DNA of 64,000 nucleotides from Selenomonas ruminantium subsp. ruminantium ATCC 12561 (GTDB lineage Bacteria; Bacillota; Negativicutes; Selenomonadales; Selenomonadaceae), in the NCBI RefSeq assembly GCF_000424065.1, contig NZ_AUJE01000019.1, positions 1-64,000 of the forward strand. The letters run 5' to 3'. Within the stretch, counting starts at the first letter, position 1. Each line of letters starts with the position of its first letter. Below are positions 1-64,000 of this stretch, in pieces. The notes beneath the pieces were generated by a model. It was not told the DNA's origin. It worked only from the letters and a program-made list of their open reading frames with translations, and searched no databases. The position numbers and the translations under genes were made by a program.

Positions 1-174
1 GCAGGCATGGTAATTCTCCTCGTAATTGAGGAACTTCTTCTCCTTGAAATAGTATTGCCTGATGTTGTAGAGAGCCACATTGTACAGGTTATTGCTGTAC
101 TGGCACATCTCCCTGAGCATAGCATACTCTTCCTTGGAGAGTTTTCGGATTACATTCGATTGAGTTAGATACAT
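1..174 (-). CDS. tnpB: TnpB (IS200/IS605 family OrfB), 5' part only
   Basis: The minus strand opens with ATG at 174 and is still open at the window edge (58 codons visible). The peptide begins MYLTQSNVIRKLSKEEYAML and continues with a Tyr/Asn-rich stretch (CQYSNNLYNVALYNIRQYYF). That is the typical N-terminus of TnpB, the RNA-guided nuclease carried by IS200/IS605 and IS1341-type elements. A good ribosome binding site (AAGGAGGTGT) precedes the ATG. The RuvC catalytic residues, the zinc finger and the omega RNA, which normally overlaps the 3' end, lie outside the window, so intactness cannot be judged. No TnpA (Y1 transposase) is visible on this side. Confidence 0.85.
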   Translation of the reverse strand, partial: MYLTQSNVIRKLSKEEYAMLREMCQYSNNLYNVALYNIRQYYFKEKKFLNYEENYHAC

Positions 175-253
175 CTTGTTACACCTCCTTTTCTTGCTAT
201 ATACATATTATATGGCAAAAGAAAACAGTTGGCAAGACTATCTACGTTGTTTT

Positions 254-288
254 GTAGATTGAGCGGGCATCGAACCCGCTCAATCTAC
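254..288. repeat. Perfect 14-bp inverted repeat upstream of tnpB
   Basis: Two perfect 14-bp arms (GTAGATTGAGCGGG and its complement) enclose a 7-nt loop. The hairpin lies 80 bp upstream of the tnpB start. It could be the subterminal hairpin that IS200/IS605 transposition recognises at the left end. Read on the minus strand, the inner part (GCGGG-TTCGATG-CCCGC) also has the form of a tRNA T-arm, but no D-arm, anticodon arm or CCA-ready acceptor surrounds it, so it is not a tRNA. Confidence 0.55.
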
Positions 289-351
289 CGCCATTCATCT
301 CCCACCTAAGAGGAAGGAGTCTTTTGGCGGGGGCGATAAACAACGTATTAA

Positions 352-430
352 GCGCCGGGGCCGGGTATATATTTTCGCAGCGTTTGACAAGCCTGTCTAA
401 GCGAAGAAAATATATACCCGGCCCCGGCGC
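352..430 (+). repeat. Class A hairpin element, copy A1
   Basis: Perfect 25-bp arms (352-376 and 406-430) enclose a conserved core whose ends are GTTTGAC (from 382) and GTCTAAGC (to 402). The core folds into a small hairpin GACA-AGCC-TGTC. The flanks match the family: TTAAG before the stem, GCCTTTA after it. The element starts 24 bp beyond the stop codon of the YbjN-like gene, which is transcribed towards it. The stem sequence differs completely from other copies while the core does not. Confidence 0.85.
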
Positions 431-453
431 GCCTTTATGCGCAAATATGTTAC

Positions 454-915
454 TTATTTGCCCCAAACCTGCCCCATAAACTCATCATATACCTCTTCCA
501 AGTGCTGCACGAGAACACTCAGCATCAGCTGTATCATCTTGCTGTCAAACGTATCATCGACAAAGGGCAGACAGATATCCAAATAAACCTTTCCATCCTG
601 ATGAACATAGTATTTGAAACTCTTGTAACGGGCATTCAGCTCATTTAAATATTCCTTTATCCGCGGCTTTTTATCCTCCGGCAAACCGCTTATAATCTGC
701 GTGCGGATAACGGTAAAAATACTGGTATCAATCAAGATGGCCATGGGTAAAATCTGCCCGCGGGCTTCAATGCGGGAACGGAACAATACCGTAGCATAAT
801 CATCATCCATGGACTCTGTACTAAACACATTGATATTGTTCTCAATCAGGAATTCCTGAAACTTAACCGCCTTTTCATTACTCTCTACACTTTTTTTACT
901 CTTTTTTCCTGGCAT
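454..915 (-). CDS. YbjN-domain protein (putative regulator), function unknown
   Basis: A 153-residue cytoplasmic protein that resembles the YbjN / 'bacterial sensory transduction regulator' fold by length and pattern: a Lys/Ser-rich start, then alternating strands and helices ending VLVQHLEEVYDEFMGQVW. I chose the ATG at 915 over an upstream in-frame start at 954 because GAAGGAG sits five bases before it and the longer form would overlap uxaC. It follows uxaC by 13 bp and probably shares its transcript. YbjN proteins are often treated as chaperone-like or regulatory; no specific role can be read here. Confidence 0.6.
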   Translation of the reverse strand: MPGKKSKKSVESNEKAVKFQEFLIENNINVFSTESMDDDYATVLFRSRIEARGQILPMAILIDTSIFTVIRTQIISGLPEDKKPRIKEYLNELNARYKSFKYYVHQDGKVYLDICLPFVDDTFDSKMIQLMLSVLVQHLEEVYDEFMGQVWGK

Positions 916-928
916 AACTACTCCTTCA

Positions 929-2341
929 TCAAAATGCAAAATAACGGCAGGCATTGTTGTAACTGATATCTTCCACCAACTTGCCCAGGGTCTTCATATC
1001 CGCCGGATATTCCCCATTTTCCACCAGATTACCAATAAAGTTACACAAGATACGGCGATAGTACTCATGACGGGAATAGGACAGCAGTGAACGGGAATCC
1101 GTCGGCGTGCCGATTGTATTGCCCAACACCGATATGCTGGCCAAAATACGCAGCTGCGCTTCGATGCCCTCCTTGTTGTTGTTGAACCACCAGGCCGCCC
1201 CCTGCTGAATTTTCCCCAGTGCCTCTGTACCAGAGAACGCCGGCAAAAGTGCAGCAATCACGATATTATCCGCAGGATTCAATGAAGAAATAATGGTCTT
1301 GGGCAAATGGCCATCTTTATTCAAGGCATCAAGGAATTTTGCCAAAGCAGGTGCGCAGTTATGGGTATCCACAGCATCAAAACCGCTGTCATTCCCCAGG
1401 ATTGAATACTGCAGCGAATTGACATCGCGGAGTGCTGAATAATGTATCTGCATAGTCCAGCCACGGCGGGCATATTCTTCGCCCAGGAACAGGAGTACGG
1501 CCGTCTTATACTGCTCCATTGCCAGCTTGGACGGTGCTCCCTTGCCGTTAATCACCTTGCCCACCACATCGTCCAGCTCATATTCCTTTGCTGGTGCAAA
1601 GACCATATACGGCAGGGCATGGTCAGCAATCTGACAGCCTTTTTCCGCAAAATAATCCAACCGTTTAACAATCGCTTCCCGGATATCCGCCATCGTGGAT
1701 ATATCGTCCATATTGGCTGCCTCACCCAGCTCGTAACGCATATAGGCGTCCCAGCCATCTTCCTCGATGTTCAGGATATTATCCGCCCGAAAAGTTGGCA
1801 GTACTTCTGCCGGACATTTCCCATCTTCCTTGATTTTCGTATGCCATTTTAAATCCGAAGCAGGGTCATCTGTCGTGCAGATAACCTGTACATTGGAACG
1901 TTCGATAATCCCTTGGGCACGCATATCTGCCGCCTGCAGCCGCGCATTGCAGATATCCCAGATTTTTTCTGCGTTTTCCCCGTTGAGAATCAAGTCGCAG
2001 TCAAAATATCGCTGCAATTCCAAATGCGTCCAATGGTACAGCGGGCTGCCGATAGCCCGGGACAAGCTCTCAGCAAAATACTGGAACTTTTCCCTGGAAG
2101 AAACCTCACTGCCCGTTACACAGCCTTCAGATACTGCATTGCTCCTGAGGAGCCGCCACTTGTAGGTATCTGAGCCCAGCCATGCCTGCGCAATATTGCG
2201 AAACTCACGGTTTTCCGCAATTTCCCGTGGATTGATATGGCAATGATAGTCATAAATCGGCATGGGAGCGGCATGCTCATGATACAATACGCGCGCAGTT
2301 TCCGTTTGCAGGAGAAAATCCTTATCCATAAATTTTTTCAT
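929..2341 (-). CDS. uxaC: Glucuronate isomerase UxaC
   Basis: A 470-residue enzyme of the amidohydrolase-related uronate isomerase family. It converts D-glucuronate to D-fructuronate (and D-galacturonate to D-tagaturonate), the first cytoplasmic step of hexuronate breakdown. The N-terminal metal site YDYHCHINPREIAEN, the GSDTYKWRLLR segment and full family length are visible. A GGGAGGGG site precedes ATG 2341. No uxaA/uxaB/uxuA/kdgK genes are in the window, so this member of the pathway is detached here. Its downstream partner is the YbjN-like gene; upstream is the CstA-type carrier, 28 bp away. Confidence 0.95.
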   Translation of the reverse strand: MKKFMDKDFLLQTETARVLYHEHAAPMPIYDYHCHINPREIAENREFRNIAQAWLGSDTYKWRLLRSNAVSEGCVTGSEVSSREKFQYFAESLSRAIGSPLYHWTHLELQRYFDCDLILNGENAEKIWDICNARLQAADMRAQGIIERSNVQVICTTDDPASDLKWHTKIKEDGKCPAEVLPTFRADNILNIEEDGWDAYMRYELGEAANMDDISTMADIREAIVKRLDYFAEKGCQIADHALPYMVFAPAKEYELDDVVGKVINGKGAPSKLAMEQYKTAVLLFLGEEYARRGWTMQIHYSALRDVNSLQYSILGNDSGFDAVDTHNCAPALAKFLDALNKDGHLPKTIISSLNPADNIVIAALLPAFSGTEALGKIQQGAAWWFNNNKEGIEAQLRILASISVLGNTIGTPTDSRSLLSYSRHEYYRRILCNFIGNLVENGEYPADMKTLGKLVEDISYNNACRYFAF

Positions 2342-2369
2342 AAAAAACCCCTCCCATCATTCTTACAAG

Positions 2370-3791
2370 TTATGATTTACTGCCCAAAGTAGTCTTATAG
2401 TACAATACCACACATACTACCGCAAAGACAATCCCCACCGGATAGGAAATGGCGGTGGAGAGCTGCAGGCCTTCCGGCGCCTGCAAAATATACGTGCAGG
2501 ATACAGCTGACATAAACGTTGCCGGCACAAAGGGAATCTTCCATGCGCCAGAGCCTTTCTTCGTACGATAAAGATATACAGCGCCCGTCCAAAGGACAAT
2601 CATGGCCAGCGTCTGATTCGTCCAGGAGAAATAACGCCAAATGATGTTGAAATCCATCTGAGACAGAACGCCGCCCACAGCCAGCAGCGGTACAGCAAAC
2701 ATCAGACGCTTAGCAGCCTGGTCCTGATTGACGCCGAACCAGTCAGCCAGCGTCAGACGGGCAGAACGGAAGGCCGTATCACCAGAGGTGATTGGGCAGG
2801 CAATAACGCCCAGCATAGCCAAAACAGCACCAACGCCAGAACCCATAAAGCCAACGCAGATATCATAAACCACGGTACCAGCACCGCCAGCTTTCATCGC
2901 CGCCGCCAGGCCGCCCGTACCATCATAGAAGGTAACACCGGCAGCCGCCCAAATAAGGGCAATGATGCCTTCCGAAACCATAGCACCATAGAAAACCGGA
3001 CGACCCATGCGCTCGTCCTTCAGGCAGCGGGCCATAATCGGCGACTGCGTGGAATGGAAACCGGAGATAGCACCGCAGGCCACGGTTATGAACATCAACG
3101 GCCAAATCGGCATCTTTTCCGGCCCAGCGGGATGCAGGTTCTGCAATGTCAGTTCCGGCATCGTGTGCCCGCCAACACCAAAGAGCATACCGCCCATAAT
3201 TCCCAGAGCCATGACAATCAGGCAGATACCAAAAATCGGATAGAAACGGGCAATCAGCTTATCAATAGGAAGCAGTGTTGCCAGAAAATAATAGGCCAGC
3301 ACACAGGGCAGGACAATTGTTACGGCTACGCCCGTAAGCTTGGCCAAAAGCCCTGCCGGCCCCGTCATAAATACCGTACCAACGAGTACCAGCAGCACTA
3401 CGGAGAACACGCGCATAATCATCAGCATGGTACCGCCCATATGATGCCCGACTACCTCGGAGATACTCTTGCCGTCCTCGCGCAAGGAAATCATTCCAGA
3501 CAGATAGTCATGGACAGCCCCGGCAAAAATCGTACCAAAGACAATCCAAAGATATACGCTGGGCCCCCAGATTGCACCACCAAGAGCACCAAAGATAGGC
3601 CCTAGCCCAGCGATATTTAACAGCTGAATCAAAAATACCTTCCAAGTAGGCAGGGGAATATAGTCCACCCCGTCATTGTGCACCAAAGCCGGCGTCTTGG
3701 CATCGGTGGGACCGAACACATTATCAACGATTTTACCATAGACAAAATAACCGCCAATCAAAGCACACAAAGCAACCAAAAATGTAACCAT
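2370..3791 (-). CDS. cstA: CstA-family carbon starvation / peptide-pyruvate carrier
   Basis: A 473-residue polytopic membrane protein with the CstA signature: start MVTFLVALCALIGGYFVYGK, then GLGPIFGALGGAIWGP and the HDYLSGMISLREDGKSI segment. It is the shorter form, without the C-terminal extension of the roughly 700-residue E. coli CstA. Family members import pyruvate or peptides under carbon limitation; the substrate here is not deducible. The RBS GAGGTGAA precedes the ATG. It probably heads the short cstA-uxaC-ybjN transcript. The next gene to the right is on the opposite strand, so 3792-3975 is a divergent promoter region. Confidence 0.9.
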   Translation of the reverse strand: MVTFLVALCALIGGYFVYGKIVDNVFGPTDAKTPALVHNDGVDYIPLPTWKVFLIQLLNIAGLGPIFGALGGAIWGPSVYLWIVFGTIFAGAVHDYLSGMISLREDGKSISEVVGHHMGGTMLMIMRVFSVVLLVLVGTVFMTGPAGLLAKLTGVAVTIVLPCVLAYYFLATLLPIDKLIARFYPIFGICLIVMALGIMGGMLFGVGGHTMPELTLQNLHPAGPEKMPIWPLMFITVACGAISGFHSTQSPIMARCLKDERMGRPVFYGAMVSEGIIALIWAAAGVTFYDGTGGLAAAMKAGGAGTVVYDICVGFMGSGVGAVLAMLGVIACPITSGDTAFRSARLTLADWFGVNQDQAAKRLMFAVPLLAVGGVLSQMDFNIIWRYFSWTNQTLAMIVLWTGAVYLYRTKKGSGAWKIPFVPATFMSAVSCTYILQAPEGLQLSTAISYPVGIVFAVVCVVLYYKTTLGSKS

Positions 3792-3862
3792 GAAAGTTCA
3801 CCTCATTTTTACCACTTTTAGAATAATTGCGAATACTTCCGTTAAGCCCTGCCAGCCCTCCT

Positions 3863-3891
3863 TTGTCATGAATTGGCATTTATGCTATAAT
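3863..3891 (+). promoter_or_regulatory. Sigma-A-type promoter of the TSUP gene
   Basis: TTGTCA (3863-3868), a 17-bp spacer and TATAAT (3886-3891), with an extended -10 TGC just before the hexamer. It is correctly placed for the gene starting at 3976, with an approximately 75-nt leader. Confidence 0.75.
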
Positions 3892-3975
3892 GAATATTCG
3901 TAATTCAGTGGGCGAACTCCTGCCCCCTGCCAAAAGTTTTTCTCTGATAATTTTATTGTTGAAAGGAGTTTATTC

Positions 3976-4767
3976 ATGGAAATTCTTTTGTTTCTGCTCT
4001 TGGGTATTGGTGTCGGCACTTTCGGCACGTTGGTGGGTATCGGCGGTGGCCTGATATGCGTGCCGATTTTTATTTTGTTCCTGTCGCAGGGGACAGCACA
4101 TCCCTTCTTTGAAACAGCCGCGCAGATTACGGGCACTTCCCTCGTCATCGTCATGGCTAATGCTCTGTCGGGAACGCTTGCCTATATCAAACAAAAGCGT
4201 GTTTATTTCAAGGCAGCCGTTCCCTTCGCCATCGCGACCCTGCCCGGTGCCTTCTTCGGCTCCTATATCGTGGACAATTTCAATATGCCCATGCTCAACT
4301 TCTACTTCGGCATTTTCCTCTTGTTCATGGCTTCAATGATGTATATGAACAGCCGCCGCAAACCACCTGTGGACGTGGACGGACTGCCGGAAGGCTTCAC
4401 CTTCAATCAGTTCTGGGGCATCGCCTCCAGCTTCGTGGTAGGTTTCCTCTCCAGCATCTTCGGCATCGGTGGCGGCGTTATCCATGTGCCTCTGATGATT
4501 TACCTCTTGGGCTTCCCCGTGCATATGGCAACCGCTACCTCCCACTTCGTACTGGCCTGCTCCTCTGCCTTCGGCGTGGTATCCCACTTTATGCTCGACC
4601 ACATCATCTGGATGCCCGCCATCTGCATTTCCATCGGTGCCGCCATCGGCGCCCAGCTTGGGGCAAAGATTTCCCAAAAAACAAAATCCAAAATTATTCT
4701 AGCCCTGCTCTCTTTGGCCATGTTTGCACTCGGCTGCAGACTTATCCTCATGGGCAGTGCACAATAA
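3976..4767 (+). CDS. TSUP family permease (TauE/SafE-like sulfite/organosulfur exporter)
   Basis: A 263-residue inner-membrane protein with about eight hydrophobic segments and the internal duplication typical of TSUP carriers: LVGIGGGLICVP near residue 22 and IFGIGGGVIHVP near residue 165. Family members export sulfite, sulfoacetate or related anions; the substrate is unknown. GAAAGGAG lies before ATG 3976 and the gene has its own promoter. It is one of few plus-strand genes here. A class A hairpin follows 29 bp after the stop. Confidence 0.85.
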   Translation: MEILLFLLLGIGVGTFGTLVGIGGGLICVPIFILFLSQGTAHPFFETAAQITGTSLVIVMANALSGTLAYIKQKRVYFKAAVPFAIATLPGAFFGSYIVDNFNMPMLNFYFGIFLLFMASMMYMNSRRKPPVDVDGLPEGFTFNQFWGIASSFVVGFLSSIFGIGGGVIHVPLMIYLLGFPVHMATATSHFVLACSSAFGVVSHFMLDHIIWMPAICISIGAAIGAQLGAKISQKTKSKIILALLSLAMFALGCRLILMGSAQ

Positions 4768-4796
4768 TTTCCTCGCCATTATTCGCTATACAAGAC

Positions 4797-4883
4797 GGAG
4801 GGGCGGGACGGCAATAACTTTCGGCTGCTTAGACAGGCTTGTCAAACGCTGCCGAAAGCCACTGCCGCCCCGCCCGCCCCTCC
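4797..4883 (-). repeat. Class A hairpin element, copy A2 (inverted orientation)
   Basis: GC-rich imperfect arms (4797-4825 and 4851-4883; the right arm has a 4-nt insertion) flank the conserved core read on the minus strand (4827-4847). The element starts 29 bp after the TSUP stop codon. On the element strand the single-base arm differences are G opposite T, which would be G-U in RNA. Confidence 0.8.
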
Positions 4884-4974
4884 TTACTGCCAGCCTAAGC
4901 AAGAAAAAACGTATTATCAGCCACCGGGAACCTTGTCTTATCGATGTTATCCGTTATCATGATATACGCAGTAA

Positions 4975-5054
4975 GCCCGCGGAGCTGGTGATGTTTTCCG
5001 CAGCTTTTGACAAGCCTGTCTATGGCGAAGGAAAATATTACCTGCTCCGCGGGC
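4975..5054 (+). repeat. Class A hairpin element, copy A3
   Basis: Arms GCCCGCGGAGC... and ...GCTCCGCGGGC enclose a core with GACA-AGCC-TGTC. In this subtype the core is flanked by TTTT and TATGGC. It is followed by the family tail CGTCTTTGTATCTCGATGTA. Two arm positions are G opposite T on this strand. Confidence 0.8.
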
Positions 5055-5098
5055 GTCTTTGTATCTCGATGTACGACAATACTATATTAACGCACTAA

Positions 5099-5177
5099 GC
5101 CCGGTGGCTGATGATGCTTTCCCGTCGCGTTTGACAAGCCTGTCTAAGCAGAGGGAAAGTATTATCAGCCACCGGGC
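5099..5177 (+). repeat. Class A hairpin element, copy A4
   Basis: Arms GCCCGGTGGCTGATGATG... and its complement carry two G-T pairs. The core is CGCGTTTGAC...GTCTAAGC, followed by CGTCTTATCTTATAGATG. It is the second hairpin subtype of the 248-bp repeat unit. Confidence 0.8.
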
Positions 5178-5222
5178 GTCTTATCTTATAGATGTTATCC
5201 AATGTCATAATATACGCAGTAA

Positions 5223-5302
5223 GCCCGCGAAGCTGGTGATGTTTTCCGCAGCTTTTGACAAGCCTGTCTATGACGAAGGAAAATATTACCAGCTCCGCAG
5301 GC
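5223..5302 (+). repeat. Class A hairpin element, copy A5
   Basis: A tandem copy of A3 displaced by 248 bp. Its outer stem has drifted: two A-C mismatches (GCCCGCGAAGC against GCTCCGCAGGC), so it is the least perfect of the array. Confidence 0.8.
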
Positions 5303-5346
5303 GCCTTTGTATCTCGATGTACGACAATACTATATCAACGCACTAA

Positions 5347-5425
5347 GCCCGGTGGCTGATGATACTTTCCCGTCGCGTTTGACAAGCCTGTCTAAGCAGA
5401 GGGAAAGTATCATCAGCCACCGGGC
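5347..5425 (+). repeat. Class A hairpin element, copy A6
   Basis: A tandem copy of A4 displaced by 248 bp, but with a perfectly paired stem: GATACT against AGTATC, where A4 has G-T pairs. It ends 27 bp before the stop codon of the minus-strand methyltransferase-like gene. The tail is GCGCCTTTTCATATCGATG. Confidence 0.8.
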
Positions 5426-5451
5426 GCCTTTTCATATCGATGTAAACAAAC

Positions 5452-6261
5452 CTATTCTAGCAATGCCAAAACCCGCTCCCGATGACAGCAGCTTTCCACA
5501 ATAAAATCCTGCAAATATTCCGGAAATATCCCTTCCTGCGCACAAAATGCCTGCAAGCGTTCCAAATTTTCCGCCCGCTGCACATCGTACTCAATACGGT
5601 GCAGAATACGAGCCAGTTCCTTGCGCACCGCCGGACTATATAATCCTTTGAGGTTCGCCACAGCAGCGGTACTGCAGGCAGCACGGAACAGGTAACGGCT
5701 GACGGAAAGTTCATGGTTGATATTGGCGTATCCTGCCGCCTCCCATAACGCCTCCGCTTCGCTGTTTTCGTCACTATCCCCTGGCACGAAATCGATTTCC
5801 TTAAACAAGGTGTCGTCCAACAGCCGCACCATTTCGCTCTTGGCGTAAAGATGTTTTTCCCGCACAGGAAATTCGCCCTGCTTTAGTGCCGCGAGCACGC
5901 CCGTATAGCGCACATTGAGAAAGTCACCATAAAGTACTCCCACATCCGTGAGCTTGCGGCTGATGTCCATTAATAAGTCATAGGGTTCATAGGCCTGCAC
6001 CAGCAAGTTTTCTGCCAAAACAGCATCAAAGCTGTTTTCCGCAAAGGGCAGTTTCTCCCGGCGATAATCCATAAAATGCCACTCGATATGCAAACCGGCA
6101 AATGCCGGCAGCTCTGCCGCTTCCTCAATTTCCGTTACCACCACCAGCCGGGCGTTCGGATACAAGGCCACGATTTTTTCGATATACACCAGGCTTTCCA
6201 GCAGCAGCCAGCGCATGGGTGCAGGGCCGCCACTAAGAAAACACGTTAAATCCTGCTTCAT
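5452..6261 (-). CDS. SAM-dependent methyltransferase-like protein
   Basis: About 269 residues. The N-terminal half has the layout of a class I methyltransferase: YPNARLVVVTE, an acidic turn after a beta strand, and LPFAENSFDAVLAENLLVQA, the usual post-II/motif IV region. The C-terminal half is helical and unfamiliar. The start at 6261 makes an ATGA overlap with the stop of the upstream glycosyltransferase, and GGGGAG lies ten bases before it; a longer frame from 6309 would overlap that gene by 52 bp. The translational coupling suggests both act on the same glycan or protein, but the substrate is unknown. Confidence 0.6.
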   Translation of the reverse strand: MKQDLTCFLSGGPAPMRWLLLESLVYIEKIVALYPNARLVVVTEIEEAAELPAFAGLHIEWHFMDYRREKLPFAENSFDAVLAENLLVQAYEPYDLLMDISRKLTDVGVLYGDFLNVRYTGVLAALKQGEFPVREKHLYAKSEMVRLLDDTLFKEIDFVPGDSDENSEAEALWEAAGYANINHELSVSRYLFRAACSTAAVANLKGLYSPAVRKELARILHRIEYDVQRAENLERLQAFCAQEGIFPEYLQDFIVESCCHRERVLALLE

Positions 6262-7706
6262 AGGGCAAAATCTCCCCTTTCCGCCCATAAGTCGATGCAG
6301 GCACGCCAAAAAGCCTGTCCATATGCCAGCCTGTCACACAAAGGCGAATTTTCCATTTCGCCGCGCAGATTCTCCTGCGTAGCAAGTAAAAACGGCCGGT
6401 CAGCGGCAAGCTGCAGGGTAATTTTCACATAATCGCGGGGGGTATCCGCAATCCATTCCTCATAACCTGCTGCGGTCAGCAGACTTGCCCCAAAACGGGC
6501 ACTATGATGATTTCCCCGCAGCGTAACCACCGGCACGCCCATATAAAGTGCTGTGGCCGTCATTGCGCCGCCATTGTACGGGAAAGTATCCAGCATGATG
6601 TCCACTTCCTGATAATTAGCCAAATAATTGTCCGTTCCTAAACGCACCTCTATCCGCTCCATGGGTAGGCCGGCCTTTTCCAGCCGTTTTTCCACAGCCA
6701 GCCGCCGTTCAGGCAGACGCGTGGTATCCTGTACGAGCAGCCGGGCACCGGGCGCAAGTTCCAATATTTCCCGCCACAAAATCAAAACCTCTGTATTGAT
6801 TTTCATGGCATTTTGAAACGCGCCAAAAACCAGCGGCATATCGCTGCCCCGCCTGAGCCTTTTGCTTTTCTGCATGGCTTCATTAGGCATAAAGCAAAAG
6901 GCATGCGGCAATTTGATAAGTTTCTCGCGAAAATAATCCGCAGCAGCCGCATCTGGGTCAAGAACATTATCTGTCAACAGACCATCAACCGCTTCGAGCC
7001 CTGTAGTGTCAAAATAACCAATTGCCGAAAGCTGCACCGGAGCAGGCTTTTTCGCCAATACCATAAGGGTCAGGCCACCTGCTGTATGGCCGGATAAATC
7101 CACCAGTATATCAATTTCGTCCCAACGAATGGCCTCAGCCATCTCCACCAGATTTTTTCCGGCCAGACAGCGGTAAATCAGGCCGCTCCCCTGCAGACGA
7201 TGCGTAAAACTATCTTCCTCGTCCTCCAGCGCATAAAGATACGTACTGGCATAGCGCACGTCCAGCCCCGTCACCAATGCCTCATAAAACCGCGCAGCTG
7301 CGCTGTCACAGAAATCGCTGGCAATAAAGCCGATACGCAGGCGGCTATGAGGCACTGCCTTACGAACAGGCAGACATTCTTCTTCCCGATAAAGCTCCTG
7401 ATAGAATTTATGCTGCTGCGCTAAATCCTCAGCACTGAGTCCCGGCAAATAATGCAGGGCAAAGAGGTAATTGGAATAATGCTCGCGCTGGCTGCGCAGA
7501 TATTTATCACATTGCGCGGCGTTGCTATAAGCTGCTGCCGCCCCTTCCGGATCAGCCAAATCGTGAAACACTGCTCCATAAAGCTCATGCAGCTGCCATT
7601 CTTCCTCCGCTGGTATCTGCCCCCTTAGAGACTCCAATTTTTCTCTGGCCAGCTGGGTTTTTCCCCGCTGCAAAAGAGCGGTTATTTCCTGCCACTGCGC
7701 CTCCAT
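6258..7706 (-). CDS. O-GlcNAc transferase-like glycosyltransferase (SPINDLY/GT41-type C-terminal domain)
   Basis: A 482-residue protein. Residues 1-110 are helical and TPR-like. From about residue 120 it matches the bacterial OGT/SPY domain: RLRIGFIASDFCDSAAARF, DILVDLSGHTAGG, PVQLSAIGYFDTTG and, late, DIMLDTFPYNGGAMTATALY with GVPVVTLRG. Such proteins transfer sugars to Ser/Thr of proteins; in selenomonads related genes are often discussed with flagellin glycosylation, which is inference here since no flagellar genes are in the window. It is coupled by ATGA overlap to the methyltransferase-like gene. Confidence 0.85.
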   Translation of the reverse strand: MEAQWQEITALLQRGKTQLAREKLESLRGQIPAEEEWQLHELYGAVFHDLADPEGAAAAYSNAAQCDKYLRSQREHYSNYLFALHYLPGLSAEDLAQQHKFYQELYREEECLPVRKAVPHSRLRIGFIASDFCDSAAARFYEALVTGLDVRYASTYLYALEDEEDSFTHRLQGSGLIYRCLAGKNLVEMAEAIRWDEIDILVDLSGHTAGGLTLMVLAKKPAPVQLSAIGYFDTTGLEAVDGLLTDNVLDPDAAAADYFREKLIKLPHAFCFMPNEAMQKSKRLRRGSDMPLVFGAFQNAMKINTEVLILWREILELAPGARLLVQDTTRLPERRLAVEKRLEKAGLPMERIEVRLGTDNYLANYQEVDIMLDTFPYNGGAMTATALYMGVPVVTLRGNHHSARFGASLLTAAGYEEWIADTPRDYVKITLQLAADRPFLLATQENLRGEMENSPLCDRLAYGQAFWRACIDLWAERGDFAL

Positions 7707-7726
7707 GCGCCCTCACCTCTTTTCAC

Positions 7727-8656
7727 TTAATCCACCAGCCGGAAATAAGCGATCTCCGGCGGACAGCCAATGCGCATAGGCAGCCAGCTGCCATTGCCGC
7801 AATGAACATAGCCCAGGCTTTTCCCCTGTTTTACCCAGCCCCGATTGTATTTATAAACCGGAATAACAGCAAAACCAAAAATCCCCAACTGACCACCATG
7901 GGTATGCCCGGTAAGCGTCAGCGGAATCCCCAGCTCCGCACCGTTATCAATATACTCCGGATGATGGGCCAGCAAAATCGTATTTTGCAATTCTTCCTGC
8001 GGGATATCCTTCACCGCCTTTTGCGTAAGTGCCGCTTTTTCCAGTTCAAAACTTTCATCGTCCCGGGAAAAGGAATACTCTGCACCTGCCAGCCAAAGAT
8101 TCGTCCCCGTTACTTTTTCCGCCCGGCCCACAATCACATGCACCCGGGTATTTTGCAAAAGCTTAGCCGTACGCCCCCAGTTGCGATAAGTTTCATGATT
8201 ACCGATACAGAAATAAATCCCCTTGGGAAATAAATCCACGGCTTCATCCAGCACCTTTACCGCTTCCGGATTCATCTGCACATCGTCAAACAAATCCCCA
8301 GTCACCGCCAATATATCCGGTTCATCTTCTGCCACCAGCTGCAAAAGCCGGCGCAAGTCCTCCAGGGAAAAGAATTTGCCCAAATGCACATCACTGATTT
8401 GCGCAATGGTCACCCCTGACGCATCTGCCGACTGTGGCATCTTCACCTCATAATAATTCTTAACCTGATGCTTGCGCTCGTAATAATAGCCATAACAGCT
8501 GCCCCCCACCATAGCTGCTGGGTACAGGGTCAGCCCCTGCAAAAAGCGCCGCTTATTTTTATCGACCGGAATCCTCCGATAAATCAGGCAGGATATGACC
8601 GCCGGCAAAAAAATAAACAATAAAGCTGCAAAGAATACAACCGATGCCCAAAACAA
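7727..8656 (-). CDS. Membrane-anchored metallophosphoesterase (YkuE/YaeI type)
   Basis: About 309 residues. An N-terminal hydrophobic stretch of roughly 35 residues is followed by the calcineurin-like dimetal motifs in order: QISDVHLGKF, VTGDLFDD, CIGNHE, LLAHHPEYID and LTGHTHGGQLG. Relatives hydrolyse UDP-2,3-diacylglucosamine or other phospho-lipid substrates at the membrane; substrate not determinable. The likely start is the TTG at 8656, nine bases after GGAG; a TTG at 8665 has no room for a binding site. The stop is 21 bp upstream of the OGT-like gene start, so a shared transcript is likely. Confidence 0.85.
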   Translation of the reverse strand: MFWASVVFFAALLFIFLPAVISCLIYRRIPVDKNKRRFLQGLTLYPAAMVGGSCYGYYYERKHQVKNYYEVKMPQSADASGVTIAQISDVHLGKFFSLEDLRRLLQLVAEDEPDILAVTGDLFDDVQMNPEAVKVLDEAVDLFPKGIYFCIGNHETYRNWGRTAKLLQNTRVHVIVGRAEKVTGTNLWLAGAEYSFSRDDESFELEKAALTQKAVKDIPQEELQNTILLAHHPEYIDNGAELGIPLTLTGHTHGGQLGIFGFAVIPVYKYNRGWVKQGKSLGYVHCGNGSWLPMRIGCPPEIAYFRLVD

Positions 8657-8726
8657 AAAAACCAACTCCTACATTATACATTTCCTTATCCCTCCATTAT
8701 ATCCTATATCTTCAGCAAAAAAAATA

Positions 8727-8745
8727 GAACCGGCTCAGCCGATTC
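8727..8745 (-). terminator. Rho-independent terminator of the 79-residue gene
   Basis: The stem GAATCGGC/GCCGGTTC (one G-T pair) read on the minus strand is followed by TATTTTTTTT. It lies 48 bp after the stop of the gene at 8793-9032. Confidence 0.8.
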
Positions 8746-8792
8746 CAACTTACAAACCGATAATAGCATAATGATAATCGTATTATAATGTA

Positions 8793-9032
8793 TTATGCCA
8801 AACCACGCAGGTGAGCGTTTTCCGCTTGTCTTTCCCTGTAATACCAGCGGATGGATTTGCCAATGGCGCAACGAATAGCATCCAGCTCCCCAGCCAATGC
8901 CAGTTTACGCAGTTTCGTCACATCAAAGCCATTGACCGACAAGTAACTTGCAGAAAGGAAACCTCCTCGTTTTAATTGTTTGCGAAAAATCGCACTGTCA
9001 CGACGGTCCATCTCTATGTTCTTGATAGCCAT
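8793..9032 (-). CDS. Small protein with possible excisionase/MerR-like winged-helix motif
   Basis: 79 residues, basic. The middle (YLSVNGFDVTKLRKLALAGE, then LDAIRCAIGKSIRWYYRERQ) has the spacing of helix-turn-helix family 17: helix, turn, a GEL-AIR-type wing start and an aromatic beta strand. That would make it a DNA-binding or excisionase-like protein, but this is pattern recognition only. It has its own sigma-A promoter (9094-9122) and terminator (8727-8745), so it is monocistronic. I do not recognise the protein. Confidence 0.55.
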   Translation of the reverse strand: MAIKNIEMDRRDSAIFRKQLKRGGFLSASYLSVNGFDVTKLRKLALAGELDAIRCAIGKSIRWYYRERQAENAHLRGLA

Positions 9033-9093
9033 ATAAACAACCCCCCATAATCCCCTATGAAGTATATTTACATGCTCTCTGCGCTACACCTTC

Positions 9094-9122
9094 ATTATAG
9101 CATAATATTGTAAACTTGTATA
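9094..9122 (-). promoter_or_regulatory. Sigma-A promoter of the 79-residue gene
   Basis: On the minus strand TATACA (9122-9117), 17 bp, TATAAT (9099-9094) preceded by TGC (extended -10). This gives an approximately 55-nt leader to ATG 9032. Confidence 0.65.
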
Positions 9123-9151
9123 TATATTTTTCCTTTTTTGGAAAATATGCT

Positions 9152-9337
9152 TTATTTCAGACAAATTGCTCCTACAGGGCAGTCCTCGATTGTCTGCCAA
9201 ACATCATCCACAATATCTTGTGGTATCTCTAGATTTCCCTCGGCAAAACCGTCACTGCCGAAGTGAAATCCCAGCGGACAGGCGTCCACACACATACCAC
9301 ACGCCACACACTTGTCTTTATCCACGTAAATGCTCAT
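9152..9337 (-). CDS. Ferredoxin, single [4Fe-4S] cluster
   Basis: 61 residues. Cys10, Cys13 and Cys16 (CVACGMC) and Cys53 (DCPVGAI) are the expected four cluster ligands; Cys20 and Cys59 are extra. The length fits the small single-cluster electron carriers of anaerobes. The start overlaps the stop of the upstream proline-rich membrane protein gene by ATGA, so the two are translationally coupled, an unusual partner for a ferredoxin. No redox enzyme gene is adjacent. Confidence 0.9.
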   Translation of the reverse strand: MSIYVDKDKCVACGMCVDACPLGFHFGSDGFAEGNLEIPQDIVDDVWQTIEDCPVGAICLK

Positions 9338-10254
9338 ATCCGCACCTCAAAACGCTGTTCGTCTTCTTTCGGAGCAGGGCGGGGCTTTACCGGTGGCTTA
9401 GGCTTTGCCTTTTTCTCCGGAATCTGAGCGGTCAACTGTTCGCGGTACTGTCTTGCCGCATGGGGCGGCGGGCTGACGTTTACCGGTATACGCCCTGCCT
9501 TTTGCAAGCGTTCTTTTGCTTCAGCGCGTGCCTGCCGCATTTCCTGGCGCAGCGCTGTTTCTTCATCACGGGCCAGCTTGGCTAATACTTCGTCCGGCGT
9601 CAGGCCGCGAAGTTCGGCAAAAGTTTCTACCTGTTCGCGATTGCGGGGGGATTTGCGCGGTAAGGCTTTGTTGCTGTTTTTGATGCCTTTTTCCGGCAGC
9701 GGCACGGGTGCTGCTGCATCGTCGATATCCGCAAAACTTAGCACACCTTTTTTCCCCTCCTTACGCGCCATGATTTTGCGAATGCCGAACCAGACCACCA
9801 CACTCATAAATACGAGTACCGCCCCCCAAAAAGCAGCACCATGGGAGGCAAATTGCTCCCAGCCATTATGCGGATTTTCGGTCTGCGTCTGTGATTGAGT
9901 CTGCGCCTTGGCATCTTCCATGGCCTGCTGGCGGGGATTTTCTTCATTCAGACCATTCTGGGCAGGGATAACCTGTACAGAACTTGCCTGATTTTCCTGG
10001 GACGCGCCACCACTGGCATCTACTGGCTTATCAGGCTTTGCCGGTGTTTCCGGCTTAGCCTGGGTTGTTTTGGATAGAGCTCCGTCCCCACGGGCTACTG
10101 CCTGCCGTGCCTGCGCTTCTGCCTGCTCATCGCTGGTCTGCTGCTTGTCGTGGGGGACATTCGTTTCCTGCGTGGTGCCGCCATCCTTCAAGGTTACGCC
10201 CGGTACACTGGGCGGCGTAGGGGGTGTGGGGGCAGTCGGAGCCTTTATCGCCAT
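9334..10254 (-). CDS. Proline-rich single-pass membrane protein, unknown function
   Basis: 306 residues in three parts: a Pro/Thr-rich then Gln/Ala-rich, low-complexity N-terminal region (1-135); one membrane span near residues 139-160 (GAAFWGAVLVFMSVVVWFGI); and a basic, Lys/Arg/Glu-rich helical C-terminal region (about 210-270) ending in a Pro/Lys-rich tail. There is no signal peptide. Topology looks like a linker or scaffold protein such as those found near secretion, flagellar or TonB-like systems, but I do not recognise it. GGGAGGG precedes ATG 10254. It is coupled to the ferredoxin gene. Confidence 0.55.
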   Translation of the reverse strand: MAIKAPTAPTPPTPPSVPGVTLKDGGTTQETNVPHDKQQTSDEQAEAQARQAVARGDGALSKTTQAKPETPAKPDKPVDASGGASQENQASSVQVIPAQNGLNEENPRQQAMEDAKAQTQSQTQTENPHNGWEQFASHGAAFWGAVLVFMSVVVWFGIRKIMARKEGKKGVLSFADIDDAAAPVPLPEKGIKNSNKALPRKSPRNREQVETFAELRGLTPDEVLAKLARDEETALRQEMRQARAEAKERLQKAGRIPVNVSPPPHAARQYREQLTAQIPEKKAKPKPPVKPRPAPKEDEQRFEVRI

Positions 10255-10344
10255 TGGTCATCCCTCCCTTCGATTAGTTACTGTCTCTATTATAGCTTAT
10301 TTCACCGTGGGTTTACATCGATATTTTCATTGTAAGTACGATTT

Positions 10345-10545
10345 GGTGGCGGGGACAGGGTATTGCACGGTCAGCTATGCCTTTGGGCTGAAAGAATTTT
10401 TGCCTTTTAATTCAGTATCACTACCAGTCAAAACTCGCTGCGCTCAAACAGTAGACTGGTAGCGATAAAACAGCGGTAGGCAAAAATTCTTTCTTAACGC
10501 CCTACGGCATCACGCTTCCCTTAGCAATCCCCTGTCCCCGCCACC
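10345..10545 (-). repeat. Class B nested hairpin element, copy B1
   Basis: Outer perfect 16-bp arms (GGTGGCGGGGACAGGG and complement), a middle arm pair around AAGAATTTTTGCC, and an inner arm pair ACTGGTAG/CTACCAGT enclose the core CTGTTTGAGCGCAGCGAGTTT (split at GCGC), read on the minus strand. Shared joints with B4 are GCGTTAAGAAA, TACCGCTGTTTTA and TGAATTAAAAGG. B1 and B2 fill the gene-free stretch 10255-10940; the remaining bases show nothing recognisable. Confidence 0.8.
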
Positions 10546-10727
10546 CTCGTTCATGCTCTTTTCCTCCCTCAACGATTCCCCCCTCACGCATACACTTTCC
10601 TACCACTAGCCATTCCACCCCTCCACCAGTTCCACAGACGTGTACATGCGCCAATGCGAAGCGAGGCGTAAACAGCACTATCCTGCGCACCACAGAGCAC
10701 CAACCGTCCAGATTGCCACAGATGCGA

Positions 10728-10912
10728 GGTGCGGGCAGAGCACTGTTCTAAGCGATGCGTTTGACCGCTGGCGTAAAAAAAAGACTTTATTTGCGGCGGC
10801 TGAAAATCTACTGTCTGAGCGAAGCGAGTTTAGATTTTCAGTCGCCTATAAGCAAATAAAGTCTTTTTAGCCAGAGGTCTAAGCAGCGCGTGAACAGTGC
10901 TCTGACCGCACC
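10728..10912 (+). repeat. Class B nested hairpin element, copy B2
   Basis: Outer arms of 21 bp (one mismatch), a joint GCGTTTGACC/GGTCTAAGC that equals the class A core halves, a middle stem AAGACTTTATTTGC, an inner stem GGCGGCTGAAAATCTA (one G-T pair), and the core CTGTCTGAGCGAAGCGAGTT. It ends 28 bp from the stop codon of ddh, which is transcribed towards it. Confidence 0.85.
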
Positions 10913-10940
10913 GCCTTGCGCCACGAACCCATGGTGGTAA

Positions 10941-11927
10941 TTACAAAAGGTGTGCCCGCAGTTCCTCACCGGACTTAGCCGACAGATAGCTCGGTGCAAT
11001 ATCGAGCACCGTCTTGCACCCCGTCACGCCTTCTTTGGCCAGACGGTATGCAGCGCGTGCATAGCAAACGAGCACGCTGGTCGTAAATTCCGGATTGGAA
11101 TCGAGGTCGAGCTTGAACTCAATCACATGCTTGTTTTCCCCATCATGTCCCGTAATACCGGAACGGATTACGCTGCCGCCGTGGGGCAGGCCCTTGTGAT
11201 TTTTGTCCAGTTCTTCCTGACTGATGAAATGCACCGTCGTGTCGTATTCATCAAAGTAGTTGGGCATGGTCTTGATTTCCTGCTCAACCTTAGCGGCATC
11301 AGCGCCTTCTTCGAGCACCACATAGCACTCACGGGTATGTTTTTCCCGCGTGGTGAGTTCCGGATTTTCACCGGCACGGACAGCAGCCAGCGCCTTTTCC
11401 ACCGGCACCGTGTACTGGCGGGCATCAGCTACGCCTTCAATGCGGCGGATGGCATCAGAATGTCCCTGCGATACGCCACGGCCCCAGAAGGTGTAATCCT
11501 TGCCGTTCGGCAGGATGGCGTTGCTGTATACACGGGCCAGCGAGAACAGTCCTGGGTCCCAGCCTACGGAAATAATGCCTACATGACCGTTTTCCTTGGC
11601 AGCCTTATCTACATTTTCAAAATGCTCCGGAATCCGTGCATGGGTGTCGAAGCTATCCACCACGTTGAAGAGTTTCGCATAGTGCGGCGTCTGCACTGGC
11701 AGGTCAGTAGCACTGCCGCCGCAGAGAATCATAACATCGATTTTATCTTCCCATTCTTCCACATCGCTGACATTGACCACGGGAACACCGGGTGTCTTGA
11801 TGGTCAGCAGAGCCGGGTCACGGCGGGTAAATACCGCCACCAATTCCAAATCATCATTGGCCTTTACAGCGCATTCCACGCCGCGGCCCAAATTACCATA
11901 ACCTAAAATACCGATACGGATACTCAT
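10941..11927 (-). CDS. ddh: meso-Diaminopimelate D-dehydrogenase
   Basis: A 328-residue NADP-dependent enzyme that makes meso-2,6-diaminopimelate from tetrahydrodipicolinate in one step, feeding lysine and peptidoglycan synthesis. The Rossmann start IRIGILGYGNLGRGVE, AVFTRRDP, LCGGSATDLPVQ, DSFDTHARIPEH and ISVGWDPGLFSLARVY are family hallmarks, and length is full. GAAGG lies before ATG 11927 and a sigma-A promoter lies 50 bp upstream. The gene is monocistronic, bounded by its promoter and the B2 hairpin. Confidence 0.95.
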   Translation of the reverse strand: MSIRIGILGYGNLGRGVECAVKANDDLELVAVFTRRDPALLTIKTPGVPVVNVSDVEEWEDKIDVMILCGGSATDLPVQTPHYAKLFNVVDSFDTHARIPEHFENVDKAAKENGHVGIISVGWDPGLFSLARVYSNAILPNGKDYTFWGRGVSQGHSDAIRRIEGVADARQYTVPVEKALAAVRAGENPELTTREKHTRECYVVLEEGADAAKVEQEIKTMPNYFDEYDTTVHFISQEELDKNHKGLPHGGSVIRSGITGHDGENKHVIEFKLDLDSNPEFTTSVLVCYARAAYRLAKEGVTGCKTVLDIAPSYLSAKSGEELRAHLL

Positions 11928-11976
11928 AAGCTGCCTTCTTTCTATCTATAACAGAAAAGTAATAGTAACTTCCCTT

Positions 11977-12005
11977 ACTATACCACACATACGCATAATT
12001 GAAAA
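11977..12005 (-). promoter_or_regulatory. Sigma-A promoter of ddh
   Basis: Minus strand TTTTCA (12005-12000), 17 bp, TATAGT (11982-11977). The predicted leader is about 45 nt. Confidence 0.6.
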
Positions 12006-12044
12006 CGATTTTCGTAAATATTTTCCCACAAAAAGCGCATAAAA

Positions 12045-12074
12045 AGCGGCCGCTATTTCCCCGTAGCGGCCGCT
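12045..12074 (-). terminator. Terminator of the 221-residue gene
   Basis: The 11-bp stem AGCGGCCGCTA/TAGCGGCCGCT read on the minus strand is followed by TTTTTA. It begins 9 bp after the stop of the gene at 12083. Confidence 0.8.
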
Positions 12075-12082
12075 GTAAATTC

Positions 12083-12748
12083 TTATTCTTCCATCTTGGC
12101 TGTCTGCTTAACGCCCATTTCTTCATAAAGCTTGTTGAAACGGTTCGTAATCTCAGCCTGCGTGTCTTTGGTAATCTGGGGCATTTCGTCCTGTCCCATA
12201 GCATCCTTCCAAACCAGACCTGCCTGCTTAAACCCTTCTTCGACAGCTGACTGCATCTGCTGGAGTTTTTCCGGGTCACCGCCTGCGATAGCCGTTGCCA
12301 TGTCCATGATGCGGGTAGCTACGCTGTCAACGGAATACGCTCCGCCTTCACCCACAGCTTCAGCCGCTTCTTCCGGCGTGGTTCCGACTGGCGGCAAAGC
12401 AAATTTGTCCGTGCCGAACAGAATCCCGTCAAAATTCAGCTGGCCAATGCCTTCATCGAGATAACCTTGCAGCTTCGCATTCTGCTCCGTGAGGGTCTTA
12501 ATCATCAGCTGATAGCTCTTGTCAATGCCATCCTGCAGGGCATCTACCTGCTCACTGGTGAGTTTGCCCAGTGCCGTGGATGCTTTCTTGGCTTCAGCGG
12601 AAATATCCACCGAAAAAGCCTCGGTACTGGTCGTTGTGGTTTCCTTCGTCGTTTCATCGGTCGTCGTAGTGGTGCTCTTCGTATAGTTCGCCTTCACTGC
12701 GGCCGAAGTCTGCGACAAAGAAGAAATCATATTGACATCCATGTTCAT
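12083..12748 (-). CDS. Conserved hypothetical protein with Thr-rich N-terminus
   Basis: 221 residues, no signal peptide or membrane span. Residues 20-42 are almost all Thr/Glu/Lys; SVDISAEAKKAS follows. The C-terminal half has YSVDSVATRIMDMATAIAGG and a helix ending GFKQAGLVWKD, then PQITKDTQAEI. That layout resembles proteins annotated in epsilonproteobacteria as 'hydrogenase-4 component G' or DUF5610, some of which are flagellar/secretion-associated; this is a weak resemblance from memory. GGAGG lies five bases before ATG 12748. Monocistronic, with a clear terminator. Confidence 0.5.
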   Translation of the reverse strand: MNMDVNMISSLSQTSAAVKANYTKSTTTTTDETTKETTTTSTEAFSVDISAEAKKASTALGKLTSEQVDALQDGIDKSYQLMIKTLTEQNAKLQGYLDEGIGQLNFDGILFGTDKFALPPVGTTPEEAAEAVGEGGAYSVDSVATRIMDMATAIAGGDPEKLQQMQSAVEEGFKQAGLVWKDAMGQDEMPQITKDTQAEITNRFNKLYEEMGVKQTAKMEE

Positions 12749-12883
12749 CTTCCTCCTTTATCTCCGAACTGCTAAACAGTCCAAACAGATATTTCTCCTA
12801 ATTACATTATGGGCTAACCCCCCGAAAAAAGCAAGCAATTTTTTGACGATTTTGATTGTTTCCAGATTATATTTTATGTGCAT

Positions 12884-14164
12884 TTAGGCTAGAACCTGTT
12901 TAATGAGTTTTACCAACGCACGCTGGTCATTGCCATGCATAAGCTCCCGCGCAGAGTGCATGGCAAGCAGTGGCAAGCCAATATCCATCGTGCGCAGAGG
13001 GACAAGCGCTGAAGCAATGGAGCCTAAGGTCGAGCCGCCCCGGCTGTCGCTGCGGTTGACAAAATGCTGCCAGGGAATATCGCAGGCTTCGCACACGCCC
13101 CGCACAATAGCCACCGCTTCCGTATCGCCGGCATAAGACTGACTTGCCGCCTGCTTTAACACGACACCACCGCCCAACACTGGTTTATGACTGGGGTCGC
13201 ACTTATCCATGAAGTTTGGATGCAGGGCATGGGCCACATCCACGGAGAGCATAAAACCTGCGGCAATAGCGGCCAGCATTTCTTCACGGGACTTGCCCAA
13301 AGCGAGATAAATCCGCTCCAACACCTGCAGCAATACCGCCGAACCTGCGCCCTGCTTGGTCTGACTGCCCACTTCCTCATTGTCAAAGAGCACTGCCATC
13401 CGCAGGCCGGTCATTTTCGCCATGTCTACGGCCATAATCCCCTGCAAACAGGCCAGTACCGATGTCAGGTTATCCAGTCGTGGCGAGGAAACCAACTCCT
13501 CATTTAACCCGCAAAGGCTCCCTTCCTCATAGGGGTAAGCCGACAGCTCATAGGAGAGAATATCTGCCGGTTCAACATGTAACTGCTCGGCCAGCCATGC
13601 ATGGAAAAAATCTGCCGTAAGTTCTTCCCCACCAACGGCTGCCAGCGGCAGCATATCTTTCTGCGCGTTAAGCTTCCCCTCGTCATTGACTTCCCTATCC
13701 ATGTGAATAGCCAATGAAGGAATCGTAAACAAAGGACGGGCAAAATCCACCAATTTTACCTGCGGCACAAAGGGGTCAGCACTGCGTAAAGCCACCTTGC
13801 CCGCCAGTGCCAAAGGCCTGTCCAGCCAGGTACGCAGCATCATGCCGCCGTATTTTTCCACATTGAGCACGCCATAGCCTTCCCGCGTGATTTCCGGCTG
13901 CGGTTTCAAACGGAAACACGGAAAATCCGTATGCGCTGCCGCGATTCGCAACGGGCCACTTTCCGTCCCCAAGGCAAAAGCCAACAAGGTGGAATCAAAA
14001 GCCTTGACAAAGTACCGCCCGCCAGGCTGCAGCTGCCATACTTCACTGAGTTTCAATTCTGTAAAACCAGCTTTCAACAGCCGTTTAGCCGACGCCATCA
14101 CCGTATGATACGGTGTCGGCGCCTCCTTGATAAAATTCAGCAACTCCTTGATATCTTTCTTCAT
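12884..14164 (-). CDS. apeB: M18 family aminopeptidase
   Basis: A 426-residue cytosolic dizinc aminopeptidase releasing N-terminal, mainly acidic, residues from peptides. Metal and catalytic motifs are visible: AAAHTDFPCFRLKP (His ligand and following Asp), LFDNEEVGSQTKQGAGS (Glu-Glu pair), SVDVAHALHPN and the late AMHSARE (His ligand). Length matches the family. ATG 14164 overlaps the stop of the thioesterase gene by ATGA, so the pair is one operon. Confidence 0.92.
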   Translation of the reverse strand: MKKDIKELLNFIKEAPTPYHTVMASAKRLLKAGFTELKLSEVWQLQPGGRYFVKAFDSTLLAFALGTESGPLRIAAAHTDFPCFRLKPQPEITREGYGVLNVEKYGGMMLRTWLDRPLALAGKVALRSADPFVPQVKLVDFARPLFTIPSLAIHMDREVNDEGKLNAQKDMLPLAAVGGEELTADFFHAWLAEQLHVEPADILSYELSAYPYEEGSLCGLNEELVSSPRLDNLTSVLACLQGIMAVDMAKMTGLRMAVLFDNEEVGSQTKQGAGSAVLLQVLERIYLALGKSREEMLAAIAAGFMLSVDVAHALHPNFMDKCDPSHKPVLGGGVVLKQAASQSYAGDTEAVAIVRGVCEACDIPWQHFVNRSDSRGGSTLGSIASALVPLRTMDIGLPLLAMHSARELMHGNDQRALVKLIKQVLA

Positions 14165-14601
14165 GCATCCTCATTCCCTTCCTCAACAAATTTGCCCAGC
14201 ACATAAAAATTCCCATGCGCCTTGGCAAAAATCTTGCCATCCTCGCTTTTGAGTTCACTTTCACAGGTCATGGTATGCCGCCCGTCATGCAAAACCTTCG
14301 CTGTGGTCACGACCTTGGCCGTCAACGGCACCGCATGCAAAAAATCCGTGGTCAGGCTGATGGTGACCACCTTCTTATTGCAGGCTAAGCACGCCGCGCC
14401 CATAGCCGTGTCGGCCATCGTCATAAGCACGCCGCCATGGGCAATGCCGTACAAATTGGTATGCACCTCGTCAATAGGCAGTTCGAGCCGCACTTCTCCC
14501 GTGGGCAAAGGCTGTACCTGAATATGAAGATATTCCACAAAGGGATTATGATGATAAAAGCGCACAATCTGCTGCTGTAGTTCCGTAAGTTCCTGACTCA
14601 T
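14161..14601 (-). CDS. PaaI-type hotdog-fold acyl-CoA thioesterase
   Basis: 146 residues. The hotdog signature is ELPIDEVHTNLYGIAHGGVL followed by MTMADTAMGAAC, with the HGG motif and the downstream Asp of the PaaI/YbgC-like active site; TISLTTDFLHAV is the typical second half. It hydrolyses acyl- or aryl-CoA esters; substrate unknown. The ATG at 14601 has GAGGTG five bases ahead, so it is preferred to the ATG at 14613. Coupled to apeB. Confidence 0.85.
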   Translation of the reverse strand: MSQELTELQQQIVRFYHHNPFVEYLHIQVQPLPTGEVRLELPIDEVHTNLYGIAHGGVLMTMADTAMGAACLACNKKVVTISLTTDFLHAVPLTAKVVTTAKVLHDGRHTMTCESELKSEDGKIFAKAHGNFYVLGKFVEEGNEDA

Positions 14602-14655
14602 AAAGCACCTCATCCATTTTTATAGCTGAATTTTCGATACTAAATCAACATTATA

Positions 14656-14664
14656 TGCTATAAT
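14656..14664 (+). promoter_or_regulatory. Extended -10 promoter of the small toxin-like gene
   Basis: TGC followed by TATAAT (14659-14664). No good -35 hexamer lies 17 bp upstream, so it would depend on the extended -10. Confidence 0.55.
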
Positions 14665-14697
14665 GTTTTTGTTGCTCTGCCCCCTCTAGGGATCTCC

Positions 14698-14719
14698 CAC
14701 AACGGGAAGGAGGGTTGTG
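14698..14719 (+). promoter_or_regulatory. Hairpin holding the Shine-Dalgarno sequence in its loop
   Basis: CACAAC (14698-14703) and GTTGTG (14714-14719) pair, enclosing GGGAAGGAGG exactly. Translation of the small ORF that starts three bases later may be governed by this stem, as is common in type I toxin mRNAs. Confidence 0.5.
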
Positions 14720-14721
14720 TT

Positions 14722-14823
14722 TTGAGTTTCCGTGATTTTGTGATAGCGGTTATGGGTAGCGTACTCGCCAATTACGTTACCAAGTGCCTGGACCTGCTTA
14801 TCACGTTAATTTTGGGCAACTAG
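14722..14823 (+). CDS. Small hydrophobic peptide, candidate type I toxin
   Basis: 33 residues from TTG 14722, eight bases after AAGGAGG: start LSFRDFVIAVMGSVLANYVT, then a KCLD break and a Leu/Ile-rich end. The peptide is a single potential membrane helix with a central Lys-Cys. Size, hydrophobicity, the overlapping antisense promoter and the shared terminator fit Fst/TxpA-like type I toxin loci. The sequence itself is not one I can name. An in-frame GTG at 14740 is an alternative start without a binding site. Confidence 0.5.
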   Translation: MSFRDFVIAVMGSVLANYVTKCLDLLITLILGN

Positions 14824-14854
14824 GCTCGGTCTGGCATAGCCGTTAATTATGCAA

Positions 14855-14896
14855 GAAGCCCCCGACGGTTAGTTTAGCAGCTCCGTCGGGGGCTTC
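14855..14896. terminator. Bidirectional 14-bp terminator between toxin mRNA and antisense RNA
   Basis: The perfect stem GAAGCCCCCGACGG/CCGTCGGGGGCTTC has a 14-nt loop. On the plus strand it is followed by CTTTTTG. On the minus strand it is followed by TTGCATAATTAA. Both transcripts of the locus could end here. Confidence 0.75.
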
Positions 14897-14960
14897 CTTT
14901 TTGTGCTTTGAGCACATCCGCGATATAGATTGAACACCTCTCGCCAAGGTGTCTAGCTAT
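14855..14960 (-). ncRNA. Candidate antisense RNA (antitoxin) of the type I locus
   Basis: A near-consensus minus-strand promoter at 14967-14995 predicts a transcript of about 105 nt that starts near 14960 and ends at the 14855-14896 hairpin. It carries an internal hairpin (GACACCTTGGCGAGAGGTGTT) and no ORF. It overlaps the 3' end of the plus-strand toxin-like mRNA only through the terminator stem-loop, an arrangement used by several Firmicute type I antitoxins. Inferred only from promoter and terminator. Confidence 0.5.
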
Positions 14961-14966
14961 GATTTT

Positions 14967-14995
14967 AGTATAGCACAGTATATTATTCATCGCAA
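14967..14995 (-). promoter_or_regulatory. Strong sigma-A promoter of the antisense RNA
   Basis: Minus strand TTGCGA (14995-14990), 17-bp spacer, TATACT (14972-14967) with TGC immediately before it. Confidence 0.7.
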
Positions 14996-15049
14996 GCATA
15001 TCAGATGTTTTTCAACGGCATTTTTACTGATTGGATTGCAATGAACTAA

Positions 15050-15131
15050 GCCCACGGAGGCTGGTGATGTTTTCCGCAGCTTTTGACAAATTTGTCTATG
15101 GCGAAGGAAAATATTACCAGCAGCCGCGGGC
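15050..15131 (+). repeat. Class A hairpin element, copy A7
   Basis: The same stem subtype as A3/A5, with GCCCACGG against CCGCGGGC. The core is changed to GACAAATTTGTC, a perfect palindrome. The family flanks ACTAAG and GCGCCTTTTCAACGATTTT are present. It is the only intact copy that does not follow a stop codon; it lies about 100 bp upstream of the dmlA/ttuC-like start. Confidence 0.8.
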
Positions 15132-15233
15132 GCCTTTTCAACGATTTTTAACATAATGCAAATTCTGACAAGGTTTTTCCCATCTTCATGACGAATATAA
15201 ATATGTGTTGTTTTATAGAAAGAAGGTTTTACG

Positions 15234-16298
15234 ATGCAAACGTATAAAATTGCCGTAATTGCCGGCGACGGCATTGGCCCGGACGTCATCAACGAGGGCA
15301 AAAAAGTCCTCACGGGCATTGCCCAAATGGACGGCAGTTTCCAGGTGGAATTTACCGATTTTCCCTGGGGCTGTGAATATTACCTCAAAGAAGGCAAAAT
15401 GATGCCCGATGATGGCCTCTCGATTCTCAAAAATTTCGACGCCATTTACTTAGGTGCTGTCGGCTATCCCGGCGTGCCCGATGATATTTCCCTGCAAGGC
15501 CTGCTCTTAAAAATCCGCAAAGGCTTTGATGAGTACATCAACCTGCGCCCGGTAAAACTCCTAAAGGGAGCACCCTGCCCCCTTAAAGATGTCAAGGAAG
15601 AAGATATCGACATGATTGTCGTGCGGGAAAACAGCGAGGGCGAATACGCCAATGTGGGCAGCCGCCTCTATCCTGGCACAGAGCAGGAAATCGCCCTGCA
15701 GACTGGCGTTTTCTCGCGCAAAGGCTGCGAGCGCGTTATCCGCTACGCCTACGAGCTGGCCAAAAAAGAAGGCAAGACCTTGACCAATGTCAGCAAAGCT
15801 AACGCCCTTGGCTACTCCATGGTCTTTTGGAATGAAATCTTTGCCGAAATCGGCAAGGAATATCCCGAAGTCGAAACCTCCAGTCTCATGGTCGATGCCG
15901 CCAGTATGTTCTTCGTCAAAAATCCCGCCCGCTTCCAGATTGTCGTGACCAGCAACCTCTTCGGCGATATCCTGACGGATTTGGGCGCCGCCATCGCCGG
16001 CGGCATGGGCCTGGCTGCCGGTGCCAACCTCAACCCGGAACGCAAATTCCCCAGCATGTTTGAACCCATCCACGGGAGCGCCCCGGATATCGCCGGCAAA
16101 GGTCTTGCCAACCCCCTCGCCGCCATTTGGAGCGTCAGTCAGATGCTCGACTTCTTCGGTCAGGAAGAATGGGGCAGGAAAGTCATCGACGCCATAGAAA
16201 CCCTATTACAGGAAAAAAAGACCCTCACCCCGGATTTAGGCGGCACCGCCAAAACCGACGAAATCGGCGAAGCAATTCTTGCCATCCTTCGCCGATAA
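15234..16298 (+). CDS. Tartrate/D-malate dehydrogenase (isocitrate/isopropylmalate dehydrogenase family)
   Basis: A 354-residue NAD-dependent beta-decarboxylating dehydrogenase. It starts KIAVIAGDGIGPDVINEGKK. The substrate loop LRPVKLLKGAPCPLK, the catalytic segment VVRENSEGEYANVGSR with the later VSKANALGYSM (Lys) and the metal-binding TSNLFGDILTDLGAAIAGG are all present. The YINLRPVKLL type of substrate loop is that of the tartrate dehydrogenase/D-malate dehydrogenase (TtuC/DmlA) branch rather than LeuB. GAAGG precedes the ATG. It is flanked on both sides by class A hairpins and is monocistronic. Confidence 0.85.
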   Translation: MQTYKIAVIAGDGIGPDVINEGKKVLTGIAQMDGSFQVEFTDFPWGCEYYLKEGKMMPDDGLSILKNFDAIYLGAVGYPGVPDDISLQGLLLKIRKGFDEYINLRPVKLLKGAPCPLKDVKEEDIDMIVVRENSEGEYANVGSRLYPGTEQEIALQTGVFSRKGCERVIRYAYELAKKEGKTLTNVSKANALGYSMVFWNEIFAEIGKEYPEVETSSLMVDAASMFFVKNPARFQIVVTSNLFGDILTDLGAAIAGGMGLAAGANLNPERKFPSMFEPIHGSAPDIAGKGLANPLAAIWSVSQMLDFFGQEEWGRKVIDAIETLLQEKKTLTPDLGGTAKTDEIGEAILAILRR

Positions 16299-16320
16299 AA
16301 ACATAATCAAGCAAGACTAA

Positions 16321-16402
16321 GCCCGCGGGGCTGGTGATGTTTTTCCGTAGCTTTTGACAAGCCTGTCTATGGCGAAGGAAAAATATTACCTGCCCCGCGG
16401 GC
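16321..16402 (+). repeat. Class A hairpin element, copy A8
   Basis: GCCCGCGGGGC arms, core with GACA-AGCC-TGTC and TATGGC, tail GCGCCTTATCATATCTATATAAC. It lies 22 bp after the dmlA/ttuC-like stop. The arms carry two G-T pairs and one T-T mismatch. Confidence 0.85.
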
Positions 16403-16451
16403 GCCTTATCATATCTATATAACATATACACAATTCCCCCCACCTGACCGT

Positions 16452-16659
16452 CCCGGCGTGGTCGTGATGCTTTGCCAAAGCGGAGCGTTTGACCGTAAGC
16501 GTTAAGAAACTAATTTTGACCATACCAAAAATAGCTCTAAAAGCCATTTGTCTGAGCACAGCGAGTTTATGGCTTTTAGAGCTATTTTATTAAAAGGTCA
16601 AAATTTGTTTTAGCTTACGGTCTAAGCGCAGACTGGCAAAGCATCACGGCCACGCCGGG
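16452..16659 (+). repeat. Class B nested hairpin element, copy B3
   Basis: Outer 25-bp arms (one T-G pair), joint GCGTTTGACC/GGTCTAAGC, joint GCGTTAAGAAA, middle stem AATTTTGACC/GGTCAAAATT, inner stem ATAGCTCTAAAAGCCAT (perfect), and core TGTCTGAGCACAGCGAGTTT. It ends 22 bp from the stop of the rubrerythrin gene. Together with A8 it fills 16299-16680. Confidence 0.85.
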
Positions 16660-16680
16660 CACGCTTGTCTGGCAGAGAAC

Positions 16681-17223
16681 TTAGTAATTCTCCGCATGAA
16701 CCTCGAAGTAACTCTGCGGATGTGCACACGCCGGGCAAATCTGCGGTGCCTTGGTGCCCACCACAATATGTCCGCAGTTACGGCATTCCCAAACTTTTAC
16801 TTCGCTCTTTTGGAAAACTTCCTGCGTCTCCACATTTTTCAGCAGGGCACGATAGCGTTCCTCATGGTGCTTTTCAATTTCGGCCACCAGACGGAATTTA
16901 GCGGCCAATTCCTTGAAGCCTTCTTCTTCGGCAGTCTTGGCAAAGCCAGCGTACATATCCGTCCATTCGTAGTTCTCTCCCTCAGCGGCATCTTTAAGAT
17001 TCGTCGCCGTATCGGGTACCGCACCATCATGGAGTTCCTTGAACCACATCTTGGCATGTTCTTTTTCGTTGTCGGCAGTTTTCAAAAACAGGGCAGCAAT
17101 CTGCTCAAAGCCATCTTTCTTGGCTCTTGAAGCATAATAAGTGTACTTGTTGCGCGCCTGGCTTTCCCCAGCAAAGGCGGCTTCCAGATTCTTCTCAGTC
17201 TGAGTTCCAGCATATTTGCTCAT
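16681..17223 (-). CDS. rbr: Rubrerythrin
   Basis: A 180-residue peroxide-scavenging di-iron protein. The four-helix domain carries [18 protein letters not shown] and [18 protein letters not shown], then [14 protein letters not shown], supplying the Glu/His ligands. The C-terminal rubredoxin domain has CRNCGH and [11 protein letters not shown] for the Fe(Cys)4 site. It reduces hydrogen peroxide in anaerobes. GGAGG lies before ATG 17223. It probably has its own promoter, since the upstream MCP gene ends in a terminator. Confidence 0.95.
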
Positions 17224-17274
17224 ACGTTACTACCTCCTAAAATCGAATTGTTTACACATGAATATCTTACCATA

Positions 17275-17307
17275 GAATAACCGCCCTCGTAAACGGGGCG
17301 GCTATTC
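17275..17307 (-). terminator. Terminator of the chemotaxis receptor gene
   Basis: The 12-bp stem GAATAGCCGCCC/GGGCGGTTATTC (one G-T) is read on the minus strand, 17 bp after the MCP stop. The U-tract after it is poor (TATGGTAAG). Confidence 0.55.
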
Positions 17308-17323
17308 CGATTTATGAACTTAA

Positions 17324-19117
17324 TTACACTTTGAACTTCTGCACTTCATCCTGCAGCATACCGGCCATCTTCGCCAGCTGCTCACTGTTGGTATTCATTT
17401 CATGAACAGATGCCGACTGCTCCTCGGTCGCCGCCGATACGGTTTCGGAATTGGACACCACACTGCGGCTCATTTCCTCAATATCGCGAATAGCCGACTG
17501 ACAGGATTCCGCATTGTCCGTTGCTTCCTTGGAGGCAGAAGCAATCTGCTGGGAACGGTTGGAAATCTTTTCGACCAGTTCCACAATAGCGGAGAATTCC
17601 CGACCGGTTTCCTCAACGCTGTCTTTCGCCGTAGCCAGATTTTCCGTACCTTCGTTCATGCTGCTGACCGCCTGCTGGGTTTCATTCTGAATCTGCCCGA
17701 TAAGACCGGCAATCTGGCTGGCCGCTTCTTCGGACTGGGCAGCCAGTTTACGGATTTCGTCAGCAACTACGGCAAAGCCGCGGCCTGCATCACCAGCGCG
17801 TGCAGCTTCGATAGCGGCATTAAGAGCCAGGAGGTTCGTCTGTTCCGCAATGCCGGAAATGGTATCGGTAATACGCCCGATGGTATCGGAACGTTCGCCC
17901 AGACTGTTGACCACGCGAGCAGATTCGCCCACGACTTTGGAAAGTCTTGCCATATCTTTGACGGTACGGGTAACTACCTGATTGCCGTTCTGCGCTTTTT
18001 CTGTCGCCTGCTGGGTTTCCACTGCAGCCCGGCGGGCATTGTGTGCCATGCCGCCAATGCGTTCCATCAGGGTATCCATTGACTGCGAAGCATCGTCGAT
18101 AGCGGAGAGCTGTTTGTTGGTTGCTCCTGCCACATCGGTGATGGATTCGGCCACCTGCTGACTGGCAGCCGCCGACTGCGTGGTCATTTCATTGAGCTGT
18201 GCAGCGTCACTGGCCACCTGGTCAGCAGATTCTTTGATAGAGCCCATGAGCTGACGCATATTGCCGCCCAAGACCTTGAGGATTTCCACCATCTCGCCGA
18301 TTTCGTCTTCACGTGCCGTATATTCCGGTTTAACGGGTTCTGCCCGATAATCTCCATGCGCAAATTTCTGCAACCTGCCCGTCACAAAGCTGATTGGATC
18401 ACCGAAACTTTGGGCAATCTTTACCCCCAAAGCAGCCATGATTGCCGATACAATCACAATGATAATAGACGAAATCATGATTTTCTTATAGAGCGCTTCC
18501 TGATTTTCCTTCATGTATTTAGCAGCTTCCGCATCAATGTAGTCAATCCAGGAACCAGTACCGACAATCCAGCCATAGGGCTTGAATTCCATAACGTAGT
18601 TGCGTTTGGGCAGAGGCTGGCTTTCGCCCGGTTTCGGGTAGGAAAAGTTAACGAAACCGCCGCCATCCTTCTGGCCTTCTTTTAACATATTTTCCATATA
18701 GGGAACACCATTGGGGTCTTTTTCGCCCCGGCGCATTTTGCCTTCAGCACTGCGGTTGCCGGCATGAGCCACGCAGATACCCGTGTTCTTTTCATCAGCA
18801 AAGAAATAACCCTTGCCCTCATCATAACGCACGGCACGCAGGACATCCAAGCACATTGCCTTTGCCTGCGCTTCGGTTAATTCCCCAGACTGCTGGCGCG
18901 CATAGATGCCATTCAGCGAGGAAACCACGCCCTCTGTCTGCAAGCGCAATTCCCTATCGTAATGGTCTGCCAATTCCTTGCGATATTCTTCCACTAACTT
19001 ATCGTTATCTGTGATGGTGACGTACAGAAAATACCCCCCCACCGCCATCGTAGCAAAGACACTGACTGCCACGAACAGGGCTGTCAATTTGCCTTTTACC
19101 GACTTCATAAAAAACAT
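17324..19117 (-). CDS. Methyl-accepting chemotaxis protein with single-Cache sensor
   Basis: 597 residues: membrane span 11-35; extracytoplasmic single-Cache (sCache_2-like) domain about 40-205 with [20 protein letters not shown] and [18 protein letters not shown]; span 212-234; HAMP domain to about 290; then the long coiled signalling domain. The hairpin tip contains [20 protein letters not shown] and [15 protein letters not shown], the CheA/CheW contact site. It senses an unknown small ligand and signals to CheA. GGAGG lies eight bases before ATG 19117. No other chemotaxis gene is adjacent. Confidence 0.93.
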
Positions 19118-19243
19118 AAAGTCTCCCTCCTTAGATTCTTTTCGAATATTGCGTTTTATAGGAATAATTCTATTCTAAAAGGCAGTTTCCTGCCTGTAAG
19201 TAAAGTTTTCTTTCAGTTCGAGGTCAAGTTCGAGGCATAAGAC

Positions 19244-19438
19244 GCGGCGGGCGGGGGATATCTGTCTTCCGCTAATGCCTAGAGCTAAAATATTTTTTGC
19301 CCTTAATTCATTAGCCGGGAAAGTCAAAACTCGCTCCGCTCAAACAGTAGACTTTCCCAGCTAAAACAGCGGTATGGCAAAAAATATTTCTTAACGCTCC
19401 ATACCTTACGCTTCAGCCAGACATCCCCCGCCCGCCGC
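19244..19438 (-). repeat. Class B nested hairpin element, copy B4
   Basis: Outer 21-bp arms (one G-T on the minus strand), middle stem AATATTTTTTGCC, inner stem GGGAAAGTC/GACTTTCCC, core CTGTTTGAGCGGAGCGAGTT. It shares the joints GCGTTAAGAAA, TACCGCTGTTTTA and TGAATTAA with B1, and both lie on the minus strand. Confidence 0.8.
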
Positions 19439-19486
19439 TCGCTGTCGCATTGCTTTTCCTTTTATCTACGCATTTGCGTATACGAA

Positions 19487-19518
19487 AAAGTTCCCTGCAT
19501 CATCCTGCAAGGAACTTT
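19487..19518 (-). terminator. Minus-strand terminator downstream of tsaC
   Basis: The stem GAAAGTTCCTTGCA/TGCAGGGAACTTT is followed by TTCGTA on the minus strand, with five T in total. It lies about 300 bp after the tsaC stop, so that transcript would include the repeat region 19577-19791. Confidence 0.6.
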
Positions 19519-19576
19519 CAGTTTCATATAAATCGTAACAGCAAGCGCGAAAAGGCTGTAACATCCCAATGAGCTT

Positions 19577-19791
19577 GGCGCAAGTGCTTGCTTTTGGGGT
19601 GGAGCGCACTGCCGCAGGCTGGCTCCCAAAAGAAAAATTCTGAACACCAAGCTGAAAGCCGCGACGTGGTAACCGGAGCAGTCGACTAAAAAAACGGCAT
19701 TGCCGAAGGAGCCATTTGCGCGGAAGCCCAAAAGTAAGCACTTGTGCCTGCCTGGATTCAGGGCGAAGGCCAAAAATCAAGCACCTGCGCC
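19577..19791. repeat. Inverted/direct repeat block downstream of tsaC
   Basis: A 22-23 bp sequence GGCGCAAGTGCTTGCTTTTG (19577 on) recurs as inverted copies at 19727-19748 and 19769-19791; the last two are about 42 bp apart as direct repeats. Between them lies more partial pairing (TGGCTCC/GGAGCCA). Two overlapping minus-strand frames (103 and 110 codons) run through it without a convincing start or protein character, so I treat it as non-coding structured DNA. It lacks the class A and class B core sequences. Confidence 0.55.
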
Positions 19792-19814
19792 AGCACATCC
19801 TATCCTAAAAAACA

Positions 19815-20876
19815 TCATGCGTTTATCGTCCGAAACCCACTAGCCTTATGCAGCCTATTCATAATCGCCAGCCCCAATCCTTCCGAGGTCGTTCCCTCCC
19901 CCAACAGAATATCGGCTTCTTTTTCATCAAAGCTGCGCAAGGCCTCATAGATATTGGCCGCAATAGCGGGCAGCTGCCCTTGATGGCCATAATCTGCCAT
20001 CAGCTCTGCCGGAACAATATCACGGAGTTCCTGCAATACCTCATGGCTCGCAATCACACCGACCTTATGGCCTTCGTTCTGCAAGCGCTCAATTTCCCGC
20101 CGAAATGCGCGTGTCATGCGGGTCGGCATGCCCTCAATCATGGTCAGGGGAGCCTTGGGCGCATAATGGGTGTATTTCATGCCCGGTGCCTTGGGCACAG
20201 AATCTGCGCCCACCAAAGCAGGGTCGATAATGACGCTGCCCGCCCCCAACACTTCTTCGAGCATTTCTTTCGTAATCGCGCCCGGGCGCAGGATAACGGC
20301 CTTATCCCCCGACGCATCCACAATGGTGGATTCCACACCGAAGTCGCAGGCGCCGCCATCGAGTATCATGGGGATTTTTCCCTCCATATCCACCAAGACC
20401 GACTCAGCCGTGGTGGGACTTGGGCGGCCGGATATGTTGGCCGAGGGGGCAGCGATGGGCACGCCGGCTGCGGCAATCAGGGCGCGAGCCACGTCGTGTT
20501 CCGGCATGCGCACACCAACCGTCGCCAGCCCGCCAGTAATCCTATCCGGCACGATGCTCTTGCGGGGCAGGATCAAGGTAATCGGGCCGGGACAAAAAGC
20601 GGCAATGAGCTTTTCGGCCTTTTCAGGAATCGTTGCCGCAATCTGGTCAATCATGGAGCGGTTGGCCACATGGAGAATCAAGGGATTGTCCGATGGACGA
20701 CCCTTAGCCTGATAAATCTTGGCACAGGCGTCGGCATCAAGACCATTGGCGCCTAATCCATACACCGTTTCCGTCGGAAAGGCCACGACCTCTCCCTGAC
20801 GGATAAGCTCGCCGGCGGCGTGGAGCGCTTCTTTTTGTGCTTTTACATTATCTATCTGAATCAGCTTGGTTTCCAT
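19815..20876 (-). CDS. tsaC: L-threonylcarbamoyladenylate synthase (Sua5 type)
   Basis: 353 residues. The N-terminal YrdC domain (GEVVAFPTETVYGLGANGLD, KGRPSDNPLILHV, RMPEHDVARALIAAAGVPI, APSANISGRPSPTTAE) makes threonylcarbamoyl-AMP for the t6A37 modification of tRNA. The C-terminal Sua5 domain (about 230-353) begins after PKAPGMKYTHYAPKAPL, so this is the long two-domain form. It lies just after prmC with a 8-bp gap, in the operon DUF1385-prfA-prmC-tsaC, a linkage common in Firmicutes. Confidence 0.95.
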   Translation of the reverse strand: METKLIQIDNVKAQKEALHAAGELIRQGEVVAFPTETVYGLGANGLDADACAKIYQAKGRPSDNPLILHVANRSMIDQIAATIPEKAEKLIAAFCPGPITLILPRKSIVPDRITGGLATVGVRMPEHDVARALIAAAGVPIAAPSANISGRPSPTTAESVLVDMEGKIPMILDGGACDFGVESTIVDASGDKAVILRPGAITKEMLEEVLGAGSVIIDPALVGADSVPKAPGMKYTHYAPKAPLTMIEGMPTRMTRAFRREIERLQNEGHKVGVIASHEVLQELRDIVPAELMADYGHQGQLPAIAANIYEALRSFDEKEADILLGEGTTSEGLGLAIMNRLHKASGFRTINA

Positions 20877-20884
20877 TTATCTTG

Positions 20885-21763
20885 TCATGCCTCTTTTTTC
20901 CATGCCACAACTACCCGGTCAATGCCCGCATAGTCCTTTAAGATTTCCGTCCGGTCAATCAGCGGATTTTCCTTGGCCAGAGCCGCTACCGCCTGTGCCT
21001 GCTCAATACCCACTTCAAAGGCCATAAAGCCGTCCTTATTCAGCATAGCAGGAGCTTCGGCGCAAAGCCGGCGGTAAAAGTCCAGCCCGTCCTCACCGCC
21101 GTCCAATGCCGTATGCGGCTCACTTACTCGCACATCTGTCGCTAAGCCCGCAATATCTTTCGCAGGGATATAGGGCGGATTGGATAGAATTGCCGTATAC
21201 ATCTTTCCCTGCAAAGGAGCCAGCAAATCCCCCGTAAAGAAATGCGCCCTGTCCGCAAGTTCCAAATTAGCTGCATTTTCCTCAGCCACTTCTCTTGCCT
21301 TAGGCGAAATATCCACGGTATCGAGCTGGGCATCTTTTACAAAATGCAGGACACTTAATCCCACCGCGCCTGTACCGGTACCGATATCGGCAATCTGTGG
21401 CTTTTCCTGCCCTGACTGACGCAGCCTTTCCACAGCCCCCTGCACGAGGATTTCCGTATCAGGGCGCGGCACCAAGGTCGCTTCCGTGACCTTAAAGGTC
21501 AGGCCCATAAATTCTTTTTCGCCTAAGATATAAGCCACCGGCACATGATTGATGCGCTGCTTGATCATCTCGCGGAAAGCCGTAAGTTCAGCCGCCTGCA
21601 AGGGTTCGTCAAAATGCACATAGAGGTAAATCCGCTGTTTGTGCAGGACATGGCCGAGCAAAACTTCTGCGTCCAAGCGGGGATTTTCTATGCCCTTTTG
21701 GGCAAAGTAATCCTCCGTCCATTTGAGGATACGGCCGATTGTCCATATTTCATTTCCTGCCAT
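20885..21763 (-). CDS. prmC: Release factor glutamine methyltransferase PrmC
   Basis: A 292-residue N5-glutamine methyltransferase that modifies the GGQ glutamine of RF1/RF2. The N-terminal helical domain precedes the SAM domain: IADIGTGTGAVGLSVL (motif I) and the catalytic ILSNPPYIPAKDI (NPPY). TAATG overlap of one base with the prfA stop shows tight coupling to its substrate gene. Confidence 0.95.
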   Translation of the reverse strand: MAGNEIWTIGRILKWTEDYFAQKGIENPRLDAEVLLGHVLHKQRIYLYVHFDEPLQAAELTAFREMIKQRINHVPVAYILGEKEFMGLTFKVTEATLVPRPDTEILVQGAVERLRQSGQEKPQIADIGTGTGAVGLSVLHFVKDAQLDTVDISPKAREVAEENAANLELADRAHFFTGDLLAPLQGKMYTAILSNPPYIPAKDIAGLATDVRVSEPHTALDGGEDGLDFYRRLCAEAPAMLNKDGFMAFEVGIEQAQAVAALAKENPLIDRTEILKDYAGIDRVVVAWKKEA

Positions 21764-22830
21764 TATTTCACCTGTTTCAGCCGTTCTGCCTGGTCGGCAG
21801 TAATCAGGGCATTTAAGATTTCGTCGAGGTCACCGGCAAGCACTGCATCAATGCGATGCAACGTCAGGCCGATGCGATGGTCGGTAACCCGCCCCTGCGG
21901 GAAGTTATAGGTGCGGATGCGCTCACTTCTATCACCGCTGCCCACCTGATTTTTGCGGTCAGCCGAAATGCTGTCCATCTGTTCCTGCTGTGCCTTGTCG
22001 AGCAGCCTTGCCCGCAGTACCTTCATGGCCTTGTCCTTGTTCTTGAGCTGGGAACGCTCGTCCTGACACTGCACCACGATGCCCGTGGGAATATGCGTGA
22101 TGCGGATGGCACTTTCCGTACGGTTGACGTGCTGACCGCCCGCACCGGACGCACAGTACAGGTCGATATGCAAATCGTTGGGATTGATATCCACGTCCAC
22201 ATCTTCGGCTTCGGGCAGTACCGCCACCGTCACCGCCGAAGTATGAATGCGCCCGCCAGATTCGGTTGCCGGCACGCGCTGTACGCGATGGGTGCCGCTT
22301 TCGTATTTGAGCTTGCTATAGGCACCAAAGCCCGTGACCATAAAGGAAATTTCCTTATAGCCGCCCAGTTCTGTAGGGTTCGCGTCAATGATTTCCATTT
22401 TCCAGCCCTGCTTTTCCACATAGCGGCCATACATGCGGAACAGGTCACCGGCAAAGAGCGCCGCTTCCTCACCGCCGACACCGCCGCGGATTTCCACGAT
22501 GACATTTTTATCGTCATTGGGGTCTTTGGGCAACAGTAAAATGGGCAGCTCGTTATCGAGAACTTCCTTTTGCGCCTTTAGTTCAGCCAGTTCTTCTTCA
22601 ACAAACTTGCGCATTTCATCATCCAAGGATTCATCAAACATGGCCTTGGCTTCGTCAATGCCCTTGACCACTTCCTTGTATTCGCGGAACTTTTCCACGA
22701 TGGGCGCAAGACTGGCATGTTCCTTGCTGTACTTCTGCCAGCGGCTCATATCGGCAATCACATCCGGGTCGCTAATCAGCGATTCCAGTTCCAAAAATTT
22801 ATCTTCAACGGCTTGGAGTTTTTCCAGCAC
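21763..22830 (-). CDS. prfA: Peptide chain release factor 1
   Basis: 355 residues; recognises UAA/UAG stop codons and releases the peptide. Domain order is intact: helical domain 1, the anticodon-like segment [20 protein letters not shown] (containing PAT), and the GGQ motif in [20 protein letters not shown]. Start is GTG 22830 with GAGGTG before it. Near-full family length. Confidence 0.97.
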
Positions 22831-22846
22831 TTATTTCACCTCAAAC

Positions 22847-23803
22847 TCATTCTGTAACAGCAGCGGCCACAGGCGCGCTATCCTCCACTTCATTTTCAGC
22901 CTCTGCCTTATGGATATAATCCGGCGTACCTTCTAAAATCTCTTCCTCGGGCAGAACAGCCTTCAGCGATTCAATCGCCACTTCCACCATTTCATCATCA
23001 GGCGGGCGGGTGGTCAGATATTGCAACCAAAGTCCCGGACGAATAGCCGTCTGAATCAGGCTGTTCTGACTGCGCCCGGCAAGTCGGATAATCTCATAGG
23101 AAATCCCTGCCACCACCGGCAGCAACAGGATGCGGCTGGCAATACGCTCCCACAAGGAAGGCCAGCCCAGGAACGCAAACACAAAGATGGACACGAGCAT
23201 GACAATCAGCAAAAAGTTCGTGCCACAGCGTGGATGCAGACGCGGGAACTTCTGCACATTTTCCACCGTCAATGGCAGACCTGCCTCATAGCAGAAAATC
23301 GTCTTATGCTCTGCTCCATGATACTGGAACACGCGGCGAATGTCCTTCATGCGGGAAATTCCCCAGATATACAGGAGAAAAATCACCAACCGCAGACAGC
23401 CTTCCAAAAGATTCAATACCACTGGGTCTTCCGTGGCTCCATGAATCAGTTTCGCCGCCCCTGTGGGAATGGCAATAAAGAGAACACTGGCCAGTACCAG
23501 GGCAAAGACAATCGTTCCCGCCATTTCCTTATCGGATAGCTGCTCGTCCTCCTCGCCGGCCATCTTCGCCGAATAGGACAGCGACTTCATGCCGATAACG
23601 AGCGACTCAATCAGCGACACCGTCCCGCGCAAAAAGGGCTTTTTCAAAAGTGGAAATCTATCACCAATGGAATTTACCGGCTTGGTCTCGACCTGAATTT
23701 TGCCTTGCGGATCGCGCACAGCTGTCGCTGTAAGTTTCGGCCCCCGCATCATCACGCCTTCAATAACAGCCTGACCGCCTACCATTAATTTCTTATCACT
23801 CAT
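22847..23803 (-). CDS. DUF1385 family membrane protein (YqhQ-like)
   Basis: 318 residues. It opens with the family hallmark VGGQAVIEGVMMRGP, then about four membrane spans and QYHGAEHKTIFCYEAGLPL and LHPRCGTNFLLIVMLVSIF. A poorly conserved acidic tail follows residue 270. Function is not established; the family is widespread in Firmicutes and usually sits beside prfA/prmC or rpmE, as here. GGAGG lies before ATG 23803. Confidence 0.85.
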   Translation of the reverse strand: MSDKKLMVGGQAVIEGVMMRGPKLTATAVRDPQGKIQVETKPVNSIGDRFPLLKKPFLRGTVSLIESLVIGMKSLSYSAKMAGEEDEQLSDKEMAGTIVFALVLASVLFIAIPTGAAKLIHGATEDPVVLNLLEGCLRLVIFLLYIWGISRMKDIRRVFQYHGAEHKTIFCYEAGLPLTVENVQKFPRLHPRCGTNFLLIVMLVSIFVFAFLGWPSLWERIASRILLLPVVAGISYEIIRLAGRSQNSLIQTAIRPGLWLQYLTTRPPDDEMVEVAIESLKAVLPEEEILEGTPDYIHKAEAENEVEDSAPVAAAVTE

Positions 23804-23903
23804 GGTCTTTCCTCCTAACTTACACTTGGAAACACCGAATATTCAATATTTATGCTGATACTAAACTTAATGGACACCTAATGGTGTCCACTCGTCCTTA
23901 CAC

Positions 23904-23953
23904 GAACACTAAGCTCCTGCTGCGCCTATTCGGCTTGCACTCACTAAGTGTTC
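23904..23953. other. Hairpin between rpmE and DUF1385 gene
   Basis: GAACACTAAG and its partner ACTAAGTGTTC enclose about 30 nt with further pairing; a second small hairpin GGACACC/GGTGTCC lies at 23872-23889. Either could be part of the DUF1385 operon leader. Nothing more is recognisable in 23804-24000. Confidence 0.35.
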
Positions 23954-23962
23954 ATAGTAAAT

Positions 23963-23987
23963 AAAGCAGAGCAATATGCTCTGCTTT
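23963..23987 (-). terminator. Likely terminator of rpmE
   Basis: The perfect 11-bp stem AAAGCAGAGCA/TGCTCTGCTTT lies 14 bp after the rpmE stop on the minus strand and is followed by ATTTACT. Confidence 0.65.
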
Positions 23988-24000
23988 ACCATAACGTATC

Positions 24001-24201
24001 TTACTTCTTGGCGTAACGCTTGTTGAACTTTTCGATACGACCGCCTGCCTGTACGTCACGCTGACGACCCGTGAAGAACGGATGGCATTTGGAGCAAACA
24101 TCGACGCGCAGTTCTTTCTGCGTGGAACCCGTGGTGAACGTGTTACCGCAACCGCAAGTTACCGTAGCTTCGAAATATTCCGGATGAATACCCTGTTTCA
24201 T
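24001..24201 (-). CDS. rpmE: 50S ribosomal protein L31 (zinc form)
   Basis: 66 residues: [20 protein letters not shown]. Cys16, Cys18, Cys36 and Cys39 form the zinc site, so this is the C+ form rather than the zinc-free paralogue. GAGGTG precedes ATG 24201. It has its own promoter (24350-24378) and a leader of about 140 nt. Confidence 0.97.
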
Positions 24202-24343
24202 GATTTACACCTCGCTTTCACCCCAACGAAACTGGGAATTGATACAAGCAAGCTATGCGCGAGCTTGGTTTAGACCTAGCCTACCTTTTGGGGCAAAGCC
24301 AGTCAAGTTTTGACTTGGAACCAGACGTCAGTACGTCCAGTAC
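24202..24343 (-). promoter_or_regulatory. rpmE leader, possible L31 autoregulatory structure
   Basis: The transcript from the promoter at 24350-24378 has about 140 untranslated bases containing GACGTACTGACGTC, CCAAGTCAAAACTTGACTGG and CAAGCTCGCGCATAGCTTG, each able to form a stem. L31 leaders with autoregulation by the protein are known in Firmicutes; whether this matches a described class needs a covariance-model search. Confidence 0.45.
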
Positions 24344-24349
24344 CCGAAT

Positions 24350-24378
24350 ATTATAGCACGAGCAAAGTCACTATGCAA
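24350..24378 (-). promoter_or_regulatory. Sigma-A promoter of rpmE
   Basis: Minus strand TTGCAT (24378-24373), 17 bp, TATAAT (24355-24350) with TGC just ahead. Near consensus. Confidence 0.8.
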
Positions 24379-24397
24379 GGAATCCTTGAAAATTTGC

Positions 24398-24426
24398 TTG
24401 AAAATTTTTCCTTCCTATATGATAAT
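24398..24426 (+). promoter_or_regulatory. Sigma-A promoter of the clpX paralogue
   Basis: TTGAAA (24398-24403), 17 bp, GATAAT (24421-24426), followed by an inverted repeat GTAGTGTATATC/GATACTAC (about 24428-24449) that could be an operator over the start site. Confidence 0.65.
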
Positions 24427-24479
24427 GGTAGTGTATATCAAGATACTACGCGAACTTCACATACAGAAAGGAAATTATT

Positions 24480-25757
24480 ATGGCTAAACAAACCATGCAA
24501 CATCAGTGCAGCTTCTGCAAGCGGATTATCAACGTCCGCGACCAGTACGACCTGCCCATCTACGACCCCAACACCGGCTTTGCCATCTGCCGCAACTGCA
24601 TCAAGGAGGTCAACCACTTCCTGGAAGAACACGATGCCGCACAGGTGCAGGATGAAAAGCAGGTCTTTGCCGGCGAACTGGACGATATTCTCGCCAAGAA
24701 CAAGCCCCATATCATCAAACAGTACCTCGATGAATACATTATCAATCAGGACAGAGCCAAGAAGATTCTTTCGGTGGCAGTCTACAACCACTACAAGCGC
24801 ATGAAATATGGCTATCAGCAGAGTGACGGCACCGAAATCGAAAAATCCAACGTCATCATGCTCGGCCCCTCCGGCTGCGGCAAGACGGCGCTTTTATCCC
24901 ACCTCTCGAAACTCTTGGACATTCCCTTTGCCGTAACCGACGCTTCCAGCCTGACAGAAGCCGGCTTCGTCGGCGCTGACGTAGAAGTTGCCGTCCGCAA
25001 CCTCTACTACGCTGCCGATAAGGACGTGGAAAAAGCTGAACACGGCATCATCTATCTCGATGAGTTTGACAAGATTGCCCGCAAGTCCGGCGCCAACAAC
25101 TCCATCACCGCTGACCCCGGTCACGAAGGCGTACAGCAGGCACTCCTCAAAATGCTTGAAGGCAGCGTGGTGGAATTCACCTCCCGCGGCCAGCGCAAAC
25201 ATCCCGAAGCGCCCACCATCAAAGTGGATACGAAAAATATCCTCTTTATCGTAGGCGGTGCCTTTGTCGGCATTGACGATGTGATTGCCAAACGCCTGTC
25301 AAAAACCAGCACGATTGGTTTCGGCGCCGAAATTCAGGGCAAGGAAGACAAGCCCAAATTTGACGAACTCATCCATAAGGTTCGCCCCGAAGACCTCATG
25401 CAGTACGGCATCATCCCTGAAATCATCGGCCGTCTGCCCGTTATCTGCACGCTCGAAACTCTGGATGAAGATGCTCTCCTGCGCATCCTCACCGAACCCA
25501 AGAACGCTCCGGTCAAACAGTATGAAAAACTTTTGGCCATGGATAATGTCGAACTGGAATTCCAGGAAGATGCCCTGCGTGCCGTCGCCCGCAAGGCCAT
25601 CGAGCGCAAGACTGGCGCCCGTTCCTTGAAGGGTATTATCGAAGATTTGATGCTCGACGTCATGTTCGATATCCCCAAATCCAACGAGCCACGCAAAGTC
25701 ATCATCACCAAGGCCTGTATCGAAGAAGGTGCCCAGCCTGAAGTGGTGAAGAAGTAA
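24480..25757 (+). CDS. clpX: ClpX-type AAA+ unfoldase, divergent paralogue
   Basis: 425 residues with ClpX architecture: zinc-binding domain (Cys10, 13, 37, 40), Walker A GPSGCGKT (129-136, usually GPTGCGKT), Walker B IIYLDEFDK, RKH-like loop GQRKHPEAP, the ClpP-docking loop as TSTIGFGAE, and the C-terminal IPEIIGRLPV segment. Two differences stand out: the pore-1 loop is GFVG (162-165) instead of GYVG, followed by ADVE rather than EDVE, and Walker B reads DEFDK instead of DEIDK. No clpP, tig or lon is adjacent, unlike the usual clpX locus, so this may be a second ClpX. The IGF loop suggests it still docks to ClpP. Confidence 0.85.
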   Translation: MAKQTMQHQCSFCKRIINVRDQYDLPIYDPNTGFAICRNCIKEVNHFLEEHDAAQVQDEKQVFAGELDDILAKNKPHIIKQYLDEYIINQDRAKKILSVAVYNHYKRMKYGYQQSDGTEIEKSNVIMLGPSGCGKTALLSHLSKLLDIPFAVTDASSLTEAGFVGADVEVAVRNLYYAADKDVEKAEHGIIYLDEFDKIARKSGANNSITADPGHEGVQQALLKMLEGSVVEFTSRGQRKHPEAPTIKVDTKNILFIVGGAFVGIDDVIAKRLSKTSTIGFGAEIQGKEDKPKFDELIHKVRPEDLMQYGIIPEIIGRLPVICTLETLDEDALLRILTEPKNAPVKQYEKLLAMDNVELEFQEDALRAVARKAIERKTGARSLKGIIEDLMLDVMFDIPKSNEPRKVIITKACIEEGAQPEVVKK

Positions 25758-25764
25758 CTCAAGC

Positions 25765-26928
25765 TTACTTCTTTGGTTCCGGCAGCAGGAAAGTTGCCGC
25801 CGCACAGCAGATGGAAATGACAAAAATCACCACCATCACGGCGGCAATACCAAAGCTGTCGGCATACCAGCCCAGTGACGGCACGATAATTCCACCTATG
25901 CTAAAGGACAGCCCCAGCGTTACGCCGGAGGCAAAGCCCAGACTCTTGGCCAGATAGCTTTGTCCAAGCACCACAAACGCCGCATACGGCCCCTGCATGG
26001 CAAAGCTCATGGGAATCAGCATGGCATAGACCGCCCAAATGCTGTGCGTGAAAATCGCTACAGCCAGACACGGCACCAAGAGACAGCAGCCATAACGCAG
26101 GGTCTTGACATAGCCTTTGCGGTCGGCCAGCCTGCCGCCCACCAGGGTTGCCAATACGCCGGTTATCGAAATAATCGACAGCGTGGCGCTGCCCACAGCA
26201 GGCGTTGCGCCCAACGCCTGAATGCAGAACAGCGGCAGGAAACTGCTGATGGCCGTAAAAAGCGTGGAACGAAAGACAATCACCAAAAACAGCCGGGAAA
26301 AGGCACGCCAGTCATTTTCCCGCACCACAGCAGCTGCCGCAGACTTATTTTGAGCCTGTTGCAGCTGCTTTTTGCTTTCCCGCGCAATGGCCGGTGCTGC
26401 GAGGAAAATCATGCCGGCCGTAAACAGAGACGCAATGCCGTAAAAGGCCGTTCCCTGCATGCCAAACGTCGTAACGAGAAAGACCGCCAATAGCGGCCCC
26501 AGGCCAAAGCCGCCATTGCCGCCCACGCTGAAAATGCTCATGCCCTGCCCTTTTTTCGTCCCGGCAATCGCATTTACATTGCGGGCCGCTTCCGGGTGAA
26601 AGATGGAACTGCCAATCCCCATCAGCGTGACCGCCGCAAAAATCCCCCAATAATTGGTCACAAAGCCCGTGGCCGCCAGCGACAGCCCCGCCATAAGCAC
26701 GCCGAGCACCATAAACCACTGGCGGGAGCCTTTATCGGCCAGCCAGCCAAAGAGCGGCTGAATAACCGAAGACAAAAAGGACGAGGCAAACATCAGCCCC
26801 GCAATCGAGGTATAATCCATGCCGTATTCACTGACGAAAAACGGCAGCAATGCGGGCAAGGAACCACTGTTGATATCCACACTTAAATGCCCTGCCGAAA
26901 GCATATAAAGATACTTTTTATTCATCAC
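25765..26928 (-). CDS. MFS exporter, fosmidomycin-resistance (Fsr) type
   Basis: A 387-residue, 12-span major facilitator. The start KYLYMLSAGHLSVDINSGSL, the inter-helix GWLADKGSRQ and the MGIGSSIFHPEAARNVNAIA segment are characteristic of the Fsr/YfnA-like drug efflux group. Substrate unknown. The GTG at 26928 or the ATG three bases later starts it after AAGGAG. It converges with the clpX paralogue, the stops being 7 bp apart. Confidence 0.85.
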   Translation of the reverse strand: MMNKKYLYMLSAGHLSVDINSGSLPALLPFFVSEYGMDYTSIAGLMFASSFLSSVIQPLFGWLADKGSRQWFMVLGVLMAGLSLAATGFVTNYWGIFAAVTLMGIGSSIFHPEAARNVNAIAGTKKGQGMSIFSVGGNGGFGLGPLLAVFLVTTFGMQGTAFYGIASLFTAGMIFLAAPAIARESKKQLQQAQNKSAAAAVVRENDWRAFSRLFLVIVFRSTLFTAISSFLPLFCIQALGATPAVGSATLSIISITGVLATLVGGRLADRKGYVKTLRYGCCLLVPCLAVAIFTHSIWAVYAMLIPMSFAMQGPYAAFVVLGQSYLAKSLGFASGVTLGLSFSIGGIIVPSLGWYADSFGIAAVMVVIFVISICCAAATFLLPEPKK

Positions 26929-27017
26929 GTCAAGCTCCTTAAAAAATTTATTCCTATTGTAACAAATTTTTCCATTACGAGCAATTTACCTCACAATTGA
27001 ATATCACCAAAGAAAAA

Positions 27018-27054
27018 GGCAGGCCAGCCGGTCAAAAAATGACCAGCTGCCTGC
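27018..27054 (-). terminator. Terminator of the small secreted protein gene
   Basis: A long interrupted stem around GACCGG/CTGGTC and GGCAGG/CCTGCC is followed on the minus strand by TTTTTCTTT. It starts 12 bp after the stop at 27067. Confidence 0.7.
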
Positions 27055-27066
27055 TTTTTACGTCAA

Positions 27067-27285
27067 TCAACGATTGTTTGTGTTACCATCATCCCAGCAA
27101 TAGCCTCTGTGTCCATGGCCATGACCACGGCCACGACCGCCGCAGTACCAGCCATCATCAGCCTGATTAGCTGTATCCTGCCAGCAATACCCCGGACGAG
27201 CATCTACTTTCGTATCCGCTGCCAATGCCGGAACTGCGCTGGCCAGCATCAGACCGGCAGCGAAGGCTGCAACAATTTTCTTCAT
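27067..27285 (-). CDS. Small secreted Gly/His-rich protein
   Basis: 72 residues. Residues 1-23 are a classical signal peptide (MKKIVAAFAAGLMLASAVPA, cleavage after ALA). The mature 49 residues have two GYCW repeats flanking a GRGRGHGHGHRG stretch, with three Cys. It could bind metal ions in the periplasm, or be disulfide-linked; the function is unknown. AGGAGG lies before ATG 27285. It is monocistronic with a terminator. Confidence 0.6.
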   Translation of the reverse strand: MKKIVAAFAAGLMLASAVPALAADTKVDARPGYCWQDTANQADDGWYCGGRGRGHGHGHRGYCWDDGNTNNR

Positions 27286-27390
27286 GGTAAAACCTCCTGT
27301 ACATGTACATCTTCCTGTTAACAGTCGATTAACAATTTTATTTTACCAGTCAATTGTGACGTTAATGTGACTTTTTAAACCACATTTGCA

Positions 27391-28422
<1,032 letters not shown>

Positions 28423-28448
28423 AATTCCATCCCCTTCTATATAAATGC

Positions 28449-29285
28449 TTAATTAACCGTAAGTACGGGAAACGTCCCCAAATTCCGCAGCCAGATGCTT
28501 TTCTTCTTCACAGCAGACAACGCTTCCACCAGCTGCGGTGAATCGCTGTACTCCAAATCAAAAAAGAAAATATACGCGCCGAGCTCTGTCCGCGCAGGCC
28601 GCGACTCAATACGCGTCATGTTGATGCCCCGCTGGGCAAACTCCTTTAAGACTTCAAAGAGTGCACCGGCCCTCTGCCCGTCAATCTGACAAATGACCAA
28701 TAATTTATCCTTGGGCAAAAATTCCAAAGCCTGCCGTCCCACCTGAAAAAACCGGGTGCAGTTGGCGGCACTATCCTGAATCTCTGTGGCAATCGGCACA
28801 AGCCCTAAAAGCTCTCCGGCTCTGGCCGTGGCAATAGCCGCACTGCCGGAATCGGCCGGTGCTTCGGCCACAATCTCCGCCGCCCGCGCGGTACTGGCTA
28901 CCTTGATGAGTTCTGCCTGCGGATAATGTTCCTGTAAAAACGCCCGGCACTGAGAAATCGGCTGTGCATGAGAATAAATCCGCTTAATCTCACCCTTACG
29001 CCGCGCTAACAGCTGATTATGGACAGGCCAGATAAGCTCCCGCCAGACCGTCAGCCCCTCACTACGAGCTAGTGTGTCCAAAGTGATATTGATGGCCCCC
29101 TCCAGCGAATTTTCCACCGGCACCAACGCCGAATCCACCTCAACATTTTCGACCGCCTGCAAACAGTCAAAAATATCGGCAAACAGCACCAATTTATAAT
29201 CCTCACCTGTCTGGCGCTTCAAATACACCGCCGCCGCCTCACTATGGGTTCCCGCCGGCCCCAGCACGCCCAAAGTCATCGCCAT
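28449..29285 (-). CDS. pheA: Prephenate dehydratase
   Basis: 278 residues. The catalytic domain starts LGVLGPAGTHSEAAAVYL and contains DSALVPVENSLEGAINITLD and SGSAAIATARAGELLGL; the C-terminal ACT domain (about 200-278) includes GALFEVLKEFAQRGINMTRI and ESRP, the phenylalanine-binding site. It makes phenylpyruvate for Phe synthesis, with feedback control by Phe. ATG 29285 follows GGGGGAG by five bases; a GTG six bases earlier is less likely. Confidence 0.93.
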   Translation of the reverse strand: MAMTLGVLGPAGTHSEAAAVYLKRQTGEDYKLVLFADIFDCLQAVENVEVDSALVPVENSLEGAINITLDTLARSEGLTVWRELIWPVHNQLLARRKGEIKRIYSHAQPISQCRAFLQEHYPQAELIKVASTARAAEIVAEAPADSGSAAIATARAGELLGLVPIATEIQDSAANCTRFFQVGRQALEFLPKDKLLVICQIDGQRAGALFEVLKEFAQRGINMTRIESRPARTELGAYIFFFDLEYSDSPQLVEALSAVKKKSIWLRNLGTFPVLTVN

Positions 29286-29438
29286 AAACACTCCCCCAGA
29301 ATCTCAACAATTGACAATATCATAGCATAACAGTTATAAATTAACAAGCTTTTCCATAAAAAGTTACAACGAGTACATTGCAAGCAAACACCCATACTAA
29401 ATATATCAACATCATTGATGATAAGCATATAGCTTTGA

Positions 29439-29625
29439 GGGGGCTGGCGGCTGTTGCGACAATGCGTTAGCGACGCAGTGTAAAGAAATGATTTTTTCCT
29501 CACCAAAAAAGCAGCTAAAAAAGTCAACTGTCTGAGCACAGCGAGTTTTGACTTTTTAGCTGCCTAAAAGGAAAAAATCATTTCAGCCGCAGAGCGAAGC
29601 AGTGCCGCAACAGCCGCCAGCCTCC
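29439..29625 (+). repeat. Class B nested hairpin element, copy B5
   Basis: Outer 20-bp arms GGGGGCTGGCGGCTGTTGCG and complement (one G-T), middle stem AAATGATTTTTTCC (perfect), inner stem AAAAAGTC/GACTTTTT continuing into AGCAGCTAAA, core CTGTCTGAGCACAGCGAGTT. It ends 21 bp from the stop of the exonuclease gene. A plus-strand TTGACA-18-TATAAA (29311-29340) lies 100 bp upstream and could transcribe it. The rest of 29286-29645 shows only the divergent pheA promoter region. Confidence 0.85.
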
Positions 29626-29645
29626 GCCAAGCACCTCGAACCGAA

Positions 29646-30311
29646 TTATTCTTCCAAATCGTTCTTTAACTTTAGTAAATCCGGGCACAAATCCCCAATG
29701 GAGCTGGCCAAATCATCCTTCGGCTGCAAAATATCGAGCACCGGCTGCATCGTCTTGCGGAATTTTTCATCATCCTGCATAAGCACCAATATCGCACTGG
29801 TATTGATGGCATCTGCAAGCGCCGTATGCTGCGTACCCTCAAACTTATGGTCCATAGCGCCCAAAGCATGTTTCAGCGCCAAACTGTTATGGAGACCCAA
29901 ACGATCATCAAATACCTGCTGTAAATCCACCCAGCGGCTGTCCAGCCAATTTACATCAAAGTCCGGCAATTTGAAACGACATTCCTTTTTGAGCTGTTTG
30001 ATATCCGACATACTCCAGGAGTAAATCTGCGTTTCCTCCTCGCCAATCCATTCCACAAACCGCTGAAAAGCCTCAGCATAGTGACCATGTCCATCCACCA
30101 TTTCCTGCTTGATGCCGGTAAGGTTCGTGATATGCTTCTTGATTTTGCCATACTCCGGCTCCACATAACACTGGAACTCCGCTTCCTGCTGGAAACTCTC
30201 ATCCAGACGCACTGCCCCGAATTCGATAACCTCTTCCTTCATCTGTTTCTTGACTTCACGAAACTCCCGGTCAACGGGATTCATTTCCAAATCTATAACA
30301 ACATACTTCAT
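29646..30311 (-). CDS. DEDDh 3'-5' exonuclease (KapD/ExoX-like)
   Basis: 221 residues. Exo I motif YVVIDLEMNP, Exo II around YSWSMSDIKQL and the ExoIII-type TQHTALADAINTS (His and Asp) are visible; the C-terminal 40 residues are a Lys/Asp-rich tail. Family members trim RNA or DNA 3' ends; the KapD/ERI1-like group is closest in length and order. The class B hairpin B5 lies just beyond its stop. Stand-alone gene. Confidence 0.85.
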   Translation of the reverse strand: MKYVVIDLEMNPVDREFREVKKQMKEEVIEFGAVRLDESFQQEAEFQCYVEPEYGKIKKHITNLTGIKQEMVDGHGHYAEAFQRFVEWIGEEETQIYSWSMSDIKQLKKECRFKLPDFDVNWLDSRWVDLQQVFDDRLGLHNSLALKHALGAMDHKFEGTQHTALADAINTSAILVLMQDDEKFRKTMQPVLDILQPKDDLASSIGDLCPDLLKLKNDLEE

Positions 30312-30388
30312 TCGATATCCCTGCGCTTTCCTTATACTTTACTATTAATATTCTACTGAAAAGCGCCGTTTCCTTCAATACATTTTAC

Positions 30389-31471
30389 TCAGCGGGCACA
30401 TAAAAATTGCACTAACCGTACAGCCCCCGCAATATCGTCCAAGTCATACTGACGCACAGACAAATCCCCATGCTCACCAGAGCTAAAGACCGCTGCCGTA
30501 TCGTCATCTACCACAAGCTGTCCCAGCCCGCGCCATAACGAGATTTTTGGCGCCGTACCATGACTGCGGCTCTCAAGCAAAACCACATCCACATCCGTAA
30601 ACCGCTGTGCAATCTCCAACAGACTCGCTCTTTCTTCGGTCCGCTGCTGGATAAAATAGCCCTTGGGCGATACCACTGCTACCCCATCAGCCCCCGCCTG
30701 CCGGAACCGCCAGCTGTCCTTGCCTTCTTCATCCACATCATAGCCATGGCAGTCCCCCTTGACCACACCGACCCGTAATCCCTGTGCCTTCAGGCAGGGA
30801 ATCAGTTTTTCAATAAACGTGGTCTTGCCCGTATTGGACTGCGGTGCGGATACCGTTATCAAGGGTACAGACCGCTGCGCATTGCGCAGTCTCCCCTGTA
30901 CCAACCGAAAATCCGACGGCGTATTGACATTAAAAAAATCATCACAATCTGGAAGTTCCACAAACTTATGTGCTACCTGCTCAATGACCAGGCCGATTTT
31001 ATTCTCCCCTTGTTCAAGCGCCCTTTCCACCACCGGCAGAATCTGCCGATGATAAAGCCCAGCAAGCGGCTGCCTGCGCCCCCCCACCACAGGAATAATC
31101 GCCAGTTCCCCATCAACAGCAGCTAACAAGGGCTGCAAATGTTCATAAGCAAACAAGGGCATATCACAGGACACAGCCAACGCATAATCTGCCTGCAGAC
31201 GCGCCAGCCCGGAACGAATCCCCTCCAATGGCCCAGCCGCAGAACGCGAATCTGCCACAAAAGCAAAACCATACGCAGAACATAGCGCAGATAGCTTCTC
31301 CGAGACGTCTGCACCACATAAATACCGCTCCCGAAAAGGAATCACCGCCGTTTTTTTCAACAATTGTTCGAGCATGGAACACCCAGCCATCTCCAAGAAC
31401 CGCTTATCCTGCCCCATCCGCGAACTCCGTCCCCCAGCAATAACCAGTACACCAATATCTTGAAAATCCAC
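30389..31471 (-). CDS. MobA-MobB fusion: molybdenum cofactor guanylyltransferase plus GTP-binding partner
   Basis: 360 residues. The N-terminal half is MobA (VLVIAGGRSSRMGQDKRFLE, VSCDMPLFAYEHLQPLL, DDFFNVNTPSDF), which attaches GMP to molybdopterin. From about residue 195 it is MobB (LITVSAPQSNTGKTTFIEKL with a P-loop, KGDCHGYDVDEEGKDSWRFR, ESRSHGTAPKISLWR). I start it at GTG 31471 because GGAGG lies ten bases ahead and VDFQDIGVL aligns with the family; a longer frame from 31582 only reads through hairpin A9. No other cofactor genes are nearby. Confidence 0.85.
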   Translation of the reverse strand: MDFQDIGVLVIAGGRSSRMGQDKRFLEMAGCSMLEQLLKKTAVIPFRERYLCGADVSEKLSALCSAYGFAFVADSRSAAGPLEGIRSGLARLQADYALAVSCDMPLFAYEHLQPLLAAVDGELAIIPVVGGRRQPLAGLYHRQILPVVERALEQGENKIGLVIEQVAHKFVELPDCDDFFNVNTPSDFRLVQGRLRNAQRSVPLITVSAPQSNTGKTTFIEKLIPCLKAQGLRVGVVKGDCHGYDVDEEGKDSWRFRQAGADGVAVVSPKGYFIQQRTEERASLLEIAQRFTDVDVVLLESRSHGTAPKISLWRGLGQLVVDDDTAAVFSSGEHGDLSVRQYDLDDIAGAVRLVQFLCAR

Positions 31472-31510
31472 CCGACAACCGCCTCCGTTCATACTTCTTA
31501 TCGCAAAACA

Positions 31511-31587
31511 GCCCGTTGGCAGGTAATGTTTTTCGCAGTGTTTGACAAGCTTGTCTAAGCGAAGAAAAATATTACCTGCCAACGGGC
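31511..31587 (+). repeat. Class A hairpin element, copy A9
   Basis: Arms GCCCGTTGGCAGGTAAT and complement are perfect but for one G-T. The core is GTTTGACAAGCTTGTCTAAG, where the usual AGCC loop is AGCT. The tail CGACCTTAGCACCTCGATGTAAC matches the family. It lies 29 bp after the HAD phosphatase stop. Confidence 0.85.
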
Positions 31588-31615
31588 GACCTTAGCACCT
31601 CGATGTAACCCCGAA

Positions 31616-32437
31616 TTATAAAACTTCCTTAACAACCCATGCCAGCAAATGTTCCTCCACCGCACATCCCACATATTTAGCCAGTTTTTGCGTTTCCGGA
31701 TGCGCATTAGCTACCGCCACTCCAATATCAGCCTCCGCCAGCATTTCATTATCGTTGAGATAATCCCCGCAGGCAATAATCTCCACCCCCGGCAGCTGTT
31801 CACGGATAGCCGCAACCATCGCCCCCTTGGACACATCTTTTGCTACGAACTCATAATAATTATCCTCGGAGTAAAAACCATTAGCCAAAGGCGCTGTGCC
31901 CATTTCTTCCGCTAAAGCCACATATTTTTCCAAATGCTCATGCTTGTCACAGGCAAAGAATTTAAGCCACGGCGTTTTTACCGTATCCGTAAGTTTGGCA
32001 AGTTCCGTATGGACATAACGGTAATACTCATGCGGCAGGCGCGGGTCATCATTCACCTCCGGCGTGATGATATGGCAGTTATCGGCCGTATAAACCTCGA
32101 TACAGGCATGGGGAAATTCTGCCAACGCACGCTTGGCAAATGCAGGCCAAAGATTATCTGTATCGCCCGCCGTAAGCGGCATGGTTTTCAGTACCTTCTT
32201 CGCCCCCCAATCATAGAGCATAGCGCCATTAAAGAACACCGACGGTGCATTAATTGGCAAACCTTCCACATAACCTGCCGCTGCTTCGGGAGTGCGGCCC
32301 GTAGCAATGGCAAACATTCCGCCCTCAGCTGCAAAATCAGCAATCGCCTGCCGATTTTCAGCTGAAATCACGCCACCACGCGGAATCAACGTACCGTCCA
32401 AATCGGAAATAATCATCTTGCCTGTATATTTTCCCAT
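31616..32437 (-). CDS. HAD-IIB (Cof-type) sugar phosphatase
   Basis: 273 residues. Motif I MIISDLDGTLIPRGG, motif II IATGRTPEAA, motif III Lys in SKGAMV and motif IV IACGDYLNDNEMLAEADIGV, followed by ANAHPETQKLAKYV, are those of Cof/YidA phosphatases acting on sugar phosphates or cofactors. ATG 32437 has GGAGG seven bases ahead and is preferred over 32458. It stands between the sugar-nucleotide cassette and mobAB and is probably unrelated to either. Confidence 0.9.
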   Translation of the reverse strand: MGKYTGKMIISDLDGTLIPRGGVISAENRQAIADFAAEGGMFAIATGRTPEAAAGYVEGLPINAPSVFFNGAMLYDWGAKKVLKTMPLTAGDTDNLWPAFAKRALAEFPHACIEVYTADNCHIITPEVNDDPRLPHEYYRYVHTELAKLTDTVKTPWLKFFACDKHEHLEKYVALAEEMGTAPLANGFYSEDNYYEFVAKDVSKGAMVAAIREQLPGVEIIACGDYLNDNEMLAEADIGVAVANAHPETQKLAKYVGCAVEEHLLAWVVKEVL

Positions 32438-32566
32438 GCAAAATCCTCCAATATCCATATTCCCATATCACCCGGCCTCATACAAAGTTATACCATCATA
32501 TACATGTTTTGGTAAATCCATGTTTACAACATCATAACCAATTCGTTTCGATATTTCCAAACTATG

Positions 32567-33922
32567 TCAAACCCTAATCTTCCCTAATAATTCAACAGTC
32601 TTCTCACGCATTAATTTCTCATTATATCGAGACTCTACATTCAAGCGCAACATCGGTTCTGTGTTTGATTTACGCAGATTAAACCGCCAATCAGGAAATT
32701 CCACTGACAATCCATCTATTTTCGTGACCTTTCCTTCAGCACTGTATTCTTTCTCAATACGCGCCAAGACTTCATCTGCATCTTTAACCTTACTGTTTAT
32801 CTCTCCAGAACAAGGATAATGTTGTATTCGTTCTTTCATTAAGCCCGATAATGTTTTCTTTTTGCTTTGAGATAGTAATTCCAGCACCAAGAGCCAAGGA
32901 ATCATACCGCTATCACAATAGAAAAAATCTCGAAAATAATGATGCGCACTCATTTCCCCACCATAAACAGCATTTTCCTCACGCATTTTTTGCTTGATAA
33001 AGGCATGCCCGCTTTTACTCATTATCGGCACACCGCCATTTTCACGGACAATTTCTTCCGTATTCCAAGTAAGCCGCGGGTCATAAATGATCTTCTCTCC
33101 TGTCTTCTTACTTAGAAAGGCCTTCGCTAGGAAACCAACCATATAATAGCCTTCGATAAAATGTCCCTGCTCATCAAACATAAAACAACGGTCAAAATCG
33201 CCATCCCATGCCACGCCTGCATCCGCCCCAGACTCACGCACAGCTTTTGCCGTATCTTCACGATTATCCGGTAACAGCGGATTCGGCACTCCATGGGGAA
33301 AATTACCATCTGGCTGATGATGTACTTTCACCAATTCAAAAGGCAGATATTTTTCCATCACATCAAGGATAGGGCCAGCAGCACCATTACCTGCATTAAC
33401 AACTACTTTTAGTGGTTTCAGCGCCGCTACATCTATATAAGACAGAATATGCTTTACATAGTCCTCGGTAATATCCAACAGTTCAACATTGCCAGGAATA
33501 TCTGCAGAAACAGGCAAATCACCATCTGCAACATACTTTTCCAGATTCCGTAAACCTGCATCCCCAGATATAGGCCTTGCCCCCTGCCGTACAAACTTCA
33601 TGCCGTTATATTCTCTGGGATTGTGGCTGGCCGTAATCATCACACCGCCATCCAGATGTAAATGGGCAGTCGCGAAATAAATCATCTCTGTACCACACTG
33701 GCCTATATCGATAACATCACAGCCAGATTCCACCAAACCATTCAGTAAAGCTTTTTTGATTGCCGGTCCAGACAAACGAATATCATTGCCAACAACCACT
33801 TTCTTTGCCGCAAATAACTCCGGAAAGAATCTGCCAATACGATAGGCCAGCTCTTCATTTATCGTTTCAGGATAAATCCCGCGAATATCATAAGCCCCAA
33901 AAGATTTCGTACAATAGCTCAT
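32567..33922 (-). CDS. manB: Phosphomannomutase/phosphoglucomutase
   Basis: 451 residues of the alpha-D-phosphohexomutase family. The phosphoserine loop GGVMITASHNPREYNGMKF, metal loop GVAWDGDFDRCFM, sugar-specificity loop GGEMSAHHYF and phosphate loop RKSNTEPMLRLNVE are present; GEMSAHH is the bifunctional PMM/PGM form. It makes mannose-1-phosphate for ManC. It is the last gene of the minus-strand gmd-manC-fcl-manB cassette, 15 bp after fcl. Confidence 0.95.
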   Translation of the reverse strand: MSYCTKSFGAYDIRGIYPETINEELAYRIGRFFPELFAAKKVVVGNDIRLSGPAIKKALLNGLVESGCDVIDIGQCGTEMIYFATAHLHLDGGVMITASHNPREYNGMKFVRQGARPISGDAGLRNLEKYVADGDLPVSADIPGNVELLDITEDYVKHILSYIDVAALKPLKVVVNAGNGAAGPILDVMEKYLPFELVKVHHQPDGNFPHGVPNPLLPDNREDTAKAVRESGADAGVAWDGDFDRCFMFDEQGHFIEGYYMVGFLAKAFLSKKTGEKIIYDPRLTWNTEEIVRENGGVPIMSKSGHAFIKQKMREENAVYGGEMSAHHYFRDFFYCDSGMIPWLLVLELLSQSKKKTLSGLMKERIQHYPCSGEINSKVKDADEVLARIEKEYSAEGKVTKIDGLSVEFPDWRFNLRKSNTEPMLRLNVESRYNEKLMREKTVELLGKIRV

Positions 33923-33936
33923 CAATCAACTTCCTT

Positions 33937-34881
33937 TTACCGCTCTGCCCGCATGGGATTGTTCAAGAAATCTTCATAGGCCAATTTAATGCCGTCCTTC
34001 AACTCAGTCTTATAGGACCAGCCGAGCTTTTTTGCCTTGGATACATCCAGCAGTTTACGAGGCGTGCCATTTGGTTTGCTGGTATCCCACTCAATAGCCC
34101 CTTCATATCCGATAACTTCAGCAACCAATTCCGTAAGTTCCTTAATCGTAAGTTCCTTGCCAGTCCCTGCATTAACCGTTTCATCACCGCTATAATTGTT
34201 CATCAGGAACACGCAGAGATTGGCCAAATCATCCACATAGAGGAACTCTCTTAACGGTGAGCCATCGCCCCAGCAAACCACCTTCGTAAGACCCTGCTCT
34301 TTGGCTTCATGAAAACGGCGAATAAGCGCAGGCAGCACATGACTATGCGTTGGATGGTAGTTATCATTAGGGCCATAAAGGTTTGTAGGCATTACCGAAA
34401 TATAATCCGTACCATACTGCTTATTGAGAAACTCACAGTATTTCAAGCCTGAAATTTTCGCCAATGCATAAGCTTCATTCGTCTTTTCCAGTTCCGAAGT
34501 CAGCAGACACGATTCCTTCATCGGCTGTGGCGCCATGCGCGGATAGATACAGCTGGAACCTAAGAATTCCAGCTTCTTGCAGCCATTCTGCCAAGCCGCA
34601 TGAATCACATTCATCTCAAGCATCATGTTATCATACATAAAATCAGCCAGTGCTTCACTATTGGCTACAATACCGCCGACCTTAGCCGCTGCCAGGAAAA
34701 CATATTCCGGCTTTTCAGCAGCAAAAAATTCATTTACCGCCACCTGATCAATTAAATCCAGTTCCTTATGCGTGCGAGTAATGATATTTGTATAGCCTTG
34801 ACGCTGCAATTCCCGCACAATAGCTGAGCCCACCATACCTCTATGCCCAGCCACATATATTTTTGCATTTTTATCCATCAT
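33937..34881 (-). CDS. fcl: GDP-L-fucose synthase
   Basis: About 314 residues. It is a bifunctional epimerase/reductase of the SDR superfamily: [19 protein letters not shown] (Rossmann), catalytic SSCIYP and [15 protein letters not shown], then [21 protein letters not shown]. It converts GDP-4-keto-6-deoxymannose to GDP-L-fucose. The tandem ATGs at 34881/34878 are chosen because the 24 residues upstream in the frame overlap manC and do not match the family. 17 bp after manC. Confidence 0.95.
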
Positions 34882-34897
34882 TAGTGATACGCCTCTT

Positions 34898-36217
34898 TTA
34901 CTCCCATTTGATTTTATCTTGTTTGGATATAGATTCACCCATCTGCACTTCAATAATCGTCATGCGCGTCTTCGCCATGATTTTATGCTTGCAGCCTACA
35001 GGCAGCTCGATAATATCGCCCGGCTTAACAGTATGCTCTTTATCATCCAGCAAAACTTTGCCTTCTCCGCTGACAACATTCCATATTTCCCTGCGGTATG
35101 TATGGCTATGATAATTCATGCCATGTCCCGCATTCAACGTCACCTTAATCGTGAGGCTGCTGTCTTCCACATCAATAATCTGAAAGCTGCCCCAGGATTT
35201 TTCTGCAAAGCGTATCGGCTGTGTAAGATTCTCTACATAGGGCTTGATGTGGCTGGAAGCGTCTTTATCGGCCACCAAAATTCCTTCGGGACTAGCAGCC
35301 ACCACCAAGTTTTTCGCGCCCATCACGAGAATGGGTACATCCATTTCATTGACCACATGCGTGTCGACACAGTTATCATCCATAGTCACATCACCAATGG
35401 ACGGCGTATGCATGATTTCCGTCAGCGTATTCCATGTGCCCAAATCTTTCCATTCTCCGGCATAACGCAAAACACCAATACTCTGTTCCTTTTCCACCAC
35501 AGCATAGTCAAAGCTGATTTTGGTTAGATTGCTGTAATTTGCGTATAAATCTTCATAGCCCTTGAAATCCAAAAGTTCATGGGCCTTTTCCAGCACATAG
35601 CCCAACCGATAAGCAAAGACGCCACTATTCCAGAGAGCACCCTTTTCGATATACTCTGCCGCCTTATCTGCTGTCGGCTTCTCCTTAAATGATGCTACCT
35701 TGCTGATTTCATCCTTGGACGTCGGCATGATATAACCGTATTTTTCACTGGGATAAGTAGGTTCAATGCCCATAAGCATCAAATCCGCCGTTCCCTTCGC
35801 CGCAAGTTCCGTCAAACGCTCAACAGCCTTGTAATAATCTGCGGACACATAGGGGTCAACAGGACAGACTGCTACGGCTTCATCCAGCCCCACGCCTTTT
35901 ACATCATGCAAATATGCACTTACAAGCACAATGGCCGGGAATGTATCCCGGCGGCAGGGCTCTACAGAAATATCCACATTATCTCCCAACTGATTTTTCA
36001 GCGTAGATACTTGCGATTTTGACGTAGCTACCGTAATATCGGCCCTTTGATTCACCTTGCGAATCTGTCGGAACACGCGCTGAGCCATCGAGATATATTC
36101 CCCATCCACCTGCGGAAACAGCGGGATAAATTGTTTGGAACGAATATCGTTCGACAGTGGCCACAGACGCTTACCGGAACCGCCGGATAATAGTACAATA
36201 TGCAAAGTTTCCATCAT
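34898..36217 (-). CDS. manC: Mannose-1-phosphate guanylyltransferase
   Basis: 439 residues, type II-like. The nucleotidyltransferase domain has [20 protein letters not shown] with QFIPLF and [17 protein letters not shown]; the C-terminal cupin region (about 340-439) has [20 protein letters not shown] and [14 protein letters not shown]. It makes GDP-mannose from mannose-1-phosphate and GTP. The start overlaps the gmd stop by ATGA. Confidence 0.93.
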
Positions 36218-37296
36218 TTAATAATGCCCTTTTCCAAAAACTCCGCCAGATTAACGTGTTCCTTCAAGCGCTCAGCCGCTACCTTTTCCATGTCATGCTT
36301 GACCATAATTTCCACAAGCTGCTCAAATGTAGTTTTTGTCGGATTCCACCCAAGCTCCTTCTTGGCTTTTGTCGGATCCCCCCACAAATTTACCACATCC
36401 GTCGGACGATAGAAATCCGGACTGACTTCAACTACGACCTTACCCGTAGCTTTGTCAAGCCCTTTTTCCTCCATGCCTTCGCCATTAAATTCCAGTTCAA
36501 TCCCAGCATGATGAAAGGCCAACTGGCAGAATTCACGCACGGAATGCTGCACGCCTGTTGCAATGACAAAATCCTCCGGTTTGTCGTGCTGCAGAATCAG
36601 CCACATGCACTCAACATAATCCTTGGCATAACCCCAATCACGCAGGCTGTCCAAATTGCCTAGATACAATTTTTCTTGCTTTCCCTGCGCAATGCGGGCA
36701 GCAGCCAGCGTAATCTTACGCGTTACGAAAGTCTCTCCACGGCGTTCCGACTCATGGTTAAAGAGAATCCCCGAGCAGGCGAACATATTATAAGCTTCAC
36801 GATATTCCTTCGTAATCCAAAAACCATACTGCTTGGCAACAGCATACGGAGAATACGGATGAAACGGCGTGTTTTCATTCTGCGGAACTTCCTCCACCTT
36901 GCCATAAAGCTCCGACGTAGATGCCTGATAAATACGGCAGGTATCCTTAAGTCCGCTAAGACGAACCGCTTCTAAAATACGCAATACGCCCGTGGCATCC
37001 ACATCTGCTGTAAATTCCGGTGCATCAAAAGAAACCTGTACATGACTCTGTGCTGCCAAGTTATAAATTTCATCTGGACGTACTGTGTTAATAACTGCCA
37101 TCAGCCCCATGGAATCGCCCATATCACCATAATGTAAATGGAAATTCGGCTTTCCTTCCAAATGTGCAATACGTTCGCGATAATCTACGGATGAACGGCG
37201 GATAATGCCGTGCACATCATAGCCTTTTTCCAGTAAGAACTCTGCCAAATACGAACCATCCTGGCCGGTAATACCGGTAATCAACGCTTTTTTCAT
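36214..37296 (-). CDS. gmd: GDP-mannose 4,6-dehydratase
   Basis: A 360-residue SDR enzyme: [60 protein letters not shown] and the tetramer loop [14 protein letters not shown]. It makes GDP-4-keto-6-deoxymannose, the substrate of Fcl. GGAGAAAG before ATG 37296. The upstream neighbour is the fucosyltransferase that would use the product. Confidence 0.97.
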
Positions 37297-37313
37297 AAAT
37301 CTTTCTCCTCAAG

Positions 37314-38258
37314 TTAAATTTCATTCAGCTTTTTCGCAAAAGTTACAAATGTATCGTAAACATAATCTACAGCATAATCAGTCAGTTTTTCCTGCTCGAT
37401 AAAATTCGTATACATTTTTTCATTCGCATTCAACTCTCGAATACGTTCTTTAACCTCGCCATTATTTCCTTTATGCTTTACATCCCAAAATAAAACAGCA
37501 TTTTGATTAATAATTCCGGGTTCAGGATTATTATTACTCCCATAATAAATTGGTATCGAACCTGCTGAAAATGCATCAAATATCTTTTCTGTTACATAGT
37601 CTTCTACATTACGATTTTCCGGGCAGATATTGAACTTAAATTCATTTACATAGGCGCTCTTGTCATTATTATATTTATCCCAGAGATCCGTGGTGTTATT
37701 ATTCCATCTACCCGCACATTTAATATCTAAAACATCTTTAACGCCATTGTATATGGTCGTGCGTGTTTTGTGCTTATCATGACTGGCAATAAGCACAGCC
37801 TCATAAGTTCGTTTATTACGTGCTGCATTAATTTCATCAATACGCCTCTTGATATAATCCTTATCCACTATCGGCTTAAACATATTAGGCATCCAGTTGG
37901 GAAAACGCAGATAATTCGGTGCATCTATCTTATCAAAGGACATAGACAAATCTACACGGTCAAGCAATAAATCCCGGTATTCCAAAATTTTATGCGTATG
38001 AACCGTCTCTCCAGAAAAGAAAATACTATGCGGAAAACGATGACGCAAACAAAACATCTTACTGCCAAACACCGAAAAGAAATTATATTGCTTCGGATTT
38101 TTTATGTTATCTTTGAAAAACTGATGAAACCAATCATATTCTATCGAACCACAGTTATACCAGGAAATCATCCCATCATCGGTTACACTATGGTCACGAG
38201 GAACTTCACCTATTATATAGGGCAGCTTTGGCCAAATCTTTTCTAGAAACACGTGCAA
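37314..38258 (-). CDS. GT10 alpha-(1,3)-fucosyltransferase-like
   Basis: 314 residues. The C-terminal donor site CPENRNVEDYVTEKIFDAF followed by AGSIPIYYGS is the hallmark of GT10 fucosyltransferases; IASHDKHKTRTTIY lies before it. It would transfer fucose from GDP-Fuc to a surface glycan, fitting the adjacent GDP-fucose genes. The N-terminus is short for the family; start is TTG 38258 or GTG 38252, both near GAGGTG that overlaps the end of the upstream GT2 gene. Confidence 0.9.
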   Translation of the reverse strand: MHVFLEKIWPKLPYIIGEVPRDHSVTDDGMISWYNCGSIEYDWFHQFFKDNIKNPKQYNFFSVFGSKMFCLRHRFPHSIFFSGETVHTHKILEYRDLLLDRVDLSMSFDKIDAPNYLRFPNWMPNMFKPIVDKDYIKRRIDEINAARNKRTYEAVLIASHDKHKTRTTIYNGVKDVLDIKCAGRWNNNTTDLWDKYNNDKSAYVNEFKFNICPENRNVEDYVTEKIFDAFSAGSIPIYYGSNNNPEPGIINQNAVLFWDVKHKGNNGEVKERIRELNANEKMYTNFIEQEKLTDYAVDYVYDTFVTFAKKLNEI

Positions 38259-38264
38259 TACACC

Positions 38265-39248
38265 TCATTTATGATATAAACTCTTAATCTTTTTACTATA
38301 AACAGATATTCTGCCACTGACGCGATGCACAAAATCAAAGCGATCAAAACACCATAGGAATGTACGATATTTTCCATTCATTAGCGATGGCACATAATCC
38401 AATTCCCTATTTATACGCAACAACTCACAAGCATGCATATATTGTTCATCACACTCTGCACCGATTCCATAGAATAGTGTCAGATAGGACAATATCGCCT
38501 TTAGAAGCAGCGACCTGCATTCCGGCACATAAAAATTTCTCTCTTGGGCAAATGATAAGCGCTCTGCACTAGCAAGAATAAAATCATAACGCGACTGCAA
38601 ATCCTTCGGAGAAGTTTTACTCCGGCTTTGTGGTACTTCACGATAATAATAAAACGCCTTATCAATATGCCCAAATCTATAAATACGGTCGATTAACAAA
38701 TAGGCAACCGCCACATCTTCATAAGCACGACCAACAGGAAAACGTATTCCATCCCAAACCGCACGGCGGAAAACAAATCCGCATCCTACAATCGCAACCT
38801 CATGGATAAAATACTCCGCTAATCTTTTGTCATGTTCAGCTTCCAAGCTAAGCGTTACTTCACCAGTACCCTCGCCACCAGCACCAGACTGAAAAAAATT
38901 AAAATGAACTGTATCGAGATTGTGCTTTTCCAAAATTTCAATACTTGTTGCAAAAGTTTCCGGCAGAACACAATCATCTGCATCCACCATCGTAATATAA
39001 TCACCATGACACATATCTAATGCAACATTACGAGCCAGACCTGGCCCACCGTTCTGCTGATGTATTACCCATATACGCTTATCTTTTTTTGCATACTTAT
39101 CACAAAGCTCTCCACTGCCATCAGTAGAGCCATCATCCACAAGCATGATTTCCATATTCGTATATGTCTGCGCTTGCAAAGATTCTATACATTGGGAAAG
39201 ATATTGTATCGAATTATAAACAGGAATAATTACTGACAGCAATCGCAT
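38265..39248 (-). CDS. GT2 family glycosyltransferase
   Basis: 327 residues. The GT-A domain has LLSVIIPVYNSIQYLSQCIE, MEIMLVDDGSTDGSGELCD and the DXD-type DYITMVDADDCVLPETF; the acceptor half contains YEDVAVAYLLIDR. The ED motif and length resemble beta-glycosyltransferases of O-antigen and capsule synthesis. Its sugar and acceptor are unknown. It is co-directional with the fucosyltransferase, 6 bp ahead of it. Confidence 0.88.
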   Translation of the reverse strand: MRLLSVIIPVYNSIQYLSQCIESLQAQTYTNMEIMLVDDGSTDGSGELCDKYAKKDKRIWVIHQQNGGPGLARNVALDMCHGDYITMVDADDCVLPETFATSIEILEKHNLDTVHFNFFQSGAGGEGTGEVTLSLEAEHDKRLAEYFIHEVAIVGCGFVFRRAVWDGIRFPVGRAYEDVAVAYLLIDRIYRFGHIDKAFYYYREVPQSRSKTSPKDLQSRYDFILASAERLSFAQERNFYVPECRSLLLKAILSYLTLFYGIGAECDEQYMHACELLRINRELDYVPSLMNGKYRTFLWCFDRFDFVHRVSGRISVYSKKIKSLYHK

Positions 39249-39289
39249 TATTATAGATTCTCCTTACCTATCTTAAATATAACGTATTT

Positions 39290-40300
39290 TTATACATCGC
39301 TTTCCATTAGTTTTTCAAAAGCAGCCAACGCCTCTTCAACAGTTATGGATTTCATACAGATATTATCCCCACCACAAGCATAACCATAAGCTTTATCGCA
39401 AGGCATACATGGATGCTCATGACGCAAAGCTACGCAACGTTTAGGCGGAGCCCATTTCACCGGCAAAGATGGGCCATAAAACACCATAGTAGGCGTTCCT
39501 ACCGCATAAGAAATATGTACATTTGCACTACATCCGCCAATGAAATAATCTGCACGTCTCAATACCTCAGCAGTCTCCGTCAAAGATGTCTTACCACGCA
39601 AATCCAGCATATTATCTTCCATTGGACAAAAGGTTTTTTCCACATCTGACGGACCGCCTAAAATGACAAAAGAACATTTCATTTTTTCCTTTAGTCTCTG
39701 TATAAATCGACTATAATAATCTACTGGCCAATCCTTTACATGCGTAGATGAGAATGGTGCTATTGCTATTTTTACAGTTGTCGAATCCAAGTTCCACTTA
39801 TCCATCAGCAGATTATCCACAGCCCGCTTATCGTTTTGCGTTGCCTCTGCCACGCAAAGCTGGGTAACATCATGTGTAATATTTAAGCCTATAGAATCTT
39901 TGATAATGTTACGCATATATTCAGTGATATACATTTCATTATCGTATTTGGGCAAAGGAATAGCATGCGTCATAAATAATTTTCGTTTATGCGCTAAGCC
40001 TGCTCTAACAGGAATACATGCCAAAAAGGGAATTACCGCACTTCTATACTTAAAATCCAGCAACAACGCCACATCATAACGCCAAACTTTGCGAATCACC
40101 GGCAACATAGGCATCCCTTTATCATATGCAATCACTTCATCCACAAAAGGCAGCCGCACTAAATCTGCTGTTTCTGGCGAAACTAAAAAGGCTATCTTAC
40201 TATGGGGAAACTGTGCACGCAATGCTCTGACAATACCGGTAGATAAAACTACATCACCTAACATATTATACTGAATGACCAGTATTTTATTGAATTTCAT
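39290..40300 (-). CDS. GT9 (heptosyltransferase-like) glycosyltransferase
   Basis: 336 residues. FNKILVIQYNMLGDVVLSTG, KIAFLVSPETADLV, DVALLLDFKYRSAV and the UDP/ADP site PFSSTHVKDWPVDYYSRFIQ followed by GGCSANVHISYAVGTPTMVFYG are GT9 features; the C-terminal Cys cluster CMPCDKAYGYACGGDNIC is also usual. It may add heptose or a related sugar to the lipid A core or O-unit. Start ATG 40300 after GGAAGG. Confidence 0.85.
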   Translation of the reverse strand: MKFNKILVIQYNMLGDVVLSTGIVRALRAQFPHSKIAFLVSPETADLVRLPFVDEVIAYDKGMPMLPVIRKVWRYDVALLLDFKYRSAVIPFLACIPVRAGLAHKRKLFMTHAIPLPKYDNEMYITEYMRNIIKDSIGLNITHDVTQLCVAEATQNDKRAVDNLLMDKWNLDSTTVKIAIAPFSSTHVKDWPVDYYSRFIQRLKEKMKCSFVILGGPSDVEKTFCPMEDNMLDLRGKTSLTETAEVLRRADYFIGGCSANVHISYAVGTPTMVFYGPSLPVKWAPPKRCVALRHEHPCMPCDKAYGYACGGDNICMKSITVEEALAAFEKLMESDV

Positions 40301-40351
40301 AAATAATTTTCCTTCCAACAAATTATCATTTTTGTCGAGCAAACTTCCACA

Positions 40352-41158
40352 TCACCCCATCTTCCACGAGTTGCTTTCTTTATCATACTTTATAATATTT
40401 TCATTAAATCTATATGGTCTCACCCAACGTTTTTTATCTATCCTTATTTTTATCCTATCCATAATTCCAAGTTTGCACATACAAATTTCGTCCATCTCTT
40501 TATAATAATCGGTCAAATTTGATGATAACTGTCCAACTCTAAGACGAAAACCAGCTAATATACAACTTACAATGTTCAAATCTGCATATTTACTAAAACA
40601 ATACCACAAATAAAAGTCACCAGCAAGTTTATATTGTCTCAATTTATTCATATCAACATATTTTAGTAAATCTGACCTCCAAAAGGTAGATTCCTGCTGA
40701 ATAAAAGGAAGTTTTTTCCCATACACCCCACGCCGAATAAGTTCCCGTCTATATAAATAAGGTGTCGCAGCCCAAACAATTTGTCCACGATCATTATAAT
40801 GAGTACTAATCCCTGTCAACCACTTTATTGATTTATCTGCAAAGATTTCTTTTACAGTTTCAAAAGCGCCCTGCTGATAGAAATCATCTGCGTTAATATA
40901 TGCACATATCTCACCAGTAATATGCGTAAAGCCTTTTACCAAAGCATCATACATTCCATTATCTTTATCAGTCTCCCAATACGAAAGCTTATCTTCATAT
41001 TTTTTTATTACGTCTATAGTCCCATCAGTAGAACCACCATCTATAATAACATACTCTATATTACTATAACTTTGATTCAATACACTCAATATTGTCTGCT
41101 CAATTGTATTTACCGAATTATAAACCACTGTTATTATTGATATTTTCGGTTCAATCAT
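40352..41158 (-). CDS. GT2 family glycosyltransferase
   Basis: 268 residues. ISIITVVYNSVNTIEQTILS, VIIDGGSTDGTIDVIKKYED, the ICAYINADDFYQQGAFETV acid pair and IQQESTFWRSDLLKYV belong to the GT2 group often called PGL/EPS-like transferases. ATG 41158 lies directly after GGGGGAG, so the longer frame from 41203 is not used. Base composition is noticeably more AT-rich than in the nucleotide-sugar genes. Acceptor unknown. Confidence 0.88.
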   Translation of the reverse strand: MIEPKISIITVVYNSVNTIEQTILSVLNQSYSNIEYVIIDGGSTDGTIDVIKKYEDKLSYWETDKDNGMYDALVKGFTHITGEICAYINADDFYQQGAFETVKEIFADKSIKWLTGISTHYNDRGQIVWAATPYLYRRELIRRGVYGKKLPFIQQESTFWRSDLLKYVDMNKLRQYKLAGDFYLWYCFSKYADLNIVSCILAGFRLRVGQLSSNLTDYYKEMDEICMCKLGIMDRIKIRIDKKRWVRPYRFNENIIKYDKESNSWKMG

Positions 41159-41276
41159 ATTCTCCCCCTTGCTTTCTATAACTTGCAAAAATTCATATGC
41201 CAAATCAACCTCAAATTATCGACTTTTTACAAACTACTTATCTAAAATTTTATCTAAAAACCGTAAGCATTCGAAA

Positions 41277-42269
41277 TTATTTTCTTTTATCAGCAAACAT
41301 ATATTCTTTTATTCTCCTATACAAATAACTTATTCTCCTTCCTTTAACATAAAAATACGAAATATTATATCTGTGTATATCAAGCGTATATTGCGAAGCA
41401 AATTCGTAAAAACCCATCCATCTGTGCGATTCTCGTAGATATTTTCGCCATTCATTTTTTAACATCCACTCTGCTAACATTTGTCCTCTAATTTTATCGA
41501 AACAAGATTCACAATAAGCAATTCTTGTTTGAAAATAGCATTTATCTAAATATCTAGTCTTAGAATCTGTCATTGTAATGGAACCGTCATGTACTCTAAA
41601 AAAACATAGTGGCTCATCAAAATACGCTATTTGAGGATATTTCCCTGCTATTGATAGATACAACCATAAATCTGGTCCTGCACCATGCTTATCAAAATCA
41701 TGAATACTTGGGGATGGAATTATTTCCGTCCCATAACATAAATTGATTTTCATGTCTCGCAATCTAAACAATGCCGCCCCTGGTGATACCAGTCCAAAAT
41801 TTCCAAGGAGCAATTCTTTTATAAAGCATTCACTTTTATATAAATTTGTTTCTTCTTTATATCGATAATTGACCATTCCTCTTCCAGGTTCCGTTCCGAT
41901 TTCCACGCTAGAAAAAACAAGCCCCACCTTCTCTTTCAAACATGGAACTGTTTTTTCCAAATACGTCTCATACATAAGATCATCAGAAAACAGAATCTTT
42001 CCCAATTCACCGTTGGCATGATTCATGCAACTTAGCCAATTCCCTACTGGGCCAAGATTTTTCTCATTTCGATAAACTTTAACCTTTGGATATTTAGCCG
42101 CATATTCCTTGCATAAATCCCATGTCCCATCTGTACTTTGATTGTCTACTACAATTATTTCCGTATTTTCATAGGTTTGTGCCAACGCTGATTCTATACA
42201 CGGCCTTAATAAAGCTTCCCTATTGTAAACAGGAATCAATATGCTTACCAGCGGTTGCTTGTCACTCAT
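41277..42269 (-). CDS. GT2 family glycosyltransferase
   Basis: 330 residues. [60 protein letters not shown]; a central [16 protein letters not shown] region and an aromatic, basic C-terminus. ATG 42269 makes an ATGA overlap with the stop of the tyvelose epimerase gene, so the two are coupled; it could be the transferase for the dideoxyhexose, which is inference from position. AT-rich. Confidence 0.88.
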
Positions 42270-43294
42270 AACGTTTTCACCCATGCCAGCATTTTACGAA
42301 TGCCCTCTTCCTTGGACACCTGAGTTTTCCAATCTAGTAACGACTGCGCCCTAGTAGTATCTGCCACAAAAACTTTTTGGTCACTTTCCCGCCAAGGAAG
42401 TTTCTTATAGATGAGTTTCACATCCAACTCCTTTTCCAACATAGCAAAGAGTTCCAACAACGAAAGGCTATTATCCATTCCACCACCAATGTTACAAACT
42501 TTACCAGCAGCTTCTTCCATATGTTCCACACCAGCAAAATACAGACGTACCATATCTTCTGCATGAAGTACGTCACGTACCTGCTTACCATCACCAGAGA
42601 TGGTAAACGGTTCTTTCAATTCACCACGTTTGGTTTCAATGGCTTTTTGACAAAACCAGCCAATCCATCCCTGATCATAAGTCGCAAACTGACGACCACC
42701 ATACATAGATGAATGACGGAAGACCAGTGTTTTCAGGCCGAAAATACGGGCAAAATCCTGCATATACTGATCTGCTGTGCCTTTTGAACACCCATAGGGG
42801 GAATGAAATTCTAACGGCACACTTTCGTCATAACCATTTGGGAACTCATCACAGGTATAACGAGTTTCCGTTTCCGTATAATGATACTGTTCCAAATCGC
42901 CATAAACCTTATTCGTAGAGGAAAACAGCATGCAGGTATCCGGTGAATATTTTCGGATGCTATCCAACACATTGAAGGTACCCAGCGCATTGATTTCAAA
43001 ATCTTTACGCGGATTGGCAATAGATGTAGTCATTGCCACCTGTCCAGCTACATGAAAAACTGCATCCGGTTTTTCATTGCGAATCAGCGTTTCTACATCA
43101 TTAGCATTACGTACATCACCATTGATAAAATTGAAATCTCCCTGCGCCTGCAGCCATTTGAGATTATCTGCAGCGCCCAAACGGCTCAGATTATCAAACA
43201 CGACCAATTCTATTCCCGACTGCAAAGCATGTTGTGCTAAATTACTGCCTAAAAATCCACATCCACCATTTATCAATAGTTTCTTCAATTTCAT
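42266..43294 (-). CDS. rfbE: CDP-paratose 2-epimerase (CDP-tyvelose epimerase)
   Basis: 342 residues, SDR extended type. [20 protein letters not shown], the [20 protein letters not shown] segment, [36 protein letters not shown] (Tyr/Lys pair) and [20 protein letters not shown] are typical of RfbE/Tyv. It epimerises CDP-D-paratose at C2 to CDP-D-tyvelose. It is the last step of the upstream rfbF-G-H-S genes and overlaps the preceding gene by ATGA. Confidence 0.9.
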
Positions 43295-44160
43295 TTTTCT
43301 GCCCCCAATATCTTTTTAATACCTGTTTCCATATCCATCTGCGTCTTCCACCCCAGCAGATTTAATATGGTCAAATCAGGTTTTGACTCCATAACCTCGC
43401 GACCTCTGTACGGCAGTGCTCCAAACGCTAATTTTGTTTTGGATTTAGTCAGTCGATGGATAATCTCTACTACTTCCCGAATGCTTATATTCGTACCACT
43501 GCCCAGACCAATCTGCTGATAGCCCGTCATTTCTGCATCAGCCAGTAACAAATAGGCACTTACTACTTCATCGATGTAAACAAAGTCCCTTTTTTGTTCC
43601 CCCTTAGTCAGGGGCAAAGAATCTATATTGCTCCGACACTTTTCTATAACAAATTCGATAAATTTTTTCGTATCATCACCAGGGCCATACATATGTTCCA
43701 ATAAGATATCATAAACAGCTATTTCAGATTGGCGGGCGTATAAGCGCCCCCAATCTGAAAACTGACGCTTAGCCAAAGCGTAAGCATTCAACATAGAATC
43801 AGCACTGGTATTAGTATTAATAAATTTCTTTGCCTTATAGCGGGAACATAGTTGTAAAAGCTCCACAGCAAAACATAAATTACTCGCCAATATATCAGCT
43901 GCAGATTCTCCCTTACGCCCATAGATTCCTACTGTATTGATGACAACATCATAGGCTGTACAATCAGCAAAAGCAGTTTCTATCGACTGCACATCAATAT
44001 CAACACAATGTACCATATCCAATATATCTGCAATGCGGTTAATATTTGATGTGCTACGCTTTAATATGGTTACTTCATCACCACGAGCAATAAATGCATG
44101 AACCAAGTAACTGCCCAAAAATCCCGTAGCCCCGCTGATTAAAATCCGCTTCTTAGCCAT
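43291..44160 (-). CDS. rfbS: CDP-3,6-dideoxyhexose 4-reductase (paratose synthase-like)
   Basis: A 289-residue SDR protein: [40 protein letters not shown], catalytic [17 protein letters not shown] (YxxxK) and [20 protein letters not shown]. By context it reduces CDP-4-keto-3,6-dideoxyglucose. Paratose synthase (RfbS) and abequose synthase (RfbJ) differ only in stereochemistry; the adjacent tyvelose epimerase, which needs paratose, argues for RfbS. Overlaps rfbH by 8 bp and rfbE by 4 bp. Confidence 0.75.
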
Positions 44161-45481
44161 TATGCACCGCTTCTTTAATGACCTTAATCATATAATCCAG
44201 CTTTTCATCGCTCATCCCCGGATATACGCCAACCCAGAATGTATCATTCATAATACGGTCAGTGTTTTCAAGACTGCCTACCACACGGTAGCCTTCGCCG
44301 CTGGCCCGCATTTCGTCAAAACAGGGATGCTTGATGAGGTTGCCGGCAAAGAGCATTCTCGTCTGTACACCTTTGCTTTCGATGTAGGGTACAACCTTTT
44401 TGCGGTCTACACCATTGCAAGTCATCATAAATCCGAACCAGCTTGGCTTGCTGTTTGCTACCGGTTCCGGCAGGATGAGTCTATCGCTGACTTCCTGCAG
44501 GCCTTTATACAGGCGGTCAAAGTTGTAACGGCGGCGCTCCACAAATTTAGGGAACTTCTTCAGCTGAGCTACACCTACAGCAGCCTGCATATCCGTAATG
44601 TTGAGGTTCAGGCCGAAATGGCTGTAAACATATTTATGGTCATACCCCTTCGGCAGTTCACCGTACTGGCCGTCAAAGCGATGACCGCAGAAGTTATCCT
44701 GTCCGGATGCGCAAACGCAATCGCGTCCCCAGTCGCGCATAGAACGGATAATTTTGTGGAGCAACGGATTTTTCGTATAAACAGCACCGCCCTGCCCCAT
44801 TGTCATGTGATGTGGCGGATAGAAACTAGACGTACCGATATCGCCGATACTGCCCGTGAATTTTTCCTCGCCATCAATGGTATAGATGGAACCTAAAGCA
44901 TCGCAGTTATCTTCAACCAGCCACAGATTGTGCTTATCGCAGAAGTCCTTAACGGCTTTTAGGTCAAAAGGATTGCCAAGAGTGTGCGCAATCATAACTG
45001 CCTTGGTCTTTTCAGAAAGTGCTGCCTCCAATTTCGTCACATCAATGTTGTACTGGGGAATCGTCACATCCACAAACACCGGTACTGCACCATAGTTGAT
45101 AATCGGTGAAACCGTGGTTGGAAAACCTGCGGCTACCGTGATTACTTCATCCCCACGGCGAATACGACGATCTTTCAGTAGCGGAGAGGTCAGCGTCATA
45201 AAGGCCAGGAGGTTTGCCGAAGAACCAGAGTTAACCACGGACACAAACTTCGTACCTAGATATTCCGCCAACCCTTTTTCAAATTCCTTCACATAGCGTC
45301 CGGAAGTCAGCCAAAACTCCAAAGCACTATCCACCAACAGTTCCATTTCCTCATGGTCATAAACACGAGATGCATACGGAATGCGGTCACCTTCCTTGTA
45401 CGTTTCGTCCTGATTGTGGTAGGTATCACAATACTCCCGCACCATCTCTAAAATCTTGTTATGCATTTCCTGTTTATTCAT
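44153..45481 (-). CDS. rfbH: CDP-4-keto-6-deoxyglucose 3-dehydrase (E1)
   Basis: 442 residues of the DegT/AHBA fold. GSSANLLAFMTLTSPLLKD, DEVITVAAGFPTTVSPIINY and ALGSIYTIDGEEKFTGSIGD match E1; the PLP-lysine position of aminotransferases is replaced by His in STFYPPHHMTMGQGG (here SSFYPPHHMTMGQGG), the mark of the PMP-dependent dehydrase. Cysteines for its [2Fe-2S] cluster are in DCVCASGQDNFCGHRFDG. It removes the C3 hydroxyl. The partner reductase E3 (RfbI/AscD) is not in the window. Confidence 0.93.
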   Translation of the reverse strand: MNKQEMHNKILEMVREYCDTYHNQDETYKEGDRIPYASRVYDHEEMELLVDSALEFWLTSGRYVKEFEKGLAEYLGTKFVSVVNSGSSANLLAFMTLTSPLLKDRRIRRGDEVITVAAGFPTTVSPIINYGAVPVFVDVTIPQYNIDVTKLEAALSEKTKAVMIAHTLGNPFDLKAVKDFCDKHNLWLVEDNCDALGSIYTIDGEEKFTGSIGDIGTSSFYPPHHMTMGQGGAVYTKNPLLHKIIRSMRDWGRDCVCASGQDNFCGHRFDGQYGELPKGYDHKYVYSHFGLNLNITDMQAAVGVAQLKKFPKFVERRRYNFDRLYKGLQEVSDRLILPEPVANSKPSWFGFMMTCNGVDRKKVVPYIESKGVQTRMLFAGNLIKHPCFDEMRASGEGYRVVGSLENTDRIMNDTFWVGVYPGMSDEKLDYMIKVIKEAVHNG

Positions 45482-46545
45482 TACGCTCTCCTTAAAAACT
45501 CACGAATTTGCTCTTCCATCACTTTAGCGATATTCTCGCCTTTCTGATATGCTTTTGCCCACACAACCGTTTCCCGCAAGGCATCTTCGATGTGCCAGCG
45601 CGGCTGCCACTGCAGGCGGCTCTTTATATTGGAACAATCCAGCTTGAGGAAATTGGCCTCATGCGGGCCTTCCACGCTGACGTTTTTCCAGCTGATATCA
45701 TCCCCCCACTGGTGGCAGAAGATATCCACCAGTTTACCAGTAGTTACGCAGTCACACTCATCCGGGCCTACATTATACCAATCTGCATACTTGCTATCTT
45801 CATACTGTGCCTGTGTAATTAACAGATACGCATAAAGCGGTTCCAGTACATGTTGGTATGGACGAGTGGAATAAGGATTACGCACTTCAATATCCTGTCC
45901 GGCAAAAGCTGCCCGTATGCAATCCGGCACAATGCGGTTCACGGAAAAATCACCGCCACCAATCACATTACCTGCTCTAGCCGTAGAAATTGCACAGCGT
46001 CCATTAGCAAAGAAACTCTTCTTGTAACTATGGGTTACGAGCTCTGAACAACTCTTGCTATTGGAATACGGATCGTAGCCATCCAAAGGTTCATTTTCCC
46101 GGTAGCCCCAAGACCATTCCTTATTCTCATAGACTTTATCTGTCGTAACATTAAGGAAAGATTTAACACTTTGCGTCTGACGCACACACTCCAAGATATT
46201 AACTGTTCCCATTACATTGGTTTCGTAAGTCAATACTGGCTCTTTATAGCTTTCAATAACCAGCGGCTGTGCGGCTAAATGCAACACAATTTCCGGCTGA
46301 ACATCCCGAAATACCTGCAACAATTTTTCCTGATCACGGATATCGCCGATTCTGGAGTGAATACCTGCTTCCACTCCGGATTCGACAAATACTTTTCCGC
46401 CTTCTGCTGTAGGGGACTCCAGTGCATAACCAGTAACCTGCGCACCAAACATGGTCAGCATCTTGCACAGCCACATTCCCTTGAAACCTGTATGTCCGGT
46501 AACCAGTACCTTTTTCCCTTGATAAAAATTTGGATTTAATTTCAT
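45481..46545 (-). CDS. rfbG: CDP-glucose 4,6-dehydratase
   Basis: A 354-residue SDR enzyme: KVLVTGHTGFKGMWLCKMLT, IVLHLAAQPLVIESYKEPVL, NVTTDKVYENKEWSWGYREN and DPYSNSKSCSELVTHSYKKS (Tyr/Lys). ARAGNVIGGGDFSVNRIVPD and TRPYQHVLEPLYAYL complete the RfbG signature. It makes CDP-4-keto-6-deoxyglucose. ATGA overlap with rfbF; TAATG junction with rfbH. Confidence 0.95.
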   Translation of the reverse strand: MKLNPNFYQGKKVLVTGHTGFKGMWLCKMLTMFGAQVTGYALESPTAEGGKVFVESGVEAGIHSRIGDIRDQEKLLQVFRDVQPEIVLHLAAQPLVIESYKEPVLTYETNVMGTVNILECVRQTQSVKSFLNVTTDKVYENKEWSWGYRENEPLDGYDPYSNSKSCSELVTHSYKKSFFANGRCAISTARAGNVIGGGDFSVNRIVPDCIRAAFAGQDIEVRNPYSTRPYQHVLEPLYAYLLITQAQYEDSKYADWYNVGPDECDCVTTGKLVDIFCHQWGDDISWKNVSVEGPHEANFLKLDCSNIKSRLQWQPRWHIEDALRETVVWAKAYQKGENIAKVMEEQIREFLRRA

Positions 46546-47324
46546 TTATCCCACACTTTCCAAGGCGCCTTGCCTGCCAGCCACATTTCTTCCAACTTTT
46601 GCTTATCCCGCAGAGTGTCCATACACTGCCAGAAACCTTTGTGTTTATAAGCCATGATTTCACCATCATCAGCGAGGTGCTCCATGGGGTCACGCTCAAA
46701 CATCACGTTAGACTTAATATAATCGAAAATCTTTGGCTCTAGTACCATATACCCGCCATTGATATAGCCCACATCGTCCCGGCTCTTTTCCCGAAATGAC
46801 CGGACATTATTCCCATTCAAATCCAAGATGCCAAAACGTCCTTCCGGTTTCACCGCCGTCAATGTGCAGGCCTTGCCATGGGATTTGTGGAACTCTACCA
46901 AAGCTTTCAAATCCACATCACAGACACCATCACCATAGGTCATCAGGAAAGTTTCATCACCAATATAATCCTGAATTTGCTTAATACGCCATCCAGTCAA
47001 AGAATCCAGTCCTGTATCCACTACTGTCACTTTCCACGGCTCAAAATCCGTAGAAATAATCCCCCGATGCTCCCTCTTGCCATCCACACGAAAATCAAAC
47101 GATATATTGCTGGCCTGCAGGAAGTAATGCGCAAAATAATTTTTGATATATTCCTGTTTATATCCTGCACAGATAATAAAATCATCAAAACCATAGTGCA
47201 GATATTCCTTCATAATATGCCAAAGAATTGGCTTGCCACCAATATCAATCATTGGTTTCGGCTTAAACTGTGATTCCTCGCTTATTCTTGTACCAAACCC
47301 GCCGGCTAACAACACTACTTTCAT
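46542..47324 (-). CDS. rfbF: Glucose-1-phosphate cytidylyltransferase
   Basis: 260 residues. KVVLLAGGFGTRISEESQFK, KPMIDIGGKPILWHIMKEYL, FLMTYGDGVCDVDLKALVEF and GYINGGYMVLEPKIFDYI are the RfbF nucleotidyltransferase motifs. It forms CDP-glucose from CTP and glucose-1-phosphate, opening the dideoxyhexose route. ATG 47324 is preferred to 47363 because KVVLLAGG starts directly there. A fragment of a second copy lies about 1.1 kb upstream. Confidence 0.95.
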   Translation of the reverse strand: MKVVLLAGGFGTRISEESQFKPKPMIDIGGKPILWHIMKEYLHYGFDDFIICAGYKQEYIKNYFAHYFLQASNISFDFRVDGKREHRGIISTDFEPWKVTVVDTGLDSLTGWRIKQIQDYIGDETFLMTYGDGVCDVDLKALVEFHKSHGKACTLTAVKPEGRFGILDLNGNNVRSFREKSRDDVGYINGGYMVLEPKIFDYIKSNVMFERDPMEHLADDGEIMAYKHKGFWQCMDTLRDKQKLEEMWLAGKAPWKVWDK

Positions 47325-47347
47325 ATTTATCGAATTCCCCTTAGAAC

Positions 47348-48211
47348 TTAATTTTCCTTCCACTTACTAGTTCTCTTCTCCATATTTAATAACAAATCAT
47401 ATCGAATATTTTCCGGTAATGATAGCGCATAATAAAATTGTGGCAATCCTCTTGTAATAAGTTCATGCATCGTATTTGTCCAAGTCTTATGCTCTGCAAA
47501 TGAAATATAAATCATTGGCTTTGCAAATAATTTTACATGACCATCATTTTCAAAAATTTCATTCCATAAAGTACCTATATATTGATGCATTGTTCCACAA
47601 AAATCATTTCTTGATGAAAAAGAAATTGAATTCTTCACTCTTGTCATATTTACTAATATACCACTGTAATATAGCAACAATGGCAATATTCCTATAGTTT
47701 TACTTTCATCAGAAAATAATTTGAAACACTCGTCAGCATTTATAATTCCTTCATCAATAAAATATACCGGTTTTATTTTCCTTATATATTTTTTTATTTT
47801 GTACCTAATAATTGTTTGAATATCCTCTCGTGAAGGAGCAGGGAAAGCATTAATTATTCCAAAGTCGAAATCATCTACACATCCATTAATTATTGTACCT
47901 AAACTATCTGCTTGTAAATAATCATCATCTGCTAATAACAAAGCATATGGTGTTGTGCAATATTGATAAACTAAATCATGATTTCTATCTATACCAATGT
48001 CGCTTTCATTATAGAAGCAATGTATATTATCATACTTATTTCTCCATCGCTCTACCACAATTCTACTTTCCACATCTTCTGGCGAATTGGAAGATATCAC
48101 AACCTCAACGTTACTAGCCTCTTCACTATTATTCTCAAATATACTGAATAATAACTTATCCAATCCTCGAGCTCTTTTATAAGTAGGCACAAAAATTGTC
48201 AGTTTCTTCAT
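47348..48211 (-). CDS. GT2-type glycosyltransferase
   Basis: 287 residues. LTIFVPTYKRARGLDKLLFS, VEVVISSNSPEDVES and YALLLADDDYLQADSLGTII mark a GT-A fold like the abequosyl/tyvelosyl transferase group (RfbV-like GT2), which lies next to CDP-dideoxyhexose genes in other bacteria; the assignment is by position. ATG 48211 follows GGGAGG. It is markedly AT-rich compared with rfbF-G-H, suggesting separate acquisition. Confidence 0.8.
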   Translation of the reverse strand: MKKLTIFVPTYKRARGLDKLLFSIFENNSEEASNVEVVISSNSPEDVESRIVVERWRNKYDNIHCFYNESDIGIDRNHDLVYQYCTTPYALLLADDDYLQADSLGTIINGCVDDFDFGIINAFPAPSREDIQTIIRYKIKKYIRKIKPVYFIDEGIINADECFKLFSDESKTIGILPLLLYYSGILVNMTRVKNSISFSSRNDFCGTMHQYIGTLWNEIFENDGHVKLFAKPMIYISFAEHKTWTNTMHELITRGLPQFYYALSLPENIRYDLLLNMEKRTSKWKEN

Positions 48212-48417
48212 ATTTCCTCCCTGCAAAATTTCGTCATATCTGCCAGCCCAACAGAACAATTCCTACTAACATGCAAATCACCATAGAAAAAAGCATATCA
48301 GACACATCAAGTATAGACCTCAGGCACTAAACCAACGAAAAAACGGTTAGTAGAAAAGCAATACTCAAATACATTTGCAACTGAAAAATTCCCACACCAT
48401 TCAAGCATACGGCAATG

Positions 48418-48565
48418 TATTCCCAATTGTAACTGGCACAAATGATAAAATCGTCAAATCCATAGTGCAGATATTCCTTCATGATGTACCAAAGAATCGG
48501 CCTACCAACAATATCAATCATCGATTTCTACTTAAATTGTGATTACTCGCTTATTCGAACACCAC
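48418..48565 (-). pseudogene. rfbF remnant (about 50 codons)
   Basis: The minus strand encodes MIDIVGRPILWYIMKEYLHY and GFDDFIICASYNWEYI, nearly identical to residues 22-59 of intact rfbF (MIDIGGKPILWHIMKEYLHY). DNA similarity continues beyond that methionine to about codon 8 of rfbF, but with a stop codon where the intact gene has a Phe-Lys-Pro segment. It has no 5' end, no 3' two-thirds and no binding site. The rest of 48212-48723 is AT-rich with nothing recognisable. Confidence 0.85.
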
Positions 48566-48723
48566 CTTTCTAGAAAGCTTTTCATTTCTCCATCGCATTA
48601 TCTTATAAATATTATTAATCACTAATATACAGATATTACCACAGTTTAATTTTTATTATTTTCAGTAATTATAACAGCCTATTTTGAGGTTATATGTTGG
48701 AATACAAATACTTAATACAGGTT

Positions 48724-49593
48724 TCATATAGACATCACTCCTTCATTTCTTCCGCACCATCGGCATACTTTATTGCTACAAGTATGTTTTCTATCAACTT
48801 CTCTCTTTCCATGATGCAAATGAAAATTAAAAATATCGTAAAGACCGTGCCTTCTCAGAAACCGCTTAAATCGATTGTGAAATTTATTTCTTTTTTTATT
48901 CTCTCGAAGAATGACCTCATTCAATCCATACCTCTCCCAAACACGATTTTGCTCTTGCCAGCGCAACTCTTCATCATTGCTAGCCCCCTGTGTACTAAAG
49001 AAAGCAATTGGAATATCCTTGAATCGTACCTTTATATTTTCATCATAATAACAACTGAGGAAAAAATTATAGTCTGCTGCCACCTTAAACGAAGTATCAA
49101 ATAAACGAGTTGCGATTATATCACGTTTTGCGAACTCTCCTTGATGATGAATTAAATTTCTTCCATCAAAATTATCAGCCGCAGCGCCCATAGGTCCGAA
49201 ATATCCTTCTGTTTTTTTGTTTTCATCAACGCACCATACTCCTGCACATAACAGATCTATATCTTCATGCGATAAAATATCCACCACACGGGAAATTACG
49301 GTATAATCATATAGACTATCATCTGAACCTAAAAAGTATATATAGTCTCCTGTCGCCATAGATATCCCTTTGTTGAAAGCATCATAAATTCCATTATCTG
49401 GTTCACTTATATAACGAATTGTATCATTATACAATGCTTTGTATTTTTTTATTATATCTATCGTATTATCAGTAGATGCACCATCCACAAGGATATATTC
49501 TATATCAGTATACGATTGGTTAACTACGCTCGATATTGTTTGTTCCAACGTAGATGCTGAATTATATGTAGCAGTTATTACTGTTATTTTCAT
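48724..49593 (-). CDS. GT2 family glycosyltransferase
   Basis: 289 residues. KITVITATYNSASTLEQTIS, YILVDGASTDNTIDIIKKYK, GDYIYFLGSDDSLYDYTVIS and HHQGEFAKRDIIATRLFDTS give a GT-A fold of the same subgroup as the gene at 40352. The last about 60 residues are basic and Cys/His-rich (RKHTCSNKVCRWCGRNEG), an unusual tail that may be a recent frame extension. AAGGAG before ATG 49593. AT-rich; between the rfbF remnant and the decayed ptu locus. Confidence 0.85.
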   Translation of the reverse strand: MKITVITATYNSASTLEQTISSVVNQSYTDIEYILVDGASTDNTIDIIKKYKALYNDTIRYISEPDNGIYDAFNKGISMATGDYIYFLGSDDSLYDYTVISRVVDILSHEDIDLLCAGVWCVDENKKTEGYFGPMGAAADNFDGRNLIHHQGEFAKRDIIATRLFDTSFKVAADYNFFLSCYYDENIKVRFKDIPIAFFSTQGASNDEELRWQEQNRVWERYGLNEVILRENKKRNKFHNRFKRFLRRHGLYDIFNFHLHHGKREVDRKHTCSNKVCRWCGRNEGVMSI

Positions 49594-49651
49594 CTTTTCT
49601 TATCTCCTTCTTTTTATTAAATCATAAAATTATACATCAAAAAGTGCCGTC

Positions 49652-50287
49652 TCAACCTATCCTTCTTTGCAAGTAATAAATTATAATCCCTACATAAGGT
49701 ATATATTCACCATTTTTATCCAATGAGCTACATTGCCTCAAGCATTTAATAAGAAGTTCCCTGCTTGCATTCGTTTTGCCTAATTTATGATAAAGCTGCC
49801 GCTGAAAGCTTTTTAATGCCTCACGTCTATTATCTATTAAATATTCTCTTTCATCATTTAAATTAAGTGTTTCATCTAAATCTCTTTGATAGGCTGGTAT
49901 TGACGATTTTATATGTCCATTTCTAGTATATGATATCGTTTCAATATCACTTGCACTCTGAGGATTTACTTTTATTAATGTATCTTTCTTATGAGAATCA
50001 CAAGTTTGTCTACTATAAGGCCGTCCTTCCCCGCCCTTACATACAGCTAACAAATTGTTATAATCTAATTCATTTTCGGTATTTCGTGGAACGTAATGCT
50101 CTATCTTTACATTTTGCAAATCTGAAATTTTCGTCATGCAATAAGCACATAAAAATCCTTACTCTTGAAGCAATGCTTTTCTCAACAAGCTCTTTATATC
50201 GGTTGGCATATCGTCAAAGTGTGCTTTATCGGAATTTACATATTCCATGAATTTTTCTGGCTGGTGTTGCTTTTTTATCAAAATCAT
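49652..50287 (-). pseudogene. ptuB: PtuB-like HNH nuclease of a Septu defence system, nonsense mutation
   Basis: From ATG 50287 the frame runs 42 codons to an in-frame TAA at 50161-50159, then continues without further stops to 49652 (211 codon positions). Across the stop the protein reads LLQE-stop-GFLCAYC, where relatives of the retron-Ec78/Septu HNH family have EQGYLCAYC, so a CAA or CAG to TAA change is likely. Downstream motifs are KIEHYVPRN (HNH His), LDYNNLLAVCKGGEG and TCDSHKKDTL. It lies 8 bp after ptuA. Translation restart at ATG 50137 would lose the CAYC half of the zinc/HNH site. Confidence 0.8.
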
Positions 50288-50295
50288 ATCTGCAC

Positions 50296-51579
50296 CTACA
50301 CCGACTCTAAGGCAATAGCGATTTTGGCATCAACTACATCTTGGTCATTACTTCCCAGTTGTTTTTCTATTTCTGTTACAATCTCCTTAGCCTTGGAGAC
50401 ATTTCCTTCATCCAACACATTATTAAATTCTTTTAGTTTATTCAATATATCTTGTGGACGAATTTCAGTTTCCATAAGTTCATGAATCACTGCTGTTATA
50501 TTTCTTCCATAGGAGTAATTTTGCGGCACATCAACAGTATTATTCTTTATCAATCGTATATTTTCCTTATACACATTGACTAACACACTTGGTGCATTGG
50601 TCGTAACGATAAATTGTACATTTGGGAAAATACGTGTTAAGTCTTGAATGATTCTTTTTTGCCATGAAGGATGTAAATGCATATCCACTTCATCAATCAT
50701 GACTATGCCATCTGTTTTTTTACGACATCTCCTAATAAATGTGGATTTAATATCGCCATTCTATAAGCTATATCAGCCACCATATTGATAACCGTTTTTA
50801 TACCATCACTCAACAATCTTACAGGCAGATATTTTATATAACCATCATAATAATGTATTTTTAATTCCAACTCGTCTTTTTTCACACTAAAACGAAACTG
50901 TACTGTTTGAGCTCTATTATCTAATCCTAGATAACAATCCGCCACAGCCTGTTCTACAGCTTCTAACTCTGGTATCTGCAGACCATCTTGTAAACGAACA
51001 TAAGTCATCTTGGAAAACCACTGTAACATCATTTTTTCATTCGTATTGATATCTAAGCAATCCCGATACCCACGCAGCCTTTAACCTAGCGCATTAGAAT
51101 TTCCTTGTCTCCGCATCAATCTATTTTGTTTTCTTGCCCATAATCTACCTGTTCCATAATAGGCAAGCAATGGCAAAATCACATCGCGTTCTCCGCGTCG
51201 TACCTTATTTTGTATATTCTTCGCATAATCTATTATCATTTTTGATTCTTTAATCGTTGTCCGCCCGTTTTCACTATTTAAGTTCCTTTGCCATGTCAAT
51301 GCATTATCACGAGCGGTTTCTGCTGTTGCTATAACACTTGCAGGATATTGTGATTGTACCTTCTTCAAACATACGATATCGGACATCATCTGTATGTATT
51401 GCATTTGACCTTATACCATCCATCCCCGCCAAAAAACTTCCCAACGCTATAGAAATTGCATCCAGTATTGACGATTTACCTGCACCATTTACCCCTATCA
51501 ATACTGTATAATTGGGCTCAAAATTTATTAAAACATTTTCAAAGCAACGAAATTTTTTAATTGTAGGGATTTTAGCCAC
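50296..51579 (-). pseudogene. ptuA: PtuA-like AAA ATPase of a Septu defence system, multiply disrupted
   Basis: Four collinear pieces make one SMC/ABC-like ATPase: Walker A GVNGAGKSS (residues 29-37 of the first piece), LAYYGTGRLW, RGYRDCLDINTNEKMMLQWF, and Walker B GIVMIDEVDMHLHPSWQKR with TTNAPSVLVN. Breaks: a frameshift near 51360 (QYPASVIATAE is in the next frame), an in-frame TAA at 51083-51081 with open frame on both sides, and a one-base deletion frameshift in a run of seven A (50715-50721 on the plus strand as T). Start GTG 51579 is 12 bases from AAAGGAGG. PtuA pairs with PtuB for anti-phage DNA or RNA degradation; as read, no functional protein is made. Confidence 0.82.
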
Positions 51580-51597
51580 ATTTTCTACATACCTCCT

Positions 51598-52605
51598 TTA
51601 GTTATGCATGATTTTTTCTATATGCTGTTTCAACATATCAAATGTAATACCATTAACGCACTCTTGATGTAAACATTTCTTTTCCGTATCCGAATCACAA
51701 GGTGCACATTCCTTAGCTAGCGTTACTACTCGGCAATATTTCTTAGGCGCCCATGTATAATAACTGCCTCTAGTAAATAAACAAACTGTTTCTTTCTTCA
51801 ACGCACACGCTATATGCAGTGGAGCACTATTAGTTGTTATAACGAATTGCGCATTCTGAAAAAGCACCATCATCTCACTTAAGCTAGTTCGACCACATAA
51901 ATTATGTATATTACTATACCTATTAAATATCTGTAAACACTCTTCTATTTTGGAATCTGTAAAATAAATATCACATTTGTCTTCTAAAAATTCTACCGCT
52001 TCCTTTATCAACGATAACGGAATATTTTTTTCAGTTTTCCCAAAAGGAGCAATAACTATATATTTTTTTCCTAAGTCTACCCCTTTTACAGATAACAACT
52101 GTTCTATATTTCTCCTGCTTTCTTCATCAGGCTGAGCTACTTCACAGACACCATCATTACTTAAATCTACTCCTAAAGCCAGTGAAATCTGTTCCGTAAT
52201 AAAGTCAGCACGATACTTTGTATCCCGAAAATCGTGCATAGGCAGTTCCTGATGGAACAAGCCTGTTCCTCGATATTTTTCTTTACATACACCAGCCCGA
52301 TGCGGCACGCGCAGGAGCTGCGCCATTCTGGCTAATTGTGGCTGCCAGGATGTAAAAATCACATAATCCTGCTTGCGAAAATGCAAAGCAGGACGAAAGT
52401 GACCAAGGAACTTGCCTTTGGCAATACCATAAACATGGTCAATATAGGGCAAACCAGCAATAATATCCAAATTATGTGCATACGAAACCACGCTCAATAC
52501 GCAATCTGGATAAAGTTCCTTCAAACGCTTAAAGGCCGGCGTGCACATAATCAGGTCGCCCATCCCTGGGCAGTTTTCAATCAATATATATTTTCCATTC
52601 AGCAT
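51598..52605 (-). CDS. GT9 (heptosyltransferase-like) glycosyltransferase
   Basis: 335 residues. KYILIENCPGMGDLIMCTPA, CVLSVVSYAHNLDIIAG, IVIAPFGKTEKNIPLSLIKE, FVITTNSAPLHIACALKKET and a C-terminal Cys group CAPCDSDTEKKCLHQEC fit GT9. It probably adds heptose or a similar sugar to the core oligosaccharide. ATG 52605 follows GAGGGAG and overlaps the end of the GT4 gene by 7 bp. Confidence 0.85.
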   Translation of the reverse strand: MLNGKYILIENCPGMGDLIMCTPAFKRLKELYPDCVLSVVSYAHNLDIIAGLPYIDHVYGIAKGKFLGHFRPALHFRKQDYVIFTSWQPQLARMAQLLRVPHRAGVCKEKYRGTGLFHQELPMHDFRDTKYRADFITEQISLALGVDLSNDGVCEVAQPDEESRRNIEQLLSVKGVDLGKKYIVIAPFGKTEKNIPLSLIKEAVEFLEDKCDIYFTDSKIEECLQIFNRYSNIHNLCGRTSLSEMMVLFQNAQFVITTNSAPLHIACALKKETVCLFTRGSYYTWAPKKYCRVVTLAKECAPCDSDTEKKCLHQECVNGITFDMLKQHIEKIMHN

Positions 52606-53771
52606 ATTGTCTCCCTCAACAAGTTTTCCCACTGATTCCAAATACTATTTGCATCATAAGCTTTCATTGATTCACGAGCAGCCTTGCCATACTGCACACG
52701 CAGCGCCTTATTTTGCATAAGCTTACGCAGCGCATCTGCTAAAGGCTTATCCCCATCCTCACAAAGGATGCCTGTAACATTATCCCGTATCAGCTCATTA
52801 ACCGCTACACAATTCTTATAGCCCATAACAGGCAGTCCCATACTCATCGCTTCGGTAAGTGACATTCCCCACCCTTCATAAGCACTGGGGAAAACAAATA
52901 TATCACCTGTACGCAATACCGATTCTACATCATGCGTTGTTCCCATAAATCTTATCCGGTCATGCAGGTTCGCTTTATCTATCTTCGCCTGCATCGTTTT
53001 CATATACGATTTTTTTCCGCCGCCTCCCCATAATTCTACATCCCATTGAGGAAATTCTGCAGCCAGTTCAATAAACGCATCAATTAACAAATGCGGGCGC
53101 TTATGATTTTTCACCATGCGTCCGATAAATATAATTTTATATCGCTCTTTCAATACCGATAAATCCACAGGAGTTTCATACTGTGGCACTACATTGCCAA
53201 TCACTTTCACCCGTAAATGAGGATAACGATTGATAAGAGGCTTTATAAAGGAAGGAACCAGTACTTGATGTGCTGTGCTGTGCTCGATAGCCGGCAATTC
53301 ATCTACAGGATAGGTATGGAAATAATCCTCAGGACTGCCATGAGACATGGTTATCACAGGAATTTTTGTTTTCATATCACAGATAAGAATTTTACTGGCT
53401 GTAGGATGAAACGCGACAATGATATCTGGAGAAAATTTCTGCAGTATATCCTGCACTGCCCCTAATAGATATTTCGTATGAAATTCGTCATTGACACTTC
53501 TCCCCTTGCGAATATCCACAGCCTTCAAGAGTTCACGCTTTATCTTCATGGACAGGGGAAACAACACATCCTTGCCATTATAATGACGCAAATTATACGA
53601 TTTCACTTTATCACTGATAGGATAAAAAAAATCGCCTTGTCGATCATCACTGTATGCCACCGCAACTTGATGACCGCGATTCGTCATTTCATTAGCAAAA
53701 GCAGTCAGCACTTTGGCTACGCCGCCGGTATCGTTTATCATTTTCGTAAAATTAGCTAGTAATATTTTCAT
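52599..53771 (-). CDS. GT4 family glycosyltransferase
   Basis: 390 residues, GT-B fold. The N-terminal half begins ILLANFTKMINDTGGVAKVL; the donor half has IIFIGRMVKNHKRPHLLIDA, RIRFMGTTHDVESVLRTGDI and the E-x7-E segment PSAYEGWGMSLTEAMSMGLP. It resembles core or O-antigen transferases of the WaaG/RfaG type. The specific sugar is unknown. Within a run of co-directional transferase genes. Confidence 0.9.
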   Translation of the reverse strand: MKILLANFTKMINDTGGVAKVLTAFANEMTNRGHQVAVAYSDDRQGDFFYPISDKVKSYNLRHYNGKDVLFPLSMKIKRELLKAVDIRKGRSVNDEFHTKYLLGAVQDILQKFSPDIIVAFHPTASKILICDMKTKIPVITMSHGSPEDYFHTYPVDELPAIEHSTAHQVLVPSFIKPLINRYPHLRVKVIGNVVPQYETPVDLSVLKERYKIIFIGRMVKNHKRPHLLIDAFIELAAEFPQWDVELWGGGGKKSYMKTMQAKIDKANLHDRIRFMGTTHDVESVLRTGDIFVFPSAYEGWGMSLTEAMSMGLPVMGYKNCVAVNELIRDNVTGILCEDGDKPLADALRKLMQNKALRVQYGKAARESMKAYDANSIWNQWENLLRETIC

Positions 53772-53786
53772 CTGTATTATTCCTAT

Positions 53787-54689
53787 TCAACGTTGCATAG
53801 CAGGATACTTATTGACAAACCATTCGTATTCCGGTATATCCGAATCATCTTTACCATGCTTGATTAAATTCTTATTCGTCCACCAAATACGCCCACGTTC
53901 CAATTCTGCAGCGATAAATGCATCCTGTTCATTATCCGGCAAACGCAATACAGGATTCTTCATTCCGTCAGACGTTGCATTAAGCTTGCGTTTTATGGCC
54001 TGCACGCCTCCTAATGATGAAAAATGCCATCCTCCATTGACCATAGGCAAGCGATTGCGTTGATTTCGTAAATCCTGTGGCGTCGTTAAGTTTTTATATC
54101 GACACAAAATTGTACCGCACCAATGAAAAGGGCATTCATAATTGACAAAGAACTCATACATGCGCTGCTCAAAAACCACGGCACTTTTTTCCAGAAATTT
54201 ATCTAAATTATGCTTAACATACATATAAGGCAAAGCCCGCAAAAAACACCGACTGTTGCGGGAAAGCCCCCTAAGTCCGCTTCGCTCACCTACATAACCA
54301 AAGCTGCGGAAAATATGCACAGGAACCCGCCCTTGCTGCATTTGCTCCAAAATCCGCGGGTCTGGAAATTCATCCACATCGCCTATGATGATTACATCAT
54401 CCGGTTGGCAATCCCCCAAGCCGTTAGCGATATAATTGCGCTGATATATCTCAATTGACCAATCATCTGTGTAGGGAAGTCCGTCTGTTATCTTCAAGTA
54501 TCGAATCTTATCCCAGTATGGAGACAATCTGTCTCTGTACTTTTCCAGATTAAACGGCTTTTCCTTATTTTGGAAGGTGCGGTTCGCCTCGACAATGACA
54601 AAACAATCCACTACATCAGCCAACATATGCAAACGCCATTCTAGCAACTCTATTTCATTATAGAAGGTAAAGCAATCATAAATTGCCAT
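53787..54689 (-). CDS. GT17 family glycosyltransferase
   Basis: 300 residues. YDCFTFYNEIELLEWRLHML, FVIVEANRTFQNKEKPFNLE and DDVIIIGDVDEFPDPRILEQ are the GT17 (beta-1,4-N-acetylglucosaminyltransferase III-like) hallmarks; the DVDE acid group is the metal/donor site. In bacteria it occurs in LPS and capsule loci. GGGAG before ATG 54689. Product linkage unknown. Confidence 0.88.
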   Translation of the reverse strand: MAIYDCFTFYNEIELLEWRLHMLADVVDCFVIVEANRTFQNKEKPFNLEKYRDRLSPYWDKIRYLKITDGLPYTDDWSIEIYQRNYIANGLGDCQPDDVIIIGDVDEFPDPRILEQMQQGRVPVHIFRSFGYVGERSGLRGLSRNSRCFLRALPYMYVKHNLDKFLEKSAVVFEQRMYEFFVNYECPFHWCGTILCRYKNLTTPQDLRNQRNRLPMVNGGWHFSSLGGVQAIKRKLNATSDGMKNPVLRLPDNEQDAFIAAELERGRIWWTNKNLIKHGKDDSDIPEYEWFVNKYPAMQR

Positions 54690-54701
54690 ATTATAACTCC
54701 C

Positions 54702-55607
54702 TTACTTTAGCAATTTTGCTAAGTTCTGTGTCATGGTCATTTTTATTTCATCCATTAGGGCAAAACGCTTGCGATACACAGACCGCTTACGGGTAGGAAT
54801 TTCATCTTCGCTTTTACGCTCCTCTTGCAATGGCAATTCATAAAAGCGGGCATCTTCCGTCACATGTCCACCGGATTCTTCCCAAAAATCGCCGAAATTA
54901 GTTTTTAGTTTGCGGTCACTCCGCACATGGTTATTCGCATAATATCCATAATTCGATACCGCATAAATATGCTTCAGCCCTAATACCTCTGCAAAAATCC
55001 GTGTCACATAAAGTGTTAAATTTTTGGTGCGATATGCATGACACTGTTTAGTTACCTTCTTGACAACATCTTTAGCATTTTCCATATTAGGACCTTGCAT
55101 TGCCCCAATCCACAAAGACCACTCAGCATTTTTATCGCGTGCTATCCAAAATATCATCTGATAAAGGTTAGCGTAGTTATGCCCCCAGCGAAAGATAAGC
55201 GAGAGCATCCCCTCCTTGCGCTGCCCAGACTCAAAAGCCATATAGAGCCTCAGCGGTTCCTCTCCACGCAAATCCTCCCATAAAAGGAAGAATTCATGTG
55301 CCGCCATCTTCAAGGCACATTCTTCCTTAAATTTTTCCATTATAAAGGATACATGCTCTTTTACAATCGTTATGCGTTCCTGCATGGTAGATTTGTTGTA
55401 AAAAAATGCTCTTGTAACCTGCTCTAATGGATATTTATTATTACTTATAAACCGTCTATTTGTCTGATTATGCATAAAAAAATCGTAAAGCGGTTTCATC
55501 GACGCATAATGAATATATGCTCTTAACACAAACACTACCATACGACGTTGTTCCCGCCAATTGCTTAAATCATATATAGATTTACCGATATCTATAAAAT
55601 TTATCAT
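54702..55607 (-). CDS. DUF535 (VirK/YbjX) family protein
   Basis: About 301 residues. EECALKMAAHEFFLLWEDLR, GMLSLIFRWGHNYANLYQMI, WSLWIGAMQGPNMENAKDVV, and GLKHIYAVSNYGYYANNHVR with the following KTNFGDFWEESGG are DUF535 features. VirK/YbjX proteins are linked to outer-membrane or surface-polymer maintenance and antimicrobial-peptide resistance in enterics, without a known activity. ATG 55607 is favoured over 55643. First gene after the lldP terminator, so it may begin the transferase operon. Confidence 0.8.
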   Translation of the reverse strand: MINFIDIGKSIYDLSNWREQRRMVVFVLRAYIHYASMKPLYDFFMHNQTNRRFISNNKYPLEQVTRAFFYNKSTMQERITIVKEHVSFIMEKFKEECALKMAAHEFFLLWEDLRGEEPLRLYMAFESGQRKEGMLSLIFRWGHNYANLYQMIFWIARDKNAEWSLWIGAMQGPNMENAKDVVKKVTKQCHAYRTKNLTLYVTRIFAEVLGLKHIYAVSNYGYYANNHVRSDRKLKTNFGDFWEESGGHVTEDARFYELPLQEERKSEDEIPTRKRSVYRKRFALMDEIKMTMTQNLAKLLK

Positions 55608-55722
55608 TATATATAGTACACCTTTTTCACTAAAATTAATCACATCTAATACATTGCATACTGGCTATCATTTTAGCTCCCCATGCCTACTAACATTTAA
55701 TTATACTACATACTCAAAAAAA

Positions 55723-55745
55723 AATCCGCACTTTCCGTGCGGATT
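55723..55745 (-). terminator. Rho-independent terminator of lldP
   Basis: The perfect stem AATCCGCAC/GTGCGGATT with a 5-nt loop is followed by nine T on the minus strand. It lies 16 bp after the lldP stop. Confidence 0.92.
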
Positions 55746-55760
55746 AGGTATTTTATTTGC

Positions 55761-57299
55761 TTATAGCACACTTGTCCCAAAATAAACCAACAAGCCAAGC
55801 AAAATAATGAATGGCAAATATATCTTCATCGTCAGCCCAAGCAGTTGGCTTTCACTTCCCCTGCCAGCCACACCGATAGCCGCAACGCCAATGGCGATGC
55901 TTTGGGGAGCAATCAGCTTACCTGCACAGGCACCAGTAGCATTAGCCGCAGCAATCCAAATCTGTGTATTGAGCGGCGCACCGATAGCAATAGCCGCATC
56001 CATCTGCAGCTTGCCCAGCAAAATGCAGGTACTGGTCGCGGACCCCGTGATAAAGCCGCCCACCGAACCAATAAAGGCGGCAATAGCCGGATACATCAAT
56101 CCTGTAGCGGCTACAGTATTGTCGGCGATGGTCGTGGTCATGCCGCTGTAGCCCATGACTTTTGCCGTAGCAATGATGCTGATAATGGTGATAAACGTCG
56201 GCCGCAGACTGGCCAGTGTCTTACGCAATACCGTCAGCATATCCCCCAAAGGCGTTCTTTTGATAAAACCGCTGACAAAGGTGGCAAAGAAAATCACCAT
56301 GCCAGGTGTCGCTATCCAATGGAAGGTATAAGGCGCGCCCCCCTCACCTTTATAAATCAATATCGACGTACGAATCTGCGAAATCGAATCGTAAATCGTC
56401 GGCACCAGTTTGCTAGTCATCAGCAATAAAATAAAAATCAGCACAAATGGCAGCCAAGCCATAAAAGCCTGGTGCTGTGTCACTTGCGGAGCATTCTCCT
56501 TCTGCAGTACATAGGCGGAATTCTGCGGCGGAAAATACTTCACCGCACCGATAATCGCCCCCATCGTACAAAGTGCTCCGGCCACGCCGGCAAGCTCAGG
56601 GCCCAGGAAATACGATACCCCCAACTGCGCCAGTACATAGCTAAGTCCTGCAGCCATACACACCGGCACCATGTCCTTGACTGCCAGCCAGCCGCTGCCC
56701 GCAATGGCCACCATCAGGAATGGGCAAAACAGCCCCAAAATACTGATTTGCAAAGCCACATAGGTAGCCAGCTGGGCAGAATCCGTGCCCATAATGCCCG
56801 ATAAGGTGACAAGCGGAATGCCGATAGAACCATACGCCGAAGGCACGAAGTTTGCCACAAGACATACCGCCACCGCACTGACGGGATTGATGCCCATCCC
56901 TGCCAGCATACTGGCCGGTATGGCCACAGCAGTCCCAAAGCCTGCCATGCCTTCCAAAAAGCCGCCAAAGCCGAAAGCAATCAGAAGGATGAGCACCCGA
57001 TAATCGCTGCTGACGGAGGTCAGCATGGCTTTGATAATCTCCATTCCACCAGTATGAACCGACAGATGGTAGGTATAAATCGTAGCCGTAATAATCAACA
57101 ATATCGGCCAACAGGCCAGTGCAGTCCCTTCCAACACCGCGCTGGCCATATAGTCAGCAGGCATACCGAAATACAGCACGCTAGCCAGCAAGGACAGCAA
57201 AAGTGCCACAGGACAGGCTTTCCAAGCCGCCATTTTCAGCCCGGAAAGAGCTACAATCAACCAGAGAATAGGAAGGACAGCAATGAATAACAGCGACAC
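55761..57299 (-). CDS. lldP: L-lactate permease
   Basis: 512 residues with about a dozen membrane spans. Family segments FGFGGFLEGMAGFGTAVAIP, GINPVSAVAVCLVANFVPSA, IGSVGGFITGSATSTCILLG and the late NATGACAGKLIAPQSIAIG are visible. It takes up lactate with protons. The start is GTG 57299, nine bases after AAAGGAGG; the frame is open to 57434 but that overlaps gmhB and has no family match. It sits oddly at the end of the heptose operon, 56 bp after gmhB. Confidence 0.92.
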   Translation of the reverse strand: MSLLFIAVLPILWLIVALSGLKMAAWKACPVALLLSLLASVLYFGMPADYMASAVLEGTALACWPILLIITATIYTYHLSVHTGGMEIIKAMLTSVSSDYRVLILLIAFGFGGFLEGMAGFGTAVAIPASMLAGMGINPVSAVAVCLVANFVPSAYGSIGIPLVTLSGIMGTDSAQLATYVALQISILGLFCPFLMVAIAGSGWLAVKDMVPVCMAAGLSYVLAQLGVSYFLGPELAGVAGALCTMGAIIGAVKYFPPQNSAYVLQKENAPQVTQHQAFMAWLPFVLIFILLLMTSKLVPTIYDSISQIRTSILIYKGEGGAPYTFHWIATPGMVIFFATFVSGFIKRTPLGDMLTVLRKTLASLRPTFITIISIIATAKVMGYSGMTTTIADNTVAATGLMYPAIAAFIGSVGGFITGSATSTCILLGKLQMDAAIAIGAPLNTQIWIAAANATGACAGKLIAPQSIAIGVAAIGVAGRGSESQLLGLTMKIYLPFIILLGLLVYFGTSVL

Positions 57300-57355
57300 G
57301 AGGAACCACCTCCTTTTTTTCTGAATAGTTTGTTTATGGGATGATTCGACATGCG

Positions 57356-57883
57356 TTAAATAAAATCCTTTATGCAGGACAACAAACTGCCCGAAACATA
57401 TTTTATCCCCTGCACGCCTGCTTTTTGCGCACATTCCAAATCCCGGCCGCTATCTCCCACTAGATAGGACTTTGAGCGGTCGATATTAAACCGCAGGCAG
57501 GCTTCATCCACCATGCCCGTATCCGGCTTACGACAACTGCATATCTTGGTATAGGCAGGGATTTTACCTGTTGGATGATGCGGGCAGTAAAAGAGCGCAT
57601 CCAAATGCGCTCCGATTTTAGCCAGTTCTTTGTTCATCCAATCGTAGACTTCTTTTATATCTTCTTCAGGATAGTATCCTCTGGCCACCCCGCTCTGGTT
57701 AGTGACGAGGATGGCCAGATAGCCTTTGTCGTTGACGTATTTAATCGCCTCTTTGGCGCCTTCTATCCAGATGAAGTCTTCAGGGCGATGAAGATAGTCT
57801 ATATCCACATTGAGTGTGCCATCACGGTCGAAAAAGACCGCTTTGTTAACCTCATCCGAGCGTTGCGCGCCCACCTTCCCCAT
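57356..57883 (-). CDS. gmhB: D-glycero-beta-D-manno-heptose 1,7-bisphosphate 7-phosphatase
   Basis: 175 residues, HAD family. AVFFDRDGTLNVDIDYLHRP (motif I), LVTNQSGVARGYY (motif II), zinc-loop cysteines in FYCPHHPTGKIPAYTKICSC and CRKPDTGMVDEA, and SYLVGDSGRDLECAQKAG (motif IV). It removes the 7-phosphate in ADP-heptose synthesis. It follows hldD by 13 bp. No strong binding site is seen at ATG 57883; coupling to hldD is likely. Confidence 0.93.
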   Translation of the reverse strand: MGKVGAQRSDEVNKAVFFDRDGTLNVDIDYLHRPEDFIWIEGAKEAIKYVNDKGYLAILVTNQSGVARGYYPEEDIKEVYDWMNKELAKIGAHLDALFYCPHHPTGKIPAYTKICSCRKPDTGMVDEACLRFNIDRSKSYLVGDSGRDLECAQKAGVQGIKYVSGSLLSCIKDFI

Positions 57884-57896
57884 AGTGAAAGGCTTT

Positions 57897-58883
57897 TTAG
57901 TCGTTGTAATCAAAGTAACCACCTTTGTTGAGGAAATCTACGTATTCCTTGACCGCATCTTTCATTTCATGGAAACCTTCGTTGTAGCCGGCTGCCAGCA
58001 GGTTGGTATCATCGGCTTCGGTGAAGTTTTGGTATTTCCCCTTGAGGACTTCAGGAAATTCGCGGTAGGCGATTTCACCTTTGCCCAAAGCCTCGATTAC
58101 AGCTTCGGCTACTTCATTGTAGGTATGCGCATGGCCGGTGCCGCAATTGTAGATACCGCTCTTGCCCTTATGCTCCCAGAACCACAGATTCACGTTGACT
58201 ACGTCCTTGACATAGACAAAATCGCGGCGCTGCTCACCATCTTTGACCGGCTGGCCGTTAATCTCACCCCAGCCTTGGAACAGACGCGCCTTGCCCGTTT
58301 CGTTGACCTGATTGTACAACTGGTAGAAAATGGACGCCATCTTGCCTTTGTGGTGTTCCTGCGGGCCATAGACATTGAAGTATTTCAGGCCGACAATCTG
58401 GCTGTGTGCCTCAGGCATTACCTGACGCACATAGCGGTCAAAGGCCAGCTTGGAGAACGCATAGGGATTCAGCGCATCTTCACACTCATCCCCCTCCCGG
58501 AAACCATTTTTGCCGCTGCCATAGGTAGATGCCGAAGATGCATAAAGGAAAGGAATGCGATGCTGCAGGCAGAAGTGCAGCACGGACTTGGAATATTCGT
58601 AGTTTACCCGCATCATAAAGTTAACATCATATTCCATGGTATCGGAGCAGGCGCCTTCGTGGAATACAGCATCGATATCCGTACCATCAAAGTCACCGTT
58701 TTCAATGCTCTGCAGGAAATCGTCCTTATGCTGATAGTCAATGAACTTCAAGCCCCGCAGGTTTTTGTAGTTCTGACCGTCTTTCAGGTCATCCACCACC
58801 AGAATATCCGTGCGGCCGCGGCGATTAAGTTCCTTTACAAGATTGCTGCCAATAAAACCGGCACCACCTGTTACAATAATCAC
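57897..58883 (-). CDS. hldD: ADP-L-glycero-D-manno-heptose 6-epimerase
   Basis: 328 residues, SDR. IIVTGGAGFIGSNLVKELNR, VFHEGACSDTMEYDVNFMMR, ASSASTYGSGKNGFREGDEC, LNPYAFSKLAFDRYVRQVMP (Tyr/Lys) and RLFQGWGEINGQPVKDGEQR are diagnostic. It finishes ADP-heptose synthesis for the LPS inner core. Start GTG 58883 after GAGGAGG. Confidence 0.96.
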   Translation of the reverse strand: MIIVTGGAGFIGSNLVKELNRRGRTDILVVDDLKDGQNYKNLRGLKFIDYQHKDDFLQSIENGDFDGTDIDAVFHEGACSDTMEYDVNFMMRVNYEYSKSVLHFCLQHRIPFLYASSASTYGSGKNGFREGDECEDALNPYAFSKLAFDRYVRQVMPEAHSQIVGLKYFNVYGPQEHHKGKMASIFYQLYNQVNETGKARLFQGWGEINGQPVKDGEQRRDFVYVKDVVNVNLWFWEHKGKSGIYNCGTGHAHTYNEVAEAVIEALGKGEIAYREFPEVLKGKYQNFTEADDTNLLAAGYNEGFHEMKDAVKEYVDFLNKGGYFDYND

Positions 58884-58930
58884 AATAAATCCTCCTCATA
58901 TATCCATCAAGATAACGGTCTATCGTTACT

Positions 58931-59027
58931 CAGTGCCCAGGGATGGGCACTGGTGGACGTAAATCCCCGGAAGGGATTTCAGTCCACGTTTTCTTTGGGT
59001 ACCTTTCTTTGCGCCAAAGAAAGGTAC
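58931..59027. repeat. Three tandem hairpins between hldE-kinase and hldD
   Basis: 58931-58952 (CAGTGCCC/GGGCACTG), 58953-58987 (GTGGAC..AAATCCC/GGGATTT..GTCCAC) and 58999-59027 (GTACCTTTCTTTG/CAAAGAAAGGTAC) are three adjacent stem-loops with 8, about 13 and 13 bp of pairing. None carries the class A or B core or a U-tract. They interrupt an otherwise compact heptose operon and could act as attenuator, RNA processing site or mobile repeat. Confidence 0.7.
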
Positions 59028-59033
59028 TCCATT

Positions 59034-60011
59034 TTATCTCAACACTTCTAAAAGTTCTTCTTTACTCACTGCGTAGGTACCCAGTTTCGCCACGACTACA
59101 CTGGCTGCCATATTGGCCATATAGGCACTTACCTCCGGAGCAAGACCGCCGGCCAGCCCTAAAGCGAATACACCGATTACCGTATCACCGGCACCGGATA
59201 CATCGAAAACTTCCTGCGCCTTGGTGGGGATATGGCAGGCACTGTCTTTCATCACCAGCGACATGCCAAATTCCGAACGAGTAGCCAATACCTGCTTGAT
59301 ACCGAACTTGCCCATCACATAACGGGCGGCTTTTTCGATAGCCTCGTCCTGATTTTTGATTTTTTCCGGCAGTACGGCACTGAGTTCCTTGAAGTTCGGC
59401 GTGATGTAATCTGCGCCGCGGTATTTGCCCCAGGCTGTGCCTTTCGGGTCAACCAGCACGGGAATTCCATGGGCATTGGCTGCCTTGATAATCTGCTGAC
59501 AGGTTTCCTCGGTGCAGGCACCTTTGCCATAGTCGGAAATAATCACCGCATCTACACCTTCATTCAGGCGTGCCGCCACAAAGTTCTGCAAGCGGTCAGC
59601 ATAAGGCCCTGTCATTTCCTCGGCTTCTTCAAAATCCAAACGAATCATCTGCTGATGACCACCGATAACCCGCAATTTCGTAGTAGTCGGCCTATCTGTG
59701 GTAATCAGCCCCTTGAAGTCAATGCCACGGGCCGTCAGTTTGTCCGTAAGGCTCTGACAATGATAGTCCTCCCCCACATAGCCCGCCAGCCCAATTTGAC
59801 ACCCTAAACGAGCAAGGTTATGAGCCACATTAGCCGCCCCGCCCAAAGTCTCCTTCTGGCTGGTCACATGGGTAACCGGCACAGGTGCCTCGGGCGAAAT
59901 ACGGGTCACTTCCCCATAGTAATACTTGTCCAGCATCACATCGCCGACCACCAGCACATGACATTTAGAAGCTGCTTGCGCAATAAAATCATGCATTATC
60001 TGTTTATCCAT
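59034..60011 (-). CDS. rfaE1: D-glycero-beta-D-manno-heptose-7-phosphate kinase (HldE kinase domain, copy 1)
   Basis: 325 residues, PfkB/ribokinase fold. VLVVGDVMLDKYYYGEVTRI followed by SPEAPVPV, LGGAANVAHNLARLG, IISDYGKGACTE, LVDPKGTAWGKYRGAD and the anion-hole motif VFDVSGAGDTVIGVFALGLA match the HldE kinase domain closely. It phosphorylates heptose-7-phosphate at C1. It lacks the fused nucleotidyltransferase domain, which is a separate gene at 62264. The site AAAGGAG lies inside the end of the upstream GT9 gene. Confidence 0.93.
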   Translation of the reverse strand: MDKQIMHDFIAQAASKCHVLVVGDVMLDKYYYGEVTRISPEAPVPVTHVTSQKETLGGAANVAHNLARLGCQIGLAGYVGEDYHCQSLTDKLTARGIDFKGLITTDRPTTTKLRVIGGHQQMIRLDFEEAEEMTGPYADRLQNFVAARLNEGVDAVIISDYGKGACTEETCQQIIKAANAHGIPVLVDPKGTAWGKYRGADYITPNFKELSAVLPEKIKNQDEAIEKAARYVMGKFGIKQVLATRSEFGMSLVMKDSACHIPTKAQEVFDVSGAGDTVIGVFALGLAGGLAPEVSAYMANMAASVVVAKLGTYAVSKEELLEVLR

Positions 60012-60014
60012 CTG

Positions 60015-61193
60015 CTAAAATTCTCCTTTGGACAGGTCAATAACGCGGCATTGATAATCGTCCTTGTGAAACGGCAGTTTATAGGCAGGCTGACCTTGGA
60101 ATTTGTCCAGCAGTTCCTCTACAAAATGCATAACCGCCGCCACGGGAATATTTTTCATACAGGCCAGATTTTCGCCCCCCGCCCGCGGGCATTGGTGAAT
60201 CCCGCAGGGATGACATTTTTCCGGCGATTTCAGCAAAACAGAACGTCCATCGTAAGGATAAAAGCCCGGTACTGGCGATGCGCCAAACATCGTAATCACG
60301 GGCAGATTCATGGCCACACCGATATGCATCGGGCCGGAATCCGTGGTAAGAAACAAGCAGCATCTGCGCAAAAGTCCTGCCAGCACCGCCAAACTGACCT
60401 TGCCGGTAAAGATATGCAAGTCCTTGCTATCCTTATTCTGCATCTGACTGACACATTTTTGTACAATCGTCAAATCCATCGGGCCGCCAAAGAACGCAAT
60501 CTTATAGCCCTTTTCGAGCAGTTTATCCGCACATTGGGCAAAATAATTATCCGGCCAGCGTTTGGTTTCCCAGCTGGCACCGATATTAAAGGCAATCACC
60601 CTATCTTCCGCAGAAAAATGTTCCCGCCAAAGTTTATCTGCTGTTTGCTGATTTTCCTCACTTAAAGCCATTTCCAGGCCGCCGTCATCCGGCTCAATGC
60701 CCAGAAACTTCCGCAGAACATTCAAGTGAGCATGCACCTGATGTTCCCAGCCCGGCACATAATGATGCGGTGGAAAAACGCCACCCGGCCCCCAGCCAAT
60801 ATGATGGGCAATGGAGGGATTCTGCATGGTTTTATCAAAAAACAGCGAAAATAACGGCTTGCTGTAGCCCACAATGTATTTTGCGCCGCTAAAAGCCGCT
60901 GCTGCCGAGGCACGTTCATTGCGGTGCAGATTAATGATCAAATCAAATTTCAGCGCCCGCACCTTGCGAATAAACTGCCACAGTTTAGCCAGCCCCTTAT
61001 CGGTTCCTTTTTTATCCATAAAAAGGCAGGCATCCAAATGGGGATTTTCCTCCACCAATTCCCGCCAGCGGGTATCGGCCAAAAGTGTCAGCCGTGCCTG
61101 CGGATAAGCTTTACGCAGAGCGCCCAAAACTGGCGTCGTCAGCATCAAATCGCCAATTTGCATAAGATTTATGATCAATATGTTTTGATACAC
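60015..61193 (-). CDS. GT9 heptosyltransferase (WaaF/WaaQ-like)
   Basis: 392 residues. ILIINLMQIGDLMLTTPVLG, LTLLADTRWRELVEENP, FDLIINLHRNERASAAAAFS, AFNIGASWETKRWPDNYFAQ and LTTDSGPMHIGVAMNLPVIT are heptosyltransferase motifs; a C-terminal Cys group CHPCGIHQCPRAGGENLAC follows. Longer than usual by a 30-residue tail. Start GTG 61193, ten bases after GAGGAG within the end of waaC, with a one-base gap. Confidence 0.88.
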   Translation of the reverse strand: MYQNILIINLMQIGDLMLTTPVLGALRKAYPQARLTLLADTRWRELVEENPHLDACLFMDKKGTDKGLAKLWQFIRKVRALKFDLIINLHRNERASAAAAFSGAKYIVGYSKPLFSLFFDKTMQNPSIAHHIGWGPGGVFPPHHYVPGWEHQVHAHLNVLRKFLGIEPDDGGLEMALSEENQQTADKLWREHFSAEDRVIAFNIGASWETKRWPDNYFAQCADKLLEKGYKIAFFGGPMDLTIVQKCVSQMQNKDSKDLHIFTGKVSLAVLAGLLRRCCLFLTTDSGPMHIGVAMNLPVITMFGASPVPGFYPYDGRSVLLKSPEKCHPCGIHQCPRAGGENLACMKNIPVAAVMHFVEELLDKFQGQPAYKLPFHKDDYQCRVIDLSKGEF

Positions 61194-61194
61194 G

Positions 61195-62211
61195 TCAGCA
61201 AAGCTCCTCAATCTTTTCCATTGCCTTTTCTACGGTGATATTTTGCAGACAGTCGATATTTTTCGGGCAAGCCCGCTTCCAGCAATAACGGCAGGAACGG
61301 TCAACCTCTATCGCATTTTCCTGCTGCCCATAAGGGCCGTTGCGGTTGGCATCAGTAGGCCCCATAAGCATAATGGTTTTCGTGCCCATACCTGCCGACA
61401 GATGCACCGGGCCGGTATCGCCGCCCACAGTCAGGCGGGCATTCTGCAGAATATACGTGAGCTGCTTAAAATTCGTCCGACCAACCAGATTCAGCGGAGG
61501 AATATCGCTATAAGAACAAATTTCCGCCGCCCGCTGTTCATCGACCAAACCGCCGCCCACCAGCACGGGAATAAATTTCCGGTCATATAGCTTATCCGCA
61601 AGACGGGCAAAGCTTTCTGCCGGCCAGCGCTTATTGGGCCAGTTAGCGCCAATAGCCAGCACCACATAGGGATTTGCCATATTGGCTCCTGCCTGAGCAA
61701 AAACCTGACGGGCAAGGTCAGCTTCGCGCTCCGGTACTTCCAGTGTAAATCGCACCTCATTTACCGGACAGCCTAATGCCCGGGCCACATCCAAATAACG
61801 CTCTACAATATGTCCATTCGCATGAGCGCCAATTACGGGTTTGGATATTTTGTCACTAAACTCCCGCATATTGCACATGCCCAGTTTCACCGGAGCCTGC
61901 CCCAGACGGGCAATAGCAGCCGACTTAAATAGCCCCTGCAAATCGAGCACTGCATCATAACGGCGCTGTTGAATCTTCCGCTTCAACGGGCCATATTCAT
62001 GCAAAAAGCCCCTTAAGGACTTAAATTTCTTCTTCTCAAAGAGAATAATTTCATCAATATAGGGGCTCATATTTACTAAATCGTAAGCAGGCGGCTCCAC
62101 AACCCAGGTGATATGGCAGTCGAGATATGCTTCCTTGAGCGCATAGGCCACAGGGAGCGCGTGGATTACATCGCCAATGGCGCTTAATTTGACTATAAGG
62201 TAGTTCCTCAT
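61195..62211 (-). CDS. waaC: Lipopolysaccharide heptosyltransferase I-like
   Basis: 338 residues, GT9. YLIVKLSAIGDVIHALPVAY, ITWVVEPPAYDLVNMSPYID, YDAVLDLQGLFKSAAIARLG, VVLAIGANWPNKRWPAESFA and LTVGGDTGPVHLSAGMGTKT closely follow WaaC, which adds the first L,D-heptose to Kdo-lipid A. The C-terminal CRYCWKRACPKNIDCLQ is an extra Cys cluster. GAGG before ATG 62211. Confidence 0.9.
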   Translation of the reverse strand: MRNYLIVKLSAIGDVIHALPVAYALKEAYLDCHITWVVEPPAYDLVNMSPYIDEIILFEKKKFKSLRGFLHEYGPLKRKIQQRRYDAVLDLQGLFKSAAIARLGQAPVKLGMCNMREFSDKISKPVIGAHANGHIVERYLDVARALGCPVNEVRFTLEVPEREADLARQVFAQAGANMANPYVVLAIGANWPNKRWPAESFARLADKLYDRKFIPVLVGGGLVDEQRAAEICSYSDIPPLNLVGRTNFKQLTYILQNARLTVGGDTGPVHLSAGMGTKTIMLMGPTDANRNGPYGQQENAIEVDRSCRYCWKRACPKNIDCLQNITVEKAMEKIEELC

Positions 62212-62263
62212 TATAACCTCATCCGCCTCTATGTTCAGCTCCTTCCCAATCAGGGAAGGCTTT

Positions 62264-62725
62264 TTACTTCTTGATTTTGTTGATGATGTTCGTAGTCGAA
62301 CGGCCCTCTACCATGTCGATAAAGGCCACCTTACCACCGTAACTTTGTACGATTTTGGCTTCGGGCAAGGTATCCAGCGTGTAATCGCCGCCCTTAACAT
62401 AAATATCCGGCTTTACTTCAGCGATGACAGCTTCGGCTGTCTGTTCGCCGAACAGTACTACATAGTCTACAGCCTGTAAAGCCCCTACTACTTTTGCCCG
62501 GTCTAGTTCGTTATTGATGGGACGTTCCGGCCCCTTTAGACGACGCACCGATTCATCGGTATTCAGCCCCAACACCAAAACATCCCCCTGCGCTTTCGCC
62601 GCTTCCAAATAAGTTACATGACCAGCATGGAGGATATCAAAACAACCATTGGTAAAGACGATTTTCTGTCCGCCTTTGCGCAGGATTTCACAAAACTGTG
62701 CGATATCTTTACGTTCTACTAACAT
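62264..62725 (-). CDS. rfaE2: D-beta-D-heptose 1-phosphate adenylyltransferase (HldE nucleotidyltransferase domain)
   Basis: 153 residues. KIVFTNGCFDILHAGHVTYL (the HxGH nucleotidyltransferase motif), LVLGLNTDESVRRLKGPERP, VLFGEQTAEAVIAEVKPDIY and the late EGRSTTNIINKI are RfaE2 features. It makes ADP-D,D-heptose. ATG 62725 follows GAGGGAG; the frame extends to 62812 without family match. 10 bp after the second kinase gene. Confidence 0.95.
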   Translation of the reverse strand: MLVERKDIAQFCEILRKGGQKIVFTNGCFDILHAGHVTYLEAAKAQGDVLVLGLNTDESVRRLKGPERPINNELDRAKVVGALQAVDYVVLFGEQTAEAVIAEVKPDIYVKGGDYTLDTLPEAKIVQSYGGKVAFIDMVEGRSTTNIINKIKK

Positions 62726-62735
62726 ACATACTCCC

Positions 62736-63722
62736 TCACTGCAAAGCCCGGCGCAGTTCTTCACTAGAAACCGTAGCTGTGCCCAGCTTGCGCACAGCGA
62801 TACCGCTGGCAATATTGCTGAGTTCAGCAGCCCGTACCGGCTCTACGCCTGCGGCCAAAGCCAAAATAACCGTGGATACACAGGTATCCCCCGCACCTGA
62901 TACATCAAAAACTTCACTTTTATCCGATACCGGAATATCATGGATAGAACCGTCCTTTTCCAAAAGGACCATGCCTTTTTCGCCTCGGGTTACCAATACG
63001 CCATCAGCATTTAATTCTTCCAACAGCTCCTGTCCGGCAGTGAAAATGCTCTCATCATCATGCAGTTCACGGCCGACAGCTGCAGCCAGTTCCGCATCAT
63101 TCTGCTTCACATAGCCGATGTTCTTGAACCGATGTATATCATAACGGCTGTCCACCATGCTGGGAATATCATGCGCACGGCAATAGGAAATAATCTGCTG
63201 CTGAAGCTTCTCCGTAACGGTGCCGGAGCCATAATCACTCAAAACCACACCATCTATTTCCGGCAAAAGTCCCTTGATGTATTGGCTGATCTGACTCTCA
63301 TGCGCCTTTTGCATGGGCTTGTCGCTTTCTTTATCAATACGGACAATCTGCTGACTGACCGTAGCCCTGCCCCCGGCGATAACGCGGGTTTTGGAAATGG
63401 TCGGCCGCTTTTCGTCACAGAACAAGCCTTCCGTATGGGCACCGTTCTTCTCCAAAGCTTCTTTCAGCCCCTTGGCGGCACTATCCAGTCCCAAAAGACC
63501 TACGGCAAAGACATTACCACCTAATGTCGCCACGTTGTTGACCACATTAGCGGCACCACCAGCTACTACTTTTTCACCGGCCTGCTGCAAAACAAGCACC
63601 GGCGCTTCCCGGGAAATACGGGATATGCGGCCATCCAGATAAATATCGGCTACCATATCGCCAATGACCAGTATGTTCCGCCCCTGAATTTCATCAATTA
63701 TATTTGCTAATTCTTGTTTCAT
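62736..63722 (-). CDS. HldE-type sugar kinase, copy 2
   Basis: 328 residues, PfkB fold: ILVIGDMVADIYLDGRISRI, VVAGGAANVVNNVATLG, VVLSDYGSGTVTEKLQQQ, SMVDSRYDIHRFKNIGYVKQ and VFDVSGAGDTCVSTVILALA. It is clearly homologous to the kinase at 59034 but substitutes residues around the sugar site (for example VDSRYDIHRF for VDPKGTAWGKY). Directly ahead of rfaE2, so it could be the true partner, with copy 1 redundant or acting on another sugar. Starts 7 bp after lptD. Confidence 0.85.
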   Translation of the reverse strand: MKQELANIIDEIQGRNILVIGDMVADIYLDGRISRISREAPVLVLQQAGEKVVAGGAANVVNNVATLGGNVFAVGLLGLDSAAKGLKEALEKNGAHTEGLFCDEKRPTISKTRVIAGGRATVSQQIVRIDKESDKPMQKAHESQISQYIKGLLPEIDGVVLSDYGSGTVTEKLQQQIISYCRAHDIPSMVDSRYDIHRFKNIGYVKQNDAELAAAVGRELHDDESIFTAGQELLEELNADGVLVTRGEKGMVLLEKDGSIHDIPVSDKSEVFDVSGAGDTCVSTVILALAAGVEPVRAAELSNIASGIAVRKLGTATVSSEELRRALQ

Positions 63723-63729
63723 TTATCAA

Positions 63730-64000
63730 TCACCACGGTGTAAACTGCCAACGGAAGCTGACCTGATTGGTTTTGGATTTATACCGCACGATAACCTGCG
63801 AACAATGCAGGTCATGATACCAATAATAGTCAATATTCTTCCACTCTTTATGGTCTAAATCATATTTTGTGCCCACGGCCAGACGATTAATATCATCAAC
63901 ACGATAACTAAAACCAGCTTCTAATTTCTTGGAATAATCATCGGTATCATAGGCAAAAAGACTGTTTTCCTGATTTTTCTTGCTGTAATGATAACCTGCA
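63730..64000 (-). CDS. lptD: LptD (LPS-assembly outer membrane protein), 3' end only
   Basis: The last 90 codons, stop TGA at 63732-63730. The visible piece is alternating polar/aromatic beta strands: GYHYSKKNQENSLFAYDT, KKLEAGFSYRVDDINRL, KNIDYYWYHDLHCSQVIVRY and the terminal SFRWQFTPW. The DLHC segment with aromatic ending is characteristic of the LptD barrel C-terminus, which inserts LPS into the outer membrane. The gene continues beyond the window edge. Confidence 0.8.
   Translation of the reverse strand, partial: AGYHYSKKNQENSLFAYDTDDYSKKLEAGFSYRVDDINRLAVGTKYDLDHKEWKNIDYYWYHDLHCSQVIVRYKSKTNQVSFRWQFTPW

Follow-up and report, generated by a model that had tools for sequence, protein, structure and literature searches.

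A surface-polysaccharide gene cluster of Selenomonas ruminantium subsp. ruminantium ATCC 12561 harbors two adjacent broken genes that encode an AAA ATPase and an HNH protein. This locus raises the question of what the pair is, whether it may still work, and how genes of this kind came to lie among genes for surface glycans. We analyzed it within a stretch of 64,000 nucleotides from contig NZ_AUJE01000019.1, referred to below as the window, and in relation to ptuA loci in other genomes of the class Negativicutes.

Identity of the gene pair

On the evidence of family models, gene order and catalytic motifs, we identify positions 49652-51581 of the minus strand as a broken Septu (PtuA-PtuB) pair. 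The first gene, a ptuA pseudogene for an AAA/ABC-type ATPase (50296-51581, minus strand), extends from an ATG at 51581-51579 to a TAG at 50298-50296. Directly downstream of this PtuA-family ATPase lies the PtuB-family HNH gene, a ptuB pseudogene (49652-50287, minus strand) with its ATG at 50287-50285 and its TGA at 49654-49652. The preliminary description had bounded the locus at 49652-51579 and had taken a GTG at 51579 as the start of ptuA. We replace this codon with the ATG at 51581-51579, the likely start, which is located 16 nt past the stop of the upstream glycosyltransferase family 9 gene and behind a Shine-Dalgarno-like AGGAGGT (51591-51597, minus strand) that directly follows that stop.

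The six open pieces of the locus were searched one by one against the PADLOC models. All six match Septu models, four of them PtuA (E-values 2.5e-24, 1.4e-20, 4.2e-35 and 2e-45) and two PtuB (1.1e-6 and 6.5e-50, the latter to PDLC00322), and the best-scoring model is a Septu model for every piece. Pfam recognizes AAA domains in the locus, as well as an HNH domain that is just significant (21.5 bits, with a cut-off of 21.4). The motifs of an AAA ATPase and an HNH protein reported in the preliminary description are present at the coordinates it gave, and the Septu gene order it proposed is upheld by the PADLOC PtuA1/PtuB1 models together with the catalytic motifs. In an alignment with relatives, the window copy of PtuA retains K, D, E, S and G at columns which we take to be those of the Walker A, Walker B and signature residues; the name H-loop used below is assigned on the same assumption. 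The window copy keeps 29 of the 30 near-invariant columns of PtuA (57 aligned relatives) and all 19 of PtuB (24 chosen relatives).

Among the relatives found, the closest is the intact pair of Selenomonas montiformis (locus L008, on the same contig as G007), the proteins of which match PDLC00298 (PtuA, 1.5e-143) and PDLC00322 (PtuB, 1.1e-67). The window locus is 60-75% identical to these proteins per stretch, the 75% stretch being 12 aa long, and the two DNA sequences form a single colinear 1.8-kb match at 68%. Known Septu of the PtuA1-PtuB1 kind (PDLC00298/PDLC00322; solved PtuA 8ee4) likewise have the ATPase followed by the HNH protein, with the same domains and motifs, whereas in the window copy both genes are broken, the H-loop histidine is lost and the pair lies inside a glycan cluster. 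Taken as an object, ptuAB of the window is unremarkable: the system is known, and the two genes are ordinary pseudogenes of it.

Lesions and age of the decay

Neither gene has an open frame: ptuA contains three frameshifts and one stop codon and ptuB one stop codon, which places five truncating events within 1.9 kb. When the intact S. montiformis proteins were used in tblastn, PtuA matched as four stretches in two frames and PtuB as one stretch through a stop. This comparison with the open frames of an intact relative upholds every break named in the preliminary description: the in-frame TAA of ptuA (51081-51083), the in-frame TAA of ptuB just ahead of the CAYC motif (50159-50161), and two frameshifts of ptuA, which had been placed near 51360 and at 50715-50721 and which we position at about 51352-51356 and, in an A-rich run, at 50718-50721. 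The damage extends beyond these. A further, N-terminal frameshift zone of ptuA had been missed (51549-51561), where two tblastn stretches in different frames overlap, and an Asn codon occupies the H-loop position (50596-50598), where all 57 aligned relatives have His. All of these positions are read on the minus strand. The loss of the histidine is read as decay.

One could suspect that the breaks arose in sequencing or assembly and that the living strain has an intact system, given that A-rich runs coincide with two of the three frameshifts, that the genome is a 67-contig draft, and that the lesions are known from one assembly of the strain. However, two of the breaks are stop codons, the middle frameshift lies outside a homopolymer, and an otherwise invariant histidine is changed as well. 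The rest of the 23-kb cluster is tiled by open frames of at least 150 aa, with no gap longer than 75 nt save 48260-48723; while open frames are no proof of full-length genes, errors would therefore need to crowd into ptuAB, and we consider this explanation improbable. Even less credible is expression by recoding, in which frameshifting at A-runs and readthrough of stops would yield low amounts of PtuA and PtuB: two of the breaks do lie within A-runs able to slip and conserved motifs flank the breaks, but all five truncating events, four of them in ptuA, would have to be suppressed, the H-loop histidine is gone, and the nearest relatives have open frames.

Judging from its sequence, then, ptuAB of the window is a pseudogene of the Septu family rather than a working member. 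Because ptuA carries three frameshifts, a stop codon and a lost H-loop histidine, and ptuB is stopped before its catalytic domain, no functional PtuA-PtuB complex should be made in this strain.

The inactivation had been described as recent, and for PtuA this is supported. Between the window and S. montiformis synonymous change in PtuA far exceeds amino-acid change (pN 0.196, pS 0.767, the latter saturated), and the distance to a third Selenomonas (G014) is practically the same for the window copy (dN 0.330) and the intact S. montiformis copy (dN 0.326). Since the window PtuA diverges no faster than its intact relative and has kept all but one of the conserved columns, the breaks look young relative to the divergence, and the decay of the locus looks recent. 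PtuB has changed somewhat faster (dN to G014 of 0.433, compared with 0.370 for S. montiformis), so some relaxed evolution of the window PtuB is possible.

Relation to retrons

The pair might also be the remnant of a type I-A retron (Ec78/Ec83-like) minus its reverse transcriptase. Four of the six pieces also match retron I-A models for the ATPase and the HNH protein, and the two systems come closest on 50296-50715, with 9.9e-42 for the retron model and 2e-45 for the top Septu model. In addition, the sole solved relatives of PtuB at E<=0.01 are Ec83 HNH chains. However, a Septu model is best not only for the six pieces but also for both intact S. montiformis proteins, and among solved structures S. 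montiformis PtuA is closest to PtuA 8ee4 (1.4e-61), with Ec83 at 4e-36. The preliminary description had stated that no reverse transcriptase adjoins the pair. This is borne out by the ORF lists of the window, which contain none, by a YxDD scan, which gave two hits only, in GDP-fucose-synthase-like and GT4-like genes, and by Rfam, which returned no match at gathering score in the 46-56 kb region. With Septu models best throughout and neither a reverse transcriptase nor msr-msd RNA seen, we reject a retron remnant, which has very little probability left.

The glycan cluster around ptuAB

The position of the pair inside a surface-polysaccharide cluster, as first described, is borne out by the ORF lists and by the Pfam domains of the neighbors. 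Apart from ptuAB, the cluster (32567-55643, minus strand) comprises 20 open frames on the same strand that are at least 150 aa long, among them CDP-sugar (rfbF/G/H-like), GDP-mannose/GDP-fucose-like and glycosyltransferase genes; these names were given by eye, except for three glycosyltransferases near ptuAB that were identified with Pfam, and the last gene (54702-55643) is unnamed. A glycosyltransferase family 9 gene lies immediately upstream of ptuA (51598-52641, minus strand, 16-nt gap) and a glycosyltransferase family 2 gene immediately downstream of ptuB (48724-49593, minus strand, 58-nt gap), so that ptuAB and its flanking glycosyltransferases are packed on one strand in an operon-like manner. 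A scan of 49.4-52.0 kb yielded 8 promoter-like sites, compared with a mean of 13.5 in shuffles, and 2 terminator-like sites, compared with 1.2. The GC content of ptuAB is 0.346, versus 0.508 in the first 32 kb of the window (1-32 kb).

Damaged DNA in the cluster is not limited to ptuAB. Positions 48260-48723 (minus strand) are stop-ridden remnant DNA in which 142 nt (48415-48556) copy a portion of an rfbF-like gene (46542-47363) at 82%, and we read this segment as a scar of rearrangement or recombination within the glycan cluster. The same segment also holds the start of a GT2-like frame. Around ptuAB itself there are short repeat pairs only, the rfbF scar being the sole long repeat. A search with the two flanking glycosyltransferases in 120 genomes each (E<=1e-60) found no empty site, the best relatives having 39% and 47% identity; because of this, arrival of ptuAB together with its neighbors and insertion into them are not separable.

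ptuA loci in the family Selenomonadaceae

The glycan-cluster setting goes beyond the single locus first described, as it recurs across the family. A PtuA profile search (E<=1e-45) of 380 genomes of the class matched 59 genomes, 18 of them in the family of the window (f1, Selenomonadaceae by L008), and all 18 loci were inspected. Judging by flanking genes, ptuA is found in or beside surface-glycan/LPS clusters at 12 of the 18 loci (the window, L008, L034, L035, L066, L067, L069, L074, L075, L076, L077 and L078), a judgement that combines ORFs, scripted matches and the Pfam domains of 30 chosen neighbors from 11 loci besides the window. Seven of these 30 neighbors match no family; the names of others include FdtA, DegT aminotransferase, Wzz, GT4, GT8 and GT9, sugar epimerases, O-antigen ligase, sulfatase and IspD-like cytidylyltransferase. 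Four of the twelve are weak cases: in L076 the sugar genes lie no nearer than 6-7 kb and a nucleotidyltransferase-type pair is closer; the single sugar gene of L066 is next to genes that look flagellar by eye; L035 is directly flanked by methyltransferase, SPASM and oxidoreductase genes and has its GT2 gene at 4.2 kb; and L069 has two GT8-type genes only. The remaining loci (L033, L068, L070, L071, L072 and L073) are located elsewhere, L033 with transposase-like genes nearby as judged by eye.

Of the 11 glycan-located loci besides the window, 9 have both called neighbors on the ptuA strand, counting as the left neighbor in L069 the front piece of ptuA itself; in L034 and L067 the same-strand count is blocked by an overlapping ORF call on the opposite strand that is probably spurious. 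Packing is tight in L035 (45 and 18 nt), L077 (51 and 26), L078 (22 and 34) and, on one side, L066 (24).

Two further observations concern other defense-related genes. In two Selenomonas genomes (L072 and L073) a different PtuAB lineage is found beside type I restriction-modification (hsdM-type) genes. In L076 a nucleotidyltransferase gene (7017-7496) and a nucleotidyltransferase-substrate-binding-type gene (9839-10123) lie one on each side of ptuAB, and this pair is possibly a split toxin-antitoxin or defense module.

Scripted neighbor test and controls

We then scored neighborhoods by script with 31 glycan reference proteins taken from the window and five loci, using a radius of 8.5 kb and leaving out the references that came from the locus being scored. 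With the window left out, 10 of the 17 family ptuA loci have at least one glycan gene within this distance and 7 of 17 have at least two. L077 scores 0, although its ptuAB has GT4 and IspD-like neighbors according to Pfam. A first version of the test, which kept own references, used 6.5 kb and included the window, gave 7 of 18 with at least two.

None of 20 hsdM loci from the same genomes has a glycan gene within 8.5 kb, these being chosen from 50 matches in 17 of the 18 genomes, with the two hsdM loci beside ptuA not among them. The count is likewise 0 of 24 for Septu loci elsewhere, a less sensitive control in that the references derive from Selenomonadaceae and several contigs are short. 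Random stretches, drawn from contigs already known, provide the weakest contrast: 4 of 20 have at least one glycan gene and 2 of 20 at least two. The latter two (L130 and L139) overlap glycan clusters that carry ptuAB, and the other two positive stretches have one phosphomannomutase-like gene each. In one-sided Fisher tests for at least one gene, p is 5.6e-5 with the hsdM loci as the contrast, 1.7e-5 with Septu elsewhere, 0.018 with all random stretches and 0.0038 without the two overlapping ones; for at least two genes the values are 0.0019 against hsdM, 0.034 against all random stretches and 0.0029 without the overlapping ones. All of these p values are optimistic because the loci are related.

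Other defense genes served as additional controls. An OLD-like TOPRIM gene had no match in the 18 genomes. AbiEii was found at 7 loci in 4 of the 18 genomes, and at 2 of these 7 loci a single glycan-type gene lies within 8.5 kb; therefore, Septu is not necessarily special in landing there, and the glycan clusters of Selenomonadaceae may be a wider landing zone for defense genes. The AbiEii genes of L160 and L161 have a GT2-like gene 4-7 kb away.

A second Negativicutes family (f15) carries PtuA in 38 of its 59 genomes. We fetched 24 of 39 places and scored 21, as L079 belongs to a different lineage and L084 and L091 were dropped from the scripted count, where the ORF choice had missed a PtuA that was later found there. 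A phosphomannomutase-like gene lies within 3 kb in 19 of the 21 (all but L098 and L100), usually accompanied by galU- and galE-like genes. Loci of the class outside the window's family with at least two glycan-type genes number 19 of 25 in the scripted count, and all 19 are in f15. This family was kept out of the tests because its loci look like a single location, next to housekeeping-type sugar genes, that has been inherited; if they were included, the contrast with Septu elsewhere would vanish. The f15 loci resemble the window in that the PtuA and PtuB models match (L083) and in having pgm/PMM-, galU- and galE-type sugar genes nearby, but they differ in that both frames are open in the fetched loci and in forming one clade (12 PtuA rows, support 100/100). 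The f15 ptuAB (L083-L105) may thus be a defense system inherited in place.

Repeated placement and decay on the PtuA tree

A tree was built from 58 PtuA rows. The window and S. montiformis are sisters in it (support 100/99), and large distances separate L075/L076, L077/L078, L034, L066 and the window group from one another. The glycan-located label, carried by 12 rows, requires 6 changes on this tree, at least 5 of which are forced by well-supported branches, in a count that neither 28 rows from other lineages nor the f15 loci beyond 12 of them entered. The label is more clustered than expected by chance, with 4 of 500 shuffles as low. Arrivals are not counted exactly because the changes may be gains or losses. 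Different Septu lineages are placed repeatedly in surface-glycan clusters of one family.

Decayed copies occur at 4 of the 18 loci of the family, including the window. In L069 ptuA is split by a stop and no PtuB was found; in L074 the PtuA match is without both ends and only the C-terminus of PtuB follows; and L073, which lies outside a glycan cluster, has a stop inside PtuB. With 3 of the 12 glycan-located loci and 1 of the 6 others affected, there is no clear difference. Three loci of other lineages were checked, of which L014 and L018 have stops in their PtuB matches and L009 showed no PtuB. Because decayed copies occur outside glycan clusters too, Septu decay is not peculiar to these clusters.

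Origin and meaning of the locus

In other Septu systems, an oligomeric assembly of the PtuA ATPase holds the PtuB HNH nuclease. By analogy, the intact Selenomonas pair should work as these do: infection would release nuclease activity on DNA or tRNA and thereby halt phage production. The Septu of E. coli B88 is reported to cut tRNA-Tyr in the variable loop, and mutating its Walker or HNH residues is reported to abolish defense (PMC13096335). The PtuAB of retron-Eco7 is described as depleting tRNA-Tyr, and the Septu of ATCC 25922 as acting on DNA (PMC11555353). The EcB88 and retron-Eco7 systems share the PtuA ATPase and PtuB HNH protein with the Selenomonas pair, which differs from retron-Eco7 in being without retron parts.

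We consider it highly probable, at roughly 90%, that ptuAB arrived as a passenger in a horizontally exchanged surface-polysaccharide cluster and was then recently inactivated. In this scenario the Septu operon would have come into a Selenomonas as part of an exchanged O-antigen-type operon, presumably as a module, and any transcript that now covers it, if it is co-transcribed with the glycan operon as the packing suggests, would carry it as dead sequence only.

A bolder proposal is that in Selenomonadaceae the surface-glycan genes and Septu make up the two layers of one anti-phage cassette, which would be exchanged as a whole in the form of serotype modules. The glycan operon would alter the phage receptor, the co-transcribed Septu would catch phages that still enter, and the lineage of the window would have kept the glycan layer and discarded a costly intracellular one. 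We regard this proposal as speculative and rather unlikely. Among the titles and abstracts listed in searches of the open-licence PMC literature, none describes Septu inside surface-glycan clusters.

A single dead Septu locus is routine; the repeated placement of different lineages in glycan clusters exceeds what we had expected. If this placement holds in wider sampling, the joint inheritance or regulation of receptor variation and intracellular immunity would become testable in this family, as would the question of why the intracellular part is sometimes lost.
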